Shown here: positions 1-51,003 of the stretch, piece after piece | How positions within the stretch are numbered: position 1 is the stretch's first letter | Layout: every line of letters starts with the position of its first letter | Assembly: GCA_937902985.1 (NCBI GenBank) | Contig: CALFNG010000030.1 | Coordinates: 1 to 51,003 of the forward strand | Origin: an uncultured Myxococcales bacterium | GTDB taxonomy: Bacteria > Myxococcota_A > Polyangia > Polyangiales > Polyangiaceae | Direction: 5' to 3' | DNA length: 51,003 bases | Program-made: the position numbers and the translations under genes | Notes under the pieces: generated by a model | Seen by the model: the letters and a program-made list of their open reading frames with translations, nothing else | What the model was told of the DNA's origin: nothing | Database searches by the model: none

Positions 1-2
1 GC

Positions 3-431
3 GACACCTTCGGCCTCGTCTACCCCGCGCTGCAGGGCGAGGGCCGTTTCGCGATGCCGTCGACGAGTCCCACGAACTTCGACGCGGCGCTCGCCCGGCA
101 GAGCATCGACAAGGTGCTCGCGCTCGGGCGAGCCGCGGTCGCGCTCACCCACTTCGACGCCTACGAAGACGCCGCCGCGATCGCGACGCAGGTCGTTCGC
201 TTCATCGACCGTGCGGGCCGCTGGGTCGACGAAGCCGCGCGCGGCTCCGAGACAGTGCCCGCGATGACGGCGCGGCTCGCCCGCGCGTGGGAAGCGGCGA
301 TCACCGAAGAGGCGCCGTCTTTCGGAGAGGCCGAGAAGAAGTTCCTGGCGTTCGACGTCGACCTGAACGCGCAGGGCCTCGCCTTCGTGGCCGACGCGAA
401 GCGCAGCGCGGGGACTCGCGGACCGAAGTAG
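3..431 (+). CDS. MBL-fold metallo-hydrolase, C-terminal part (cut by window edge)
   Basis: The frame is open from the first bases of the window, so the gene begins outside it. The visible 142 residues read DTFGLVYPAL, then FAMPSTSPTNFD, then LTHFDAY. This order matches the C-terminal half of metallo-beta-lactamase-fold hydrolases of the type that end in a helical cap: a GDTFG strand, a P-S-T-x-P-x-x-FD segment and a late L-T-H-F metal-site His. The metal-binding HxHxDH motif would lie upstream and is not visible. The internal ATG at 54 falls inside the conserved fold and is not a credible start. Substrate is unknown. The family call is by motif memory only. Confidence 0.75.
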   Translation, partial: DTFGLVYPALQGEGRFAMPSTSPTNFDAALARQSIDKVLALGRAAVALTHFDAYEDAAAIATQVVRFIDRAGRWVDEAARGSETVPAMTARLARAWEAAITEEAPSFGEAEKKFLAFDVDLNAQGLAFVADAKRSAGTRGPK

Positions 432-579
432 GGCCACCCTTCGGGGTCGATACCGAGGCGGAGCCGACCGCGGAGCGCGGTCGGTCACTCGCGTGCGAGA
501 GAACAATTCGGCTCCGGACTTGCCCGGACGTATCTCGAGTCGAATGCTCCGGAGCGGATGCCGAGAAGGAGGCCGCCCA

Positions 580-807
580 ATGCTCCCTGCCTACCGGACT
601 GCCACGAACCTGCCGACCTGCCGGTGCGGAACGGACCGAACGTGCCGCGCGGCCACTCCGGAGCGCGAGTACACGTTCGCCGGGGCTCTCTACGCTCTCT
701 GGGGGGGCACCTCGGTCCCCGCCCGCGTGAACTTTCGCTGCGTCCACTGCGGGATCGTCTTCGAAGTGCGCTCGGATCGCGCCACCCGGCGCGCTTTCGT
801 CATCTAG
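580..807 (+). CDS. small Cys-rich protein with C-terminal zinc-ribbon-like pair
   Basis: This 75-residue protein starts at ATG 580. That start is favoured over upstream ones because AAGGAGG lies seven bases before it. The N-terminal part carries CRCG and a further Cys. A hydrophobic stretch, YTFAGALYALWGGTSVPARV, leads into FRCVHCGIVFE. The W-G-G-T-x-V-P-x-x-V-x-F-R-C-x-x-C-G arrangement resembles small bacterial zinc-ribbon proteins in which a short hydrophobic helix precedes a CxxCG knuckle. A role in binding Zn is inference; no function is known to me. It stands alone between two unrelated genes. Confidence 0.55.
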   Translation: MLPAYRTATNLPTCRCGTDRTCRAATPEREYTFAGALYALWGGTSVPARVNFRCVHCGIVFEVRSDRATRRAFVI

Positions 808-842
808 AGGTGCCTGCGCGCAAATGGACTCAACGACGCTCG

Positions 843-1280
843 TCAGTCGAGCGGGGCGTCCAGCGGAAGCGACGCGTCCTTCGGGGGCACCGCGGCCTCT
901 TTCGGAGCCTCGGCGTCCTTCGGAGGGGCCGCCGCGTCGATCGGCGGACCCGGTGGGCCGGCCTCCTCGGGCGGAGGGTTCATCGCGTCGGCGTCGGTGT
1001 CGTCGCCGCCTTCGGGGCTGACGATGACGGCGCCGCCGGCGGGCAGGCAGCACACGAGAATGACATTGCCGCAAAGCGCGCCGTTTTGCTGCAAGAGCGG
1101 GCACCCCGCCGAATACGACTCGCATCTGCCGCCAAGGGACGTGCAGCCCGCGGTGCTGCCGTCGTCACCCGGTGACCCCGAATCGACGGGCGCGGCCGAC
1201 TCCGAGCTGCTGCACGCGGCGACCGAAGCAAACGCGACGACCGCGGCGAGCGCGAGAGACGGCGAAAGCACGAGGCGCAT
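843..1280 (-). CDS. secreted lipoprotein, Cys-rich core and Pro/Asp/Ala tail
   Basis: A 145-residue lipoprotein. The signal peptide is MRLVLSPSLALAAVVAFASVAAC, with the lipobox Cys at residue 23. A D/G/S spacer follows, then a short core with six cysteines (CTSLGGRCESYSAGCP, CGNVILVCC) and a low-complexity acidic Pro/Lys tail (PPKDAEAPKEAAVPPKDA). Cysteine-rich miniature domains of this type are common in myxobacterial surface lipoproteins. The order Cx6Cx5C...Cx6CC is probably a disulfide knot. No enzyme motif is visible. A run of seven G directly precedes the ATG on the coding strand instead of a normal ribosome site. Divergent from zwf. Confidence 0.7.
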   Translation of the reverse strand: MRLVLSPSLALAAVVAFASVAACSSSESAAPVDSGSPGDDGSTAGCTSLGGRCESYSAGCPLLQQNGALCGNVILVCCLPAGGAVIVSPEGGDDTDADAMNPPPEEAGPPGPPIDAAAPPKDAEAPKEAAVPPKDASLPLDAPLD

Positions 1281-1516
1281 CCCCCCCAGTATACTTCACG
1301 CGCCGGCCGCTCCGTTCCCCCGTTTGCCTTCGCGAACGCACCGGCTCGGCCAAGGCCATCGACGGCTGAACGCGCACTTGAGCGCGCTTCACGGAGCCCT
1401 GCGGCCGGCGAGACGAAACGACCACGTAACAGTTTCGGTACGGCGTTCGTGTTACGAGCTACGAACATGGCGGCGAACGCTCCGAAACAGACCCCGACCG
1501 CGTCCACGACGAGCCC

Positions 1517-2989
1517 ATGACCGCGACCGCAAAGGCCAATTCACGGGTCGGTCCGCGCTATCCCCACCTCGTCGTGCTCGTCGGCGCCACCGGCGACCTC
1601 GCGCGACGCAAGCTCTTGCCGGGCCTGTTCCATCTGGCGAGCGCCGGGTTCATCCCGGGGTGCCGGATCATCGGCGTCTCGCTCGACGAGCTCGACGCCG
1701 ACGGCTTTCGAAAGGTCGCTCGCGAAGCGCTCGCCGAGTTCTCGGCGCGCAAGGTGAGCGACGCCGACTGGACGGCGTTCGCCTCGACCCTCGATTACGT
1801 ACCCCTCACGGCTGGCGTCGCCGCCCTCAAGGCCGCGGTCGAGAAGGCCGAGCAGACGTTCACCGGCGAGAGCCGCCGGCTGCACTACCTGAGCGTACCG
1901 CCGAGCGCGGCGCTGTCTGCGGTGCGAATGCTCGGCGAGGCGAACCTCGTCGAGCGGTCCCGCGTCATCATGGAGAAGCCGTTCGGCACCGATCTCGCGA
2001 GCGCGGTGTCTTTGAACGCCAGCCTCCACGAGGTGTTCGACGAGCAGCAGATCTTTCGGATCGACCACTTCCTCGGCAAAGAGCCCGCCCAGAACATCCT
2101 CGCGTTCCGCTTCGCCAACGGGCTCTTCGAGCCGATCTGGAACCGCAACTTCATCCAGCACGTGCAGATCGACGTGCCGGAGACGCTCGGCCTCGGCAAG
2201 CGCGCCAACTTCTACGAGAACGTCGGGGCTTTTCGCGACATGGTGGTCACCCACCTGTTCCAGATCCTCGCGTTCATGGCAATGGAGCCGCCGACGTCGC
2301 TCGAGCCCAATCCCATCAGCGAAGAGAAGAACAAGGTCTTTCGCAGCATGTTGCCGCTGCAGCCGGCCGACGTCGTTCGCGGGCAATACATCGGCTACCG
2401 CGGCGAAGAAGGGATCCATCCCGAATCGGATACCGAGACCTTCATCGCGCTCAAGTGCTTCATCGATAACTGGCGGTGGGCCGGCATTCCGTTCTTTTTG
2501 CGCACGGGCAAGCGCCTCGCCGAAGGACAGCGCATCATCTCCATCGCGTTCCGCGAGCCGCCGAAGAGCATGTTCCCCGCCAACTCGGGCGTCGGCGCCC
2601 AGGGCCCGGATCACTTGACCTTCGACCTGGCCGACGCGTCGAAGATGTCGCTGTCGTTCTACGGCAAGCGCCCCGGCCCCGGCATGCGGCTCGACAAGCT
2701 GAGCCTGCAGTTCGCGATGCACGATACGGGGTTCGTGGGCGACGTGCTCGAGGCCTACGAGCGGCTGATCCTCGACGCGATGCGCGGCGATCACACTCTG
2801 TTCACGACCGCCGAGGGCATCGAGCGACTGTGGGAGAAGGCGACGCCGTTGCTCGAGGCGCCGCCGCCGGTACGCCTCTACGCCCCAGGCTCGTGGGGAC
2901 CGAACGTGATCCATCAGCTCGTCGCGCCCCACGCCTGGCGGCTGCCGTTCGAGCGAGCTTGGCGTGCCCCGAACCGCACGGGAGACTGA
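1517..2989 (+). CDS. zwf: glucose-6-phosphate 1-dehydrogenase
   Basis: This cytosolic enzyme oxidises glucose 6-phosphate to 6-phosphogluconolactone with NAD(P)+, the entry step of the oxidative pentose phosphate and Entner-Doudoroff routes. The 490-residue length is normal for the family. The Rossmann dinucleotide motif GATGDLARRK is at residues 23-32. The substrate and catalytic signature RIDHFLGKE starts near residue 181 and includes the catalytic-site His. The EKPFGTDL segment precedes it, as expected. The C-terminal region keeps the family pattern, with FFLRTGKRL near residue 330. Monocistronic here: the lipoprotein upstream is divergent and the gene fragment downstream is on the other strand. 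Only a weak GAG lies before the ATG. Confidence 0.96.
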   Translation: MTATAKANSRVGPRYPHLVVLVGATGDLARRKLLPGLFHLASAGFIPGCRIIGVSLDELDADGFRKVAREALAEFSARKVSDADWTAFASTLDYVPLTAGVAALKAAVEKAEQTFTGESRRLHYLSVPPSAALSAVRMLGEANLVERSRVIMEKPFGTDLASAVSLNASLHEVFDEQQIFRIDHFLGKEPAQNILAFRFANGLFEPIWNRNFIQHVQIDVPETLGLGKRANFYENVGAFRDMVVTHLFQILAFMAMEPPTSLEPNPISEEKNKVFRSMLPLQPADVVRGQYIGYRGEEGIHPESDTETFIALKCFIDNWRWAGIPFFLRTGKRLAEGQRIISIAFREPPKSMFPANSGVGAQGPDHLTFDLADASKMSLSFYGKRPGPGMRLDKLSLQFAMHDTGFVGDVLEAYERLILDAMRGDHTLFTTAEGIERLWEKATPLLEAPPPVRLYAPGSWGPNVIHQLVAPHAWRLPFERAWRAPNRTGD

Positions 2990-3021
2990 CTCGCGCTGCG
3001 CTCCTCTCGGGAGCGGCCCTC

Positions 3022-3430
3022 TCAGGGCGTCATCGACGGGCAGCCGACGCGCTCCCTCGCGATGACGATGTCGTCCAGGTACAGGGTTCGTGCCGAGTCG
3101 CTCTGGTAAGACTCCCAGCCGAGCTCCAGGCTCGCGAAATTCGGCGCTGACCATGGGAACGTCGCCGGCTGGTTGACGCCTCCAGCGGATCCGTCTGCCG
3201 GCCGCATGCGGACCGTCGGCCGAGTCGTTCTGGTTCGGAACCGTGCAGGCGGCGCCCGATGGACCGGGGGCGCGAAGCGACGAGCCCGAACGGGAGCCCT
3301 CGCGCACGAAAGACGTCGACGGGCGATAGCTCTTGACGCCCATGAACTGGTTCGCCTCTGCTGCCGGACCGACGGCGCCGGCGCCTTCCAGTGCTTCTCG
3401 CAGGCGGACACCATCAGGACCAGATGACCG
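3022..3430 (-). pseudogene. broken secreted protein, polysaccharide-lyase-like C-terminal end
   Basis: The last 50 codons (NQPATFPWSAPNF, LELGWESYQS, LYLDDIVIARERVGCP) resemble the final beta strands of concanavalin-like sugar-binding or polysaccharide-lyase-like domains in myxobacterial secreted proteins, which often end in W-x-D-D-V/I-x-x-x-x-x-R-I-G-C-P. Upstream the plausible coding signal jumps frame: one frame holds ANQFMGVKSYRPSTSFVREG, another holds MVSACEKHWKAP. No single open frame joins them and no signal peptide is present. I therefore read it as a truncated, frameshifted remnant lying just downstream of the CAP-domain gene on the same strand. The fold call is inference. Confidence 0.4.
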
Positions 3431-4201
3431 TCACTGCGTCGTGAAGGCGAAGCTCACATCGAAGTTCGCGGACGTCGTCCCCGTGAAGCTCTTGTTCTGG
3501 CGGGTCCCGGCCACGTGCACGCGATAGGCCGTCTTCGCGGTCAGCGGGGCATTGCCGTAGAGAACGAGCGCGTTCGCCAGGTACCCGCCCGCCGATTGCG
3601 GCGTCATGACCTGGTGCGCGAGCTGAGCGCCCCCTTCGACGCCGAATTCGTCGGTGGTCAGCGTGATGCTCGTGGCCAGCATGTAGACGTGCACCGGGAG
3701 CGCGCTCGGCCAGCCGCCAGGGGGAACGGGCGGCGTCGGCTCCTCTTGCGCGCCGTTGAACGATCGCGCGACGCCGGTCATGCCGTCGTAGGGATACGAC
3801 ACGATGACGTCGGCGGGCGTCGTGGAGCCCGCGCCCTCGCCGAGATCGATGGTGTCGCAGCTCGTCGCGTTCCCGTAGCCGAAATCGCGGATCCGCGGAT
3901 CGAGCAGGGGGCTCCGGTGGTAGATGGAGCCGATCCACTGGCCGAGAGCCGCGGTCGGATCGTCGTCGAAGGCCATGACTTCAGACGCTTCGCAGCTCTG
4001 CGTGGCGCTCGGCTTGCAGGAGTATCCGGCGTCGGTCTCGCGGTCTCCGAAGTTCGCGGCCACGAAATCGGTGCAGCTCGACACCTCGGCATGAGGATTG
4101 GCAATGCAGGTCTGGTTCGACGCGTTCGCCGCGTAGTAGGCGCAGTGCTTGGTCGCCGACGTGTTGAGCGAGGCCACCATCGTCGCGCAGGGCGAGCCCA
4201 T
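3431..4201 (-). CDS. CAP/SCP-like extracellular protein with damaged 5' end
   Basis: The 256 residues contain a CAP (cysteine-rich secretory, SCP/PR1) domain. Visible are SATKHCAYYAAN with the first-helix His, NPHAEVSSC, RETDAGYSC and a trailing IYHRSPLLDPRIRDFGYG segment typical of bacterial CAP proteins. The C-terminal 100 residues look like a bacterial Ig-like beta-sandwich (YRVHVAGTRQNKSF...FDVSFAFTTQ). The start is odd. The same frame stays open upstream to 4402 and encodes an acceptable CAP beginning (VTAQQTTALQIVNQTRAAM), but it holds no ATG, GTG or TTG and no signal peptide before the stop at 4403-4405. The 5' end has probably suffered a frameshift or deletion, so the gene may be dead. 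Divergent from the kinase gene. Confidence 0.7.
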   Translation of the reverse strand: MGSPCATMVASLNTSATKHCAYYAANASNQTCIANPHAEVSSCTDFVAANFGDRETDAGYSCKPSATQSCEASEVMAFDDDPTAALGQWIGSIYHRSPLLDPRIRDFGYGNATSCDTIDLGEGAGSTTPADVIVSYPYDGMTGVARSFNGAQEEPTPPVPPGGWPSALPVHVYMLATSITLTTDEFGVEGGAQLAHQVMTPQSAGGYLANALVLYGNAPLTAKTAYRVHVAGTRQNKSFTGTTSANFDVSFAFTTQ

Positions 4202-4755
4202 CGCGGCGCGCGTCTGGTTGACGATCTGCAGCGCCGTCGTCTGCTGCGCCGTGACGCCGACCGGCGCGGGGCACGTGCCGCTGTCGCCCGCCGGAACGAG
4301 CCCGCCGCTATCGGTCGTGGTCGACGGACCCGCGTCGGCGGGCCTCCTTCGCGCAACGTTTTCTGGCTCGCTCGTCGCACTCGGCGGCAGGGATTGGAAA
4401 AGTCAACCGGTGACGGAACCTCGCCGATTTCATCTCGCGCCCGCTGGCACCGGCCCTGAAGCGACGTCGTCGCCAGCCTGACTCCCGAGGCCATTGCGGC
4501 CGTCGCCGGCGACGCCGCTCCGACCCCCACCCGTGTGTCTGCCCGTGGCCATCGACGGTCCAGGTGTCGCGCCACGGCCAACGTGGCTCATCTATTTCGT
4601 CGGGCGCGCTGGCGCGTGCCGCACAACACCTCGCCCGCGAGGCACATGCCGGTCCGCTCCCGCGAGCCGACGACGAGGACCGAAGCGTTCTATGGCCGGT
4701 CGAGGCCCATCAATGTCTTGTCAGCCGGACCCCACCGGGCGACGATTGGCCTGTG

Positions 4756-6657
4756 ATGGAGGACGCGCTCATCGGCCGTGTGATCGCCTCCAAATTCGCG
4801 ATCGAGGCTCTCATCGGGAGCGGCGCCATGGGCGTCGTATACCGTGCGCGTCATCTCGCGCTCGACAAGGCCATTGCCGTCAAGGTCTTGCACGAGTCGC
4901 TCTCCAAGAACGCGACGTACGCCGCCCGACTGCGGCGCGAGGCGAAGGCCGCGTCGCTCCTCGATCACCCGAACTCCGTTCGGATCGTCGACTTCGGCGA
5001 GGAGCCCGACGGCCTGCTCTACATCGCGATGGAGCTCCTCGACGGGCTCGACCTGCTCCAGGTGCTCGACCGCGACTGGCCGCTGCCCGACCGGCGCATC
5101 ATCGACCTGCTGTGTCAAACGCTTAGCGGCCTCGCGGTCGCGCACGATCTCGGCATCATCCACCGCGATCTGAAGCCCGAGAACATCATGATCGTGAGCC
5201 TCGTCGACGACGAGGGGCGGCCGCGCGAACTGGTCAAGGTCTGCGATTTCGGAATCGCCAAGATCGCGGACGCGAGCGACGACCACCAGCGACGCGCTGG
5301 CGGCCCGGCGATCACGATGCAGAACACGATCATCGGCACCCCCGAGTACATGTCTCCCGAGCAGTGCCGAGGCGAGCCGACCGACGCGCGGAGCGACATC
5401 TATTCGGTCGGGGTCGTGCTGTATCAGCTCCTCGCCGGTCACGTTCCCTTCCAGGCCGTGCATGCGCTCGACCTCCTGGTCAAGCACCTCACTGACGAGC
5501 CCCCGCCGCCGAGCCAGATCCGAGAGGGCGTGCCCCGCGCTCTCGAAGAGGTGTGCCTCAAGGCCCTCCGCAAGCGGCCGGCCGAGAGGTACGCCACGGC
5601 ACGCGAGATGCGAGCCGAGCTGCGAGCGGCCGGCGACCGCCTCGAGACCCCGACGCTCGTGTCCGCGTCCGGGCTGCGACCGCCGTTCGACGCCTCCGGC
5701 GCCGAGACGCTCTCGTCGGTGGGCATCCCACGGCTTGCGAGCGAACCGCCCGCTCCCACCGCCCTCGATGCCGTCAACGGACGGCCCGCGTCCCAGGGCG
5801 CATCCGCGAGAGCGAAGGCGCGGAGTCGACTGCGACGGGCCGCCCAGCTCGGCGTCCCGCTCGTGTTCCTCGGCGCCGCCGCGATCGTCCGGCCGTGGAA
5901 GGCGCCTGCCGCCGGGCCGCCAGTGACGGTCTCGGGGCTGGCAGCGCGGGCCACCCCGACCGCGATCGCCGAGACGCCGCAGACCCCTCCTGTCTCGACT
6001 CTATTCTCGACGGCTAGCGACGAGAGCCGAGAGCTCATGACCCCGGTGCACCGGGCGGCCGCGGCGGCGACGGGCGACCCGCACCGCGCGCGAAACCCGG
6101 CGGGCTCGTCGACGGCGATCAGCGCCTCGCCCCCCGGCCCGGCCACTCCGGCCCCATCCGCGCCGCCGCCGGTCGTCATCGCGACCCCCGCGCCCGCAGC
6201 GCCAGCATCCACGAGGTCGCTAGAGGTCGTGCCGCTACCTGCCACGCCGGCGCACACCGATTCGGCCGTGCGCCCCGACCTCGCTCCGGTCAGCGGGCTG
6301 GCCATCGAGCCGGCCCGGGCGACGGTCCGTCGCGGCCGCCTGTCGTGGAGCGTGACGGCGGCCGGCGGGGGTGCAACCACCGGCGCCGTGGCCCACGCCC
6401 TCGCGCGCGCCGGGGTGGCGTGGCAGCGCTGTTACGACGCTGCCCTGAGCGCCCACACGGCGACCTCCGACGCGAGCGGCACGATGCGCCTCACGTGCGA
6501 CGACCAGGGCCGGGTCATCAACGCGACGGTCTCCGGCGTCGACATGGGTGACGTCGCGTCGTGCATCCGCGCGAGCACTGCGGGCGTCACGATCCCGAGC
6601 GCCGACACCGGCGAAGCGTGGGCCTCCGTCGCGCTCACGTTCAAGGCGCTCGAGTGA
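4756..6657 (+). CDS. Ser/Thr protein kinase with C-terminal AgmX/PglI-like domain
   Basis: A 633-residue PknB-type kinase starting MEDALIGRV; earlier in-frame ATGs would add an unrelated Arg-rich leader. Catalytic residues are complete: glycine loop GSGAMGVVY (21-29), Lys43 in AVKVL, HRDLKPEN with Asp138, DFG Asp164, then GTPEYMSPEQ and DARSDIYSVG. After the kinase comes a Pro/Ala-rich juxtamembrane region, one membrane helix around residues 360-378 (LGVPLVFLGAAAIV) and a long extracytoplasmic Pro/Thr linker. The C-terminal 110 residues (WQRCYDAAL...GTMRLTCDDQGRV) resemble the AgmX/PglI C-terminal domain of myxobacterial envelope proteins. The stop codon overlaps the GTG of the cytochrome gene, so the two are probably translationally coupled. 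Confidence 0.92.
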   Translation: MEDALIGRVIASKFAIEALIGSGAMGVVYRARHLALDKAIAVKVLHESLSKNATYAARLRREAKAASLLDHPNSVRIVDFGEEPDGLLYIAMELLDGLDLLQVLDRDWPLPDRRIIDLLCQTLSGLAVAHDLGIIHRDLKPENIMIVSLVDDEGRPRELVKVCDFGIAKIADASDDHQRRAGGPAITMQNTIIGTPEYMSPEQCRGEPTDARSDIYSVGVVLYQLLAGHVPFQAVHALDLLVKHLTDEPPPPSQIREGVPRALEEVCLKALRKRPAERYATAREMRAELRAAGDRLETPTLVSASGLRPPFDASGAETLSSVGIPRLASEPPAPTALDAVNGRPASQGASARAKARSRLRRAAQLGVPLVFLGAAAIVRPWKAPAAGPPVTVSGLAARATPTAIAETPQTPPVSTLFSTASDESRELMTPVHRAAAAATGDPHRARNPAGSSTAISASPPGPATPAPSAPPPVVIATPAPAAPASTRSLEVVPLPATPAHTDSAVRPDLAPVSGLAIEPARATVRRGRLSWSVTAAGGGATTGAVAHALARAGVAWQRCYDAALSAHTATSDASGTMRLTCDDQGRVINATVSGVDMGDVASCIRASTAGVTIPSADTGEAWASVALTFKALE

Positions 6658-7025
6658 TCCCAGACGGTAGGGCGCGGCCTGTACGAGCGTGGCTGGTCAT
6701 CGCGAGTGCGGTCGCGTTCGTGCTTGCCGTCGTCGGGTGCCCCAGCGCCGGCCGCGACGACGGGCTCGACGTCACCAAGCTGCCCTCCGACGTGCAGGGC
6801 GATTACGCGGTCTTCGCGCAGCGATGCTCGAAGTGCCACTCGCTGTCACGCCCCCTCGAGAGTGGCATCACCGAAGACGCGTACTGGGTGGCTTACGTGG
6901 CCAAGATGCGGCGCCAGCCGGGCAGCGGCATCTCGCGGCAAGACGAAGTGCCCATTCTTCGCTTCTTGCATTACTACTCGGCGGGCCAGTTGACGCGCGA
7001 CGACGCCAAGGAGGGCGGCCGATGA
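6654..7025 (+). CDS. monoheme c-type cytochrome lipoprotein
   Basis: A 123-residue protein starting at GTG 6654, which overlaps the kinase stop as GTGA. The signal peptide is ARPVRAWLVIASAVAFVLAVVGC, with a lipobox Cys, so the product is probably membrane-anchored in the envelope. It carries one heme c motif, CSKCH, in FAQRCSKCHSLSRPLESG, a typical start of a small class I-like cytochrome, and a helical tail with a Met (AKMRRQPGSG) that could be the distal ligand. The stop overlaps the next gene as ATGA. Its place between a kinase and an outer-membrane barrel that itself carries a CxxCH motif suggests electron transfer at the outer envelope; that is inference. Confidence 0.8.
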   Translation: MIPDGRARPVRAWLVIASAVAFVLAVVGCPSAGRDDGLDVTKLPSDVQGDYAVFAQRCSKCHSLSRPLESGITEDAYWVAYVAKMRRQPGSGISRQDEVPILRFLHYYSAGQLTRDDAKEGGR

Positions 7026-8239
7026 CCCGCGGCGCGCCTCTCGCATCGTGGCTCGCGGCCCTTGCCATCTTGCTCGTGGCCTCCGCGGCAGACGCCGTCG
7101 ACCGTAACTTCGCCGGGAGCGTGCAGGTCGACTACCTCCTCGTGCCCACGTCAGGCGGGAACCTGAACCGGGACACCACGGGGACGTCTGCCTCCGGAGC
7201 CACCGTTCCAGGAGGCAACGGATGGTACGGCTTCGACGGCTTCACACTCGAGGCGACCGAGAAGCTCGCGGTCGACGTCTCGGACCACCTCTCCGCAAAC
7301 GTGAAGGTTTGCTTCGGCTGCCACGGGTTCGAGCTCGACATGGCCTACGCCGACTACCGCGTCGCCGACGAGCTCAACGTCCGCGCGGGGCGGTTCAGCC
7401 CGACGTTCGGCGCGTTCAACCTTCGACACGACGTCGCGAATCACAAGTTGAGCGACAAACCCCTGCCCTACGACATGGGCCGGATGCTGAGACTCCGCGC
7501 CTGGAATCTGGGCGTCCTCCCGAGCCCGTTCCCCGACAACGGAGTCGAGATCAACGGCACGCACTGGTTCGGCGACGACACGCAGATCGACTACGCGGTC
7601 TACGCCGTCCAGGGGTTCCGCTCCGGAGACGCGCATCCGGTCGACCTCGACTTCACGCTCTCGAGGACGCCGTACTACGTCGACGACAATGGCTTTCCGT
7701 CGGTGGGCGCCCGCCTGGCATGGACGCAAAAGCTCGGTGCGCTTTCAGACGTGACGATCGGCGGGAGCGGGATGTACGGGACCTACGATCCCGGAAACTC
7801 GCTCTCCTACGCGATCGTCGGCGGCGACATCTCCCTGCGCCTGGCCTTGACCAACGTGCGCCTCGAGTACCTGGTGCGGCGCACGCAGATCGATGTCACC
7901 GATCCCGCCCGGTTCGCGCTTCCGGTGAGCGCGACCGGCGACGCCGTGTTCAAGCACGGCGCGTACGTGGAGATCGAGCAGCCCCTCTCGCCGGCGCTCG
8001 ACTTGATGGCCCGCGTCGACGGCCTTTACCGCGTCGGAAATTTCGTCGCGGACCCCGAAGACGAGGTCCCGCTCCGGCGAAGGAGCTCGATCGTTCGCTA
8101 CACGCTGGGCGCGAGCTACGCGTTCGAGCGGGGGTTTCGCCTCAAGCTCTCGACGGAGCTGTGGAATTTCAGCGACGCCGACGACGACGGCCACACCCTC
8201 GCCGTGGGCTTGCACGCGGCCTTCGTGGCCGCGTACTGA
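7022..8239 (+). CDS. outer-membrane beta-barrel protein with an embedded CFGCH motif
   Basis: A 405-residue secreted protein. Signal peptide MTRGAPLASWLAALAILLVASAADA is followed by alternating amphipathic strands with Tyr/Trp girdles, such as LEATEKLAVDVSD, ADYRVADELNVRAGRFSP and RYTLGASYAFERGF. It ends in a hydrophobic residue followed by Tyr (FVAAY), usual for barrel insertion. Length and strand pattern suit a 16-18 strand porin-like barrel. The fragment VRAGRFSPTFGAFN resembles phosphate-selective porin-type barrels. Unusually, VKVCFGCHGFEL near residue 100 is a perfect CxxCH heme c motif within or beside a barrel strand. Start 7022 overlaps the cytochrome stop (ATGA), placing both in one operon. 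Confidence 0.8.
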   Translation: MTRGAPLASWLAALAILLVASAADAVDRNFAGSVQVDYLLVPTSGGNLNRDTTGTSASGATVPGGNGWYGFDGFTLEATEKLAVDVSDHLSANVKVCFGCHGFELDMAYADYRVADELNVRAGRFSPTFGAFNLRHDVANHKLSDKPLPYDMGRMLRLRAWNLGVLPSPFPDNGVEINGTHWFGDDTQIDYAVYAVQGFRSGDAHPVDLDFTLSRTPYYVDDNGFPSVGARLAWTQKLGALSDVTIGGSGMYGTYDPGNSLSYAIVGGDISLRLALTNVRLEYLVRRTQIDVTDPARFALPVSATGDAVFKHGAYVEIEQPLSPALDLMARVDGLYRVGNFVADPEDEVPLRRRSSIVRYTLGASYAFERGFRLKLSTELWNFSDADDDGHTLAVGLHAAFVAAY

Positions 8240-8334
8240 CGCGCGCGGCGCGGCGGGTCTGACCCGGGCTCACCTGCGGGCAAGGCCACCCTCGCCCGCG
8301 CGTCGAACGACTGGACGACTGGACGTAGAGCTGC

Positions 8335-8502
8335 ATGAGCCGACTCAGGGCCGGCGCGTCGTTCAGGGTCGTGGGGGGCGAGCTCGACGTTCACGTGGTG
8401 GGTCGAGGGTACTCCGCAAACATGGCGCCCCTCCACCCGTACTGGGATCACGTGCGCCTGAACCGGCGCGAGGCCGGCGGAGTGATTACCTTGGCACGAT
8501 GA
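8335..8502 (+). CDS. 55-residue ORF coupled to the zinc-finger gene
   Basis: An ATG at 8335 opens a 55-codon frame (MSRLRAGASFRVVGGELDV..., ending GGVITLAR). Its TGA overlaps the ATG of the next gene as ATGA at 8499-8502. The peptide has mixed strand-like character (FRVVGGELDVHVVGRGY) followed by an HPYWDHVRL segment, and no signal peptide or membrane helix. The overlap is the main evidence that it is translated; only a weak GAG lies upstream. I do not recognise a family. It may be a small partner of the zinc-finger protein, or simply a leader that couples translation. Confidence 0.4.
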   Translation: MSRLRAGASFRVVGGELDVHVVGRGYSANMAPLHPYWDHVRLNRREAGGVITLAR

Positions 8503-8693
8503 CGAGCGGAGGGATGTGCTGGGCTTGCAAGGGCAACGGCCGGATCAAGTGCGCCACGTGCGACGGAACGCGCGTAGTTCGCAAGGCTTCGAGCACCGCG
8601 GGAGCGCCGTCGCCCGTGGAAGCGTGCACGGTCTGCGCCCAGTCGGGGCGCGTGTCGTGCGAGCCCTGCAGCGGCGCGGGGCGGCTCCCGTAG
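8499..8693 (+). CDS. DnaJ-type zinc-finger mini-protein
   Basis: A 64-residue protein made almost entirely of four cysteine-pair motifs: CWACKGNG, CATCDGT, CTVCAQSG and CEPCSGAG. This is the arrangement of the DnaJ central cysteine-rich domain, where motifs 1+4 and 2+3 each bind one Zn. The J-domain and substrate-binding domain are absent. Free-standing versions exist in bacteria and plastids and are thought to act as thiol or folding helpers; the role here is unknown. Its start overlaps the upstream small ORF. A symmetric hairpin follows at 8710. Confidence 0.7.
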   Translation: MTSGGMCWACKGNGRIKCATCDGTRVVRKASSTAGAPSPVEACTVCAQSGRVSCEPCSGAGRLP

Positions 8694-8709
8694 CCGGCAC
8701 CCGCGACGG

Positions 8710-8733
8710 TCGGGCCCTCCCGGGCGGGCCCGA
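8710..8733. terminator. symmetric GC hairpin between convergent genes
   Basis: The 8-bp arms TCGGGCCC and GGGCCCGA are perfectly complementary around an 8-nt loop. The hairpin sits in the 79-bp gap between the zinc-finger gene stop (8693) and the stop of the lipoprotein gene on the opposite strand (8773). No U-tract follows on either side. The position fits a bidirectional terminator or transcript-end stabiliser. Confidence 0.45.
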
Positions 8734-8772
8734 TGACGCGCTCGGTCGTCGTGTCCCGGGGCGCGGCCGGGC

Positions 8773-9564
8773 TCACTGAGCGGCGGCGAATACCGGGCAG
8801 GCGACGGCGGCTTCCTTCCAGATACCGCCTTCGCACTGCTCCGCGGTGCCACCGGGAACGTTGCACGTGCCGTAGTCGCAGAAGAGGCCGTTCGCCGTGC
8901 AGGCGCTGCCGAGCGGGGCGCGAGGCATCGGACAGCCCGCCGTCCCTGGATGCTGGCAGGCCCACCGGCCTTGCGTGGACGCATCGATCTGCAGGATCGG
9001 GCCTCCGCGCGACACGACGCACGCGCACCGGCCGCGGGGGTAGTTGCAGATCAGGCCGTCGTTCGGGCACGCGGAGCCCTCGGTGACGCCGTCGAACGTG
9101 GAAGGGCACGCCGACCCGAGGCTCACGGAACAATTCGAGTCCGTGGGCCCCTTCACCTGCCACGATCCCTGGCAAGTCGCCACGGAGTCGCAGCCCTCGA
9201 CGGGATTCGAGCCGTATTCGCATTCGAGGCCTTGCGGCGCGCATATGTTCTTGCCGCCCCCCGCCTGGAGTGGACACGGAGACCCGGCGCCGCCATCGGC
9301 GCTTCCTCCACTGCTGCTTCCGCTTCCACTGCCTCCGCTTCCACTGCCCCCGCTTCCACTGCCCCCGCTCCCGCTGCTGCTCCCGCTTCCACTGCCGCTG
9401 CTTCCGCCGCTGCCGCTCCCGCTACTGCTACTCCCGCTAGATCCGCTGCTGCTGGTGCCGCCGTTGCCGGCGTCGCTGTCGGTAGTGAACGCGCTGCCGC
9501 CGCATGCAAACGACATCAGAGCCAGCGGTAAGACAAGCACGCTTCCACGCAACGACTTCCTCAT
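8773..9564 (-). CDS. secreted lipoprotein with Gly/Ser linker and disulfide-rich domain
   Basis: A 263-residue lipoprotein starting at ATG 9564 (MRKSLRGSVLVLPLALMSFAC), with the lipobox Cys near residue 21. About 70 residues of Ser/Gly repeats (SGSGSGG-type), built from imperfect 18-bp DNA repeats, form a flexible tether. The C-terminal half contains regularly spaced Cys (CPLQ, CAPQGLECEYG, CDSVATCQGSW, CPNDGLICNYP, CTANGLFCDYGTC), apparently repeats of a roughly 45-residue mini-domain with G-x-x-C-x-Y/F. No enzyme motif is visible. The start overlaps the end of the formamidase-remnant frame as ATGA. Regulation is not visible. Confidence 0.75.
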   Translation of the reverse strand: MRKSLRGSVLVLPLALMSFACGGSAFTTDSDAGNGGTSSSGSSGSSSSGSGSGGSSGSGSGSSSGSGGSGSGGSGSGGSGSGSSSGGSADGGAGSPCPLQAGGGKNICAPQGLECEYGSNPVEGCDSVATCQGSWQVKGPTDSNCSVSLGSACPSTFDGVTEGSACPNDGLICNYPRGRCACVVSRGGPILQIDASTQGRWACQHPGTAGCPMPRAPLGSACTANGLFCDYGTCNVPGGTAEQCEGGIWKEAAVACPVFAAAQ

Positions 9565-10069
9565 GTGACCACGATAGAGCGAAGTGCGTGCCATTCCCAT
9601 TTGCGCGCCGAAACGCGTCGGGGCGCCGTTCGCCAAACAACAATTTGTGCGACCCGCGACAGGCCGATCGCACTTTGGGACGCGCCGAACGCCGTGTCGC
9701 CGTGACGCCCAGGCTCGCGCAGAAGGTCGGCCGCGCCCGTCGAATCGACCTCGTGGATGGTGATGACTTCGCGTGGCTTGGGCTCTTCGATGAGATCTTT
9801 GTAGTGAAATCCCCACCAGGCGGCCGCGTTGCTTCCGAGGATTTGCCGGGGAATTTGCTATTGCCCGACGGACGCGGCTTCACGTCGAGAATGCGCACCT
9901 CGAGGATGTCGCCCAGCTCCGCGCCCTTGATGGCGACCGGACCGGTGCAGATGTGCACGCCGAGCCCCTCCCCCGCGCCTCGCCCGAAGAGCGAGGCGTC
10001 CATGGGGCCGGCGCCTCGTCGATCGACTCCCTTCTCGGCGACAGGGTAAGACGAATTCCGACTTCGCAC
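9561..10069 (-). pseudogene. acetamidase/formamidase (FmdA/AmdA family) remnant
   Basis: Two frames on the minus strand carry consecutive parts of an acetamidase/formamidase. The first (from 10069) has ASLFGRGAGEGLGVHICTG, then IKGAELGDILEVRILDVKPR. After a frameshift near 9850 the second frame has LGSNAAAWWGFHYKD, then PKPREVITIHEVD. These match the N-terminal metal-site half of the family, with the T-G-P-x-x-I/V-K-G-A-E-x-G-D box. The family's C-terminal half is missing. The second frame runs on into unrelated sequence and ends at 9561-9563, overlapping the start of the lipoprotein gene. The frameshift plus truncation make it non-functional. Confidence 0.75.
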
Positions 10070-10133
10070 GGGCGGTATTTCTGCGGGAATTCCGCGCGAT
10101 ATCCTCCAACGCTCCGACAGCGCGCCCGCTCGT

Positions 10134-10660
10134 TCAGAGATCGATGACGACCTCGAGGTACTCGCTCGGCAGAACCAGCGAGCCGTCTCCCGATCGATTC
10201 CCCCGCTCGATCAGCTCGAGAATGTCCCGGGAGAACGCCGTCTGCTTGTCGGGATCGAGCGCCGCGAAAGCCCTGTCAGCGGACCGTAGTAGGTGCGGAA
10301 GACCTCGACCCAGTGCATCGGTGACCGGTAGCGAAAGACGAAGTCTCGCCTGGTGGTGCGGATCTGGCTCGCGCTCGCGGCGAAGAGGTCGTCGAGTCGC
10401 GCGGTCGTTCCCCACAGCGCGGGCGACTTCACGGCGGCGGCTGGAGGCACGTACCGGCCGATCGTCTTGAAGAGCTGCCCGATGAAGCTCTCGGGGGTCC
10501 AGTTTGCGAGGCCGATCCGGCCGCCGGGCTTGCACACCCGCACGAGCTCACTCGGTGCCCGCTCTTGATCGGCTTCCTGGAAGGTGATGCAGTGGCCCTC
10601 GGCTTGTGCGCGCTTGCGACCGGAGTCGAGCAACGCTCCGACGTAATCGGTGGACTCCAT
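10134..10660 (-). pseudogene. class I SAM-dependent methyltransferase remnant with internal deletion
   Basis: From ATG 10660 the frame reads MESTDYVGALLDSG, then CITFQEAD, directly joined to QERAPSELVRVCKPGG and IGLANWTPESFIGQLFK. In intact enzymes of this type about 25 residues separate the EAD acid-loop from the E-x-A-x-E-L-x-R-V-x-x-P-G-G helix; here they are missing without loss of frame. The N-terminal GxGxG SAM loop is also absent. After FRTYYGPL the true continuation (AFAALDPDKQTAF, NRSGDGSLVLPSEYLEV) lies in another frame that stops at 10134. One frameshift plus two deletions mean it cannot bind SAM. It lies beside another dead gene. Confidence 0.75.
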
Positions 10661-10790
10661 GTCTTGTTCCTTCGAGCTGAGGTGAGGCGGGGTCTTGGCC
10701 CCGGTTTCTTGAGGCACCGGCTCCGCGGGATGCCGGCCTCGACGAAGCCCGCTCGGACACGCCGGCCCCGCATGCTAGACGGCATCGGTC

Positions 10791-11594
10791 ATGGGTCGTT
10801 GGTCCGCTGGATTCGTCTGTATCGCGTGCGTGCTGAGCCGGCCGCGAGACGCGTTCGCCGACGACTCTCACCGCGTCGCGCCTGCGGCGCACACCCCCAA
10901 GCCCTGGTGCGCGCCGGAGGTGTCGGAGCTCTCCGACCACGTCTGCTTCTTCGACGGCGGGCTACCCGACGACGGTCGCCGGACGCTCGTCATCTACCTT
11001 CACGGCTTGCTCGCGGCGACGCCGGGGTTCCAGTGGCTGCAGCAGAGAGGCATGGCCATTCACGCCAAGCGCCTCGGTTTCACCGTCATGCTGCCCACGT
11101 CTCCGGCGGTGGAGGGCGGCTACGTGTGGCCCACGTCGCGCGCCGCGGAGGAGAAACAGGAGCCCGAGATCCTGGCGAACCTCCAGAGGTCGCGGGCGGA
11201 CCTCGAGCGGCGGCTTGGGCACGGCTTCGACGAGACGTTCGTCGTCGGCTTCTCGAGCGGCGCCTATTACGCTAGCTCGCTTGCCGTGCGCGGCGCGCTC
11301 GATACCGACGGATACATCGTCCTTGCGGGCGGCGCCTCGTGGGTGCACAGCGGGGCCACGAGCGCGAAGCGCGCGCCCGTCTTCATCGGCGTCAGCGCCG
11401 CCGATCCGCAAACGGCGGACCACTCGCGCGCGTTCGCCGCCGCGCTCGCCGGCCTCGGGTGGCCGTATCGCGCCGAGGAGCGCAACGTCGGGCACATGGT
11501 GGACTGGGGCTTCATGACGCGAGGCCTCCAGTGGCTCCGGGCGCGCACTCCGCGGCGTCCGGGCACTGTGATCGAGGGTGGAACGCCGCCGTAA
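10791..11594 (+). CDS. secreted alpha/beta hydrolase
   Basis: A 267-residue exported alpha/beta hydrolase. Signal peptide is roughly MGRWSAGFVCIACVLSRPRDAFA. LVIYLHGLL gives the oxyanion-hole strand with the HG motif. The nucleophile elbow is GFSSG in FVVGFSSGAYYAS, and the acid-and-His end is HMVDWGF in ERNVGHMVDW. The VFIGVSAADPQT strand carries a likely catalytic Asp. Similar proteins act as esterases, poly-hydroxyalkanoate or ferulate-type depolymerases; the substrate cannot be fixed here. Its stop lies only 12 bases from the stop of the convergent beta-helix gene. Confidence 0.8.
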   Translation: MGRWSAGFVCIACVLSRPRDAFADDSHRVAPAAHTPKPWCAPEVSELSDHVCFFDGGLPDDGRRTLVIYLHGLLAATPGFQWLQQRGMAIHAKRLGFTVMLPTSPAVEGGYVWPTSRAAEEKQEPEILANLQRSRADLERRLGHGFDETFVVGFSSGAYYASSLAVRGALDTDGYIVLAGGASWVHSGATSAKRAPVFIGVSAADPQTADHSRAFAAALAGLGWPYRAEERNVGHMVDWGFMTRGLQWLRARTPRRPGTVIEGGTPP

Positions 11595-11606
11595 CCCGAC
11601 ATCGGT

Positions 11607-12854
11607 TCAGCGCAGGATCTGCGAGTTGATGTTCTGCGCGGGCGCCTTCGCGATGACGTAGAAGCCCGGGAGGCCGGCCGTCTCGAAGGTGCCGGCGGGG
11701 TTGTTTCGCGTGATCGAGTCCTGGATCGTGATCGACCCGGTCTTGTTGTTGCTGACGAAGAAGACCGCGCTGCCGCCTTCGTTCGCCTTGTTGTTCTCGA
11801 GCAGGCTGCTGGTGATGTCGAGGACGATCTCGTTGCCGTCGTTGTAGATCGCGCCGCCGTTGCCGCCCTGTCCGCTGTTGGCGCCGTGGCCGACCGCGGT
11901 GTTTTCGGAGAGCAGCGTATTGAGGATGTTCCACGAGACGCCGATGCTGCTGAGCGCGCCGCCGTTCGCGCACGAGTTGCCGACGCCGGCCTTGCCGCCG
12001 AACGTGCTGTTGACGATCCACACCGGCCGGGCCGGGCCGGCGCCGGACGCGACCAGGTAGTCGAGCTTGCGGATCGCGCCGCCCCCGACGTCGGAGCCGA
12101 GGTCGTCGCATATGTTGTTGAAGAAGCGCGAATTGACGACCTTGAGACTCCCCCCCTGCGCGTGAATGGCGCCGCCGCCGCCGTCGTTGTTCGTGCCGTC
12201 GGGGATGCCCTTCGCGCTGCCGTCGACGAACGTGATGTTCTGGACCACGAGCTGTACGCCGGGGTTGGTGTTGCAGTCGCCCGGTCCCGGCGGGTACACC
12301 TGCGCCTTGTCGCACGTGGCCATGTAGAGGATACGGGTCGTTCCGCCGCCGCTCAGCGTCACCTTGTTGCCGCCGTCGATGACGAGCTTCGTTCCCTTGT
12401 CGTTGAAGACCTTGGCCGTCGACGTGAGGACGATGGTCACCGGATCAGGGCCGCAGTTGAAGGTGATGACGCCGCCCATCGCGACCGCGGCCACGAACGC
12501 GTCGCCGGTGCAGCTCGCGGGGGTGCCCATTCCGACGATCGTGGTGGGCGACGACACGTCCTCGGCTTGACCCGCGGCGGGGATCGTCGCGTGGCCGTCG
12601 GGGTAGCCCGCGGGCAGGCCGTCTTGCGGATTCGTCGGCGGCGGCGTGCTGCCGCCGCTCGACGACGCTCCACCGCTCGACGAGGCTCCGCTGCTCGACG
12701 AGGCGCCTCCGGACGACGACGAGCCTCCACCGTTGTCGCTCGACCCCCCGTCCGAGCCTAGCGGCGCGGTCGTGTGATCGTCCGAGCTGCACCCGCCGAC
12801 GGTGGCGACGGTGACGAGCGCAGCAGCGCGAACGGCGGAAGAGATCGAGCCCAT
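11607..12854 (-). CDS. surface lipoprotein with right-handed beta-helix
   Basis: A 415-residue lipoprotein. The signal peptide (MGSISSAVRAAALVTVATVGGC) is followed by a Ser/Gly tether. The rest shows short repeating strands of parallel beta-helix type: LVIDGGNKVTLSGG, LVVQNITFVDG, LKVVNSRFFNN, WNILNTLLSEN and ITSSLLENNKANEGGSA. This is the PbH1 pattern seen in pectate-lyase-like and adhesin folds. Nothing in it looks like a catalytic Asp cluster, so adhesion or polysaccharide binding is as likely as lyase activity. The TFNCGPDPVTIVLTSTAKVF segment is typical of choice-of-anchor-type myxobacterial proteins. Convergent with the hydrolase gene. Confidence 0.8.
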   Translation of the reverse strand: MGSISSAVRAAALVTVATVGGCSSDDHTTAPLGSDGGSSDNGGGSSSSGGASSSSGASSSGGASSSGGSTPPPTNPQDGLPAGYPDGHATIPAAGQAEDVSSPTTIVGMGTPASCTGDAFVAAVAMGGVITFNCGPDPVTIVLTSTAKVFNDKGTKLVIDGGNKVTLSGGGTTRILYMATCDKAQVYPPGPGDCNTNPGVQLVVQNITFVDGSAKGIPDGTNNDGGGGAIHAQGGSLKVVNSRFFNNICDDLGSDVGGGAIRKLDYLVASGAGPARPVWIVNSTFGGKAGVGNSCANGGALSSIGVSWNILNTLLSENTAVGHGANSGQGGNGGAIYNDGNEIVLDITSSLLENNKANEGGSAVFFVSNNKTGSITIQDSITRNNPAGTFETAGLPGFYVIAKAPAQNINSQILR

Positions 12855-13094
12855 CGTTCAACGGTATCCCGCCATGGGAACGCGCAGCAACGAAGGCAGG
12901 CGCCTCCGTTGTGCCGACGGCCCTCACAGGCCGCTACCTGCGTTTCTACGACCGACGCGCCGCGGTTCGCGGCGAGATCCTCGTAAGGCTGTTCCGGAGG
13001 AACACGCCGGAGCTTCAGTCTCGCGGTCGTGGCGCGGGAACCGATGGCCGGTGCTCCCGCTCTTGCCGACTTTGTTCGCCCGCCTCGGGTCGGC

Positions 13095-13343
13095 CGGCTA
13101 CGTCCTGGGCGGCAAATACGAGCTGGTGCGCCCGCTCGGCCGCGGCTCGATGGGCGAGGTCTGGGTCGCGAACCACCGGTCGCTCGGAGAAGAGGTGGCC
13201 GTCAAGCTGCTCGCCGCGGCGTCGGGTACCGGCCAGTGGGAGGATCAGGGCGCCGCCGCGCCCCGCGGTCTCCTCCCCCTTCCCCCGCGCCTTCCGTGAC
13301 GCCCGCGCGTCGCCCGACGGTCGACAAGAGCGCGACGCTCTGA
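13095..13343 (+). pseudogene. Ser/Thr kinase N-lobe fragment
   Basis: The stretch GYVLGGKYELVRPLGRGSMG, then EVWVANHRSLGEEVAVKLLA, is a textbook kinase start with glycine loop GRGSMGEV and ATP-binding Lys in AVKLL. Immediately afterwards the sequence turns into Pro/Ala/Arg-rich text and no HRD, DFG or APE motif appears. In a neighbouring frame the stretch PPPSPAPSVTPARRPTVDK looks like the Pro-rich tail of a kinase linker. An internal deletion that fused N-lobe and tail is possible. No convincing start codon or ribosome site is visible. The 3' end faces the 3' end of the GAF-HisKA gene. Confidence 0.65.
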
Positions 13344-13382
13344 TCGTCGGTCCCTCGGGTGTTCGCGCCCGGCGCGGGGTGG

Positions 13383-14315
13383 TCACGCTGGAATGGACCG
13401 CGCTACCTCTTGCTCGGGGCCAAACGCGTCGTGCTCGAGAGACGCCCCGAGGTCGAGCATCTGGGTGTCGCCCGACAGGTAATGGGTGCTCACGAGGCGG
13501 ACGACGTTTCGTAACCGCATCGTGACCTGGCTTATCTGACGGGCCGCCTCCATCGCAACCTCGAGGTGCTCGGTGGCTTCGGTGCCTGGCGACAGGCTGC
13601 TCATGAGGCGACCCAACCGGAGCTGCAGGACCGTGAGGGGATTGTTCACCTCGTGGCTCACGGTCACGGCGGCCTCGAGCACGGCTTGCACGCGCGCCGC
13701 GCACAGGCGCTCTTCCTCGAGCGCCTCCACCATGGCGAGGCGGTCCCCGAGGACCTTGGCTCGGCCCGCAAGGGTCGCGCGCTGCTCCTCGCCTTCGAAC
13801 TCGAGAACCGCCAGCCGCGCTAGGACGGTGAGCGTCTGGAGATGAGCCTCCGTCGTCTCGAAGGTCCTCGTGTCGGTCGCGGCCAGCGTTCCCCAGATGG
13901 TCCCATCGCTCCGCCGGAGCGGGACGCCGATGTACGAGCGGAGGCCCAGCCTCGTGCACGCCGGCAAGAGGCGGAAAGCCGGATGCGCCTCGAGATCGAA
14001 CTCTCGCAATGCCACCGCCTTCCGGACGACGCACGCGCAGGGCATCTCGTCGGCGGGAAGCATCATCCCGCTCACGATGCCGAGCCCTGCGCGGTCGGAG
14101 GCCTCGAGCACCGTGAGGGTGTTTGCCTCGAGGTCGATCCGTGTGAGCACGCAGATGCGGAGCCCGAGGAGCTCATTGATGAGCCCGAAGATGGCCTGCG
14201 TCGCTTCGCGAGCGCTCGCGTAACCGCGCGTGGCGAACACCGACAGTACACGCACCGGATCCGCGCCGGCCGTCACGATGGATCGTTCGATAGAAAGCTC
14301 TTGCATCGTCTTCAC
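13383..14315 (-). CDS. GAF-HisKA phosphoacceptor protein lacking an ATPase domain
   Basis: A 310-residue cytosolic signalling protein. Residues about 25-180 form a GAF domain (ATQAIFGLINELLGLRI, LRSYIGVPLRRSDGTIWGTL). A coiled linker (EEQRATLAGRAKVLGDRLAM) follows. The HisKA dimerisation helix carries the H-box AVTVSHEVNNPLTVLQLRLG, whose His is the predicted phospho-acceptor. The protein ends shortly after HisKA with HYLSGDTQMLDLGAS. No HATPase N, G1 or G2 box is present, so it cannot autophosphorylate alone. It may be an acceptor that works with a separate kinase, or a truncated kinase. A kinase N-lobe fragment ends 40 bases away on the other strand. Confidence 0.8.
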   Translation of the reverse strand: MKTMQELSIERSIVTAGADPVRVLSVFATRGYASAREATQAIFGLINELLGLRICVLTRIDLEANTLTVLEASDRAGLGIVSGMMLPADEMPCACVVRKAVALREFDLEAHPAFRLLPACTRLGLRSYIGVPLRRSDGTIWGTLAATDTRTFETTEAHLQTLTVLARLAVLEFEGEEQRATLAGRAKVLGDRLAMVEALEEERLCAARVQAVLEAAVTVSHEVNNPLTVLQLRLGRLMSSLSPGTEATEHLEVAMEAARQISQVTMRLRNVVRLVSTHYLSGDTQMLDLGASLEHDAFGPEQEVARSIPA

Positions 14316-14734
14316 CTCCGGGCCCCTCTCTTCTCGTTACCCTCGGGAACTCCGTCCCCCTCCGGGGCATGTAGGCATACACGGCCGGCCCGCGCAATAC
14401 ACGAAGCTTCTGGACCCCCGCATGCGGACGGCCTGGCAACCTGCAATCCTCGGGCGATCACGTCGACGCGAGCGGGCGGACGCCCGCTCACGTTTTCTCA
14501 GCCAAACCCATCCGCGCGCGGGGAGAGACTCCCCTCATGGTGAACCGCGCTCCCCGAGCACTTCGCCGATATGCCCTTCCGATGTGCCCAATCGTGGTCC
14601 TTCGCTATGCGCATTCGGATGAGTCGATAACTGGTCTGTCGGTCGAAAGAGGTTCATAGTGACCTCTGCCTGATGCCGGGTCGTACCCATTCGTCGGGGC
14701 GACTCCAAACTGCACTTCCAGCGGAGGGGCACGC
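14316..14734. other. intergenic region with hairpins, no gene seen
   Basis: This 419-base gap separates the divergent GAF-HisKA and diiron-oxygenase genes. It holds the terminator-like hairpin listed at 14470. A small perfect inverted repeat, AGAGGT (14648-14653) and ACCTCT (14662-14667), lies about 70 bases before the oxygenase start and could be an operator. I see no convincing -35/-10 pair and no coding signal. Confidence 0.5.
14470..14496 (+). terminator. intrinsic terminator-like hairpin with short T run
   Basis: The arms GAGCGGGCG and CGCCCGCTC are perfect complements separated by two bases, and ACGTTTT follows on the plus strand. No plus-strand gene ends just upstream. It is therefore either an attenuator in the leader of the oxygenase gene or the surviving terminator of a lost gene. 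Confidence 0.45.
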
Positions 14735-15550
14735 ATGGAACATTTCAAGAGTCCGTTCGAAGCCAACGATCTGTCGAGCGAGCGGGCCACGGAGAACCGC
14801 GAGTTCTTCGACGGCCTGTTACGCCGAGCCGGAAATCATCGGCTCTTCTCGCATCCGTTCCTCTGGAACGCCGGCGGGGCGACGCTGCCTCATCACACCA
14901 TGGCGTTCATTCTCACGAGCTTCTACGGGATCGTGGCTCCCTTCACGGGGCTCCTCTGCTCGCTCGGCGGGCATGCGCCGAGCTTGCGAAGCCGCTTTGC
15001 GCTCATGGACAATATCTACGAAGAGATGGGCTGCGGTGATCTGAACTCGGCTCACCCCCGCCTCTATCTCAGAATGCTCGCGTCGATGGGTGTTTCGGAG
15101 CCGGCGGCCGAGGGCTTCCCCACGCTGCCGTCGGTCTGCCGGATCAACGACCACCTCCGCGAGGTCGTAGAGCAGCGCCCCTTCTCGGTCGCCTGCGCGG
15201 TGCTGGCCTCCGCCGAGGCGACCATTCCAGCAACGTTTCCTCCCCTCGCGAGCATGGCGCGCAGTGCGTTTCGCGAGATCGACACGACGTTCTTCGATCG
15301 ACACGGCGTGCGCGACGAGGGACACAGCGCCGACGCCTCGATGCTCTTCTCGATCACGGCCAGCCGCTCGGACTTTTCCGTTGCGGAGCAAGACGTGGAG
15401 ATCGATCTGGAGCACCGGAGCGAGCTGTTCGACGAGTGGATATCGGCCATCTCGGAGGGAGCGCTGGACAGCCGGAGCAACGACCCTGCGCGGCCTCTCA
15501 GCGCGCGTCCGCCCGCGCCGAAGCGCCAGAGCGTCCCGCCTCCGGCCTGA
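14735..15550 (+). CDS. heme-oxygenase-like diiron oxidase/oxygenase (HDO) family protein
   Basis: A 271-residue cytosolic helical protein with the ligand pattern of the HDO superfamily (iron-containing redox enzymes with a TenA/PqqC-like fold). DNIYEEMGCGD gives Glu96 and Glu97, SAHPRLY gives His107, and FFDRHGVRDEGH gives His190, Asp194 and His197 as an H-x3-D-x2-H set. This matches the two-iron site of enzymes that use O2 to oxidise amines or fatty-acid-like substrates. The last 30 residues are a disordered Arg/Pro tail. The ATG at 14735 is preceded by GGAGGGG. No partner biosynthetic gene is adjacent, so the substrate is unknown. Confidence 0.75.
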   Translation: MEHFKSPFEANDLSSERATENREFFDGLLRRAGNHRLFSHPFLWNAGGATLPHHTMAFILTSFYGIVAPFTGLLCSLGGHAPSLRSRFALMDNIYEEMGCGDLNSAHPRLYLRMLASMGVSEPAAEGFPTLPSVCRINDHLREVVEQRPFSVACAVLASAEATIPATFPPLASMARSAFREIDTTFFDRHGVRDEGHSADASMLFSITASRSDFSVAEQDVEIDLEHRSELFDEWISAISEGALDSRSNDPARPLSARPPAPKRQSVPPPA

Positions 15551-15613
15551 AGGGGCAAGGGCAACCGCCGATCGCCGGCAGACGTCGTGTCGCCATGACC
15601 ATGGCGCGGGGGG

Positions 15614-15924
15614 TCACCAGACGCCGGGAACGAGCCGCTTGCGCGTCCGACACATGTACTCGCCGTAACCGCGAAGGGCGACGGCGAGGAAGCGCTCTTC
15701 GGCGAGGAGGCGACCCTGAACAGCACGACCATCGGCAAGAAGAACGCCTCCGCGACGTACGATCCGAGCGCCAGCGGCGTCGCCAGCGCCCCCAGGAGAG
15801 CACCCGAATACATCGGATGGCGAACGGCACGATAAGGACCGGTCACCACGACGTTCTGCTCCGTCTCGACGACGATGACCCGGTGGAGACGGGAATCCAG
15901 GCTCTTCGAGTCTGCCTTCGTCAT
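15614..15924 (-). pseudogene. isoprenylcysteine carboxyl methyltransferase (ICMT) family remnant
   Basis: The first frame from ATG 15924 reads VVETEQNVVVTGPYRAVRHPMYSG, shown in parts: the TGPYRAVRHPMYSG box is the hallmark of ICMT-family and phospholipid methyltransferase membrane enzymes. It continues into a membrane helix (ATPLALGSYVAEAFFL). The expected ending, EERFLAVALRGYGEY then CRTRKRLVPGVW, lies in a different frame that stops at 15614. A frameshift in the last helix and loss of the N-terminal helices make this a remnant. It lies between two intact genes on the other strand. Confidence 0.7.
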
Positions 15925-15972
15925 CGAAGACACCGAGTGGCGCCCCCGACCGGCGGCCGCTATCGAACCGGT

Positions 15973-16689
15973 ATGGCGAAGGCTTCGTACGAGACATGGA
16001 CCGTTCTTCCGCACGGGCCGATCGAGCCGCTCGAAGACAACCTCTGGCGTGTCGAGGGGAGCCTCCCGAACATGCCCCTGAAGCGCGTGATGACGGTCGC
16101 GCGCCTCGGGTCCGGGGACCTGGTGGTCCACAATCCCGTCGCGCTCGACGCGAGCGCAATGAGCGCTGTCGACGCGCTGGGGCGCGTGGCGTACCTCGTC
16201 GTTCCGAACGGATGGCATCGACTGGACCTGCACGCGTTTCACGTGCGGTACCCGAACGCGAAGGTGCTCGCGCCTCCCGGCTCGCACGAGAAGGTCGCCG
16301 CGGTCGAGCCCAGCGTCGTCGACCTCACGGCGCTTCCCGACGATCCGAACGTGTCGTTGAGCGTGGTCGACGGGACGAAGGGGCTCGAAGCGGTGATGAC
16401 GGTGAAGGCCCAAGACGGCGTCTCCGCCGTGTTCGCCGACGCCGTGTTCAACATGCCGCATTTGCAGGGCGTTCAGGGCTTCGTGCTCCGCCACGTCACC
16501 GGCTCGAGCGGCGGCCCACGCGTCTCGCGCGTTGCGAGGCTGCTCCTCATCAAGGACAAAGCCGCATTCGCCGCCCACCTCGAGCGCCTTGCGACGCCGG
16601 ACTTGCGGCGCGTGATCCTGGCGCATCACGAGACCATCACGGACGATCCCGCAGGCGCGCTGCGCCGGGTCGCCGCGACGGTGCGCTGA
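15973..16689 (+). CDS. DUF4336-like protein (MBL-related fold)
   Basis: A 238-residue protein starting MAKASYETW. It resembles the DUF4336 family, which has a metallo-hydrolase-like beta-lactamase fold without the full metal site. LEDNLWRVEGSL and MTVARLGSGDLVVHNPV form the first sheet; RVAYLVVPNGWHRLDLHAF and YPNAKVLAPPGSHEK are the family's P-N-x-x-H-x-L-x-x-x-x-F and A-P-P-G segments. The substrate is unknown. Upstream in-frame sequence is antisense to the ICMT remnant and is not likely translated. A perfect hairpin starts six bases after the stop. Confidence 0.7.
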   Translation: MAKASYETWTVLPHGPIEPLEDNLWRVEGSLPNMPLKRVMTVARLGSGDLVVHNPVALDASAMSAVDALGRVAYLVVPNGWHRLDLHAFHVRYPNAKVLAPPGSHEKVAAVEPSVVDLTALPDDPNVSLSVVDGTKGLEAVMTVKAQDGVSAVFADAVFNMPHLQGVQGFVLRHVTGSSGGPRVSRVARLLLIKDKAAFAAHLERLATPDLRRVILAHHETITDDPAGALRRVAATVR

Positions 16690-16694
16690 AGCCC

Positions 16695-16712
16695 GGGCTG
16701 GGGGGCCAGCCC
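16695..16712 (+). terminator. hairpin directly after the DUF4336-like gene
   Basis: The arms GGGCTGG and CCAGCCC pair perfectly around a GGGG loop and are followed by TTGC. The location immediately after the stop codon supports a terminator role, although no T run is present. Confidence 0.4.
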
Positions 16713-16766
16713 TTGCAGCGCAGCCCCTGCGGGGACGGAAGGCGGCGCGTTCGAGCACGGTGCTCG

Positions 16767-16895
16767 GAGGGCTCGTTCGAACCGCAATTCCACATCCAGT
16801 GCCAGTGCGCGCTCTTGCCGGTGAAGGACGACCTGCCACACTTCAAGGGATTTCCCGGCGCCTTCGGCGGCTCGAACGACGTCGTCGACTGGTAG
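16767..16895 (+). pseudogene. C-terminal remnant, possibly GFA-type protein
   Basis: A 42-codon stretch (FEPQFHIQCQCALLPVKDD, LPHFKGFPGAFGG, ending DVVDW) has clear protein-like composition and a sensible stop, but no start codon or upstream domain. The P-Q-F/M-H-I...V-K-D-x-L-P-x-F-x-G-F-P pattern resembles the last strands of glutathione-dependent formaldehyde-activating (GFA) family proteins. The rest of such a gene is absent. The assignment is weak. Confidence 0.3.
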
Positions 16896-16979
16896 CGGGC
16901 CAGCCGAAGGCCCTGGCGCAGTCGTCCCGCCTACGCGGCCGACGTCGCGGGTGGCCCGCGCGCGCGGCGCTGATCAGCG

Positions 16980-18029
16980 TCACGTCGCAAAGTACGTCGT
17001 CGCGCGCTTTCGACCCGTCGTTCGCACCTTGTTGGCCGCGAGCGCTGCAGCGAGGGGCCGAGGGAGCGCCTTCGCCTCGACGTCCAGCGCGGCCCGGATC
17101 TGCTCCGCGCGAAGCCCCCGTTTGTTTTCCCTGAGCAGATCGACGATGCGATCGACGATCGCTTCGACGGCGAGCGCCGAGCGGCGAGCGGCGGGCACGT
17201 GACCATGACCCCTGGCGGTGGGCGCGGCCGGTGAGCGAGCGGCAGGCGCGCGCGCGGGCAGTCGAACCTTCGCGCGCTGGACGCCCCTTTCGGGCCGGCC
17301 GTCGATCTCGATTCCGAAGACGCTCGCGAGATCGCTCGGCGCGATCGTCCGCGCATCCGAGCGCCGCGCCGATTGCGGCGCCGTCGCACCCGCGGACAGC
17401 AGATCGAGGTGATCGACCTTCCGCAGGGTGAAGAGCAGCTCGGGCCGCTCGTCGAGGCGCGCGCCGACGCCGTAGAGAACCGCGGCGACGTGTTTGCACA
17501 TCGTCGCCCAGTCCGGGCACGAGCACGTCATGCGGATCTGCGAGGGCGCCGGGAAGAGCCCCTTGTCGCGGTCGGTCACCACGCGCATCACGCCGACGGA
17601 CAGCTTGCCCCGGAGGAGCTCGACGAGCGAGTCGATCTTTCCGGAGCACGCGTCGACGACGGCCTTCCAGCGTGGCCGCGCGAGCGGCGTGATGTTCACG
17701 GACACCTCGTAGAGCGCCGAGCCCTGCACCAGCGCGTCGATGCGCCCGGGGCCGAGGCCGAGGTGCAGCACGGAGCCGTTTCGCACATAGGTCCGGCCGC
17801 GCGGGAGGCGGTTCGCGTAGTCGCTGTGGCCCTCCAGGTGATCGCACCACGCCTTGCCCCAGAACGATCGCGCGATCGTGTGCCCCTCGATCGTCACGGG
17901 CTCGACCGCCAGCCCATTCTTCGTCCTCTTCGCCACTTCGCGTGCGGCGCGCTGCCGCCGCTGGGCGGCAGACACGTACTGTCGGTACTCGTACCAGGCC
18001 AATTTCCTGCTCCCTTCGCGTAAACTCAC
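16980..18029 (-). CDS. SWIM zinc-finger protein, partner of SNF2 helicase
   Basis: A 349-residue protein starting at GTG 18029, which overlaps the helicase stop (GTGA), so the two are cotranscribed and coupled. The N-terminal region (GHTIARSFWGKAWCDHLEG, YANRLPRGRTYVRNGSV) is the conserved block of SNF2-associated SWIM proteins. The zinc finger is CSCPDWATMCKHVAAVLYG (CxCx7CxH) near residues 170-188. The C-terminal 65 residues look like a winged-helix-type DNA-binding module (VDRIVDLLRENKRGLRAEQI...). Bacterial SNF2/SWIM pairs are widespread. Their exact job is uncertain; DNA or chromatin-like remodelling is presumed. Confidence 0.9.
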   Translation of the reverse strand: MSLREGSRKLAWYEYRQYVSAAQRRQRAAREVAKRTKNGLAVEPVTIEGHTIARSFWGKAWCDHLEGHSDYANRLPRGRTYVRNGSVLHLGLGPGRIDALVQGSALYEVSVNITPLARPRWKAVVDACSGKIDSLVELLRGKLSVGVMRVVTDRDKGLFPAPSQIRMTCSCPDWATMCKHVAAVLYGVGARLDERPELLFTLRKVDHLDLLSAGATAPQSARRSDARTIAPSDLASVFGIEIDGRPERGVQRAKVRLPARAPAARSPAAPTARGHGHVPAARRSALAVEAIVDRIVDLLRENKRGLRAEQIRAALDVEAKALPRPLAAALAANKVRTTGRKRATTYFAT

Positions 18030-20761
18030 TTTTCTTCGCTCAGCGCGCTCGCGAGGTCAAGTCTGACGAGGCGCATCAGCTCGTCGTTCGAGAGCTCGGT
18101 CAGACGGGCCTCCGCACCGCCCTCCACCACGGCCTCCGCGAGGGCACGCTTGGACGCGATGAGCGCGTCGATGCGCTCCTCGATCGTGCCGCGGCAGACG
18201 AACTTGTGCACGAGGACGTTCCGCTTTTGCCCGATCCGGTACGCGCGATCGGTGGCCTGGTTCTCGACGGCGGGGTTCCACCAGCGGTCGAAGTGCACGA
18301 CGTGGGAGGCCGCGGTCAAGTTGAGCCCCGTGCCTCCGGCCTTGAGCGAGAGCACGAAGAAAGGAGGCCCTCCTTCCTCCTGGAATGAGTCGACCAGCGC
18401 CTTGCGCTGCTTGACGGGAACCGACCCGTGAAGCACCACCCCCTCGCGACCGAAGATCGCGCGCAGGAATGAGGCGATCGGCGCGGTGATCTCGCGGAAC
18501 TGCGTGAAGACGAGCACCTTCTCCTGGCGCGCGGCGATGGGCTCGCAGATCTCCCGAAGGCGGCCGAGCTTCCCGCTCGCGTCCGGCGCCCACACGCCGT
18601 CGCCCAGCCAGTGGGACGGGTGGTTGCAGATCTGCTTGAAGCGCAGGAGTGCCGCGAGGATCGCCCCCCGACGCTCGATGCCCTCGCGCTCGTCGAGCGT
18701 GCGCGCCAGATCGTCCACCGCGCGCTGGTAGAGCGCGGCCTGCGTCCGGGTCAGCCCGCAGAATGCCGTGACCTCCGCCTTGTCGGGCAGATCGGCGATG
18801 ACCCGCTTGTCGGTCTTGAGGCGGCGCAGGATGTAGGGCCGGACGAGGCTGCGAAGGGGCGCGTACCCGTCGGTCTCACGCTGAGCCATTCGCTTGGCTG
18901 CGTTCCCGAACTGCTTCGCGCTCCCGAGCAGGCCGGGGGCGAGGAAATCGAACAGCGACCAGAGGTCGCCGAGCCGGTTCTCGACGGGCGTGCCGGTGAG
19001 CGCGAGGCGACTGCGCCCGCGGAGGGTCTTGATTGTGCGGGTCTGCCGGGCGCCCGGGTTCTTGATGGCCTGCGCCTCGTCGAGCACGACGAGCCCCCAC
19101 TCGCGCTCGAGCAGCCACGGGATGCTGCCGAGCGATCCGTACGTCGTGAGCACCGCGTCCGCGGCGTCCACCTGCTCGCTCCGCACGGCGGCGAGGGCGG
19201 CGGCGCCGGTCGATGCGGCGTGCGCGACGAGCAATCGAAGGCCCGGGCAGAACCGCTCGGCCTCGGCCTTCCAGTTGGCCACGAGCGACGCGGGCACGAC
19301 GAGGAGGGCCGGAACCCGGGCGCGCGACCGGCGGCGCAGAAGGAGCAGCGCGAGCACCTGCAAGGTCTTGCCGAGCCCCATGTCGTCGGCGAGGCACACG
19401 CCGAGGCCCAGCTCGTGCGCCCACCAGAGCCACTGCACGCCCACGCGCTGGTAGGGACGGAGCGACGCACGGAGCTCGCCGCTGGACGTCTCGACGTCGA
19501 CAGGCGCGAGGGCGTCGGGAGCCCGGAGTCCGTCGAGGACCTGCTTCATCCACGGCCCCGGCTCGACGCGAGACCAGGCGCTGGCTCCCTCCGGGACGCC
19601 GCCGCGCGCGTCGCTGCCGATCGGCCCCCCGGCGACCAAGCGCATCGCTTCGTGAAAGGACACCCCATCGCGCTTGGCCGACTGCTCGACGCGCTTCCAG
19701 TGATCGAGCACCTCGCGGAGCCGTGCCCCGTCGGCTTCGACCCACCTCCCCTTGAGGAGCACGAGGCCGTCGGTGGCCTGCAGGAGCGCGCGCCGCTCCT
19801 CGGCCGACAGCGGGTCGCCGTCGAGGGCGAGCTGCACGGAGAAGTCGAGCACCGCGTCCGTGCCCAGCTGCGACGGCGGCCGTCCGCCCACGGTCACGTG
19901 GACTTGCGGCCGTGGCGGCGATTTCGTGTGCCACCAGTCGGGCACGCGCACGACGACGCCGGCCTCCTCGAGCGCCGGCACGTCCTTCAAGAACGCGTGG
20001 GCCTCGCGCGGCGTCCAGCGCAGCGGATGGTAGATGTCGCTCCGCTCGACCATCGCGCGGACCAGAGCGCTCTTCTCCGCGGCGCGCTGCACGGGAACGA
20101 GAAGCGCGAGCAGTCGATCGCGGTCGCCCGCGACGCGAGACTCCTCGAGCGCGTGACCGAGGGGACGGTGCTGCGGCGCGCCCTTGGCCGAGAGGCGCGT
20201 CGTGTACGTCGCGAGGAACGCGAACGGAGCCTCCGGATCGCGCTTGTTCTCCGCGAGGTGGAAGCACACCCGCCCGACGGTCGCCCATGCCGCGTTCTTC
20301 GAGTGAAGCCACTCGGCAACCGGGCCGCGCCAACCCGTGAGCTCTCGCTCTAGCGCCTGGTGGGTCTCGCGCCAGACGGCGGCGAGCGACTCGGCGGTGA
20401 CGTACTCGGCACCCCTCATCGGGGGCGCGGCATCCGCCAGCTGTGCTAACCGATCGACGGGAGGCTCGACGCGGATGCGATGGCGCAGCGTCTCGAGGTC
20501 GGGGTGCGCGCACACGCGCGCCACCAGCTCGTGGCCGAGCTCGCGATAGTAGGAGAAGGCGGGCGGCCAATCCGTTCCAACCTCCACCGCACCGAGGTGC
20601 AGCACGCCGGCTCCCGGGCCGGTCTCGAAGGCCGCGAGCAGCGCGGCGCTCCGGTCGTTTCCGACGGCGTCGTCGTCCGCGGCGGCCGGGACGAGGCGCG
20701 GGAGCCCGCTCGGGGCCACGGCGAGCGTGAGAGGCAACCAGGGCGCATGCGCCACCTTCAT
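18026..20761 (-). CDS. SNF2-family DEAD/DEAH-box helicase-like ATPase
   Basis: A 911-residue DNA-dependent ATPase starting MKVAHAPWLPLTL; longer upstream frames have low-complexity, non-conserved sequence. The bacterial SNF2 N-terminal domain occupies the first 400 residues. Motor motifs are complete: Walker A DDMGLGKTLQ, DEAQ box VVLDEAQAIKN, motif III LTGTPVENRL, motif IV region VLVFTQF, motif V GGTGLNLTAASHVVHFD and motif VI ATDRAYRIGQ. The order and the Q-x-x-D-R-x-x-R-I-G-Q ending are diagnostic of Swi2/Snf2. The SWIM-domain partner follows with overlapping codons. Predicted to be a cytosolic, DNA-translocating enzyme. Confidence 0.95.
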   Translation of the reverse strand: MKVAHAPWLPLTLAVAPSGLPRLVPAAADDDAVGNDRSAALLAAFETGPGAGVLHLGAVEVGTDWPPAFSYYRELGHELVARVCAHPDLETLRHRIRVEPPVDRLAQLADAAPPMRGAEYVTAESLAAVWRETHQALERELTGWRGPVAEWLHSKNAAWATVGRVCFHLAENKRDPEAPFAFLATYTTRLSAKGAPQHRPLGHALEESRVAGDRDRLLALLVPVQRAAEKSALVRAMVERSDIYHPLRWTPREAHAFLKDVPALEEAGVVVRVPDWWHTKSPPRPQVHVTVGGRPPSQLGTDAVLDFSVQLALDGDPLSAEERRALLQATDGLVLLKGRWVEADGARLREVLDHWKRVEQSAKRDGVSFHEAMRLVAGGPIGSDARGGVPEGASAWSRVEPGPWMKQVLDGLRAPDALAPVDVETSSGELRASLRPYQRVGVQWLWWAHELGLGVCLADDMGLGKTLQVLALLLLRRRSRARVPALLVVPASLVANWKAEAERFCPGLRLLVAHAASTGAAALAAVRSEQVDAADAVLTTYGSLGSIPWLLEREWGLVVLDEAQAIKNPGARQTRTIKTLRGRSRLALTGTPVENRLGDLWSLFDFLAPGLLGSAKQFGNAAKRMAQRETDGYAPLRSLVRPYILRRLKTDKRVIADLPDKAEVTAFCGLTRTQAALYQRAVDDLARTLDEREGIERRGAILAALLRFKQICNHPSHWLGDGVWAPDASGKLGRLREICEPIAARQEKVLVFTQFREITAPIASFLRAIFGREGVVLHGSVPVKQRKALVDSFQEEGGPPFFVLSLKAGGTGLNLTAASHVVHFDRWWNPAVENQATDRAYRIGQKRNVLVHKFVCRGTIEERIDALIASKRALAEAVVEGGAEARLTELSNDELMRLVRLDLASALSEEK

Positions 20762-21019
20762 GCGACCCTTCGTCGCGCATCGACGTGGAAGCGTCAACGC
20801 GTCGCCCGGGCGAGGGCAGCGGACCCCCGTTGCGGAGACTCTTTCACAGCGAGGCAGAATGCGTGCCCAGTGGGTGCATGCCCAATGGGACTGCGCCCCG
20901 AGCCTGCCCACGCCCCTCTCGGGGCGCCGGAAGAAGAAGAAGAGGCAGCCGCTGAACGAATGGGGTAACATACATGCCGGTCGAGCTGTGCGTGGGGGCT
21001 GCACGGCGAGGAGGATTCG

Positions 21020-21496
21020 ATGCACCCGGCGCGCGTCACGGCGGTAGCGATGACGTTCTTGTCGGCCGCGTGCGCGGCGGGTGGTAGCGGCGACGGCGCC
21101 GGGAGCACCGGATCCCCCGGGACTGGAAGCGACGATGCGACGGCACGGTCGGCGATCGACCACGCCATCGACGAGCCGGCGTCTGCGTTGGGCGGAGACG
21201 ACAGCGGAGGGGGCGACGACGCTGCAAGTGGCCTTAACGGTGCAGGCGGCGACGACGGCAGCGCGGGCGACAGCGGCGGCGATGCGGTCAGCGACGCCGG
21301 CGACGGTGCCAGTCGCGATGGCGGCAACGGTACTTGCGGCCCGCGCACCGCGAACCCGTGTTCCAATGGTTGCTGCCAGGCGGGCATGTGCATGCCGGGC
21401 ACCGGCGATACGGCATGCGGCGCTCGAGCCGCCGCGTGTCAGGATTGCACTCAACGACAACTCAGTTGCAGCCGCACCTCTCATGGATGTAGGTAA
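21020..21496 (+). CDS. short Gly/Asp-rich lipoprotein
   Basis: A 158-residue predicted lipoprotein. MHPARVTAVAMTFLSAAC ends in a lipobox-like Cys at residue 18. About 85 residues of Gly/Asp/Ser/Ala low complexity follow, then a disulfide-rich tail (CGPRTANPCSNGCCQAGMC, CQDCTQRQLSC). Tails with C-x-N-G-C-C and C-x-D-C are common in surface lipoproteins of this kind. No enzymatic motif. The gene is divergent from the SNF2 operon, with a 258-bp gap between the starts. Confidence 0.6.
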   Translation: MHPARVTAVAMTFLSAACAAGGSGDGAGSTGSPGTGSDDATARSAIDHAIDEPASALGGDDSGGGDDAASGLNGAGGDDGSAGDSGGDAVSDAGDGASRDGGNGTCGPRTANPCSNGCCQAGMCMPGTGDTACGARAAACQDCTQRQLSCSRTSHGCR

Positions 21497-21961
21497 TCGT
21501 CGGCACCCGTCCGAAAGCTGAGGCCCGAGGGGCTGAAGGCTCGGGCTCGGTAAGGCCTCCACGACGGACCTGTAGAGGAGGGACGCCGAGCGTGTCAGGC
21601 GATGGGTCGCGGTGATCCGCCGCTCATGCCGACCGGGGCGCTGGGGTGGGAGGGGGCCTTGCGCCCTGGACGGGCTCAACGTGGTCCGCGTTCCAGCACG
21701 AGCGGAGCGGTTGTCGGATGCGGGTTACGTTGCCTGGATCGCGTTTCTTGACACGCGAACAGGCCAAGGAGTTCCTACACGCTCGCCTGTCCGAAGCCAC
21801 CCGAAACCCGGAAGAGCCTCCTTACCCGAGACCACCAGCTCGTCGAGGATCTGCTCTCTGGCAGCGCTGCGGTTGAGCAGCCAGAGCTTCTCACGCTGCG
21901 CGCTGCCGAATGCTCAGGGATGGAACCACTCCCGCCTCCCCCGGTCTCGTAGACAGTCTCA
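21497..21961. other. gene-poor stretch before the IS3 remnant
   Basis: Apart from the hairpin at 21523-21546, this 465-base stretch shows no frame with believable protein character on either strand: frames are short, Arg/Ser-rich and lack ribosome sites. It may be decayed DNA next to an old insertion. Confidence 0.4.
21523..21546 (+). terminator. hairpin after the short lipoprotein gene
   Basis: The arms GCCCGAG and CTCGGGC are perfect complements around a 10-nt loop, 27 bases after the stop codon. A terminator is plausible by position; no T run follows. Confidence 0.35.
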
Positions 21962-22159
21962 CTATGCTGCTCGCGTCGCCGATTGCAACCTCAATTCGAA
22001 CTCGATCGGGCTCATATAGCCGATTGTCGAGTGCAGTCGACTGACATTGTAGAATGCATCGATGTATTCGCCGATCCCCGCGTTCGCTTCGGCGCGCGTC
22101 TCAAAGTCGCGCTCGTCGAGCATCTCGCCCTTCCGATACCTCGTCGAGGTCATCGCCAA
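21962..22159 (-). mobile_element. IS3-family transposase (OrfB) C-terminal remnant
   Basis: The 65 residues include ERDFETRAEANAGIGEYIDA, then FYNVSRLHSTIGYMSPIEFE. This is the C-terminal end of the IS3-family rve integrase core: the acidic helix, then the F-Y-N-x-x-R-x-H-S-x-x-G-Y-x-S-P-x-x-F-E tail. The DDE catalytic core upstream is missing and no OrfA or terminal inverted repeats are seen. It is a dead scar, marking past insertion in this gene-poor region. Confidence 0.8.
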
Positions 22160-23031
22160 ACTCGAAAGCCGGGTGGCCCATGAGGCGTCTCTCCGAGCTC
22201 ATTCCCCAGCGCTGGGCTGCGCAACGAGCCACCGAGCACCGCGCCCAGTAGGCTGAGCGGGCGCGCAGACGCAAACGGCGGCTCGACGGCGTGCGACATC
22301 GCCCGGACAGTCTGCGGCCGGCGACCGCGAACGCCATCAGGCCGGCCGTAAGGGGCTTACGAAGTAGCGGCGGCTCCTCGCCGGCCTGAGAATCAGGTCT
22401 GCCAGGACATTGAGCCCCAAGGGGCACGATCGACGGCACGAAGACGCCACTCGGCATCTGGGCCGGCTCGACGGAGAACACGGTCGTGGTGACGCGGGGC
22501 GTTCCCGTCGGGAAGGGATGCCCGATATAGCCCGGAGCGGCGACGATCTCTCACCCGACCTTGCCCCGGTGGCCAGCCGGTTACACGCGAGCTGTCCGGG
22601 TGCCGGGTGTGCGCGTTGGGGGGGGGTAGCACCCTCGACGATCGCGGCCCGGAGTGCGGCGCATGGTATAGATACTCAGAGGGAGGAGGCGGGCCGCGTC
22701 GCACGTTGTTCGCGCTCCACCACCCGGGAATCGACGAAGGACGTCGCGACAGTGCGCATGCGATTTCGCCTACGCGCTCGTCGTGCAGAGGCTCGCGGGG
22801 CTCGAACGGCTCGCAGCGCTTCGCTAGGATGCGTCGTATCTCGCGGTGCGCTCGAGTCAAAGATCGTCGGCGCGGCTGGTGGATGCGGCGGGCGAGCTCG
22901 CCGCAAAATGCCCCGCGCGTTCGTTGCGGCTTGCGCGGGTGCCGGCACCGAGTACAAGATGAGAAGGGGAGTTTCGGGGTGCAGGGCACACTAAGGGGTC
23001 CGGTCCATATTGTCCTTCGGAATCGTTTGCT
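22160..23031. other. 872-base stretch without a supported gene
   Basis: Several long frames cross this region on both strands, but all are rich in Arg, Pro and Ser, show no conserved motif, signal peptide or ribosome site, and overlap each other. An eight-G run lies near 22619. I read the stretch as decayed DNA between the IS3 scar and the FHA gene. The FHA gene promoter must lie at its right end. Confidence 0.4.
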
Positions 23032-23583
23032 TTGACCGGGCTCCTAACTATCAGGGACTGGCGCAGAGAGCGGGCCCGGATGCGGCAGGAGGAGTTCGCG
23101 GCAGGCCACCCGTACCTCTTCCTCGTGTCGGCGGCAGAAGGCGAGCACGAAGGCACCCCGCCAGCGGACGCCCGCCGGGTGGATTTTCGCACGGCCGCGG
23201 GCACGCCGATGCGCCGACTCTCCGCGACGAGCACGCCCCCGCTCAATGGCTCGGACGATGACATCGTCACCCCGCTCGAGACGGTGCTGGCGCTGATCAA
23301 GAACCGGGGCAACCCCTTCCCCGATCGGATCTCGTTCGGGCGCGCCCCGAATTGCGACATCGTCATTCGCGACCCGTCGATATCGAAGCTGCACGGGCAC
23401 TTCCGCGATGTGACGCCCGTCTCGGCTACGTTCACAGACGCAAAGTCGGCGAACGGGACGCTCGTCAACGGCAAGGTCATTCACCCAGGGGTGGCCGTCG
23501 CCCTGAAGAGCCGCGACACGCTCGTGGTCGGCCGGGTGCGGCTGCGGCTAGTGACCGCCGTCGAGATCTATCGCTGGCTCTGA
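23032..23583 (+). CDS. FHA-domain protein
   Basis: A 183-residue cytosolic protein. The C-terminal 95 residues form a forkhead-associated phosphothreonine-binding domain: FGRAPNCDIVIRD carries the GR and first Ser/Asn-type positions, PSISKLHGHFRD holds the S-x-x-H core, and SANGTLVNGKVI the final N-G turn. The N-terminal segment (IRDWRRERARMRQEEFAAGHPYLFLVS) resembles the leader of myxobacterial FHA proteins. That leader is in frame only if translation starts at TTG 23032; ATG 23080 would remove half of it. FHA proteins read Thr phosphorylation by the Ser/Thr kinases abundant in this window. No kinase is adjacent. Confidence 0.8.
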   Translation: MTGLLTIRDWRRERARMRQEEFAAGHPYLFLVSAAEGEHEGTPPADARRVDFRTAAGTPMRRLSATSTPPLNGSDDDIVTPLETVLALIKNRGNPFPDRISFGRAPNCDIVIRDPSISKLHGHFRDVTPVSATFTDAKSANGTLVNGKVIHPGVAVALKSRDTLVVGRVRLRLVTAVEIYRWL

Positions 23584-23639
23584 CCCGCCCGGAGGCGCGG
23601 GCACCGTCTGCCGATGCGCACGCACTCTTCGTGTCGCCC

Positions 23640-23905
23640 GTTGCCTCGCTGGCCTCGTGTCTCGAGGCGAGAATGCGCACGCCGAGGGCCTCGAAGTCGG
23701 CCGCCGCGCGCACGACCTCTTGTCCAGCCTGCTGCTTGGGCACGTGGCCCGCGCTGGTGTAGTCGACTCGCGCCTTCCATCCCTCGCCAAGTGTCGGGCT
23801 CTTGCACTCGACGATCAGGATCCGGATCGGGATGCCGTTCACGGAGATGAGATGATGTGTGGGCCGCGTTCCCGACCGAGTCACACTGTAACCATACGCG
23901 ATTCC
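23640..23905 (-). pseudogene. possible restriction-endonuclease-like fragment
   Basis: About 90 codons (GIAYGYSVTRSGTRPTHHL, ISVNGIPIRILIVECKSPTL, GEGWKARVDY) contain V-N-G-I-P-x-x-x-x-x-E-C-K-S-P. This resembles the PD-(D/E)xK segment at the N-terminus of type I restriction HsdR-like proteins (the ExK strand after a V-N-G-L-P turn). The rest of an HsdR protein is absent, there is no credible start, and the frame runs into the FHA gene antisense. Treat as a weakly supported remnant. Confidence 0.25.
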
Positions 23906-24036
23906 TTGACATGGTAAACGGCGTCCCGCAGCATGAACAAATTGGATTGTGTCTGAATTGAAACCGCCAGTCGGCTCATCGCGCCTTGGGCGGTCGGCGC
24001 CCAACGCGATGCTTGCCGAGAAGGAGCCCACCACTG

Positions 24037-24915
24037 ATGCAGACAACGAACAGGCGCCTCCCGACCGCCGCATATCTACTCCTGTTAGGGGGCCAAGCAC
24101 TGTGTGCGTGCAGTTCCAGCAGCAACGGGTCGGTCACAACGGACGACTCCGGAACGAGCAACTGCGCAGCCCAAGACGCCGAAAGCGAGGCTGCAACCGA
24201 GACATCTACCGGCGACGCGGGCGGGCCGACGCCCGACGCATCGCCTGGCGACGCTGCGACGGGGCACGACGCTGCGACGGCGCAGGACGCGGCGATGGAC
24301 TCGGCCGCCACGGACAGCGGCGGGGGTGACGCCTCCCCTCAACCCGTCGCGCTCAATCTCTGCGGGGTTTTCGACGGCTGGTGGCCCGCCGACCTCGCAA
24401 GGTCAAGCGTTGCAAGTTGGCCCCTAGAGTTTGTGCAGGGTCCGCCGACGACGTCGATTCCTAGCGAGGGCTATGAAGCCCTCCTGTACGCCGACTGCAA
24501 CGTCGTGGGCGTCATCGCCAACGTGTCCGCGCCGGATTTCACTCCGTGGGTGAACCAGCTCACGGCGTTCGAAGATGAACTCTTCGGATGTCCGCTGTCC
24601 GGGGCCGACGCCGGCAGTATCGGCTTCCCACTCGTTCCGCCGAACCTCTACGGACAGCCCCTGACCGCCGCCGACCTTAATCGCCTCAGCGACTGGTACC
24701 TCGAAGCCGTGATTCAGGCGGTGACCGATCAAGCCTCGATCCAGGACGGGCTCCCCACCTCGCCGAGCGATCCCGCTCTCTTGACGGCGTCTCAGATCGA
24801 TCAGATTCGGCAAGCTCTTGCCCATTACCAGACCCTGTACCCGAACGTGATCGCATCGACGTCGTTCTCGCAAAGCATGTGCCCCTCGAGCGATGCGGGG
24901 GCCGGCGGCGGATGA
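24037..24915 (+). CDS. secreted lipoprotein, first gene of the FHA-activator operon
   Basis: A 292-residue lipoprotein. MQTTNRRLPTAAYLLLLGGQALCAC leads to a lipobox Cys, followed by an Asp/Ala/Gly-rich tether and a globular half starting LNLCGVFDGWW. The globular part is mainly helical (AADLNRLSDWYLEAVIQAV, ASQIDQIRQALAHYQTLYP) and ends in a Cys and a Gly tail. AAGGAGCC precedes the ATG, so this start is chosen over one 17 codons earlier. No known domain is recognised. The stop overlaps the start of the next gene (ATGA at 24912-24915), so the two are cotranslated. Location on the cell surface suggests a ligand-contact role, by context only. Confidence 0.7.
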   Translation: MQTTNRRLPTAAYLLLLGGQALCACSSSSNGSVTTDDSGTSNCAAQDAESEAATETSTGDAGGPTPDASPGDAATGHDAATAQDAAMDSAATDSGGGDASPQPVALNLCGVFDGWWPADLARSSVASWPLEFVQGPPTTSIPSEGYEALLYADCNVVGVIANVSAPDFTPWVNQLTAFEDELFGCPLSGADAGSIGFPLVPPNLYGQPLTAADLNRLSDWYLEAVIQAVTDQASIQDGLPTSPSDPALLTASQIDQIRQALAHYQTLYPNVIASTSFSQSMCPSSDAGAGGG

Positions 24916-26735
24916 TGCGAGGGAGCCTGCGAGCCCGAGCCGCGCTTGCCGGGCTCGCGTGCACGAGCCTCTGGGGGGCCGGTGGCACCGGCTGCTCCTT
25001 ACTCTTTCACGCGACGCCTGATCAGTGCAACACGGATGCTGACTGCGCGGTGCGCGGCTCCGGCTTTGCGGGCTCCATTTGTTTTTCGGGTACCTGCATC
25101 CGGCCCGATGCAGCAGCCATGCGCTACGACTCTGGATCGCACCCTTCCGAGGCAGGAGAGGCAGGGAATGACCACGACTCCGCCGCCGACGCGCAGGAGG
25201 GCGGTGTGCCATGCGCCACGTACATGGACTGCATGCCCATTTCGAGCGCCCCTCATCCCGAGGTTGCCTGCGACGTGGACACTCAGACTTGCATTCAGCT
25301 GACGACCGATGACTGCCCGTTCGTCATTGGCGACTACAAGGCAACGTCGGGCATCAACCCCATTTTTGTCGGGGCGTTTGCCCAGTTTCCGTCCGGACAG
25401 CCGCTCAACGACGTCAGCTACCTCAACTACGCCTTGGCGCAGGCCGACTTCCGAACGGCTGGAGGCATTCCGGCGGGGTCTGGCTCCGCTCTCCGAATGC
25501 CCGTGTTCGTCGCGTGCAACAATCAGGGCGACATCACGAGCATCACGAGGGCCTTGACGCACCTGACCGACGACGTGCACGCCCCCGCAGTCATCGCGGC
25601 ATTAACCTCCTCGGTTCTTCGCGAAGCGTTCTCGAACGTCAATCTTCCGGCGAGCAATGCAGCGACGAGCAAGAAGCTCTTCTTCATGAACCCTTATGGC
25701 GCCGACTCGACGCTCACCTCCCTGCCGACGGGCGGCTTGTTGTGGCACATCTTGGGCCAGCCGAGCGACCTTGCCGCCGCGTACGGGGCCGCCTTTCCGC
25801 GGGTCGAGGCCTACGTCCGGACACTGGCCGGCCTTGGCTCGAATCCCATGAAGGTCGCTACGGTGACGCCGAATTCCACCCTACCGCACGATCTGAACAC
25901 CGCCGTCAATCCCGTCCTTGCCTGGACCGGTGGCCCCGCGACTGCGGGCAACTCGAACTATCTCAACGTGGAGCTCTCGGCTTCCGTTCTGGACGGGGTT
26001 GCCGTCTCGGCGGTGGATGTGTCGGCCGCCGTGGCCCAGCTCGTTTCGTTCCATCCCGACGTGGTCATTTCGTACGGCTGCGACGAGGTCATCAACCTCA
26101 TCGAGACACTGGAAATTCCAACGGCTTCGAACCCCGCCCCGCCGCACCCGTTCTACCTCTTGGGGCCCTACAACGCTGGTGCCTCCCCGATGACCACGTG
26201 GATCGGAAGCTCCGAAAGCAAGCGGACGCGTGTCGCCGGCGTCAACTTTGCAACCACCCAGAATAGCCCCGTCCTGGGCGCCTACCAGGCTCACTTCAGC
26301 CAGACGTATCCCAACGCCCCCAATCAGGGCGACAATTACTACGACGCCGCATACTTTGCCATTTATGCGCTCGTCGCTGCGGGCCGCGTGCCGAACCTGA
26401 CCGGGGACAAACTGGCAAACGGAATGCCGAACCTCGTCTACTCAGCCGGCCCGCCGCTCAACATAGGACCCTCTTACATCGGCGGCGTTCTGAGTGCGCT
26501 CTCTTCATTGGGCACCACGGGCATTGCGCTGACGGACACGATCGGTCCGCCGCAGTTCAACAACCGCACCGGAGCGCGCATCACGCCAGGTGACATCTAC
26601 TGCATCAACCGAAACCAGAACGATGCGGGTGACCATGCTCCTTTCTACGCATACGACGCCTTGCGGCTCGCGGCTGCAGGAGATTCGGGGAGCCAAACAC
26701 TGGAGGGGACGTTTCCGTGCTACGCCGGCTTTTAG
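24912..26735 (+). CDS. lipoprotein with type I periplasmic-binding-protein-like domain
   Basis: A 607-residue exported lipoprotein. After the signal peptide (ARAALAGLACTSLWGAGGTGC) a Cys-rich segment (CNTDADCAVRGSG, CFSGTC) acts as a tether. From about residue 130 it has the alternating helix-strand order of type I periplasmic-binding proteins of branched-chain amino acid receptors: VVISYGCDEVINLIETLE, FYLLGPYN, VLGAYQAHFSQTYP and YYDAAYFAIYALVAAG, the last being the typical D-A-x-x-x-x-x-x-A helix. No permease genes are present, so sensing rather than transport is likely. It begins within the previous stop and ends 19 bases inside the protease gene. Confidence 0.8.
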   Translation: MMRGSLRARAALAGLACTSLWGAGGTGCSLLFHATPDQCNTDADCAVRGSGFAGSICFSGTCIRPDAAAMRYDSGSHPSEAGEAGNDHDSAADAQEGGVPCATYMDCMPISSAPHPEVACDVDTQTCIQLTTDDCPFVIGDYKATSGINPIFVGAFAQFPSGQPLNDVSYLNYALAQADFRTAGGIPAGSGSALRMPVFVACNNQGDITSITRALTHLTDDVHAPAVIAALTSSVLREAFSNVNLPASNAATSKKLFFMNPYGADSTLTSLPTGGLLWHILGQPSDLAAAYGAAFPRVEAYVRTLAGLGSNPMKVATVTPNSTLPHDLNTAVNPVLAWTGGPATAGNSNYLNVELSASVLDGVAVSAVDVSAAVAQLVSFHPDVVISYGCDEVINLIETLEIPTASNPAPPHPFYLLGPYNAGASPMTTWIGSSESKRTRVAGVNFATTQNSPVLGAYQAHFSQTYPNAPNQGDNYYDAAYFAIYALVAAGRVPNLTGDKLANGMPNLVYSAGPPLNIGPSYIGGVLSALSSLGTTGIALTDTIGPPQFNNRTGARITPGDIYCINRNQNDAGDHAPFYAYDALRLAAAGDSGSQTLEGTFPCYAGF

Positions 26736-27853
26736 CCGTCTTCCGGGCAGTCCCTCTCACCTTCCCGTGGCTTGCCGCGGTGGCTGCAGGGTGCGGGGTC
26801 GCCGCGGACAGAGAGCCTACCGGGGTTTCGCATCAGGGCATCGTTGGCGGAGCCGTGGTCGCGGGTGCTGCCTCCCCCGTGCTCTTTCTGCGCAGCCCGG
26901 GGGGCTCTTGCACAGCAGCTCTCGTCGCGCCGAATCTGGTGGCAACGGTACGCCACTGTGTGGCCTCGGGCGTCGATGGCCCGTTCTCGTGCACCCCCGC
27001 GGGAGATGTCGTGTTGACGGGGTCTGGCGCTGGAGAGATTGGAGCGGACTTCGCTCCGGACCAGATCACCTTTGTCAAGTGGACGGGCCTGTCCACGGGA
27101 TCCGTCATGTCGGCGCCTGCCGATGCGGTGGGAGCCCAGATTCTCTCCACGGGTACCTCAACTTCCTGCAGGGACGATCTGGCGTTCGTCGTCCTCGCCG
27201 CGCCACTCGAGGGCGTCGTGCCGCTGGCGATTCGCGTCACGGACTCCACGCGGGCTGGCGAATCGGTATCCGTTTGGGGATACGGTTTTACCGGCGAAGC
27301 CGGGGCAGCGACGGAGCTTCGCGTTCGCAGCGACGCGTACGTCGCCGCGATCGGCCCGACGAACCCGATGACCCTCACGCAGGCCGCGCCGCTCCGCTCG
27401 GTTCTGTTGGGCCCCGACGGGCTCACATGCAGCGGCGACAGCGGCGGCCCGGTCACATCGCACGCGACGGGGGCCATCGTCGCGCTCGCATCGCTGGGAC
27501 CTGCTCCCATTCCGGGATTTCCCGCGTGCTCGTCGACGCCGGTCGCGAGCTCGGGGCCCCTGCTGGCCAACTACGTACCTCTGGTGCTCGCCGCATTTGC
27601 GGCCGCGGGAGTTGCCCCCAACGTGGAGTCGGACGACGCCGGCGTGCTCGGGGAGCCCCACGATTCCGGATCCGGGCCCGACGGGACGCCCAGTTTGACG
27701 GAACCCGAAGCGGGCATCATGGGTAGCGACGCTGCAGGGGGATCGTGCTCGACCGCAGCGACGGCCGGGCGCGGACCCGGCCGGCGCGCGCCCGCCATCT
27801 TGGTTCTGGCCCTCGCATGGTCCGCGGCAAGCGCAAGGAGGCGTCGCTCATGA
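26717..27853 (+). CDS. trypsin-like serine protease with membrane-anchoring tail
   Basis: A 378-residue secreted S1-family protease. The GTG at 26717 is supported by GGAGGGG eight bases upstream, although it overlaps the previous gene by 19 bases. A lipoprotein-like leader ends at AAGCG. IVGG at 42-45 marks the usual activation site. The triad is complete: His80 in ATVRHC, Asp153 or Asp154 in CRDDLAFVVL, and Ser242 in CSGDSGGP. The C-terminus (PAILVLALAWSAASARRRRS) is a hydrophobic helix plus Arg cluster, the MYXO-CTERM-style sorting signal. Substrates are unknown. In this operon it could clip a surface lipoprotein to trigger signalling; that is inference. Confidence 0.88.
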   Translation: MLRRLLAVFRAVPLTFPWLAAVAAGCGVAADREPTGVSHQGIVGGAVVAGAASPVLFLRSPGGSCTAALVAPNLVATVRHCVASGVDGPFSCTPAGDVVLTGSGAGEIGADFAPDQITFVKWTGLSTGSVMSAPADAVGAQILSTGTSTSCRDDLAFVVLAAPLEGVVPLAIRVTDSTRAGESVSVWGYGFTGEAGAATELRVRSDAYVAAIGPTNPMTLTQAAPLRSVLLGPDGLTCSGDSGGPVTSHATGAIVALASLGPAPIPGFPACSSTPVASSGPLLANYVPLVLAAFAAAGVAPNVESDDAGVLGEPHDSGSGPDGTPSLTEPEAGIMGSDAAGGSCSTAATAGRGPGRRAPAILVLALAWSAASARRRRS

Positions 27854-28818
27854 GCTCGGAGGCGATCAGTTTGCAAAGTAGAGCCGCGTTGGTCCTGGCC
27901 ATGATTTGTTCCTTCCCGCTTGCCGCCAACGCGCAGCAGCGTACTTCCGCCGATGCGACTCAGCCCGCCGCCGGAGGTCGCGAGCGGTCCGACGACGAGG
28001 CGGCGACCCGGTTCAAGCAAGGCCTCAAGCTCTTCGACGAAGGAGACTATGCCCTGGCGCTCGTGGAGTTCCAGCGAGCCTATCAGCTCGCTCCAAACTA
28101 CAGGGCCCTTTACAACATTGCGCTCGTGAATGCTCAGCTCGGGCGTTACAGCGCCGCGACACGCGCCTTCGAGCAATACCTGCACGACGGCGGGGCCGCC
28201 ATTGGCGCAGAGCGGCAGGCTCAGGTTCGCAAGAGCCTCGACGACTTGAAGCTGCGCACGGCAACCCTCGAGCTTTCGGTCAGCGTCCCGCACGCGGAGG
28301 TCCAGCTCGACGGCAAGCCGCTCGAGGTCAGCCTGCTGCACGGTCGTCCGCTGCTGGTCGACGCCGGAGAACATACGCTGCAAGCCTCGGCACCCGGGTA
28401 TCAGCTGCTCGTTCGCCCCTTGGCCCTCGCCGGGACCGATCGGGCGATCGTGCGCCTCGACCTCGTCCCGATCGAGCAAGCCTCGGCGGGTCCGGCGCCG
28501 AAGCCCCGCCACCTGTTCGTTCCTGGGCTGGCGGCGACCGGCGCCTTCGCCGCCGGCGCCGTTGTCAGCGGCCTTGTCATGCTAAACGAGCGGTCGCGGC
28601 TGTCGACCCTGCAAAATACGGTGGGCTCGAGCCCGCAGAACCGGTCGAGCGCTGCGAATGCCGCGAACGCGGCGGCCGCCGTGGCCGACGTGCTGACCAG
28701 CCTCGCCCTCGTCGCCGGAGGCGTGTCGCTGTACCTGTCACTCCAACTGGGGAGCTCCGCGAAATCCCCCGAAATCTCCGTGTCACCGGGCCATGTCTTC
28801 TTCTCCGGCGCCTTCTAG
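27850..28818 (+). CDS. TPR and PEGA-domain membrane protein
   Basis: A 322-residue exported protein starting at ATG 27850, which overlaps the protease stop (ATGA) and has AAGGAGG eight bases upstream. After the signal peptide (ALVLAMICSFPLAANAQ) come TPR-like helices (KQGLKLFDEGDYALALVEFQ, RAYQLAPNYRALYNIALVNA). A PEGA-type beta module follows (ATLELSVSVPHAEVQLDGKP, VDAGEHTLQASAPGY). Two hydrophobic helices close it (VPGLAATGAFAAGAVVSGLV and VLTSLALVAGGVSLYLSLQ). Such TPR-PEGA proteins are frequent next to kinases and sigma-54 activators in myxobacteria. Its end overlaps the activator gene by 26 bases. Confidence 0.82.
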   Translation: MSSEAISLQSRAALVLAMICSFPLAANAQQRTSADATQPAAGGRERSDDEAATRFKQGLKLFDEGDYALALVEFQRAYQLAPNYRALYNIALVNAQLGRYSAATRAFEQYLHDGGAAIGAERQAQVRKSLDDLKLRTATLELSVSVPHAEVQLDGKPLEVSLLHGRPLLVDAGEHTLQASAPGYQLLVRPLALAGTDRAIVRLDLVPIEQASAGPAPKPRHLFVPGLAATGAFAAGAVVSGLVMLNERSRLSTLQNTVGSSPQNRSSAANAANAAAAVADVLTSLALVAGGVSLYLSLQLGSSAKSPEISVSPGHVFFSGAF

Positions 28819-30211
28819 GAATCACGCCCCGCCCACGACGCGGCCTGCATGCCGTGTGGAGTGGGACGAGGCCGGTGAGGCGCGATCGGCGATGGTCGAC
28901 GGCAGGCGAACCGTAGGCTCGGGATCCAAGTCCGATATCACCGTCGCTGACCCGGCGGTGTCCCAGACGCATCTCGAGATTGTTCCGCGGGCCGGTGGCG
29001 CCTGGGTGCGCGACCTCGGAAGCCGCAACGGGACGTTCGTCGGTGGCAAGCGGGTCGTTTCAAGCGTGGTTCCCTACGGCGGTTCGGTTCGAGTCGGCTC
29101 GACCGAGCTGCAGATCAGCGCCGCGGTCGCCGAATCGGGCGCGACGGCGCCCTGGCCGGACGCGTTCTTTGGCGGTCTCATCGGAACAAGCGCCGCGATG
29201 CGTGAGCTGTTCGCCACCCTGGCGCGCGTAGCGCCCCTCGATTGCACGGTCATGATCCAGGGAGAGACGGGCACGGGCAAGGAGCTCGTCGCCCGCGCTC
29301 TTCATCACTGCTCGACCAGGGCGAAGGGGCCGTTCACGGTCGTCGATTGTGGCGCGTTCTCGGAAAGCCTGTTCGAGGGCGAGCTCTTCGGCCATGCCAA
29401 GGGTGCCTTCACCGGAGCGGACCGGATGCGCGTCGGAGCCATCGAGAGCTCCGCGGACGGTACGGTGTTTCTCGACGAGATTGGCGAGCTTCCGATGAGC
29501 ATGCAGCCCAAGCTCTTGCGAGTGCTGGAGTCGTCGACCATACGCCGCATCGGAGAGTCGCAGCATCGCGACCTCGACGTGCGCTTCATTTCCGCCACCC
29601 ATCGTGACTTGTGGTCCATGGTGGAAAGCGGCTCATTTCGCGAAGACCTGTATTACCGGCTAGCGGTGGTTCCCATCCGCGTGCCTCCGCTCCGCGAGCG
29701 CTCGGACGACATCGAGCTTCTTCTCAGCCATTTCTTGCAGGACAAAGCCGCGGCGCTCACACCGAGCACGAAGATCAAGCTCGAGGGACGAGCGTGGACC
29801 GGCAACGTTCGCGAGTTGCGCAACTTTGCCACGCGGGCCTTGGTGGACGGCGACGTGCGCAAGGCCGCTAGAGACTTGGCGGAGAAGACGGGCGAGAGAA
29901 CCTCGCGGTCTCCGGGGGGGCGCCGCACCATCTTGCCACCGCAGGCAACTGCAGCAAGCAATCCTCCGGCGAGGTCGAAGTCTTCACGCCCGCCCATGGT
30001 TGCACCTTCACCGACGGCCTCGCCCATCCCGGAGCAGCCATCGTTCGCGCAGCCCCTGCGGGGATTCCGCGATGAGTGGACGACGTACGGAGAGCGTGCG
30101 TTCCTTCTCGCACTTCGCAAGCGGTACGGCGACAACGTGGCAGCCGCTGCGAAAGAGGCCGGCATCGACCGCACGCACCTTTACCGCCTACTCCGCAAAC
30201 ACTCCCTTTGA
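28793..30211 (+). CDS. FHA-domain sigma-54-dependent transcriptional activator
   Basis: A 472-residue enhancer-binding protein. Instead of a response-regulator receiver it has an N-terminal FHA domain (residues about 38-108: VGSGSKSDITVADPAVSQTH and RDLGSRNGTFVGG). This implies control by phosphothreonine rather than phosphoaspartate. The AAA+ domain is complete: Walker A GETGTGKE (157-164), GAFTGA loop (204-209) for sigma-54 contact, and Walker B VFLDEIGE (225-232). An Arg/Pro linker leads to a Fis-type helix-turn-helix at the C-terminus (AAAAKEAGIDRTHLYRLLRK). FHA-headed activators are known in Myxococcus xanthus. Last gene of the coupled operon; a -24/-12 promoter lies 180 bases downstream. 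Confidence 0.93.
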   Translation: MSSSPAPSRNHAPPTTRPACRVEWDEAGEARSAMVDGRRTVGSGSKSDITVADPAVSQTHLEIVPRAGGAWVRDLGSRNGTFVGGKRVVSSVVPYGGSVRVGSTELQISAAVAESGATAPWPDAFFGGLIGTSAAMRELFATLARVAPLDCTVMIQGETGTGKELVARALHHCSTRAKGPFTVVDCGAFSESLFEGELFGHAKGAFTGADRMRVGAIESSADGTVFLDEIGELPMSMQPKLLRVLESSTIRRIGESQHRDLDVRFISATHRDLWSMVESGSFREDLYYRLAVVPIRVPPLRERSDDIELLLSHFLQDKAAALTPSTKIKLEGRAWTGNVRELRNFATRALVDGDVRKAARDLAEKTGERTSRSPGGRRTILPPQATAASNPPARSKSSRPPMVAPSPTASPIPEQPSFAQPLRGFRDEWTTYGERAFLLALRKRYGDNVAAAAKEAGIDRTHLYRLLRKHSL

Positions 30212-30389
30212 CCGGACGCGACCTGTGGCAGACGGCGCCACGCGCGAGTGACCCGCGGCGCCACATTTCGACCGCGGCCGCCACTCCTGGGCCCGAAGCG
30301 ATGTGGGTCTTGCTCCCATCGGCCCGGCCAAATCGACGAGATCGTGCGCCGTTGCGCCCGTTGCCCCTTCGAATGCGCGCCACGTCCCG

Positions 30390-30405
30390 TGGCTTCGACA
30401 TTGCA
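30390..30405 (+). promoter_or_regulatory. sigma-54 (-24/-12) promoter
   Basis: The 16-base element TGGCTTCGACATTGCA has TGGC at 30390-30393 and TTGCA at 30401-30405. GG and GC have the obligatory 12-base offset of RpoN promoters. Predicted transcription would begin near 30417, giving a leader of about 47 bases before the ATG at 30464. It directly follows the FHA-type sigma-54 activator gene, which makes it a likely target. Confidence 0.65.
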
Positions 30406-30463
30406 CTGGGTCTGGGTCAGCCCGGACAGTCCCGTCAGAGGCGAACACAACGGAATATACATC

Positions 30464-31954
30464 ATGAGATTTAACCAGTTAGCGCTTGCGGTCCCTGTCG
30501 TTCTTCTGCTGGCCTGCGGTGGTGGGCAGGGCGTCTCGGACGAAACCACTGGGGACGTCGCGCAAGCGGTGACCCCTGGTGGTCTCACGGCGTCGCTCAC
30601 GCTTCCAGCCCCGAGCGGCGGGCACTTCTCCAACGCCAAGCTCAGCGTGACGAACAATTCCACGACCGCGATGTCCAACTGGCAGGTGATGGTGCAGACG
30701 GCGACCGGCACGAGCATCAGCTACGCGAGCCTGACTGGTGCGGAAACCATTCTCATGAGCCCTAGCTCCTGCACTTCGTGCCTCGTCCTCTTCGACCCGG
30801 GCGCGGCGGCTCCGCTCGCGGCGGGCGCGACGGCAACCCTGACCTTCTCTGGCACGGCCACGGCGGCGAGCAACTACATCACCATCGTCAACGTCGATGG
30901 TGACGCCAACGGGACGACCGGTTCCAACTGGCCCAAGGACGGGATCGACCACATCGCGCGCTCCGCGGCTTCAGGCGCAGTCGGCCTCCTCGTGTCGTAC
31001 GAAAATAACAAGCTCCCGAACTCGTCGCCTGCGGATCCGTACTACTCGTTGTATGATGGGTTTCTGCTCTCGGCCCACATGTACACTCTGAACTCGACCA
31101 ACACGGGCATCGTCTTCGATCCCAACGCTCCGGGGTACGCTTTCATCCCGGACGCGGCTCAGGCGACGCTGGCCGTCATGCAGACCAACCCAGAAGTCGG
31201 CAACTACCTGGCCATGGGTCTGCAGAGCTGTTTCGCCAATGCCAATGGCTCCTCCATCTACACGGTCAAGGCGGCGCCCTTCAAGGGCCTCACCGGCGCG
31301 GGAACGGGTACGTCCTGGGTCAGCACCCCGGGCGGCTCGGCTGGATCCACCGACACGTACAATGTGGTGGTCACGCCGCCCTCGCAGTCCACTCCCGAAG
31401 CCGATGTGTACACGCTGTCGCTGAAGTCCACCGTAGACACTTCGTTTGGCGCGGCGTACGTGACGAACAACGGGACGTCTTTATTGCTGTACACCGCCAT
31501 GAAGAAGAAATTCCAGACCGTGATCAGCAATCATGGCAATAACGGTGGCGGAAGTACGGTGGGATGCAGTCCATTCAATGGTCCAGGCGGCTCGGCCAAC
31601 CCGTTCTTCATGATCAAGCTGAACGGGAGTGGCGTGCCCGCGTACCTGCAGAACCAGCCGACGAACTGCCAGAATGGGTGCACGTCGACGCTGGTCATCG
31701 ACCCGCTCGCTTACCAGACGGCGCCGGCGGCCGGCGCCACCGTAGGGCAATCCCAGAGCACCGCGTTCCAGTTGGACTCGACCAACACCGTCGCAATGCC
31801 GGCGTACTACCAGTACTGGGCATGGACGACGAACGCATCCGGAGCCACGGTGTACGGGACGTTCAACGGCCCTATCAACAGCGTTGTTAACCGTAAGGCG
31901 GTGCTGACTGGGTACGGATGGGTGCAATGCGGAACGACGGGAGCCAGCTGCTAG
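30464..31954 (+). CDS. secreted lipoprotein under the sigma-54 promoter
   Basis: A 496-residue exported protein. MRFNQLALAVPVVLLLAC gives a lipobox with Cys18. The N-terminal 120 residues are a beta-sandwich-like domain (LTLPAPSGGHFSNAKLSVTN, SNWQVMVQTATGTSISYASL, TLTFSGTATA) that resembles carbohydrate-binding modules of the family 2 type. The remaining 370 residues form a Tyr/Thr/Asn-rich region with two Cys pairs (CSPF...CQNGC) and a final YGWVQCG. No catalytic motif is recognised. Translation start 30464 was chosen because the promoter and signal peptide define it; only a weak GGA is upstream. Probably the output of the upstream regulator. Confidence 0.72.
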   Translation: MRFNQLALAVPVVLLLACGGGQGVSDETTGDVAQAVTPGGLTASLTLPAPSGGHFSNAKLSVTNNSTTAMSNWQVMVQTATGTSISYASLTGAETILMSPSSCTSCLVLFDPGAAAPLAAGATATLTFSGTATAASNYITIVNVDGDANGTTGSNWPKDGIDHIARSAASGAVGLLVSYENNKLPNSSPADPYYSLYDGFLLSAHMYTLNSTNTGIVFDPNAPGYAFIPDAAQATLAVMQTNPEVGNYLAMGLQSCFANANGSSIYTVKAAPFKGLTGAGTGTSWVSTPGGSAGSTDTYNVVVTPPSQSTPEADVYTLSLKSTVDTSFGAAYVTNNGTSLLLYTAMKKKFQTVISNHGNNGGGSTVGCSPFNGPGGSANPFFMIKLNGSGVPAYLQNQPTNCQNGCTSTLVIDPLAYQTAPAAGATVGQSQSTAFQLDSTNTVAMPAYYQYWAWTTNASGATVYGTFNGPINSVVNRKAVLTGYGWVQCGTTGASC

Positions 31955-32036
31955 CCGTAAACCGCTGAGGAGAGGGGCGGCGTCCGCGCGTCCGTTGGGC
32001 GCGTGGACGCCGCCGCTCTCCAGCAAGGAGGGGTCG

Positions 32037-33620
32037 TTGGAACTCGGCGGCAAATACCGACTCATCTGCGAGCTAGGCCAGGGCGGCATGGCCGTGGTGC
32101 ACCTCGCGGTGGCTCTCGGGGCGTCGAACTTCCGCAAGCTCGCGGTGGTCAAGATCATTCGCCCGGAGATCGCGAGCGACCCCGATATGATCGAGATGTT
32201 CTTCGACGAGGCGCGCCTCTCGGCGCGCCTGAATCATCCCAACATCGTGCAGACCTACGACGTGGGGGTCAGCGACGGCCATCATTTCATGGCCATGGAG
32301 TATCTCGAGGGCGCTCCGCTCAGCGCGATTGTCTCTCAGGTGAAACCCGACTTTCAATCGCGCGCTCACGTACTGCTCGACGTGCTCGAAGGACTACACT
32401 ATGCGCACGAGCTCAAGGACTACAACGGCACACCGCTGGACATCGTTCACCGCGACATATCTCCTCACAACGTATTCGTAACTTACAGCGGCCACGTGAA
32501 AGTGCTCGACTTCGGCATCGCCAAGGCGACGACATCGTCCGTTCAGACCGCCACCGGCGTCGTCAAGGGGAAGCTCAAGTACATGGCACCCGAGCAGGCA
32601 CTCGGGCGAGGCACTGACGGCCGGGCGGACCTGTTCGCGGTGGGGGTGATGCTTTGGGAGGCCATGACGGGGCGACGTCGTTTCGCACGAGACATCTCGG
32701 ACGTGGCCGTGTACACGCGGGTCGCGTCAGGTGAGATACCGGAGACTCCCGATGCCACGTCTTTGGGATATCCGGCTGAGCTCAACGACATCATCAAGAA
32801 GGCGCTTGCCCCGAAGCCGCAGGAGCGTTTCCAGACCGCCGGGGAGTTTCGGGCGGAGCTGGCGGCAGCGCTCGGGAAAATGGGGCCCTGCTCCCTCCGA
32901 GCCCTCGGGGCGAGTGCGGCTCAGGCGTTTGCGGAGCAACGCGAAAAGATCAATAGCCTCCTCGAACAGCGGTTGCGCCAAATCGACGACGGAACCGAAG
33001 CGCCCGACATGACTCAACAGCTTCCCACTGTGCGACCGATTCGCGGCACGTGGTCCAGCAGCACGGCTGGGCCCCTGGCGGTGGTGGCCGCTGGCATCGA
33101 TCCTGTGGCAAGCGGCTCGACGCCGCACAGCGGGACCCAACAGGGGGGAATCACACGGCCGCTGTCGCCACCCGTGCAGGCGGGGATGCTCCGGCGCAGG
33201 CTGGCCGCCGCGGCCGTGGCGCTCGCCGTGGCCCTCGGTCTCATGTACGTGTCACGAGTGCACCGAACCGACGGCGATGGACCGGCGTCGACACGAGCGA
33301 CCTCGGCCGCGGCGACTCCAATCCCGACGATCGCTTCAGCGGCTCCGGCCGTGGCCGAAGCAGAAAAGCCTTTGTTCGAACGCCCCGGAGTGGCGCCAAG
33401 TGGGAGCGAGCGGCCCCCGGCGCCAGCTTGGAGAGCATTGGGAAGCCGCCCCCGCAAGCCCTCCGCCGTCACCGCGCCATCGGCGTCCGAAGGGACGACC
33501 TCCGCTCCGGCAGCGTCAGGCAGCGCTCAACCCGTGGACCCGAACCTTGACGTTGCCCCGCGCGTGGCACCGCGGGGGCCAAAGGTGCAACTCGAGCGCG
33601 ACAACCCTTGGTCCAACTAG
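32037..33620 (+). CDS. Ser/Thr protein kinase, HRDISPHN type
   Basis: A 527-residue membrane kinase. Translation most likely starts at TTG 32037, because AAGGAGG lies five bases before it and the product begins right at the kinase fold (MELGGKYRL); a TTG at 31995 has no ribosome site. Motifs: glycine loop GQGGMAVVH (14-22), Lys39 in AVVKII, catalytic Asp140 in HRDISPHN (Ser in place of the usual Lys, common in myxobacterial kinases), DFGIAK, KYMAPEQ and ADLFAVG. One membrane helix follows (LAAAAVALAVALGLMYVS), then a Pro/Ala-rich extracytoplasmic tail of about 120 residues. It could phosphorylate Thr read by the FHA activator; that is inference from proximity. Confidence 0.9.
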   Translation: MELGGKYRLICELGQGGMAVVHLAVALGASNFRKLAVVKIIRPEIASDPDMIEMFFDEARLSARLNHPNIVQTYDVGVSDGHHFMAMEYLEGAPLSAIVSQVKPDFQSRAHVLLDVLEGLHYAHELKDYNGTPLDIVHRDISPHNVFVTYSGHVKVLDFGIAKATTSSVQTATGVVKGKLKYMAPEQALGRGTDGRADLFAVGVMLWEAMTGRRRFARDISDVAVYTRVASGEIPETPDATSLGYPAELNDIIKKALAPKPQERFQTAGEFRAELAAALGKMGPCSLRALGASAAQAFAEQREKINSLLEQRLRQIDDGTEAPDMTQQLPTVRPIRGTWSSSTAGPLAVVAAGIDPVASGSTPHSGTQQGGITRPLSPPVQAGMLRRRLAAAAVALAVALGLMYVSRVHRTDGDGPASTRATSAAATPIPTIASAAPAVAEAEKPLFERPGVAPSGSERPPAPAWRALGSRPRKPSAVTAPSASEGTTSAPAASGSAQPVDPNLDVAPRVAPRGPKVQLERDNPWSN

Positions 33621-33642
33621 ACCGCCCCTGTAACCTGTCGGA

Positions 33643-33661
33643 GACCGGAAAGAAGCCGGTC
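33643..33661 (+). terminator. short hairpin after the kinase gene
   Basis: GACCGG (33643-33648) and CCGGTC (33656-33661) pair around a 7-nt A-rich loop, 22 bases after the kinase stop. No T run follows. The position supports a weak terminator. Confidence 0.3.
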
Positions 33662-33740
33662 GTGTCGCCCGCGACGCGGACGGCCGCGGCCCCGCGGCCC
33701 TGAAGGCCAAGGCGACGCGAGCCGCGCGGCGGAAAACCGA

Positions 33741-35027
33741 TCAGTTCACGGTGATCTCGTCAGATCTCCACGGACCAGGAGCGGCCCCGGCACGCCCAAG
33801 CTCACTCTCTACCGACGAACGCAGAGCGTCGCGCTCACCTCCCAGAGGCAGCTCCCCCGCGAGTCGTACGACGGTGAACACTTCGACAGCGCTCGGGCGT
33901 GTCTGCAGCAGATACAGCGCAGCCGTCACGGCATGGGCGGGAAGCCGCCGATCAATGCAGTTCGCGATGTAGGTGTTCAAGACGTGGCGAGCACCGGCGA
34001 CTGCCAACCGTCGTTCTCTCAAGATCTGCTCGACGATCGGGAGAAGAAGATCGTGCGCAGCACCGAAATGCCCGAAGTCCCGCTCAAGTGCAGCGGTGTT
34101 GGCGATCGACATCCAGTCCTTGTCGTCGCGGTACTTCCTCGCGAGGTCCAAGGCTTCATTGAGCTTTCCGCAGCGACGGAGCAGCGAGGCAGCGAGCCGT
34201 CCGGAAGCGGGGTCGTCGACATTTTGTTTGCGGAAGCGCTGGTAACACTCGATGCCCTCTGCATCTTTGCGGTACGAGCGCGCCAAGCGCAGCAGCATTC
34301 GCAGGGTCTCGGCACTTTGGTCCTCACCGGCAAGCTCGATGATAGCGATCCACGCCTGTCGCTGATTTTTCCCGCGATCCACAGGACTTTTGTGAAGGGC
34401 GTCAATGACGGCCCGTCTGACAGCGAGGGGCGATCCGCGCAAGCTGGTTGACTTGCCGTCCCATCCGAATGTCGCAAGCACCTCGTCGTGGGCACTGTGG
34501 GCATGCAGCGCCAGAATCTGCGCCACCCGAAGGAGTTCTTTCTGGGCCCGCTCCTCAAAGTCCTTGAGGCGTTCCGGGAGCAAGACCTTGATGCGGTCCT
34601 CCACGCTCCGCTGAATCATTGCGTCGGTGCCGTCCTTGATTGTCTTCCAGCCGAAGAAACCGGCGACTCCCAGGATGATCGTGACGGCCAAGCTCACCCA
34701 CCAGAACTGCGTCTTCAAGCCTTCGACGTTGGCCTTTAGGTCCTTTAGGTCCTGAATAGCGTCGTTTCCCTTCGCAATCGCCGCTCGATTCTCATTGACA
34801 TTGCGCTCTGCGTACGCGCGCACCTCGGAAGCCCCCGGGGCCGCCGGGCTGGAGGAAGCGGGCTCTACGGACGGAGGGCTACGTCGTAGCGAGGGTGCCG
34901 CCGGAGCGCTCGATGACTGGCCCGCCGAGCCATCGGGACTTGGGGCCTGCGCTTGGATCGTAAGAGCAGTAGCAAGGAGGGCCGCAGCGATGCCCCAAGT
35001 GGTCGTCCGTCTCGGTGCTCGGTCCAC
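33741..35027 (-). CDS. membrane-anchored TPR-like helical repeat protein
   Basis: A 428-residue protein starting at GTG 35027 with a cleavable-looking leader (TTTWGIAAALLATALTIQAQA), a disordered Ser/Pro region, then a coiled coil (NRAAIAKGNDAIQDLKDLKA) and one membrane helix near residues 108-126 (FWWVSLAVTIILGVAGFFG). The C-terminal 300 residues are paired amphipathic helices (ETLRMLLRLARSYRKDAEGI, LNEALDLARKYRDDKDWMS, GHFGAAHDLLLPIVEQIL) typical of TPR or HEAT-like solenoids. This suggests a membrane scaffold protein. No enzyme motif. Convergent with the kinase gene. Confidence 0.75.
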   Translation of the reverse strand: MDRAPRRTTTWGIAAALLATALTIQAQAPSPDGSAGQSSSAPAAPSLRRSPPSVEPASSSPAAPGASEVRAYAERNVNENRAAIAKGNDAIQDLKDLKANVEGLKTQFWWVSLAVTIILGVAGFFGWKTIKDGTDAMIQRSVEDRIKVLLPERLKDFEERAQKELLRVAQILALHAHSAHDEVLATFGWDGKSTSLRGSPLAVRRAVIDALHKSPVDRGKNQRQAWIAIIELAGEDQSAETLRMLLRLARSYRKDAEGIECYQRFRKQNVDDPASGRLAASLLRRCGKLNEALDLARKYRDDKDWMSIANTAALERDFGHFGAAHDLLLPIVEQILRERRLAVAGARHVLNTYIANCIDRRLPAHAVTAALYLLQTRPSAVEVFTVVRLAGELPLGGERDALRSSVESELGRAGAAPGPWRSDEITVN

Positions 35028-35198
35028 TATCGCTCCCCATGCCAGAGTCCACGATGCAAGGTAGGCACGCTTCCGCGGCGGGGCGCAAGGGGCAACGTGC
35101 GCATAACGTATATGGTATGTTGTGTCGGATTCTTGTCGAGGCCGGCGTTCCGGCCCTCCTGGACGAGGCGCCCCGCAGCAGGCGCCCCGACCTTGCGC

Positions 35199-35309
35199 CT
35201 CCCGCTTGGCGCCGACGCGGTCGCCAGCATCCGTCAGAAGCTCAAGGCGGTCGCGGGGGACGTCGACGCCAACGAGGCGGTCGCGGCGGCGATGGCGATC
35301 GATGCCTGA
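35199..35309 (+). pseudogene. short-chain dehydrogenase (SDR) C-terminal remnant
   Basis: The stretch LRLPLGADAVASIRQKLKA is typical of the last helix of short-chain dehydrogenases, where L-P-L-G-x-D-A precedes a long helix (V-x-x-I-R-x-K-L); VAGDVDANEAVAA follows. The Rossmann TGxxxGxG motif and the YxxxK catalytic pair are missing, and upstream sequence is not SDR-like in any frame. It is a 37-codon scrap. Confidence 0.4.
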
Positions 35310-35551
35310 CCCGCCGGGCGCGCTGCAGCAGGCAGGAGCGCTGCGGCCTCGCGGCCCTCAGAGCGTCACCCCCGCGCTCCGGCGCGTGCGGCCGACCGTG
35401 CCGCCAACCATCGGCGCGGTACCCGGGCCTCGCGCGACCTGTCCCGCTGTGGGCGCTCCGCCCATGAGCTTGGCGGCCTCGGGGTGCGGTCGCTTGCCGC
35501 CCCCTTTCGCTCCGCCCTTGGGGTGAGGCCGCGGCTTGGACCCGGACTTGT

Positions 35552-35674
35552 CTTGTCGGTGCCTGGCCACGAGTGCAACTGCCCCTGCCCCTGGGCTTGA
35601 TTGCGGTCGGCCCGGTGAACGATCCAGTGCCGTCGCTTCATCATCGATTCGAGGTCGACGCCGTGGGTGTCCAG
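35552..35674 (-). pseudogene. HEPN-like (RiboL-PSP-type) fragment
   Basis: LDTHGVDLESMMKRRHWIVH, followed by RADRN, carries the R-x4-H signature (RHWIVH) of HEPN ribonuclease or toxin-like domains. The D-x-x-x-M-x-x-R-R-H-W-I-V-H-R-A-D-R-N string is typical of RiboL-PSP-HEPN proteins. The helices that should precede it are absent and low-complexity sequence follows, so it is a fragment. Conserved residues are intact, which suggests recent loss. Confidence 0.4.
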
Positions 35675-35849
35675 CACGGCGGTGCGGGCAGACTTGGGCG
35701 TAGCTGACCGCGTGGGCGCAAGGAAGAGGTGCGAAGAGGTGCAAGGGAGATGACGATCGAGCGTTGACACCGGGGGCGGGCGGTGTAGGCCATCACCCCG
35801 CCATGGGCGGCGCGCATCGACAAAACCCCGTCCCGCCCAGGAGGTCACC

Positions 35850-36191
35850 GTGTCCACTCACCTCGTCTTCGTGAACCTAGCGATTGTCCCGGCGCTCCTC
35901 GGCGTCTGCACGCTGAACCCAGCGGCAACCGGCGGCTTCGCGATCGGCGATTTTGAATCCCTTGAGACGGACCAAGCGAAGCTCCTCAAACTCGGCGAGG
36001 GGTCGACCTCGCTCAGGCTGCAGAGGCAGCGAGGCGACCAGTGGGTGCCGATCGAAACCTTCGCGGCCAATCAGAACGGTCTCGACGAGGCGCTCTACAT
36101 GGGCATCAAGGTTGCGCGGCTAGCCCCCTGGGACGTGATGCAGCTCGTGTCTGCCAACGGCACCGAAATCCGTCATTGGTCCAAGAGCTGA
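35850..36191 (+). CDS. small hypothetical protein
   Basis: A 113-residue protein starting at GTG 35850. AGGAGG lies five bases upstream and decides the start. The first 25 residues (VFVNLAIVPALLGVC) are hydrophobic, but the segment reads as likely to be a buried strand as a signal peptide. The rest is soluble in character: LETDQAKLLKLGEGSTSLR, DQWVPIETFAANQNGLDEAL and WDVMQLVSANGTEIRHWS. I do not recognise a family. No operon partner is visible on the same strand. Confidence 0.55.
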   Translation: MSTHLVFVNLAIVPALLGVCTLNPAATGGFAIGDFESLETDQAKLLKLGEGSTSLRLQRQRGDQWVPIETFAANQNGLDEALYMGIKVARLAPWDVMQLVSANGTEIRHWSKS

Positions 36192-36417
36192 AGGCAACCC
36201 AGCACGTCGAAGACCGTCTCGCCGCCCGAACGGAGCGCTCACGGACCGTGTACGACGAACTCGTCACGTGGTGTCAGACGGGTGGGTTGCCTCCGTCGCG
36301 GGCGTGGTCACCGGCGACGTCACGAGCAGACTTGCGCCTGCTCGAATCGTCGATTCGCAATTTTCGCAACCCGGAACCCGATAGCGTGATCGTCGGGCTC
36401 GGCGACCGAGGATGCAG

Positions 36418-37977
36418 ATGAACGACAGCGCAACGAGAACTCGCGGACACGCCCGAACGGCGAAGACACCGACCAGGCCGTTCTTCTCGACGGCCTTCTT
36501 CGCCTTGGCCTGCAGCGCTTGCACGACGATCTTGGGGGACTTCAGCGCTGCACCCGGGCCGGGCGTGCTCGACGACGGGGGATCGCAGGCGGACACCGCG
36601 CCCCCTCCTGGAGGGGATTCCACTACGGACACCGGCACGCCCGACGATGGGCGAAGCACCGACGTGGCCGACGTGGCCGACGTGGCCAACGTGGCCGACG
36701 TGGCCACGGAGGCGCCCGGCGCGCCCCTGAACGTGGCTGCCGCAGCGGTGCCGGTCGTCACCACCGTGACCACGTTGGCAGGCTCGGGCACGGCCGCGTT
36801 TGTCAACGGGACGGGTGTTGCGGCGAGTTTTAGCGGCCCCACCGCTCTCGCGGTGGACGCGGCCGGAAACGTCTACGTCGCGGACACCGCCAATCAGCGC
36901 ATTCGTAAGGTGACGCCGTCGGGCGTGGTAACCACATTGGCGGGCTCGGGCACGTCCACGTTTGCCGACGGCACGGGCGTCAACGCGAGTTTCAGCATTC
37001 CCTTGGGCGTGGCCGTGGACGCCGCCGGGGTCGTCTACGTCGCGGACGGGGGCAACCAGCGCATTCGTAAGGTGACGCCATCAGGTGTGGTGACGACGCT
37101 CGCGGGCTCGGGCACGGCCGCGTTCGCCGATGGGACGGGTGCCGCCGCGAGCTTCAGCGGCCCGAGTGGGGTTGCGCTGGACGGCATCGGGAACGTCTAC
37201 GTCGCGGACACGACCAACCAGCGCATTCGTCTGGTGACGCCCGCGGGCGTGGTATCGACGCTAGCCGGCTCGGGCACCGCCACGTTTGCCAACGGCACGG
37301 GCGGCGCGGCGAGCTTCGACTACCCCAACGCCCTTGCCGTGGACGCCGGGAACGTCTGGATCGCGGATTCGGGCAATGACCGCATTCGCAAGATGACCCC
37401 CGCCGGCATGGTGATGACGCTCGCGGGCTCGAGCACGTTCAACCCGTTCGCGGACGGCACGGGCGCCGCGGCGAGCTTCAACTCCCCCCAGGGCATCGCG
37501 CTGGACGCGGCCGACAACGCGTACGTCGGTGACCAGAACCACCACCGCATCCGGAAGGTGACGCCCGCGGGCGTCGTGACGACGCTCGCCGGCTCGGGCA
37601 CGCCCTCGTTTGCAGACGGGCCGGCCGCGGGAGCGGCGTTCTTCAATCCCTCGGGCATCGCGGTGGACGCGGCCCGCAACGTCTATGTGGGTGACACGAA
37701 CAACAACCGCATTCGCAAGATCGTCTCGGTCGGCATCCAGCAGCTCTCGGTGACGTGGAGCGCCCCGAGCACGCCGGGGAGCGCGGCCATCAGCGGATAC
37801 ACAGCGTCCGCAAGCGCCTCTGGTTACTCACCCCAGACCTGCAGCGCCGCCGCCGGCGCCACGTCGTGCACGATCGACGGGCTCACGAGCGACGTCCCCT
37901 ACAGCGTGTCCGTCACCGCGACCAGCGCCGCCGGCACGAGCGCGCCGTCGACCTCCGTCATCGCCATCCCGAACTGA
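36418..37977 (+). CDS. secreted NHL-repeat beta-propeller with C-terminal Fn3-like domain
   Basis: A 519-residue exported protein. ATG 36418 is preferred over 36412 because GAGG lies six bases before it. The hydrophobic leader FFSTAFFALACSAC gives a lipoprotein-type Cys. A tethering region includes a 9-bp tandem repeat (DVA units). Six beta-propeller blades follow, each with VTTLAGSGTAAFADGTGAAA, then GVAVDAAGNVYVAD, then NQRIRKVTPSGV. This is the NHL pattern. The last 85 residues (QQLSVTWSAPSTPGSAAISG...YSVSVTATSAAG) form an Fn3-like module. Likely a surface protein for protein or sugar binding; enzymatic residues are not seen. It overlaps the convergent MazF-like frame by 79 bases. Confidence 0.88.
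   Translation: MNDSATRTRGHARTAKTPTRPFFSTAFFALACSACTTILGDFSAAPGPGVLDDGGSQADTAPPPGGDSTTDTGTPDDGRSTDVADVADVANVADVATEAPGAPLNVAAAAVPVVTTVTTLAGSGTAAFVNGTGVAASFSGPTALAVDAAGNVYVADTANQRIRKVTPSGVVTTLAGSGTSTFADGTGVNASFSIPLGVAVDAAGVVYVADGGNQRIRKVTPSGVVTTLAGSGTAAFADGTGAAASFSGPSGVALDGIGNVYVADTTNQRIRLVTPAGVVSTLAGSGTATFANGTGGAASFDYPNALAVDAGNVWIADSGNDRIRKMTPAGMVMTLAGSSTFNPFADGTGAAASFNSPQGIALDAADNAYVGDQNHHRIRKVTPAGVVTTLAGSGTPSFADGPAAGAAFFNPSGIAVDAARNVYVGDTNNNRIRKIVSVGIQQLSVTWSAPSTPGSAAISGYTASASASGYSPQTCSAAAGATSCTIDGLTSDVPYSVSVTATSAAGTSAPSTSVIAIPN
36661..36705 (+). repeat. 5 x 9-bp in-frame tandem repeat
   Basis: Five copies of GACGTGGCC lie head to tail (the fourth begins AAC) in the tether of the NHL protein and encode (D/N)VA units. 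Gain or loss of copies would change linker length without shifting frame. Confidence 0.85.
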
Positions 37978-38243
37978 GCCGAGCCAGACCTGTTCGCAGA
38001 CGTCATGACGCGATGTCCCACGCGACCCAGCTGGGCCAGTCGCTGTAGGCGCCGGCTTCTGCGAAGGCGAACATTTCCCGGCATGGCCGCGAGGCGCAGG
38101 CTGGACGTGATCGCAGCGACGACCGTGGTCTGAATGGCGCTTCGGTTGAATCGGTCGTGCTGAACGACCACCGCAGGACGACGGCCATCTGGCTCCGACC
38201 TCTTTCCCGTGAAAGACAACCAGAAGACCTCACCCTGGCGCAT
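37899..38243 (-). CDS. MazF/PemK-type toxin, C-terminus degenerate
   Basis: The N-terminal 57 residues are a good MazF/PemK endoribonuclease: RQGEVFWLSFTGKRSEPDGR, RRPAVVVQHDRFN and TTVVAAITSSLRLAAMPGNV cover the RP-x-x-V-x-x-x-x-x-x-N and T-V-x-x-x-x-x-T core strands. After GNV the expected R-L-x-K-x-x-x-G-L-x-x-x-S-V-V-x-x-x-Q ending is lost. This frame continues as Arg-rich text and overlaps the NHL gene, while a neighbouring frame reads FAEAGAYSDWPSWVAWDIAS and stops at 38003. A frameshift is likely, so the toxin may be inactive. It starts two bases after the antitoxin stop, forming a MazEF-like operon. Confidence 0.6.
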   Translation of the reverse strand: MRQGEVFWLSFTGKRSEPDGRRPAVVVQHDRFNRSAIQTTVVAAITSSLRLAAMPGNVRLRRSRRLQRLAQLGRVGHRVMTSANRSGSAQFGMAMTEVDGALVPAALVAVTDTL

Positions 38244-38245
38244 AT

Positions 38246-38533
38246 TTACCAGCGCTCGTCGGTCCAGTCGGTGCCAGCCCGATCGAGCGCCGCCGCCCCT
38301 GAGCGCTGCGCGTTGCCCTGTCGCCCGTCAGCGAAGAGCTCATCGAGCTTCCTTGTAATCTCGGCGTCCCGCCTGGCACGCACCGCAACCGTGAGCACCC
38401 GGGTGATGTACGCGCTTCGCGACTCGCCGCGCTCGATTGCAGCGCGGTCCACGTCCGCGAGCAGAGCTTCGGGCACGGCGATAGCCGTCTTGTGGTAGGC
38501 TATGGTATTTCCCTCGGTACTCTCGATACGCAT
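38246..38533 (-). CDS. MazE-like ribbon-helix-helix antitoxin
   Basis: A 95-residue antitoxin from ATG 38533. HKTAIAVPEALLADVDRAAI, then ERGESRSAYITRVL, is the ribbon-helix-helix DNA-binding fold (first strand K-T-A-I-A-V-P, then two helices). The acidic, Trp-containing tail (AGTDWTDERW) is the usual toxin-wrapping element of MazE/CopG antitoxins. Longer upstream frame sequence is not conserved in character. The stop is two bases before the toxin start. It should repress its own operon; an operator is not obvious by eye. Confidence 0.75.
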   Translation of the reverse strand: MRIESTEGNTIAYHKTAIAVPEALLADVDRAAIERGESRSAYITRVLTVAVRARRDAEITRKLDELFADGRQGNAQRSGAAALDRAGTDWTDERW

Positions 38534-38682
38534 ACCACTGGCACGCCCTGCCGGCCAGCCGGCGCGTGGGCAAGCGCTACGCGCCAAGGTGCGTCTTCGA
38601 GTCAGTAGCTCGCCGATGGCCTCGAGCGCTCCGTCCAGCTCATCATCCGTGATGACCGAGGTCAGCGGTTGGCTCGGCCGCG

Positions 38683-41600
38683 ATGATGACGTCCCACTTC
38701 GTTGTCGCGCCGATCCTTCACGCCCCCCCACGATACCTGACCGAACGCGCTCGGTATCCGGCCAGAGTCAAGCGCCTCCTTGAACTGGAACCCCACGCGT
38801 GCGAGATCCCCAGCGCCGTGTACCTGCCCCGACTGAACCCCGCCGCCACCCTCGACCCGAAGGTCGCAGAATTCGTGGCTGCGCTCGGGGACGGTGGCTT
38901 CCGCGGCGATCTGGGCACCGACTACGCGACGCGTCTCTCGGCCGCGACGGACAACAGCATCTACCAGCTGCTCCCGGCCGCGGTCATCTTCCCGCGAACC
39001 ACCGACGACGTGGCGCTCGCGATGCGCCTCGTCGACGAGCCGCGCTTCCACGCGGTGGCGCTGACGGCGCGCGGCGGCGGCACCGGCACGAACGGGCAGT
39101 CGCTCACCGCGGGCGTGGTCATGGATCTCTCGCGGCACATGGCGAAGATCGGCGCGCTCGATCTGGCCGGCGGCTCGGTGACCGTCGAGTGCGGGGTGGT
39201 GCTCGACGACCTAAACGCGTTCCTGAGGCCGCACGGCGTCTACTTCGCGGCGAACCTGTCGCCGTCGAACCGCGCGACCCTGGGCGGCATGATCGCGACC
39301 GACGCCAGTGGCGAGGGCTCGCGGGTGCACGGCAAGACGAGCGACCACGTGCTCGACCTCGAGCTCGTCCTCCGCGGGGGCGTCGTCCACCGCACGGCGC
39401 GCGTCGCGGGCGCCGAGCTCGACGCGCTCTGCGAGCAGCCGGGTCTCGTGGGCGCGGCGCACAAGCTGGCGCGCGAGATCGCGACCGCGAAGAAGGACGC
39501 GATCGCGAGCACGTTCCCCAGGCTGCGCCGGCACATGACGGGATACAACCTCGCGCACATGGCCGCGCCGGACGGGTCGGCCGTCGACCTGGCGCAGCTC
39601 GTGACCGGGAGCGAGGGCTCGCTCGGCGTCGTCACCGGCGCGCGCCTGCGCCTGACGCACTTCGACCGGCACCGGGCGATGCTCGTGCTGCACTACGGGA
39701 GCTTCGACGCGGCGCTCGCGAGCGCCGCGTGGCTGGTGGCGACCGATCCGGGATCGGTCGAGACGCTCGACGAGACCGTGCTGGGGCTGGCGAAGAAGGA
39801 CGTCATCTACGACCAGGTGAAGGACTTTCTCCTCGACGGCGCGACCGAGACGACGCGAGCCATCAACCTGGTCGAGTACAGCGGCGACGACGAGGCGGCG
39901 GTGAAGGCGAAGGTCGCGCGCCTGTTCGCCGAGATCGAGCAGCGCAAGGGAGCGCTCGGCACGCCCCACGGGCACGTGCTCACGTGGAAGCCGGCGGAGC
40001 GCGAGAGCCTGTGGAACCTGCGAAAGAAGGGCGTGGGGCTGCTCGGCAATGCGCCCGGGGCGCGCAAGCCCGTCCCGTTCGTCGAAGACACGGTCGTGCC
40101 GCCCGAGAACCTGCAGGCTTACGTGCGCGAGTTCCGCGCGGTCCTCGACGCCGAGGGTCTGCGCTATGGAATGTTCGGACACGTCGACGTCGGATGCCTG
40201 CACGTGCGTCCCGCGCTCGACATGAAAGATCCCGAGGACGAGGCGCGCATCCGGCGCATCACCGACAAGGTGACCGAGATCGTGACGCGTCACGGCGGCC
40301 TGCTCTGGGGAGAGCACGGCAAGGGTTTTCGCTCGGAGATCGTGCCGCACCACTTCGGGCCGGTGCTCTACCCTGAGCTGCAGCGGATCAAGGCGCTGTT
40401 CGACCCGCGCAACCAGCTCAATCCGGGGAAGATCGCGACGCCCGCGGGCGCGCGGCACCGGCTCGCCACGGTCGACGGACCGACGCGCGGGGCGCTCGAC
40501 CGGCAGATCGCCGTGGCCGACCGCGAGGCGCTGGGGACGGTCATCCACTGCAACGGCAACGGGCAGTGCTTCGACACGAGCACCGACAGCATCATGTGTC
40601 CGTCGTCCAAGATCACGCGCGACCGCATCCACTCGCCCAAGGGCCGCGCGACCCTCATGCGCGAGTGGCTCCGCCTGCTCGCCGGCGCGGGCGTCGTGGC
40701 GACGCAGGCGCTGCACACGCCGGGCGGCCTGCCGTGGCTCGCGCGTCTCTGGCAGCGCCTCCTGCACCCGGACCGCGGGCGAGACTTCTCTCACCAGGTC
40801 TACGACGCGATGGCCGGCTGCCTGGCGTGCAAGGCGTGCGCGACGCAGTGCCCGGTGCGGGTCGACGTCCCCGATTTCCGTGCTCAGTTCCTCGAGCTCT
40901 ATCACCGCCGCTACGCGCGGCCGCTCGGGGACTACTTCACCGCGCTGCTCGAGCGCCTCTTGCCGCTCATGGTCGTCTTCCCGCGGATCATGAACGCGCT
41001 CATGGGCGGCTTCTTCGGGCGCTGGTTCACGACGCGCGTCGTCGGGATCGCCGACGCCCCCCGCCTCGACGCAAGACCGGCCAGGGCGCGGCTGTCGGAC
41101 CATGGCGTGCCCGTGTCGAGCGTCGACGCGCTCGCCAGGCTGCCGAAAGACGCGCGGACGGTCGTCATCCTGCAAGACGCGTTCACGACGTTCTACGAGC
41201 CGGCGGTGCTCGAGGCCACGTGCTTGCTCCTGCGCAAGCTCGGGTTCGAGCCCCACGTCTTGCCCTACTTCGAGAACGGCAAGGCGCTTCACATCAAGGG
41301 TTTCCTCGGCCCGTTCGGCAAGGTCGTCCGGCGCAACGCCGACCTCTTGCGACGCGTCGGGGCGCTCGGCTTCCCCATGATCGGCATCGAGCCGGCGGTC
41401 GTCCTCACCTACCGCGACGAGTACCCGAAGGAGCTCGCGGGCGAGGCCGGCTTCCAGGTGCTCCTGCTCCAGGAGTGGCTGGCGGAGCAGAAGCTCGACG
41501 CGAGAGCGGCGCCCAGTCACCGGGCCGCGCCGGGGTTCCGGCTCCTGTCGCACTGCACCGAGCAGGCGCTCGTCACCCGGGCGCCGGCCCTCTGGGTCAA

Positions 41601-41883
41601 GGTCTTCGCGGCGCTGGGCGTTCCGCTCGAGATCGTGAAGGCCGGGTGCTGCGGCATGTGCGGCGTGTACGGGCACGAGGTCGCGCACAAGGCGGACTCG
41701 CTCGGGATCTTCGACCTCTCGTGGAAGAAGAAGATCGACGGCGGACCCGACCCGGGCAACGCGAGCGAGCGCCGGGGTCGAGTCCTCGCCACCGGTCACT
41801 CGTGCCGGTCGCAGGTCGAGCGGGCGCTGGGCTTCACTCCCCGCCACCCCGTCGAAGCGCTGCTCGAGGCGGTCGGCGGCTGA
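38683..41883 (+). CDS. ydiJ: D-2-hydroxyglutarate dehydrogenase, YdiJ-type FAD/Fe-S fusion
   Basis: A 1066-residue flavoprotein, slightly longer than E. coli YdiJ. It has an FAD-linked oxidase half (TDNSIYQLLPAAVIFPRTTD, RGGGTGTNGQSL, SNRATLGGMIATDASGEGS) and an Fe-S/CCG half (CNGNGQCFDTS with MCPSSK near residue 623; CLACKACATQCPV; CCGMCGVYGHE). This fits enzymes that oxidise D-2-hydroxyglutarate, a by-product of SerA in serine synthesis, and pass electrons to the respiratory chain. The N-terminal 50 residues extend beyond the E. coli start; ATG 38683 is the first Met. Flanked by two toxin-antitoxin-like modules, but not in an operon with either. Confidence 0.92.
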   Translation: MMTSHFVVAPILHAPPRYLTERARYPARVKRLLELEPHACEIPSAVYLPRLNPAATLDPKVAEFVAALGDGGFRGDLGTDYATRLSAATDNSIYQLLPAAVIFPRTTDDVALAMRLVDEPRFHAVALTARGGGTGTNGQSLTAGVVMDLSRHMAKIGALDLAGGSVTVECGVVLDDLNAFLRPHGVYFAANLSPSNRATLGGMIATDASGEGSRVHGKTSDHVLDLELVLRGGVVHRTARVAGAELDALCEQPGLVGAAHKLAREIATAKKDAIASTFPRLRRHMTGYNLAHMAAPDGSAVDLAQLVTGSEGSLGVVTGARLRLTHFDRHRAMLVLHYGSFDAALASAAWLVATDPGSVETLDETVLGLAKKDVIYDQVKDFLLDGATETTRAINLVEYSGDDEAAVKAKVARLFAEIEQRKGALGTPHGHVLTWKPAERESLWNLRKKGVGLLGNAPGARKPVPFVEDTVVPPENLQAYVREFRAVLDAEGLRYGMFGHVDVGCLHVRPALDMKDPEDEARIRRITDKVTEIVTRHGGLLWGEHGKGFRSEIVPHHFGPVLYPELQRIKALFDPRNQLNPGKIATPAGARHRLATVDGPTRGALDRQIAVADREALGTVIHCNGNGQCFDTSTDSIMCPSSKITRDRIHSPKGRATLMREWLRLLAGAGVVATQALHTPGGLPWLARLWQRLLHPDRGRDFSHQVYDAMAGCLACKACATQCPVRVDVPDFRAQFLELYHRRYARPLGDYFTALLERLLPLMVVFPRIMNALMGGFFGRWFTTRVVGIADAPRLDARPARARLSDHGVPVSSVDALARLPKDARTVVILQDAFTTFYEPAVLEATCLLLRKLGFEPHVLPYFENGKALHIKGFLGPFGKVVRRNADLLRRVGALGFPMIGIEPAVVLTYRDEYPKELAGEAGFQVLLLQEWLAEQKLDARAAPSHRAAPGFRLLSHCTEQALVTRAPALWVKVFAALGVPLEIVKAGCCGMCGVYGHEVAHKADSLGIFDLSWKKKIDGGPDPGNASERRGRVLATGHSCRSQVERALGFTPRHPVEALLEAVGG

Positions 41884-41908
41884 ACGGCGGGCTAGACTCG
41901 CGCCGGCC

Positions 41909-42319
41909 ATGACCACCGAACAGCACAAGCAGATTGCGAGCGAGCTCTTTGCGCGAATCAGCTCCGGCAAGATCGCCGACGCGCTCGCGCTCATGACGGA
42001 CGACGCCACCTGGCGAATCGGTGGCACGCCGGAGCTCTCGCGCTCCGCGGGCCTCTACGACAAGGCCCGCCTGGGCCGCCTCTTCGAGCGCATGTTGAGT
42101 CAGCTCGAAGACGGGTTGAAGATGAAGACCCGGATCGATGCGCGATTGCGGAATGGCTACGACGAATCCGCGCCGACCCGCGTGAGCACCTCATCGAGCT
42201 TCGCCGCGAGGTCCTGCCGCCGGCCGAAGCCGCGCATCTCGATGAGCCGCAAGTCTTCGCGAACGCGCTGCAGGTCGAGGTCGCGATTCACTTCGAGCAA
42301 CCGGAGGGCGTCGATCTGA
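41909..42319 (+). pseudogene. SnoaL/NTF2-like protein, truncated
   Basis: The first 72 codons (HKQIASELFARISSGKIADA, LALMTDDATWRIGGTPELSR, KARLGRLFERMLSQLEDGLK) form the helix-helix-strand start of a SnoaL-like NTF2-fold protein of about 130 residues. From about 42125 on the sequence is antisense to the nucleotidyltransferase gene and no longer NTF2-like, so the four-strand sheet is missing. The fusion frame ends at 42319. The breakpoint coincides with the end of the AbiEii-type module, suggesting that module's arrival or a deletion cut the gene. Confidence 0.65.
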
Positions 42320-42759
42320 TCCTGCAGGCGCCGCGCGTCCATCGACAGGACCTTCATCGCGAGCAGCTCTTCGGCCTGGGCAACCGGCACGGGCCCGATG
42401 CCCTCGATCACGATCTCCGTCGAACGCTCCACGATCTCCGCCTCGATACCGGAACTCGCCGTGAGAAGATCCACCGTGATGCCCGAGGGGTCCCTGAGAC
42501 GGACGGTCGCGAGACGCTTAGCGTCATCATGCTCCACGAGAGCGATCACCCGATAACCTCTGGCGCCGAGCTCCAGCGCGAGCTTCTCCACCTCGACGTC
42601 GTCGCGCACCTCGACCGCGACGTCCACGTCGCGCGTGAAGCGGACCTCGGCACGAAGGGAAATGCCGAACCCGCCGACGATCGCAAAGCGTTTTCCGAGT
42701 CTCCTGAGTTCGGACGCGATCTGCCCGAGAGCGGCGCCCGGATCACTGTTCGTCATCAC
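42157..42759 (-). CDS. AbiEii/MNT-type nucleotidyltransferase (toxin-like)
   Basis: A 200-residue protein; GTG 42759 and ATG 42756 are adjacent candidate starts. KRFAIVGGFGISLRAEVRF, then TRDVDVAVEVRD, is the nucleotidyltransferase core (hG-G-[x]-S/L...D-h-D-h). A later strand ITVDLLTASSGI supplies the third acidic residue. Proteins of this kind (AbiEii/AbiGii-like) act as toxins of type IV-style or MNT/HEPN-like modules, transferring nucleotides to tRNA. A small gene upstream overlaps it by 14-17 bases and is the probable antitoxin. Activity against an unknown tRNA is inference. Confidence 0.8.
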   Translation of the reverse strand: MMTNSDPGAALGQIASELRRLGKRFAIVGGFGISLRAEVRFTRDVDVAVEVRDDVEVEKLALELGARGYRVIALVEHDDAKRLATVRLRDPSGITVDLLTASSGIEAEIVERSTEIVIEGIGPVPVAQAEELLAMKVLSMDARRLQDQIDALRLLEVNRDLDLQRVREDLRLIEMRGFGRRQDLAAKLDEVLTRVGADSS

Positions 42760-42940
42760 GTGCGAGCCAGCGGCCGAAGCGCGCGTCGATCTTTTCGGCC
42801 GACTCCGATGGGTACCGCGTGCGAAGCGCCGCCCGCTTAAGGCGAAAGCCCGTACGGATGAGGGCGAGGAGGTTACGCGCGCGATCCTCGGGTGAGGTGC
42901 GCCGAGCCACTTCCAGGTCGTCGCGCTCGAGAGCGTCCAC
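42743..42940 (-). CDS. small partner of the AbiEii-type nucleotidyltransferase
   Basis: A 65-residue acidic/basic helical protein (LERDDLEVARRTSPEDRARN, LLALIRTGFRLKRAALRTRY, PSESAEKIDARFGRWLARDD). The end overlaps the nucleotidyltransferase start, and the length and charge pattern fit small antitoxins or partner proteins found before AbiEii-type genes. The start is uncertain: GTG 42940 has GAAGGA directly beside it, and a GTG further downstream is possible. No known domain is recognised. Confidence 0.55.
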   Translation of the reverse strand: MDALERDDLEVARRTSPEDRARNLLALIRTGFRLKRAALRTRYPSESAEKIDARFGRWLARDDEQ

Positions 42941-42991
42941 GTCCTTCAGTCTAGCAGCTCCGGCGCGCCTTTGATCCTCCGCGGGGGGGAT

Positions 42992-43039
42992 GCTCCCCTC
43001 CCGAGGCCCCCGCACCATGCGGGGAGTCGGGAGGGGAGC
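42992..43039. terminator. strong 48-nt hairpin
   Basis: Outer arms GCTCCCCTCCCGA (42992-43004) and TCGGGAGGGGAGC (43027-43039) are perfect over 13 bp. Inner arms CCCCGCA and TGCGGGG add 7 bp with a CCA loop, the two parts separated by a small GGC/AG bulge. It lies about 35 bases after the stop of the hypothetical gene on the minus strand. It may terminate that gene and insulate the toxin-like module. Confidence 0.6.
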
Positions 43040-43073
43040 GTGTTCACGTGACTACGGCTTCAGTGAAGCGCGC

Positions 43074-43718
43074 CTACGCGAGATGCGTGGGCGTTTGCGG
43101 CGTCACCGAGGTCGCCGGCGGCGTCGCGGGTGCCGGCGGTGCGGCCGGGGTCACCGGCTGCATCGTCGGCGGAACCACCACCGCCACCGGCAGGGCCGGA
43201 GGCGTCGCCGGCGGGGCCGGCGTGGGGGTCGGCGCAGGAGAGGCCGCAATCGCGGGCGCGGTCGTGGGGACCGTGCCTTTGATCTTCGCCTTCTGCTTCG
43301 ATCCCATGGTGTGACGCGCTTCGCGGGTCGCCTTGGCCTTGGCGGCCGCAGCGAGCTTCTCTTCGGGCGTCAAGACGTGCTTTGCGCGCGCCGTGAGCCC
43401 GAACTCCGCGAGCGTGTCGAGTTCACCGGCGAAGGCAGCGAGGAGAGCCTGCTTCACGACCGAGACGAACGTCTTGGTCCTGTCACGCACCGCCTGGTCC
43501 GCCTGGACTGCCACCTGCCAGGTCGCCCTGGTGGTCAGCACGGCTTTGGCCGAGTCGATCCGTGGTTGCAGAGTCGCGACGATGTCCTTCGTCGGTTGCG
43601 TCGCGCCGAGGATCGTCAGATTGGCGAGCCTCGTCGCGTTCTTCGTGAAACCGTCGATCAACGATTGGTCGGCGGTGAGGTTGTCGATGCGATTGGTCTT
43701 CGGTGTGTTGCTTCCCAT
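43074..43718 (-). CDS. conserved-looking hypothetical protein with Pro/Ala/Thr tail
   Basis: A 214-residue protein starting MGSNTPKTNRID; AGG lies six bases upstream. The first 140 residues are helical: QSLIDGFTKNATRLANLTIL, KDIVATLQPRIDSAKAVLTT, RATWQVAVQADQAVRDRTKT and VKQALLAAFAGELDTLAEFG. A basic Ala/Lys-rich helix (EEKLAAAAKAKATREARHTM) and a Pro/Ala/Thr tail follow. I recall similar proteins in Myxococcota and Planctomycetes with the same A-x-A-K-A-x-x-T-R-x-A-R-H-T-M box, but no function. The strong hairpin lies downstream. Confidence 0.75.
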   Translation of the reverse strand: MGSNTPKTNRIDNLTADQSLIDGFTKNATRLANLTILGATQPTKDIVATLQPRIDSAKAVLTTRATWQVAVQADQAVRDRTKTFVSVVKQALLAAFAGELDTLAEFGLTARAKHVLTPEEKLAAAAKAKATREARHTMGSKQKAKIKGTVPTTAPAIAASPAPTPTPAPPATPPALPVAVVVPPTMQPVTPAAPPAPATPPATSVTPQTPTHLA

Positions 43719-43799
43719 GTGTACCTGTCTTTTTCTTCGTGGCGATGAGCGAGACGCCTCCGCGTTGCACGATGCCGCGCGGCTGCGTCTCACCGGGTA

Positions 43800-44246
43800 T
43801 TGCCCGGCGAGCGGGTCGATCTGGCGAAAGAAAGTTCAAAAAAAGCTAGGCCGTCGTCGACTCTCGGGGAAATCTGGGCTGTGACACGGCGATCCACGAC
43901 CTTGGCAAGAGCGCTGGCGAACCTTGGAGAGGGCCATGGCCGGTCTTCGTCATCGCCGTGGCGACCCATGGCGTTCGCCAGGCCCGCCATGGCGATCGGG
44001 GTCACGAACCTTGGCGAGGGCGAGGACGACCTGGGTCTATCGCCATGGTCGATCTATACGATGGCCTTGACGAACCGTGGCGAGGACGACGACGACTTGT
44101 GGCCGTCGCCGTGGTCGATCATCGCGATACCGATCACGAACCGTGGCGAGGACCATGATCGGCCGACATCCCCGCCATGGCCGGCTCACGTCATCGCGTT
44201 GGCCGACCCTCGTCATGGCCATGACGACCCATGGCCATCGCCATGA
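43800..44246 (+). CDS. possible repeat protein over a 66-bp tandem array
   Basis: The frame is open for 148 residues across the whole repeat array. The repeats keep its register (66 bp = 22 codons), giving units such as TNLGEGEDDLGLSPWSIYTM and TNRGEDDDDLWPSPWSIIAI. This supports translation or at least past coding, but the only starts are TTG-like and no ribosome site is visible. No fold is recognised. It is equally possible that this is a non-coding repeat with a chance open frame. Confidence 0.3.
   Translation: MPGERVDLAKESSKKARPSSTLGEIWAVTRRSTTLARALANLGEGHGRSSSSPWRPMAFARPAMAIGVTNLGEGEDDLGLSPWSIYTMALTNRGEDDDDLWPSPWSIIAIPITNRGEDHDRPTSPPWPAHVIALADPRHGHDDPWPSP
43917..44246 (+). repeat. degenerate 66-bp tandem repeat array
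   Basis: Units begin ACGAACC(T/G)TGGCGAGG at 44004, 44070 and 44136, each exactly 66 bases long. A diverged unit follows at 44202, and a longer first unit at 43917-44003 (87 bases) has a 21-base insertion. CCATGG-type palindromes recur in each unit (e.g. CGCCATGGTCGATC). Conservation of the period and register across substitutions shows a true tandem array. Confidence 0.75.
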
Positions 44247-44443
44247 TCGACCAGGGCGCGATGGAAGATCGGCCAGGGCGAGATGGAAGGTCCGTCATCG
44301 CGGGTGCGCGGACTGGCCACGACGATGAGGCAACCCGGGACGCGGCACGGGTAGCCTCGCCCACCCCAGGTTGGATCCCACGGCACCCCCGTCCCTCCGT
44401 GCCATCGAGGAGTTCGAGAAACCGGGAAGGGGGTGAAAGGCGA

Positions 44444-45520
<1,077 letters not shown>

Positions 45521-45537
45521 TCGTGCCACTCCCGGAT

Positions 45538-46872
45538 CTAGTTGGTCAGCGGGTTGCCCGACTTGTCGCACGTGTAAAATACGGAATAGGTCGAGTCCGT
45601 ATTCGTGACGTTGCCGGGCCATGCGCATGTGGGCCTGCAACAATCCTGCATGGATGTCGTCGTGTAACCGGACTTGAACGAGCTATCCGCGGAGGTCCGG
45701 TCCTGGACGTTCGGGCTCGCCGCCGGCAGACCCTGATCGTTGAGCTTGCACCCGGTGACGCGCGTCAGGTTGGCCGGGCACGTCACGCGCTTGGCGAGCA
45801 CGCTCCAGTTCGTGTGGTACTCGCTGTCTGGCAGGTTCGACTCGATGCAGGACGCCTGCGTCGTGGTCTGGGCCGCGCTCGAGGAGCTCAGGATCATGTC
45901 GCACTGCGACTGGACGTAGCTCTCGCATGTCGCCGACCCGATCGATAGCGCGCTGTACCCTCCGCCCGATGCGCACTGGCTGTACCGCGTCGCCTTGACC
46001 CCGCCGGCGTACGTACCCCCCTGGTCGGGAAACTGGCTGTACATCGCGTTCGAGACGCCCGCGCATGCGTTGTTCGCGCCGTAGCCGCCGTCTCCCATGT
46101 AGACGTCGAAGTTCTTCGCCCCACCCGCCTGTGTGTTGAAGGCCTGGACGATCATCGGCTTGGGGATCGGCAGGCCGCTCGCGCCCTGCGGCGTGTCGAA
46201 GACGAGCTGATAGCACTGGCAGCACGTGTTGCTGTTGGTGTCGACGCCCCCGAGATCCGGATCGTGGCCCACGGTCCCGTAGACGAAGGGCGGGTCCGCG
46301 CTGTTCCAGTCCGCCATCGCGGCTTGCTTCATCTCCGAGCTGAAGAGCATCGATCGCGGGCACATGTACCCGTTGCCGCCCGTGCACGCGCTCTGATCCC
46401 CGTTGTTCGCGTTGGGGGGGTTGATCTGGTAATTCGGGCACGCGCCGCAGGACCCGCCGCAGTCGACCCCGGTCTCGGTGCCGTCCTTCTTGCCGTTGAG
46501 ACAGGGCGGGTCCGGCGTGAGGCCGGGCGAGGGGCTCCCATCGGAGCTCGCGTCATGGACCTTTCCGCCGGCGTCGAAGACGGTCGAGCCGGCCTCCGGC
46601 CGAGGCGCCCCCCCTTCGCCCCCCGGGCCCTGCGTCGCTGGATTCGAGGTCGCGTCGGCGCTGTCGCCGTTCGCGAGGCCGCCGCTGTCGCTGCCCGGGT
46701 CGGTCGTCGTGCCGCCGCTTCCGCTCGAGCCTCCGGACGTGTTCCCGGGCAATCCGTCGCCCGGCTGGGTCGCCCCCGTGGAGCACGACGCGACCCCCAC
46801 GCAGATGAAGAGGAGCAGCGTCGACGCGCTGCGTCCAACGAAAGCGACCCCGTGTCCTCCGGCTCGGCGCAT
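45538..46872 (-). CDS. GH45-like endoglucanase, apparently circularly permuted
   Basis: A 444-residue lipoprotein (lipobox Cys30 in VGVASC) with a Gly/Asp tether. Its catalytic region reads in the order: [23 protein letters not shown] (Cys217-Cys220); [20 protein letters not shown] (Asp256); [19 protein letters not shown]; then at the very end [12 protein letters not shown] (Asp410) and [12 protein letters not shown]. In ordinary GH45 enzymes the WDCC-type segment with the catalytic base is the N-terminus and the CPA-x-L-x-x-x-T-G-C segment is the C-terminus. Here that order is rotated, with both catalytic Asp positions kept. GH45 enzymes cut beta-1,4-glucan. First gene of the operon with the expansin; divergent from 47030. 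Confidence 0.8.
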
Positions 46873-47029
46873 GGTGTCATGACCTAGTGGCCCCGGGGGC
46901 TCGAGACGGCTCAAGCAATAAGCTCATTAAAAAGGTGAACCGTCTTCGCGGGCTCGAGGGACCATTGTCACGTGCCGTTCGGTGCGAACCGGCGAGCCGT
47001 CGCCCGGCTGGGGGACATGGAGAAGCGCG

Positions 47030-47902
47030 ATGAATCGATGGGTTGTTTCTTGGGTCGGCTCCGGGACGCTCGGCGCTTGCCTTGCTCTGGCGAGCGCTTG
47101 TTCGAGCAAGGCTCCAACGCAGTTCCTGGGCACGGACGACGAAGGCGGCACGGCGACCTCGTCGAGCGGTACCTCGAACAGCCAGGGCTCGAGCGGGGGC
47201 GGCGGGTCTGGAAGTAGCAACGGCGGGACGACCACGGGCAGCGGTCCAGCGTCGACGGGCTCGTCGAGCGGCTCCCCGTCGGGCTCGTCGAGCGGATCCT
47301 CGAGCGGGAGCACGATGAACCCGACCGGAACCGGCAGCGACGGCGGGACAGCCGCGAGCTGCAGCGCGACGATGGCCGCGGGAGCCATTCCGCTCGCGAC
47401 GAACTTTCTGGAACCGAAGGTCATCGGAAGCGGCGGCTACGCCTATGCCTACAGCGACGCGGCGAAAGGTGGAATGAGCTCTGCCTGCGTGGACACGCTC
47501 GCCCTGTGCGGCGCCGGGATGACGGGCGCGATGTCGACGGACACGTGGGGCGCGGGCATCGGCGTGAACCTGAATCAGGCGATGTCGACGTCCGCCGCCT
47601 CCCCGCCCATCGGGATGATGGCCGTGACCGGCAGCGGCATCAGCTACACCCTGAGCAACCTGCCGTCTCAGGGCGCGCGCATCATCATCGACAACGCCGG
47701 CATGGACTATTGCGCGCCGCTGTCGGCCGCGAGCGGGACCGTCAAGTGGGCCGATTTCAACCTGACCTGCTGGGCGCCGACGCCCTCCGGCGATCTGTCG
47801 GGTGCGCCGACGACGGCGACGCACCTGAACTTTCAGGTCGACGCAGCGACGGCCGCCGCGCCATTCGATTTTTGCGTCACCGCCGCCAGCTTCGCGCCGT
47901 AG
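47030..47902 (+). CDS. secreted lipoprotein with carbohydrate-binding-like beta domain
   Basis: A 290-residue lipoprotein. MNRWVVSWVGSGTLGACLAL, then ASAC, gives the lipobox. GGAG lies seven bases before the ATG. A Ser/Gly tether of about 85 residues leads to a beta-rich domain (GSGGYAYAYSDAAKGGMSSA, GISYTLSNLPSQGARIIIDN, GTVKWADFNLTCWAP and FDFCVTAASF) similar in order to CBM11- or CIA30-like beta-sandwiches found next to cellulases. No catalytic residues are seen. Divergent from the GH45-like/expansin operon with 157 bases between, so shared control is plausible. Confidence 0.7.
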   Translation: MNRWVVSWVGSGTLGACLALASACSSKAPTQFLGTDDEGGTATSSSGTSNSQGSSGGGGSGSSNGGTTTGSGPASTGSSSGSPSGSSSGSSSGSTMNPTGTGSDGGTAASCSATMAAGAIPLATNFLEPKVIGSGGYAYAYSDAAKGGMSSACVDTLALCGAGMTGAMSTDTWGAGIGVNLNQAMSTSAASPPIGMMAVTGSGISYTLSNLPSQGARIIIDNAGMDYCAPLSAASGTVKWADFNLTCWAPTPSGDLSGAPTTATHLNFQVDAATAAAPFDFCVTAASFAP

Positions 47903-47997
47903 CTCGCCCCCCGGCAGCTGTTTGATGAGCCGCGAGGGGCCGCTCGGGGAACGATCCACCGGCAGACTCTCTCCGCCTGCGGAAGGCCGCCCTATCC

Positions 47998-50166
47998 ATG
48001 CGCGCTTCATTGCTCCCGATCACCCGACACGCATGGCTCCTCACGCTCGCGTCCGCCGTGGCGGCCATGGCGGTGGCGGCGAGCTGCGCGAACTCCGGAA
48101 CCAGCCACGACGTGGGGCCCGGCGCCGGTGGCTCCGCGAGCGGCGGCAGCCAGTTCAACAATCCGTCCGCTGACAGCGACGGCGGCGAGTTCACCCTGCC
48201 CTCCCTCGGGGACGGCGGCGGCAACGCGCAGTGCAACGCCACGCACAAGTGCGCCGACTTTCCGTCCTCGCCGATCACGGACCCGCTCGGCAGCCCGCCG
48301 GCCAACGCCGCGACGCTCTTCGGGGCCCCGGGTTCGGGCTCGACGGCCGGAGGGCCTTGCCTCGTCGAACCCTCGGACGGCGCCCTCTACCCGAAGAACT
48401 GGCTGCGTCCCCGCGTCTACTGGACCCGCGGATCGAGCTCGCAGACGATCTTCGAGGTCCGGGTCCACAGCGACGCGCAGATCAACGATCTCGTCGTTTA
48501 CACGACGAACAACTACTACGCGCTCGACCAGTCGCTGTGGGCGGTGATCGCGAAGGGGGAGCTCGACGACGCCGGGGGCCTCTCCGTCGGTCATCTCGTC
48601 GGCGCGTCGCTCACCTTCACGGTGCGCGCGACCGGCCCCGGCGGCGGGACGCCGGCCATCAGCAATTCGGCGAAGATCCTGATCGCGCCCGCCATCGCCG
48701 ACGGCGCGCTCGTGTACTGGACGACGGCGGACTTCGACAACAACGCGACCAACACGACGCTGCAGGGCTTCCATGTCGGCGACGAGGGCACGACCACGGC
48801 GCTCGCCTCGGATCAGGTCGTGCAGAGCGTGCGCGCCGAGCCGGTCGACGGGGGCAACCTCACCCCGACGTTCCAGCGCGTGTTCTGCATCGGGTGCCAT
48901 TCGGCGACGCCCGACGGGCAGTACGTCTCCTTCACCGCCCAGTGGCCGTGGCCGATCGCGCTGGCGAGCATCCAGTCGGGTAGCGCGGGCGCCAGACCCC
49001 CGTGGCTCTCGAACGGCGCGGTGCAGAACCTGAGCCCGGACATCAAGGATCAGTACTCGACGTACTACGCGCCGCCGGCCGTCAATCAGGTCATGCTCGG
49101 CGTCTCCACGTTCTCGCCCGCGCACTACCAGATGGGCGATCGCGTCCTCGTCTCGTCCATCGGCGCCGCGTGGAACTCCATCTCGCTGACCGACCCGGGC
49201 GCCGCCACCGGCGTCGTGTCGCAGCTCGCGTGGTTCAATCTCGAGTGGGACAACGCCGTCACCACCGCCGGCGGCGTCGTCGACGCGGGCTTGCCCGTGG
49301 CGACGCCGTGCAACATGGTGGCCGGCGCGCAGCAAGCGTGCATTCCAGCGCCGCCGTCGACCAACGGCGGCTGGGGCATCGTCCAGCGCGGCGGCGACTC
49401 GAACAGCGCCGGGTCTCCGAGCTGGAGCCACGACGTCGACGGGCAGACGGACTTCATCGCCTACTCCTCGACGAACGCCGGCACCAAGGACGGGCGGATG
49501 GACTGCTCGACCTCGAAGGACTGCCGATCCGACGTCTACGTCGTCCCCTACGGCGGACGCTCCGGCAGCGCGGGCGGCGTCGGAGGCACGGCGAAGGCGC
49601 TGCCCGGCGCCTCGGATGCACAGTACAACGAGTACTATCCGGCCTGGTCGCCGGACGACAAGTTCATCGCCTACAACCGCGTGCCGGCCGGCACGAGCAT
49701 GTACGACCAGCCCAAGGCCGAGGTCTACGTGGTCCCGTTCGCCGGCGGTCAAGGAGGGACCCCGGTCGCCGTGACCGAGCCGTTCCCGCCCCCCGCGTGC
49801 ACCAACCCGTACCCGGCGGGTGTCGAGAACACGCTCCCGAAGTGGGCGCCGAACCCGCTCCTCCCGGGCGCGGACGGCGGCGGCGTCCCTCTGCCGCAGG
49901 TGGACGCCGACGGGAACACGTTCTACTGGCTGACGTTCTCGTCGATCCGGAGCCCCCTCGCGGAGCTCAACGCGACCACGAACAAGCCCAAGCAGCAGCT
50001 CTACGTCGTGGGCGTCGTCGTCGACAAGGGCGGCGGCATCCACCCATATGCGCCCATCTATCTCTGGAATCAGAGCTACAAGGTGAACAACCTCATTCCG
50101 GCCTGGGGTGAGTTCTCGGTACCCGCCGGCCAGGTTCCGCCGCCTCCGCCCCCTCCGCCGAAGTAG
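47998..50166 (+). CDS. TolB-like beta-propeller lipoprotein with CIGCH motif
   Basis: A 722-residue exported protein (AMAVAASC lipobox, Gly/Ser tether). The N-terminal part is Ig-like (RPRVYWTRGSSSQTIFEVRV). A c-type heme motif CIGCH sits in RVFCIGCHSATPDGQYVSFT. Propeller blades of the TolB type follow (GSPSWSHDVDGQTDFIAYSS, EYYPAWSPDDKFIAYNRVPA, AEVYVVPFAGGQ). The C-terminus is a Pro run. The combination F/C-x-G-C-H-S-A-T-P-D-G with WD40-like blades recurs in myxobacterial surface proteins. Role is unknown. It may belong to the same surface complex as the divergently encoded glycan-active proteins; that is inference. Confidence 0.8.
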   Translation: MRASLLPITRHAWLLTLASAVAAMAVAASCANSGTSHDVGPGAGGSASGGSQFNNPSADSDGGEFTLPSLGDGGGNAQCNATHKCADFPSSPITDPLGSPPANAATLFGAPGSGSTAGGPCLVEPSDGALYPKNWLRPRVYWTRGSSSQTIFEVRVHSDAQINDLVVYTTNNYYALDQSLWAVIAKGELDDAGGLSVGHLVGASLTFTVRATGPGGGTPAISNSAKILIAPAIADGALVYWTTADFDNNATNTTLQGFHVGDEGTTTALASDQVVQSVRAEPVDGGNLTPTFQRVFCIGCHSATPDGQYVSFTAQWPWPIALASIQSGSAGARPPWLSNGAVQNLSPDIKDQYSTYYAPPAVNQVMLGVSTFSPAHYQMGDRVLVSSIGAAWNSISLTDPGAATGVVSQLAWFNLEWDNAVTTAGGVVDAGLPVATPCNMVAGAQQACIPAPPSTNGGWGIVQRGGDSNSAGSPSWSHDVDGQTDFIAYSSTNAGTKDGRMDCSTSKDCRSDVYVVPYGGRSGSAGGVGGTAKALPGASDAQYNEYYPAWSPDDKFIAYNRVPAGTSMYDQPKAEVYVVPFAGGQGGTPVAVTEPFPPPACTNPYPAGVENTLPKWAPNPLLPGADGGGVPLPQVDADGNTFYWLTFSSIRSPLAELNATTNKPKQQLYVVGVVVDKGGGIHPYAPIYLWNQSYKVNNLIPAWGEFSVPAGQVPPPPPPPPK

Positions 50167-50191
50167 TAGGGGGCGGCGCGGGAGGCGGGCA

Positions 50192-50710
50192 GCTAAACGT
50201 CGTGTTGCGAACGGCGAGCGCCTGCGGCGGCCTGAAGCGCACTGTCCTGTCGTGGTCGGCGATGCCTGGGCGACCTTCGCCTCGATCGAGGAAGCGCCGC
50301 GCAACGGCAGGGCTACGCCGGAGCCGCTTCGCCGAATCGCTTGCAGCGGGCTGGTCTCGATCGTGCACGATCTGGGCGGGACCATGGCCCCCACGAGTTC
50401 CTTTGATCGACTCCGTAGCATCTGCGCCGACGTCGGCTTCGATTTGGAGCGGTCTCGTCCTTCGATCCTCGGTCGGATGCGTCTCCTGGCTGAGACCACG
50501 GAGACCGTGAATGACTGTGAGCGTGCCGTCCGCATCGCCAACAAGGTCTTCCGCTACTACGAGGTCTCGAAGCCCCTCGAGCGCTTCACTGCGCTCGAGC
50601 GACGGATCGTCGTGATAGGCACTATCTTCTCAGACATCGGCAAGTCAGGTCCCGCCGGAGCGGCTCTAGGCGATCGCGAGGGCGCGCAGCGTTTCGATCG
50701 CAAACAGAAT
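50192..50710 (+). pseudogene. 3'-truncated gene of unknown function
   Basis: A frame open from about 50192 through the window end carries good protein character up to about 50700: CPVVVGDAWATFASIEE, CSGLVSIVHDLGG, FDLERSRPSILGRMRLLAET, AVRIANKVFRYYEVSKPLER and IVVIGTIFSDIGKSGPAGA. The S-D-I-G-K helix resembles an HD-type phosphohydrolase metal segment, but this is uncertain. Beyond 50710 the frame is antisense to a transposase, so the gene is cut by an insertion or fusion. No start with a ribosome site is obvious; GTG 50251 is one candidate. Confidence 0.45.
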
Positions 50711-50728
50711 CGCGACAATGCGCAGCCT

Positions 50729-51003
50729 TTACTCGGTGTGCTGCTCGCCGGTCAGGCTCGAGTCACTCGGCTCGTGGATATGCGTCTCGACCACGGTGCA
50801 GTCGGTGCGTGTCTTTCGGCCCGTCTCGATCTTCTTGTCCTGCGCGTACGCCACCAGCCGCTGATTGATCTTCTCCCAGGTGATCGCCTTCACCCGCTTG
50901 ATGTTCCTCTGCAGCGTCGACTTCTTGGGAGGCGACGCCGAGCTAGCACTACTCAGCCGGATCCCGTCCACGCGCGGGCGCACGTATCTGGTGGGGTGAC
51001 GAA
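50729..51003 (-). mobile_element. ISNCY/IS5-like transposase fragment (continues past window edge)
   Basis: The frame enters from the right edge and reads TLQRNIKRVKAITWEKINQR, LVAYAQDKKIETGRKTRTDC and TVVETHIHEPSDSSLTGEQH, then stops. The R-T-D-C/S-T-V-V-E-x-x-I-H-x-P-x-D-S-S-L segment is the hallmark of one group of transposases, with the first catalytic Asp in D-C-T-V. The expected L-W-D continuation after DSSL is lost, so the element is truncated on this side. Terminal repeats cannot be judged from here. Confidence 0.75.

Follow-up and report, generated by a model that had tools for sequence, protein, structure and literature searches.

A probable sigma-54 promoter between an FHA-domain activator gene and a lipoprotein gene in an uncultured Myxococcales bacterium

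FHA-domain enhancer-binding proteins are reportedly present in Myxococcus xanthus (Jelsbak, Givskov and Kaiser, 2005), and, going by the title of that work, their domain order of FHA, sigma-54 interaction domain and DNA-binding end is that of the activator described here. Myxobacterial genomes encode dozens of sigma-54 activators. Sigma-54 is described as essential in M. xanthus (PMC12316311). An activator beside its own promoter is the usual arrangement in Desulfovibrio vulgaris, where 10 of 13 one-component activators adjoin a sigma-54 promoter (PMC4641369). In the passages of that account drawn on here, the promoters mostly either run divergently from the activator gene or drive its own operon, unlike the present locus, whereas the promoter of DVU0569 lies downstream of the activator gene, as it does here; the same passages do not mention FHA, which is the type of the present activator (PMC4641369). 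The NtrC-like activator NmpR of M. xanthus binds, in the sections of its description used here, to a pair of dyads at its own locus that precede a sigma-54 site, a layout like the one reported below (PMC11841059). However, NmpR is a two-component response regulator rather than an FHA-type protein, and its sites, GCGCA-N5-TGCGC, are 14 bp apart, whereas our dyads have another sequence and another spacing (PMC11841059). Sigma-54 has also been tied to the bacterial exterior, with lipoproteins and surface molecules among the linked outputs, a theme that is broadly statistical and, in the text available, is stated without the gene order found here (PMC3162934). Among the titles and abstract openings of the open-licence papers that our searches listed, no description of FHA activators with adjacent lipoprotein targets was found. 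Because local pairing of activator and promoter is known, the locus adds an example and not a new principle.

The stretch of DNA that was analyzed, hereafter the window, is 51,003 nucleotides long and constitutes contig C30 in a draft genome of 563 contigs and 8.3 Mb. We propose that the gap between an FHA activator gene and a lipoprotein gene (30212-30463) acts as a sigma-54-dependent promoter region, on which the product of that activator gene works and which drives the lipoprotein gene and probably the kinase gene behind; this explanation as a whole is given a probability of about 0.6. The promoter is better supported than its link to the neighboring activator. The locus most likely represents a known type of small local switch, recurring in related bacteria with different output proteins.

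The candidate promoter core, TGGCTTCGACATTGCA (30390-30405, + strand), was recognized by pattern match, spacing, and placement. The sigma-54 consensus is given as TGGCACG-N4-TTGC(T/A) in the portion of the source consulted (PMC7910581). The preliminary description had called the site near-consensus, and this holds for TGGC, for TTGCA, and for the required spacing of 12 bases from the -24 GG (30391-30392) to the -12 GC (30403-30404), but the ACG part of the consensus reads TTC. The core lies 178 bp past the activator stop (30211) and 58 bp ahead of the lipoprotein ATG (30464), and the coordinates of the two open reading frames (28793-30211 and 30464-31954) agree with the position first reported for it. 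Counting from the C at -12, transcription is predicted to start at about 30416 (+ strand), which by arithmetic would give a leader of ~48 nt; the ribosome-binding site before the ATG looks weak by eye. The genome has a single hit to the sigma-54 DNA-binding domain (PF04552, E 2.6e-65), that is, rpoN.

How often such a site would arise by chance was assessed from window and genome counts. The pattern TGGC-N7-TTGCA occurs twice in the window against 0.19 copies expected from shuffles, and the relaxed TGGC-N7-TTGCW likewise twice against 0.47, with at least two copies in 8 of 100 shuffles. The second exact copy (4003-4018) falls inside an oppositely oriented predicted gene (3431-4201) and is probably a chance match. 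Across the genome TGGC-N7-TTGCW has 89 copies and the reversed pattern 185, so there is no genome-wide excess, and overall enrichment was rejected. Placement was analyzed for 88 of the 89 copies, two of them in the window, with one copy on contig C541 excluded; a copy counted as well placed when its distance to the start of a gene on the same strand was from -15 to 200 nt. By our simple gene caller, 38 of the 88 are outside predicted genes, while non-coding sequence makes up 19.5% of bases. Well-placed copies number 23, compared with a mean of 4.8 at random positions (about 5.4% of random placements; maximum 12 in 2000 repeats) and with 9 when the same 88 sites are flipped in strand. From these figures we estimate that roughly 60-80% of the well-placed copies are real, and the product of window expectation and placement rate gives only ~0.03 well-placed copies per window. 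By eye, the products of several of the 23 genes downstream are secreted proteins or lipoproteins. Since well-placed copies exceed the controls, the copy at 30390-30405 is probably a real promoter, and chance alone is an unlikely origin for it. A copy on contig C170 that differs at a single base was set aside as apparently within coding sequence, judged by eye. We used simple versions of our own for the gene caller, the signal-peptide rule, and the scoring matrix, the matrix being built on the consensus with column weights of our choosing, and the caller erred in the window by starting the lipoprotein gene at 30401.

The activator gene (28793-30211, + strand) encodes, as initially described, an FHA-headed sigma-54 activator: Pfam detects FHA (1.4e-12), Sigma54_activat (2.6e-66) and AAA_lid_14, and the AAA+ domain carries an intact GAFTGA and Walker motifs, as expected of this class. 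A C-terminal helix-turn-helix was assigned by eye only, and the start is uncertain, the first ATG being at 28793 and the start by our gene caller at 28856. That first ATG is overlapped by the end of a TPR protein gene (27817-28818, + strand; TPR matches, start from our gene caller), and the TPR protein and activator are probably made from one transcript. Relatives of the activator at E 1e-60 were found in all 58 genomes searched. The phosphate-contacting residues of FHA domains are usually Arg, Ser and Asn. In the window activator the Ser and Asn are kept and the Arg is replaced by Ser, so that the set for phosphothreonine binding is incomplete. Among 124 FHA activators the usual Arg position is occupied by S in 52, T in 29, A in 17, R in 14, K in 11 and G in 1, and almost no variation is seen at the Ser, His and Asn positions. 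Ser, Thr or Ala thus stands in place of Arg in 98 of these 124 activators of the order. FHA domains lacking the Arg may recognize phosphothreonine atypically or not at all.

The downstream product (30464-31954, + strand) has a short signal sequence and an LLAC lipobox, consistent with the secreted lipoprotein originally annotated. It belongs to no known family: Pfam gave no match at 0.001 and, with E allowed up to 5, nothing that passed a cut-off, and the PDB gave no match of note. No orthologue was found among 95 other relatives, so no footprint is possible for the window's own layout; 376 other genomes of the phylum yielded two weak N-terminal matches. The next gene, 40 bp behind, encodes a Ser/Thr protein kinase (31995-33620, + strand; Pkinase 1.1e-37, start codon uncertain) with one apparent membrane segment seen by eye, and it possibly shares a transcript with the lipoprotein gene.

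Between the activator stop and the promoter core are two tandem dyads of the form GTGRC-N7-GCCAC, spaced 23 bp start to start, the first beginning 14 bp past the stop. Dyad 1, GTGGCAGACGGCGCCAC (30225-30241, + strand), has perfect 5-base arms, and dyad 2, GTGACCCGCGGCGCCAC (30248-30264, + strand), is identical to it at 13 of 17 bases; both are proposed activator-binding sites, a plausible assignment. The dyads were identified post hoc. A best-pair test for them gave p 0.035, and chance pairs are common: when the gap was shuffled 2000 times, 130 of the shuffles had some tandem dyad pair, as did 357 of 2889 real segments. The extended motif GTGRCN4GGCGCCAC has five copies in the genome, two of which are those in the gap. 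The other three (two within predicted genes, one 30 bp after a predicted gene) have no site scoring at least 10 within 400 bp, and so no wider regulon was found. Among the best 45 of 144 activators, ranked by similarity of the DNA-binding end, a tandem pair of the window's dyad sequence was found in the window alone. Tandem dyads likewise begin no more than 17 bp past the activator stop at loci L265 and L296. In a first set of activators, tandem dyads were found in 5 of 11 gaps versus 4 of 70 controls (p 0.002; p 0.007 with the window removed), but a second set gave 2 of 12, and the excess was rejected as a general rule. The L296 gap, which precedes a gene for a secreted protein, also contains about three tandem copies, with a period of 15 bases, of a unit that carries a -24/-12-like site.

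To compare the layout across relatives, 144 activators, 124 of FHA type, were collected from related genomes and the window's own genome as the first set, and 67 FHA activators new to the analysis, gathered by searching with first-set activators, formed the second. A forward match was a score of at least 9, and gene starts were corrected for signal sequences. In the first set, gaps before secreted genes contained a forward match in 7 of 16 cases (the window being one of the seven) and a reverse match in 2 of 16, and gaps before other genes in 3 of 29 and 0 of 29, respectively. The corresponding second-set figures are 9 of 13 and 1 of 13 before secreted genes, and 0 of 7 in both directions before other genes; seven of the nine hits are orthologues of first-set loci (the L028 and L223 families), because the search used first-set activators. 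Together, gaps from an FHA activator to a secreted gene had forward matches in 16 of 29 and reverse matches in 3 of 29, the window included, or 8 of 19 and 3 of 19 homology clusters. Where a secreted gene has no activator in front of it, the control gaps had 10 of 45 forward and 1 of 45 reverse, and the control gaps before other genes 10 of 131 and 2 of 131. Gap for gap, the activator class exceeds the secreted control (Fisher p 0.006), a comparison weakened by its inclusion of orthologues; after homologues are collapsed (8/19 vs 10/45) the excess is not clear. When the next gene is of any type, forward matches occur in 11 of 54 gaps after activators versus 10 of 80 after other genes, and activator adjacency by itself was set aside, its rate not clearly exceeding that of other genes. 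In class assignment, L032 was missed in the first pass, L015 was scored as not secreted though its start resembles a lipoprotein, and the proteins called secreted at L023, L254, L029 and L258 are possibly membrane proteins.

A clearer test case than the window is a family of loci in seven species (L028, L032, and L305-L309), where a different FHA activator is followed by a different lipoprotein, each orthologous across the family. Their gaps contain, in order, the activator stop, two tandem dyads, the -24/-12 site, a ribosome-binding site and the lipoprotein ATG. The conserved letters are GAGAC...ACTCA in the dyads, TTGGCAC...TGC at -24/-12, AGGAGG, and the ATG, with little else invariant. The dyads and those of the window have different sequences, which is what activator-specific sites would predict.

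Taken with established sigma-54 biology, these features suggest how the window locus would work. The activator, probably produced with the TPR protein, would bind the dyads at 30225-30264 as dimers, ~130 bp upstream of the -24 element, and DNA looping would let it touch sigma-54 RNA polymerase held at 30390-30405, a site presumed to be used as such sites are elsewhere. Its AAA+ domain would open the promoter, transcription would begin near the predicted start, and the transcript would cover the lipoprotein gene and probably that of the kinase; the FHA domain might gate the activator through a protein contact. The activator most likely drives the lipoprotein gene, and perhaps the kinase gene too. 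Counting against the whole explanation are the ACG mismatch, the lack of overall genome enrichment, the flipped-strand count of 9/88, the frequency of chance dyad pairs, the dyad excess of the first set not recurring in the second, the cluster counts of 8/19 forward and 3/19 reverse against 10/45 in secreted-gene controls, the absence of a lipoprotein orthologue among 95 relatives, and the weak-looking ribosome-binding site.

The preliminary description had further held that regulator, promoter, and output gene are linked in cis. This is plausible and is backed by the tandem dyads, the conserved layout of one family, and the higher match frequency where an FHA activator is followed by a secreted gene, but the dyads were not predicted in advance and similar sites precede 10 of 45 secreted genes with no activator before them. 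It is conceivable that the sigma-54 promoter is real and is driven by another activator of the genome, the neighboring FHA activator acting elsewhere and the dyads being due to chance or belonging to another protein. The genome offers many candidates for that role (~50 matches to the activator at E 1e-20), secreted genes without a neighboring activator also have sites in the forward direction (10 of 45, with 1 in reverse), and the frequency of sites after activators and after other genes does not clearly differ. We nevertheless consider this explanation unlikely, given the adjacency of the genes, the tandem dyads beside the activator stop, the layout conserved in seven species, and the fact that local pairing is usual in the D. 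vulgaris account (PMC4641369).

A chance match of the 16-mer would instead require the lipoprotein gene to be transcribed from another type of promoter or by read-through out of the activator gene. Genome-wide counts near chance are compatible with this, as is the estimate that chance could account for some 5 to 9 of the 23 copies that are well placed, and no intrinsic terminator was found in 30150-30500, between the activator and lipoprotein genes. Set against these are the very low expectation of a well-placed copy in any one window and the lack of a sigma-70-like promoter in 30150-30500, in a scan limited to one promoter type, and we regard a chance match as quite unlikely. The promoter reading, in which 30390-30405 is probably a sigma-54 promoter, has good support from the core and its spacing, from the rpoN gene, and from the surplus of well-placed copies across the genome.

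If it is true that the target of an FHA activator usually follows its own gene when a secreted-protein gene is next, targets could be proposed from sequence and tested singly, first in the seven-species family. A broader and rather doubtful proposal is that the FHA activators of the order are private switches, each with its own dyads and a sigma-54 promoter directly behind its stop, driving one unrelated secreted protein. At the window locus the transcript would also encode a membrane Ser/Thr kinase, which could feed back on the FHA activator via a non-canonical FHA surface.

Ser/Thr kinase genes number 36 in 471 kb of FHA activator loci (L223-L302) versus 4 in 238 kb of comparison loci from the window's own genome, a density ~four to five times higher around FHA activators in samples that come from different genomes. 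Elsewhere in the window, the TPR and activator genes are closely preceded by a gene for a trypsin-like protease (26717-27853), and further downstream lies a gene (36412-37977) whose NHL-repeat product has an fn3 domain.

Follow-up and report, generated by a model that had tools for sequence, protein, structure and literature searches.

The GH45 family comprises small, industrially used cellulases, and the segment that opens their chain contains one of the catalytic residues. Among PDB sequences, the closest to the protein described here are those of subfamily A, represented by Humicola insolens Cel45A (EGV, 2ENG) and Thielavia terrestris 5GLX. In Cel45A, the catalytic base is Asp10 and the catalytic acid is Asp121, and we take its disulfides to be 11-135, 12-47, 16-86, 31-56, 87-199, 89-189, and 156-167. 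Natural circular permutants occur among glycoside hydrolases: the GH16 lichenase of Fibrobacter succinogenes and GH70 relative to GH13. These resemble the permuted GH45 proteins in having moved termini and a kept active site, but they belong to other folds and families. Expansins and loosenins (double-psi β-barrel, expansin_EXLX1) have a barrel related to the six-stranded double-psi barrel of GH45. Both expansin EXPB1 and GH45 subfamily C lack an equivalent of Asp10 (PMC5829257). Among bacteria, only 31 of 16,401 species were credited with GH45 in a 2024 RefSeq survey that looked for orthologs of fungal enzymes (PMC13084967).

Here, we analyze a gene for a GH45-type protein within a stretch of 51,003 nucleotides from an uncultured Myxococcales bacterium (hereafter, the window). 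It belongs to a known family in what, judging from its sequence, is a new, permuted form; the rearrangement is well supported, and the enzyme activity is predicted. We found no earlier report of such a form in open-access text on permuted GH45, endoglucanases, and double-psi barrels.

The Gene and Its Neighbors

The gene coding for the circularly permuted GH45-type lipoprotein (P0001, 444 aa) occupies positions 45538..46872 of the minus strand, in an open frame that runs from the ATG at 46872 to a TAG stop codon at 45538-45540, and it has homologs with the same protein order. The sequence reads as a signal peptide with the lipobox VASC (Cys30; 46783..46872), the motif from which lipoprotein export is predicted, followed by a low-complexity linker rich in Ser, Gly, and Thr (residues 31-123, 46504..46782) and a Cys-rich, CGG-type motif of 22 residues (124-145, 46438..46503), all on the minus strand. 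This last motif is common to the relatives at L001 and L049 and absent from the other permuted members (see following). It also recurs in L002, where a very long Myxococcota protein, encoded from 4649 onward on the plus strand, is made of C.NG..NG.ET..DCGG repeats. The catalytic domain of P0001 (~297 aa) is the C-terminal part of the chain, from Tyr148. Its first part is the GH45 body (residues 148-385; 45718..46431, minus strand), equivalent to Cel45A from ~41 to the C-terminus and identified by a PF02015 match, hhalign, and VIA-align. Its last part is the transposed first segment of GH45 (residues 403-444; 45541..45666, minus strand), equivalent to Cel45A ~5-40 and identified by phmmer, hhalign, and a rotation scan.

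The downstream gene, P0002 (44444..45520, minus strand), begins 17 bp after the stop of P0001 and codes for a lipoprotein that resembles expansin EXLX1 and contains a long Ser-Gly linker. Because its score against NF041144 is just below the NCBIfam cut-off (91.9 versus 100 bits), with weak matches to DPBB_1 and Expansin_C, we class it from its sequence as a divergent expansin. P0001 itself differs from expansins in having an equivalent of Asp10 and no match to Expansin_C in Pfam. The two genes are probably cotranscribed; their order is not conserved at the other permuted loci, within the flanking sequence examined. On the other side, the divergent neighbor at 47030..47902 (plus strand) codes for a lipoprotein that is not part of the enzyme. 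It is akin to a module that the relatives at L026 and L036 carry in fusion with canonical GH45 (tblastn, 30% identity with E 1.3e-10 and 27% with E 7e-8), has no Pfam or PDB match, and is possibly an unrecognized carbohydrate-binding module.

Order of the GH45 Segments

The domain of P0001 starts with a stretch of 16 residues and continues with segments of 13 residues (from Cys217), 18 residues (containing Asp256), and 11 residues (to Cys375). DCCRPTCAW (with Asp410) is found at the extreme C-terminus, followed by 12 residues. The equivalent of Cel45A ~41-210 comes first, and the opening segment of the enzyme (Cel45A ~5-40, from a stretch of 14 residues to one of 12) comes last. The first-pass annotation had read the segments in this order, with DCCRPTCAW at the end of the chain, and both the sequence and the permuted blocks of the phmmer alignment with 5glx agree. 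It had also rightly placed the domain-opening segment at the domain start, while describing it as GGNAYMC-like; the sequence reads GGNGYMC.

A phmmer search of PDB sequences with P0001 matches GH45 chains only. The best chain, 5glx, is matched in three blocks, in which residues 195-292, 360-387, and 401-436 of P0001 align with 71-154, 188-216, and 7-37 of the chain, respectively. When the domain is rotated so that DCC comes first, the first and second blocks of the chain fuse (chain 11-153), and the whole-chain score of the top PDB match increases from 31.1 to 41.4 bits. The same effect is found with PF02015 (Glyco_hydro_45, Pfam gathering score 27 bits), which the catalytic region matches with 33.4 bits in two stretches in native order and with 46.4 bits in a single stretch after rotation. 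Neither Pfam nor NCBIfam gives a match for full-length P0001, although the domain alone exceeds the PF02015 cut-off. In a rotation scan of the domain against a profile of 21 ordinary GH45s, the best cut lies 7 residues before DCC and scores 32.6 bits, versus 19.7 bits in native order. Given the three permuted blocks within one PDB chain and the shuffle controls described below, the arrangement of GH45 segments in P0001 is not attributable to chance.

Rotation scans of single proteins against the canonical profile show a clear peak at DCC for P0001 and L001 and a weaker one for L049, and are flat for the more divergent permuted members, favoring no cut; PF02015 is matched by 3 of 11 aligned permuted members at E up to 1. 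Because of these flat scans, profiles were compared instead, one of 13 permuted proteins and one of 21 myxobacterial GH45s of ordinary order (loci L026-L055). In native order, hhalign finds matches of 57, 29, and 20 columns in permuted sequence, the top one with 79.8 bits over the 57 columns. Rotation at or upstream of DCC turns the two main matches into one of 123 columns with 117.4 bits. About 117 bits over 123 columns are obtained for any cut between the end of the Cys135 block and DCC, and the score drops for cuts inside the DCC segment. The profile of the moved C-terminal segment alone scores 48.6 against columns 5-33 of the canonical GH45 profile (hhalign), compared with maxima of 24.1 in 200 column shuffles and 28.1 in 200 shuffles with the cysteines fixed. 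Since a single canonical profile favors no cut for the divergent members, their permutation rests on two separate matches each.

Distribution of the Permuted Form

Relatives were searched for among Myxococcota genomes, with a scan of genome contigs that reached close relatives. Homologs sharing the order, which the first-pass annotation had proposed to look for, were found in the form of 16 Myxococcota proteins that keep the C-terminal DCC segment plus the body or part of it. Two of these, L010 and L079, represent a single gene; its protein, like that of L076, is incomplete on the N-terminal side. In each of the 16, DCC occurs exactly once, close to the C-terminal end. A second DCC upstream, which had been named as the observation that would speak against a permutation, is found in none of them, and none has an ordinary N-terminal segment upstream or a DCC at both ends. 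The protein of L001, from a Myxococcota MAG, is 61-63% identical to P0001. The permuted order recurs in independent genomes at 39-61% identity, always in open frames without stops, and G057 has it in two contigs.

The permuted type is present in the family of the window's genome, in another family of its order, and in one more of its class (G446). An order-level search matched 12 of 184 genomes, one of them by a C-terminal remnant only; a search of plasmids gave no match. The remnant, in G078 (L067 5814-5945 / L011), corresponds to the ~45 last residues of a permuted GH45 and precedes a gene for a GH5 cellulase. It looks like a decayed copy, since the sister genomes G057 and G486 keep the full gene. 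Permuted and ordinary GH45 genes are found together in six genomes (G004, G011, G029, G044, G047, and G108); the genome that contains the window has no PF02015 match other than the permuted gene. In the unrooted tree of ordinary and rotated permuted sequences, the 13 permuted ones form one side of a branch with a support of 100/100, in line with a single origin of the permutation. Ahead of the Cys47 block, most permuted members (L004-L009 and L021-L023) have an additional Cys-rich stretch at the N-terminal side (PPPSQCHNQ...CGGKC), which is absent from P0001, L001, and L049.

Catalytic Residues, Cysteines, and Chain Ends

Cel45A is numbered here after the 2ENG sequence; the residue mapping is provisional, and the phmmer alignments agree with it. 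The catalytic acid Asp121 corresponds to Asp256 of P0001, within NFDV (46105..46107, minus strand), and the catalytic base Asp10 to Asp410, within QDCC (45643..45645, minus strand). Both are invariant in 13 of 13 aligned permuted and 21 of 21 canonical members, so that the two catalytic positions reported by the first-pass annotation are indeed kept. The residue before the catalytic Asp of the DCC segment is Gln and not Trp. With this single segment at its C-terminus, P0001 lacks the linear order starting with (Y/F)WDCC, a trait of the ordinary GH45s examined that is no formal criterion.

All 14 cysteine positions of Cel45A are occupied by Cys in every aligned permuted member covering them (n = 13, of which one is a contig-end fragment), the matches to C156 and C167 being less certain as they fall in a divergent region. 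Under the pairing we assume for Cel45A, 11-135, 12-47, 16-86, and 31-56 would tie the moved segment to the body. C87 and C199 are kept in the permuted members and absent from the ordinary myxobacterial GH45s. The latter seem to be without a disulfide (Cys87 replaced by Gly, no Cys199) that fungal and permuted members keep. Because the chain of P0001 ends with the Cys31 block (10 residues) and the domain begins just before the Cys47 block (NNGDQSAC), the new termini map to Cel45A ~40/41, with essentially no loss of sequence. The old C-terminal tail (TGC-K-x-N-D-x-G-x-P) is retained, and a linker leads on from it to TTSM-QDCC. This linker between the old C-terminus and the old N-terminus has 25-30 residues and is present in all permuted members.

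With subfamily A, the permuted family shares Asp10/Asp121, the 14 cysteines including C87 and C199, and the CC.CY, FD, GG.G, and CP..L..TGC blocks. It differs by the C-terminal position of the first ~40 residues, the lipoprotein anchor, a longer C135-C189 region, and several residues: Tyr8 is replaced by Met (13/13) and Ala74 by Gly (12/12), Asp114 is absent (12/13), and His119 and Tyr147 are not kept. An invariant Gly-His-Asp (G202-H203-D204) begins at the position of Ala74. Asp114 is variable among ordinary GH45s too. The 21 ordinary-order proteins of Myxococcota (L026-L055) come from the same phylum, often from the same genome, and have the same catalytic pair. They start with TRYWDCC, have Gly for C87 and no C199, keep Tyr8 (Phe in one) and Ala74, and form a separate clade. 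In beetle GH45s, changes at the sites of Tyr8, Ala74, and Asp114 accompany lost or altered activity in some cases but not always (PMC6509783).

Structural Model

A single-sequence AlphaFold2 model of full-length P0001 is unusable (pLDDT 32), and a model made with 11 sequences has pLDDT 62.8 and pTM 0.70. The 12 PDB entries to which VIA-align gives Z ≥ 2 are all GH45 enzymes, and the best match has Z 6.6 with an rmsd of 4.3 over 153 residues, which is modest (Z < 8). Residues 14-241 of the model superpose on Cel45A ~39-213, i.e., on the body minus the first segment. A Foldseek search of the PDB with the alignment-based model gave no significant match, as expected from an order-dependent search and a moderate model. 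On the structural check suggested by the first-pass annotation, the body superposes as expected of a permutation, but the C-terminal DCC segment is modeled with pLDDT ~40-55. Given this value, the modest Z, and the Foldseek result, we infer the placement of residues 403-444 in the barrel from sequence and cysteine conservation.

Discussion

At least a dozen related proteins share the permuted order and keep the cysteines and the catalytic acids; hence, we regard the permutation as real and natural rather than as an error. A natural circular permutation of GH45 is what the first-pass annotation had proposed, and independent sequence tests and 16 proteins of the same order support it. In our view, P0001 is quite likely an exported lipoprotein with a naturally permuted GH45 domain, whose moved segment fits back into the barrel and which works as a surface β-glucanase. 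A linker of ~25-30 residues would connect the old C-terminus (10 residues) with the old N-terminus (TTSMQDCC), and a loop at Cel45A ~40/41 would have become the site of the new termini. Most likely, the moved segment would take up its usual position in the barrel and be held to the body by disulfides, if the presumed pairs are correct, so that Asp410 (base) and Asp256 (acid) would rebuild the inverting active site. The permutation probably arose by duplication, fusion, and trimming; no duplication-fusion intermediate with a DCC at both ends was found among the 16 permuted proteins.

An inverting endo-β-glucanase is the most likely function of the permuted enzyme. The invariant catalytic pair, the predicted lipoprotein export, and the gene neighbors point to an endo-β-1,4-glucanase, or a β-glucanase of related specificity, acting on the cell surface beside the expansin. 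In G057, the permuted gene is followed by a GH5 cellulase gene; in L001, there is an LPMO_10 gene near it; and the window's genome has six GH5 matches and one GH9 match. Because Tyr8, Ala74, and Asp114 are replaced by Met, Gly, and a gap, both activity and specificity are to be taken as predictions. These replacements, fixed or nearly so in permuted members, together with the new invariant G202-H203-D204 at the Ala74 position and the altered or lost activity that goes with such changes in some beetle GH45s (PMC6509783), would also fit a permuted GH45 that is no longer an ordinary cellulase and either cuts another β-glucan (e.g., xyloglucan) or only binds or loosens polysaccharides. We consider this unlikely, though to be kept in mind, as the catalytic Asp pair, invariant in 13 of 13 aligned members, is hard to explain without catalysis and the neighboring genes code for cellulases or cellulose-acting proteins. 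Another reading, somewhat less likely than not, is a separate GH45 lineage with one permutation in or before Myxococcota, reattachment by conserved disulfides, and a remodeled site (Met, Gly-His-Asp, no Asp114) with a substrate range or mechanistic detail new to GH45.

Other explanations concern the moved segment itself. One could imagine a domain swap in which this GH45-derived segment completes the barrel of a neighboring molecule, in a dimer or a chain. Intramolecular and intermolecular placements are indistinguishable by sequence, and the linker is long enough for both; nevertheless, 25-30 residues in all members is what a monomeric permutant needs, and there is no sign of oligomers, which makes the swap improbable. 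More improbable still is a reading without permutation, in which a GH45 deprived of its first segment carries an unrelated Cys-rich motif, the DCC segment, that resembles GH45 by convergence. Cys-rich stretches do occur in myxobacterial surface proteins (L002), and model confidence is low for the segment, but its score of 48.6 exceeds the maximum of 28.1 in shuffles with cysteines kept, its catalytic Asp and four cysteines are invariant, as are the body cysteines presumed to pair with the latter, and its ends match Cel45A ~5-40 and ~41 onward. The remaining idea, a chimera of two GH45 fragments created by assembly or gene prediction, might come to mind since the genome that contains the window is a fragmented draft in 563 contigs; its probability is negligible, and for P0001 it is refuted by the homologs having the same order in independent genomes, at 39-61% identity and in frames without stops.

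Annotation can miss genes for permuted GH45s, and surveys of myxobacterial cellulases may undercount them, since the full-length protein is assigned no Pfam family even though its catalytic part exceeds the cut-off. The permuted GH45 lends itself to testing the influence of disulfides and termini on the active site, and it offers new termini for fusions. For the family itself, a natural permutation found across a clade indicates that the GH45 barrel tolerates the relocation of its first segment.
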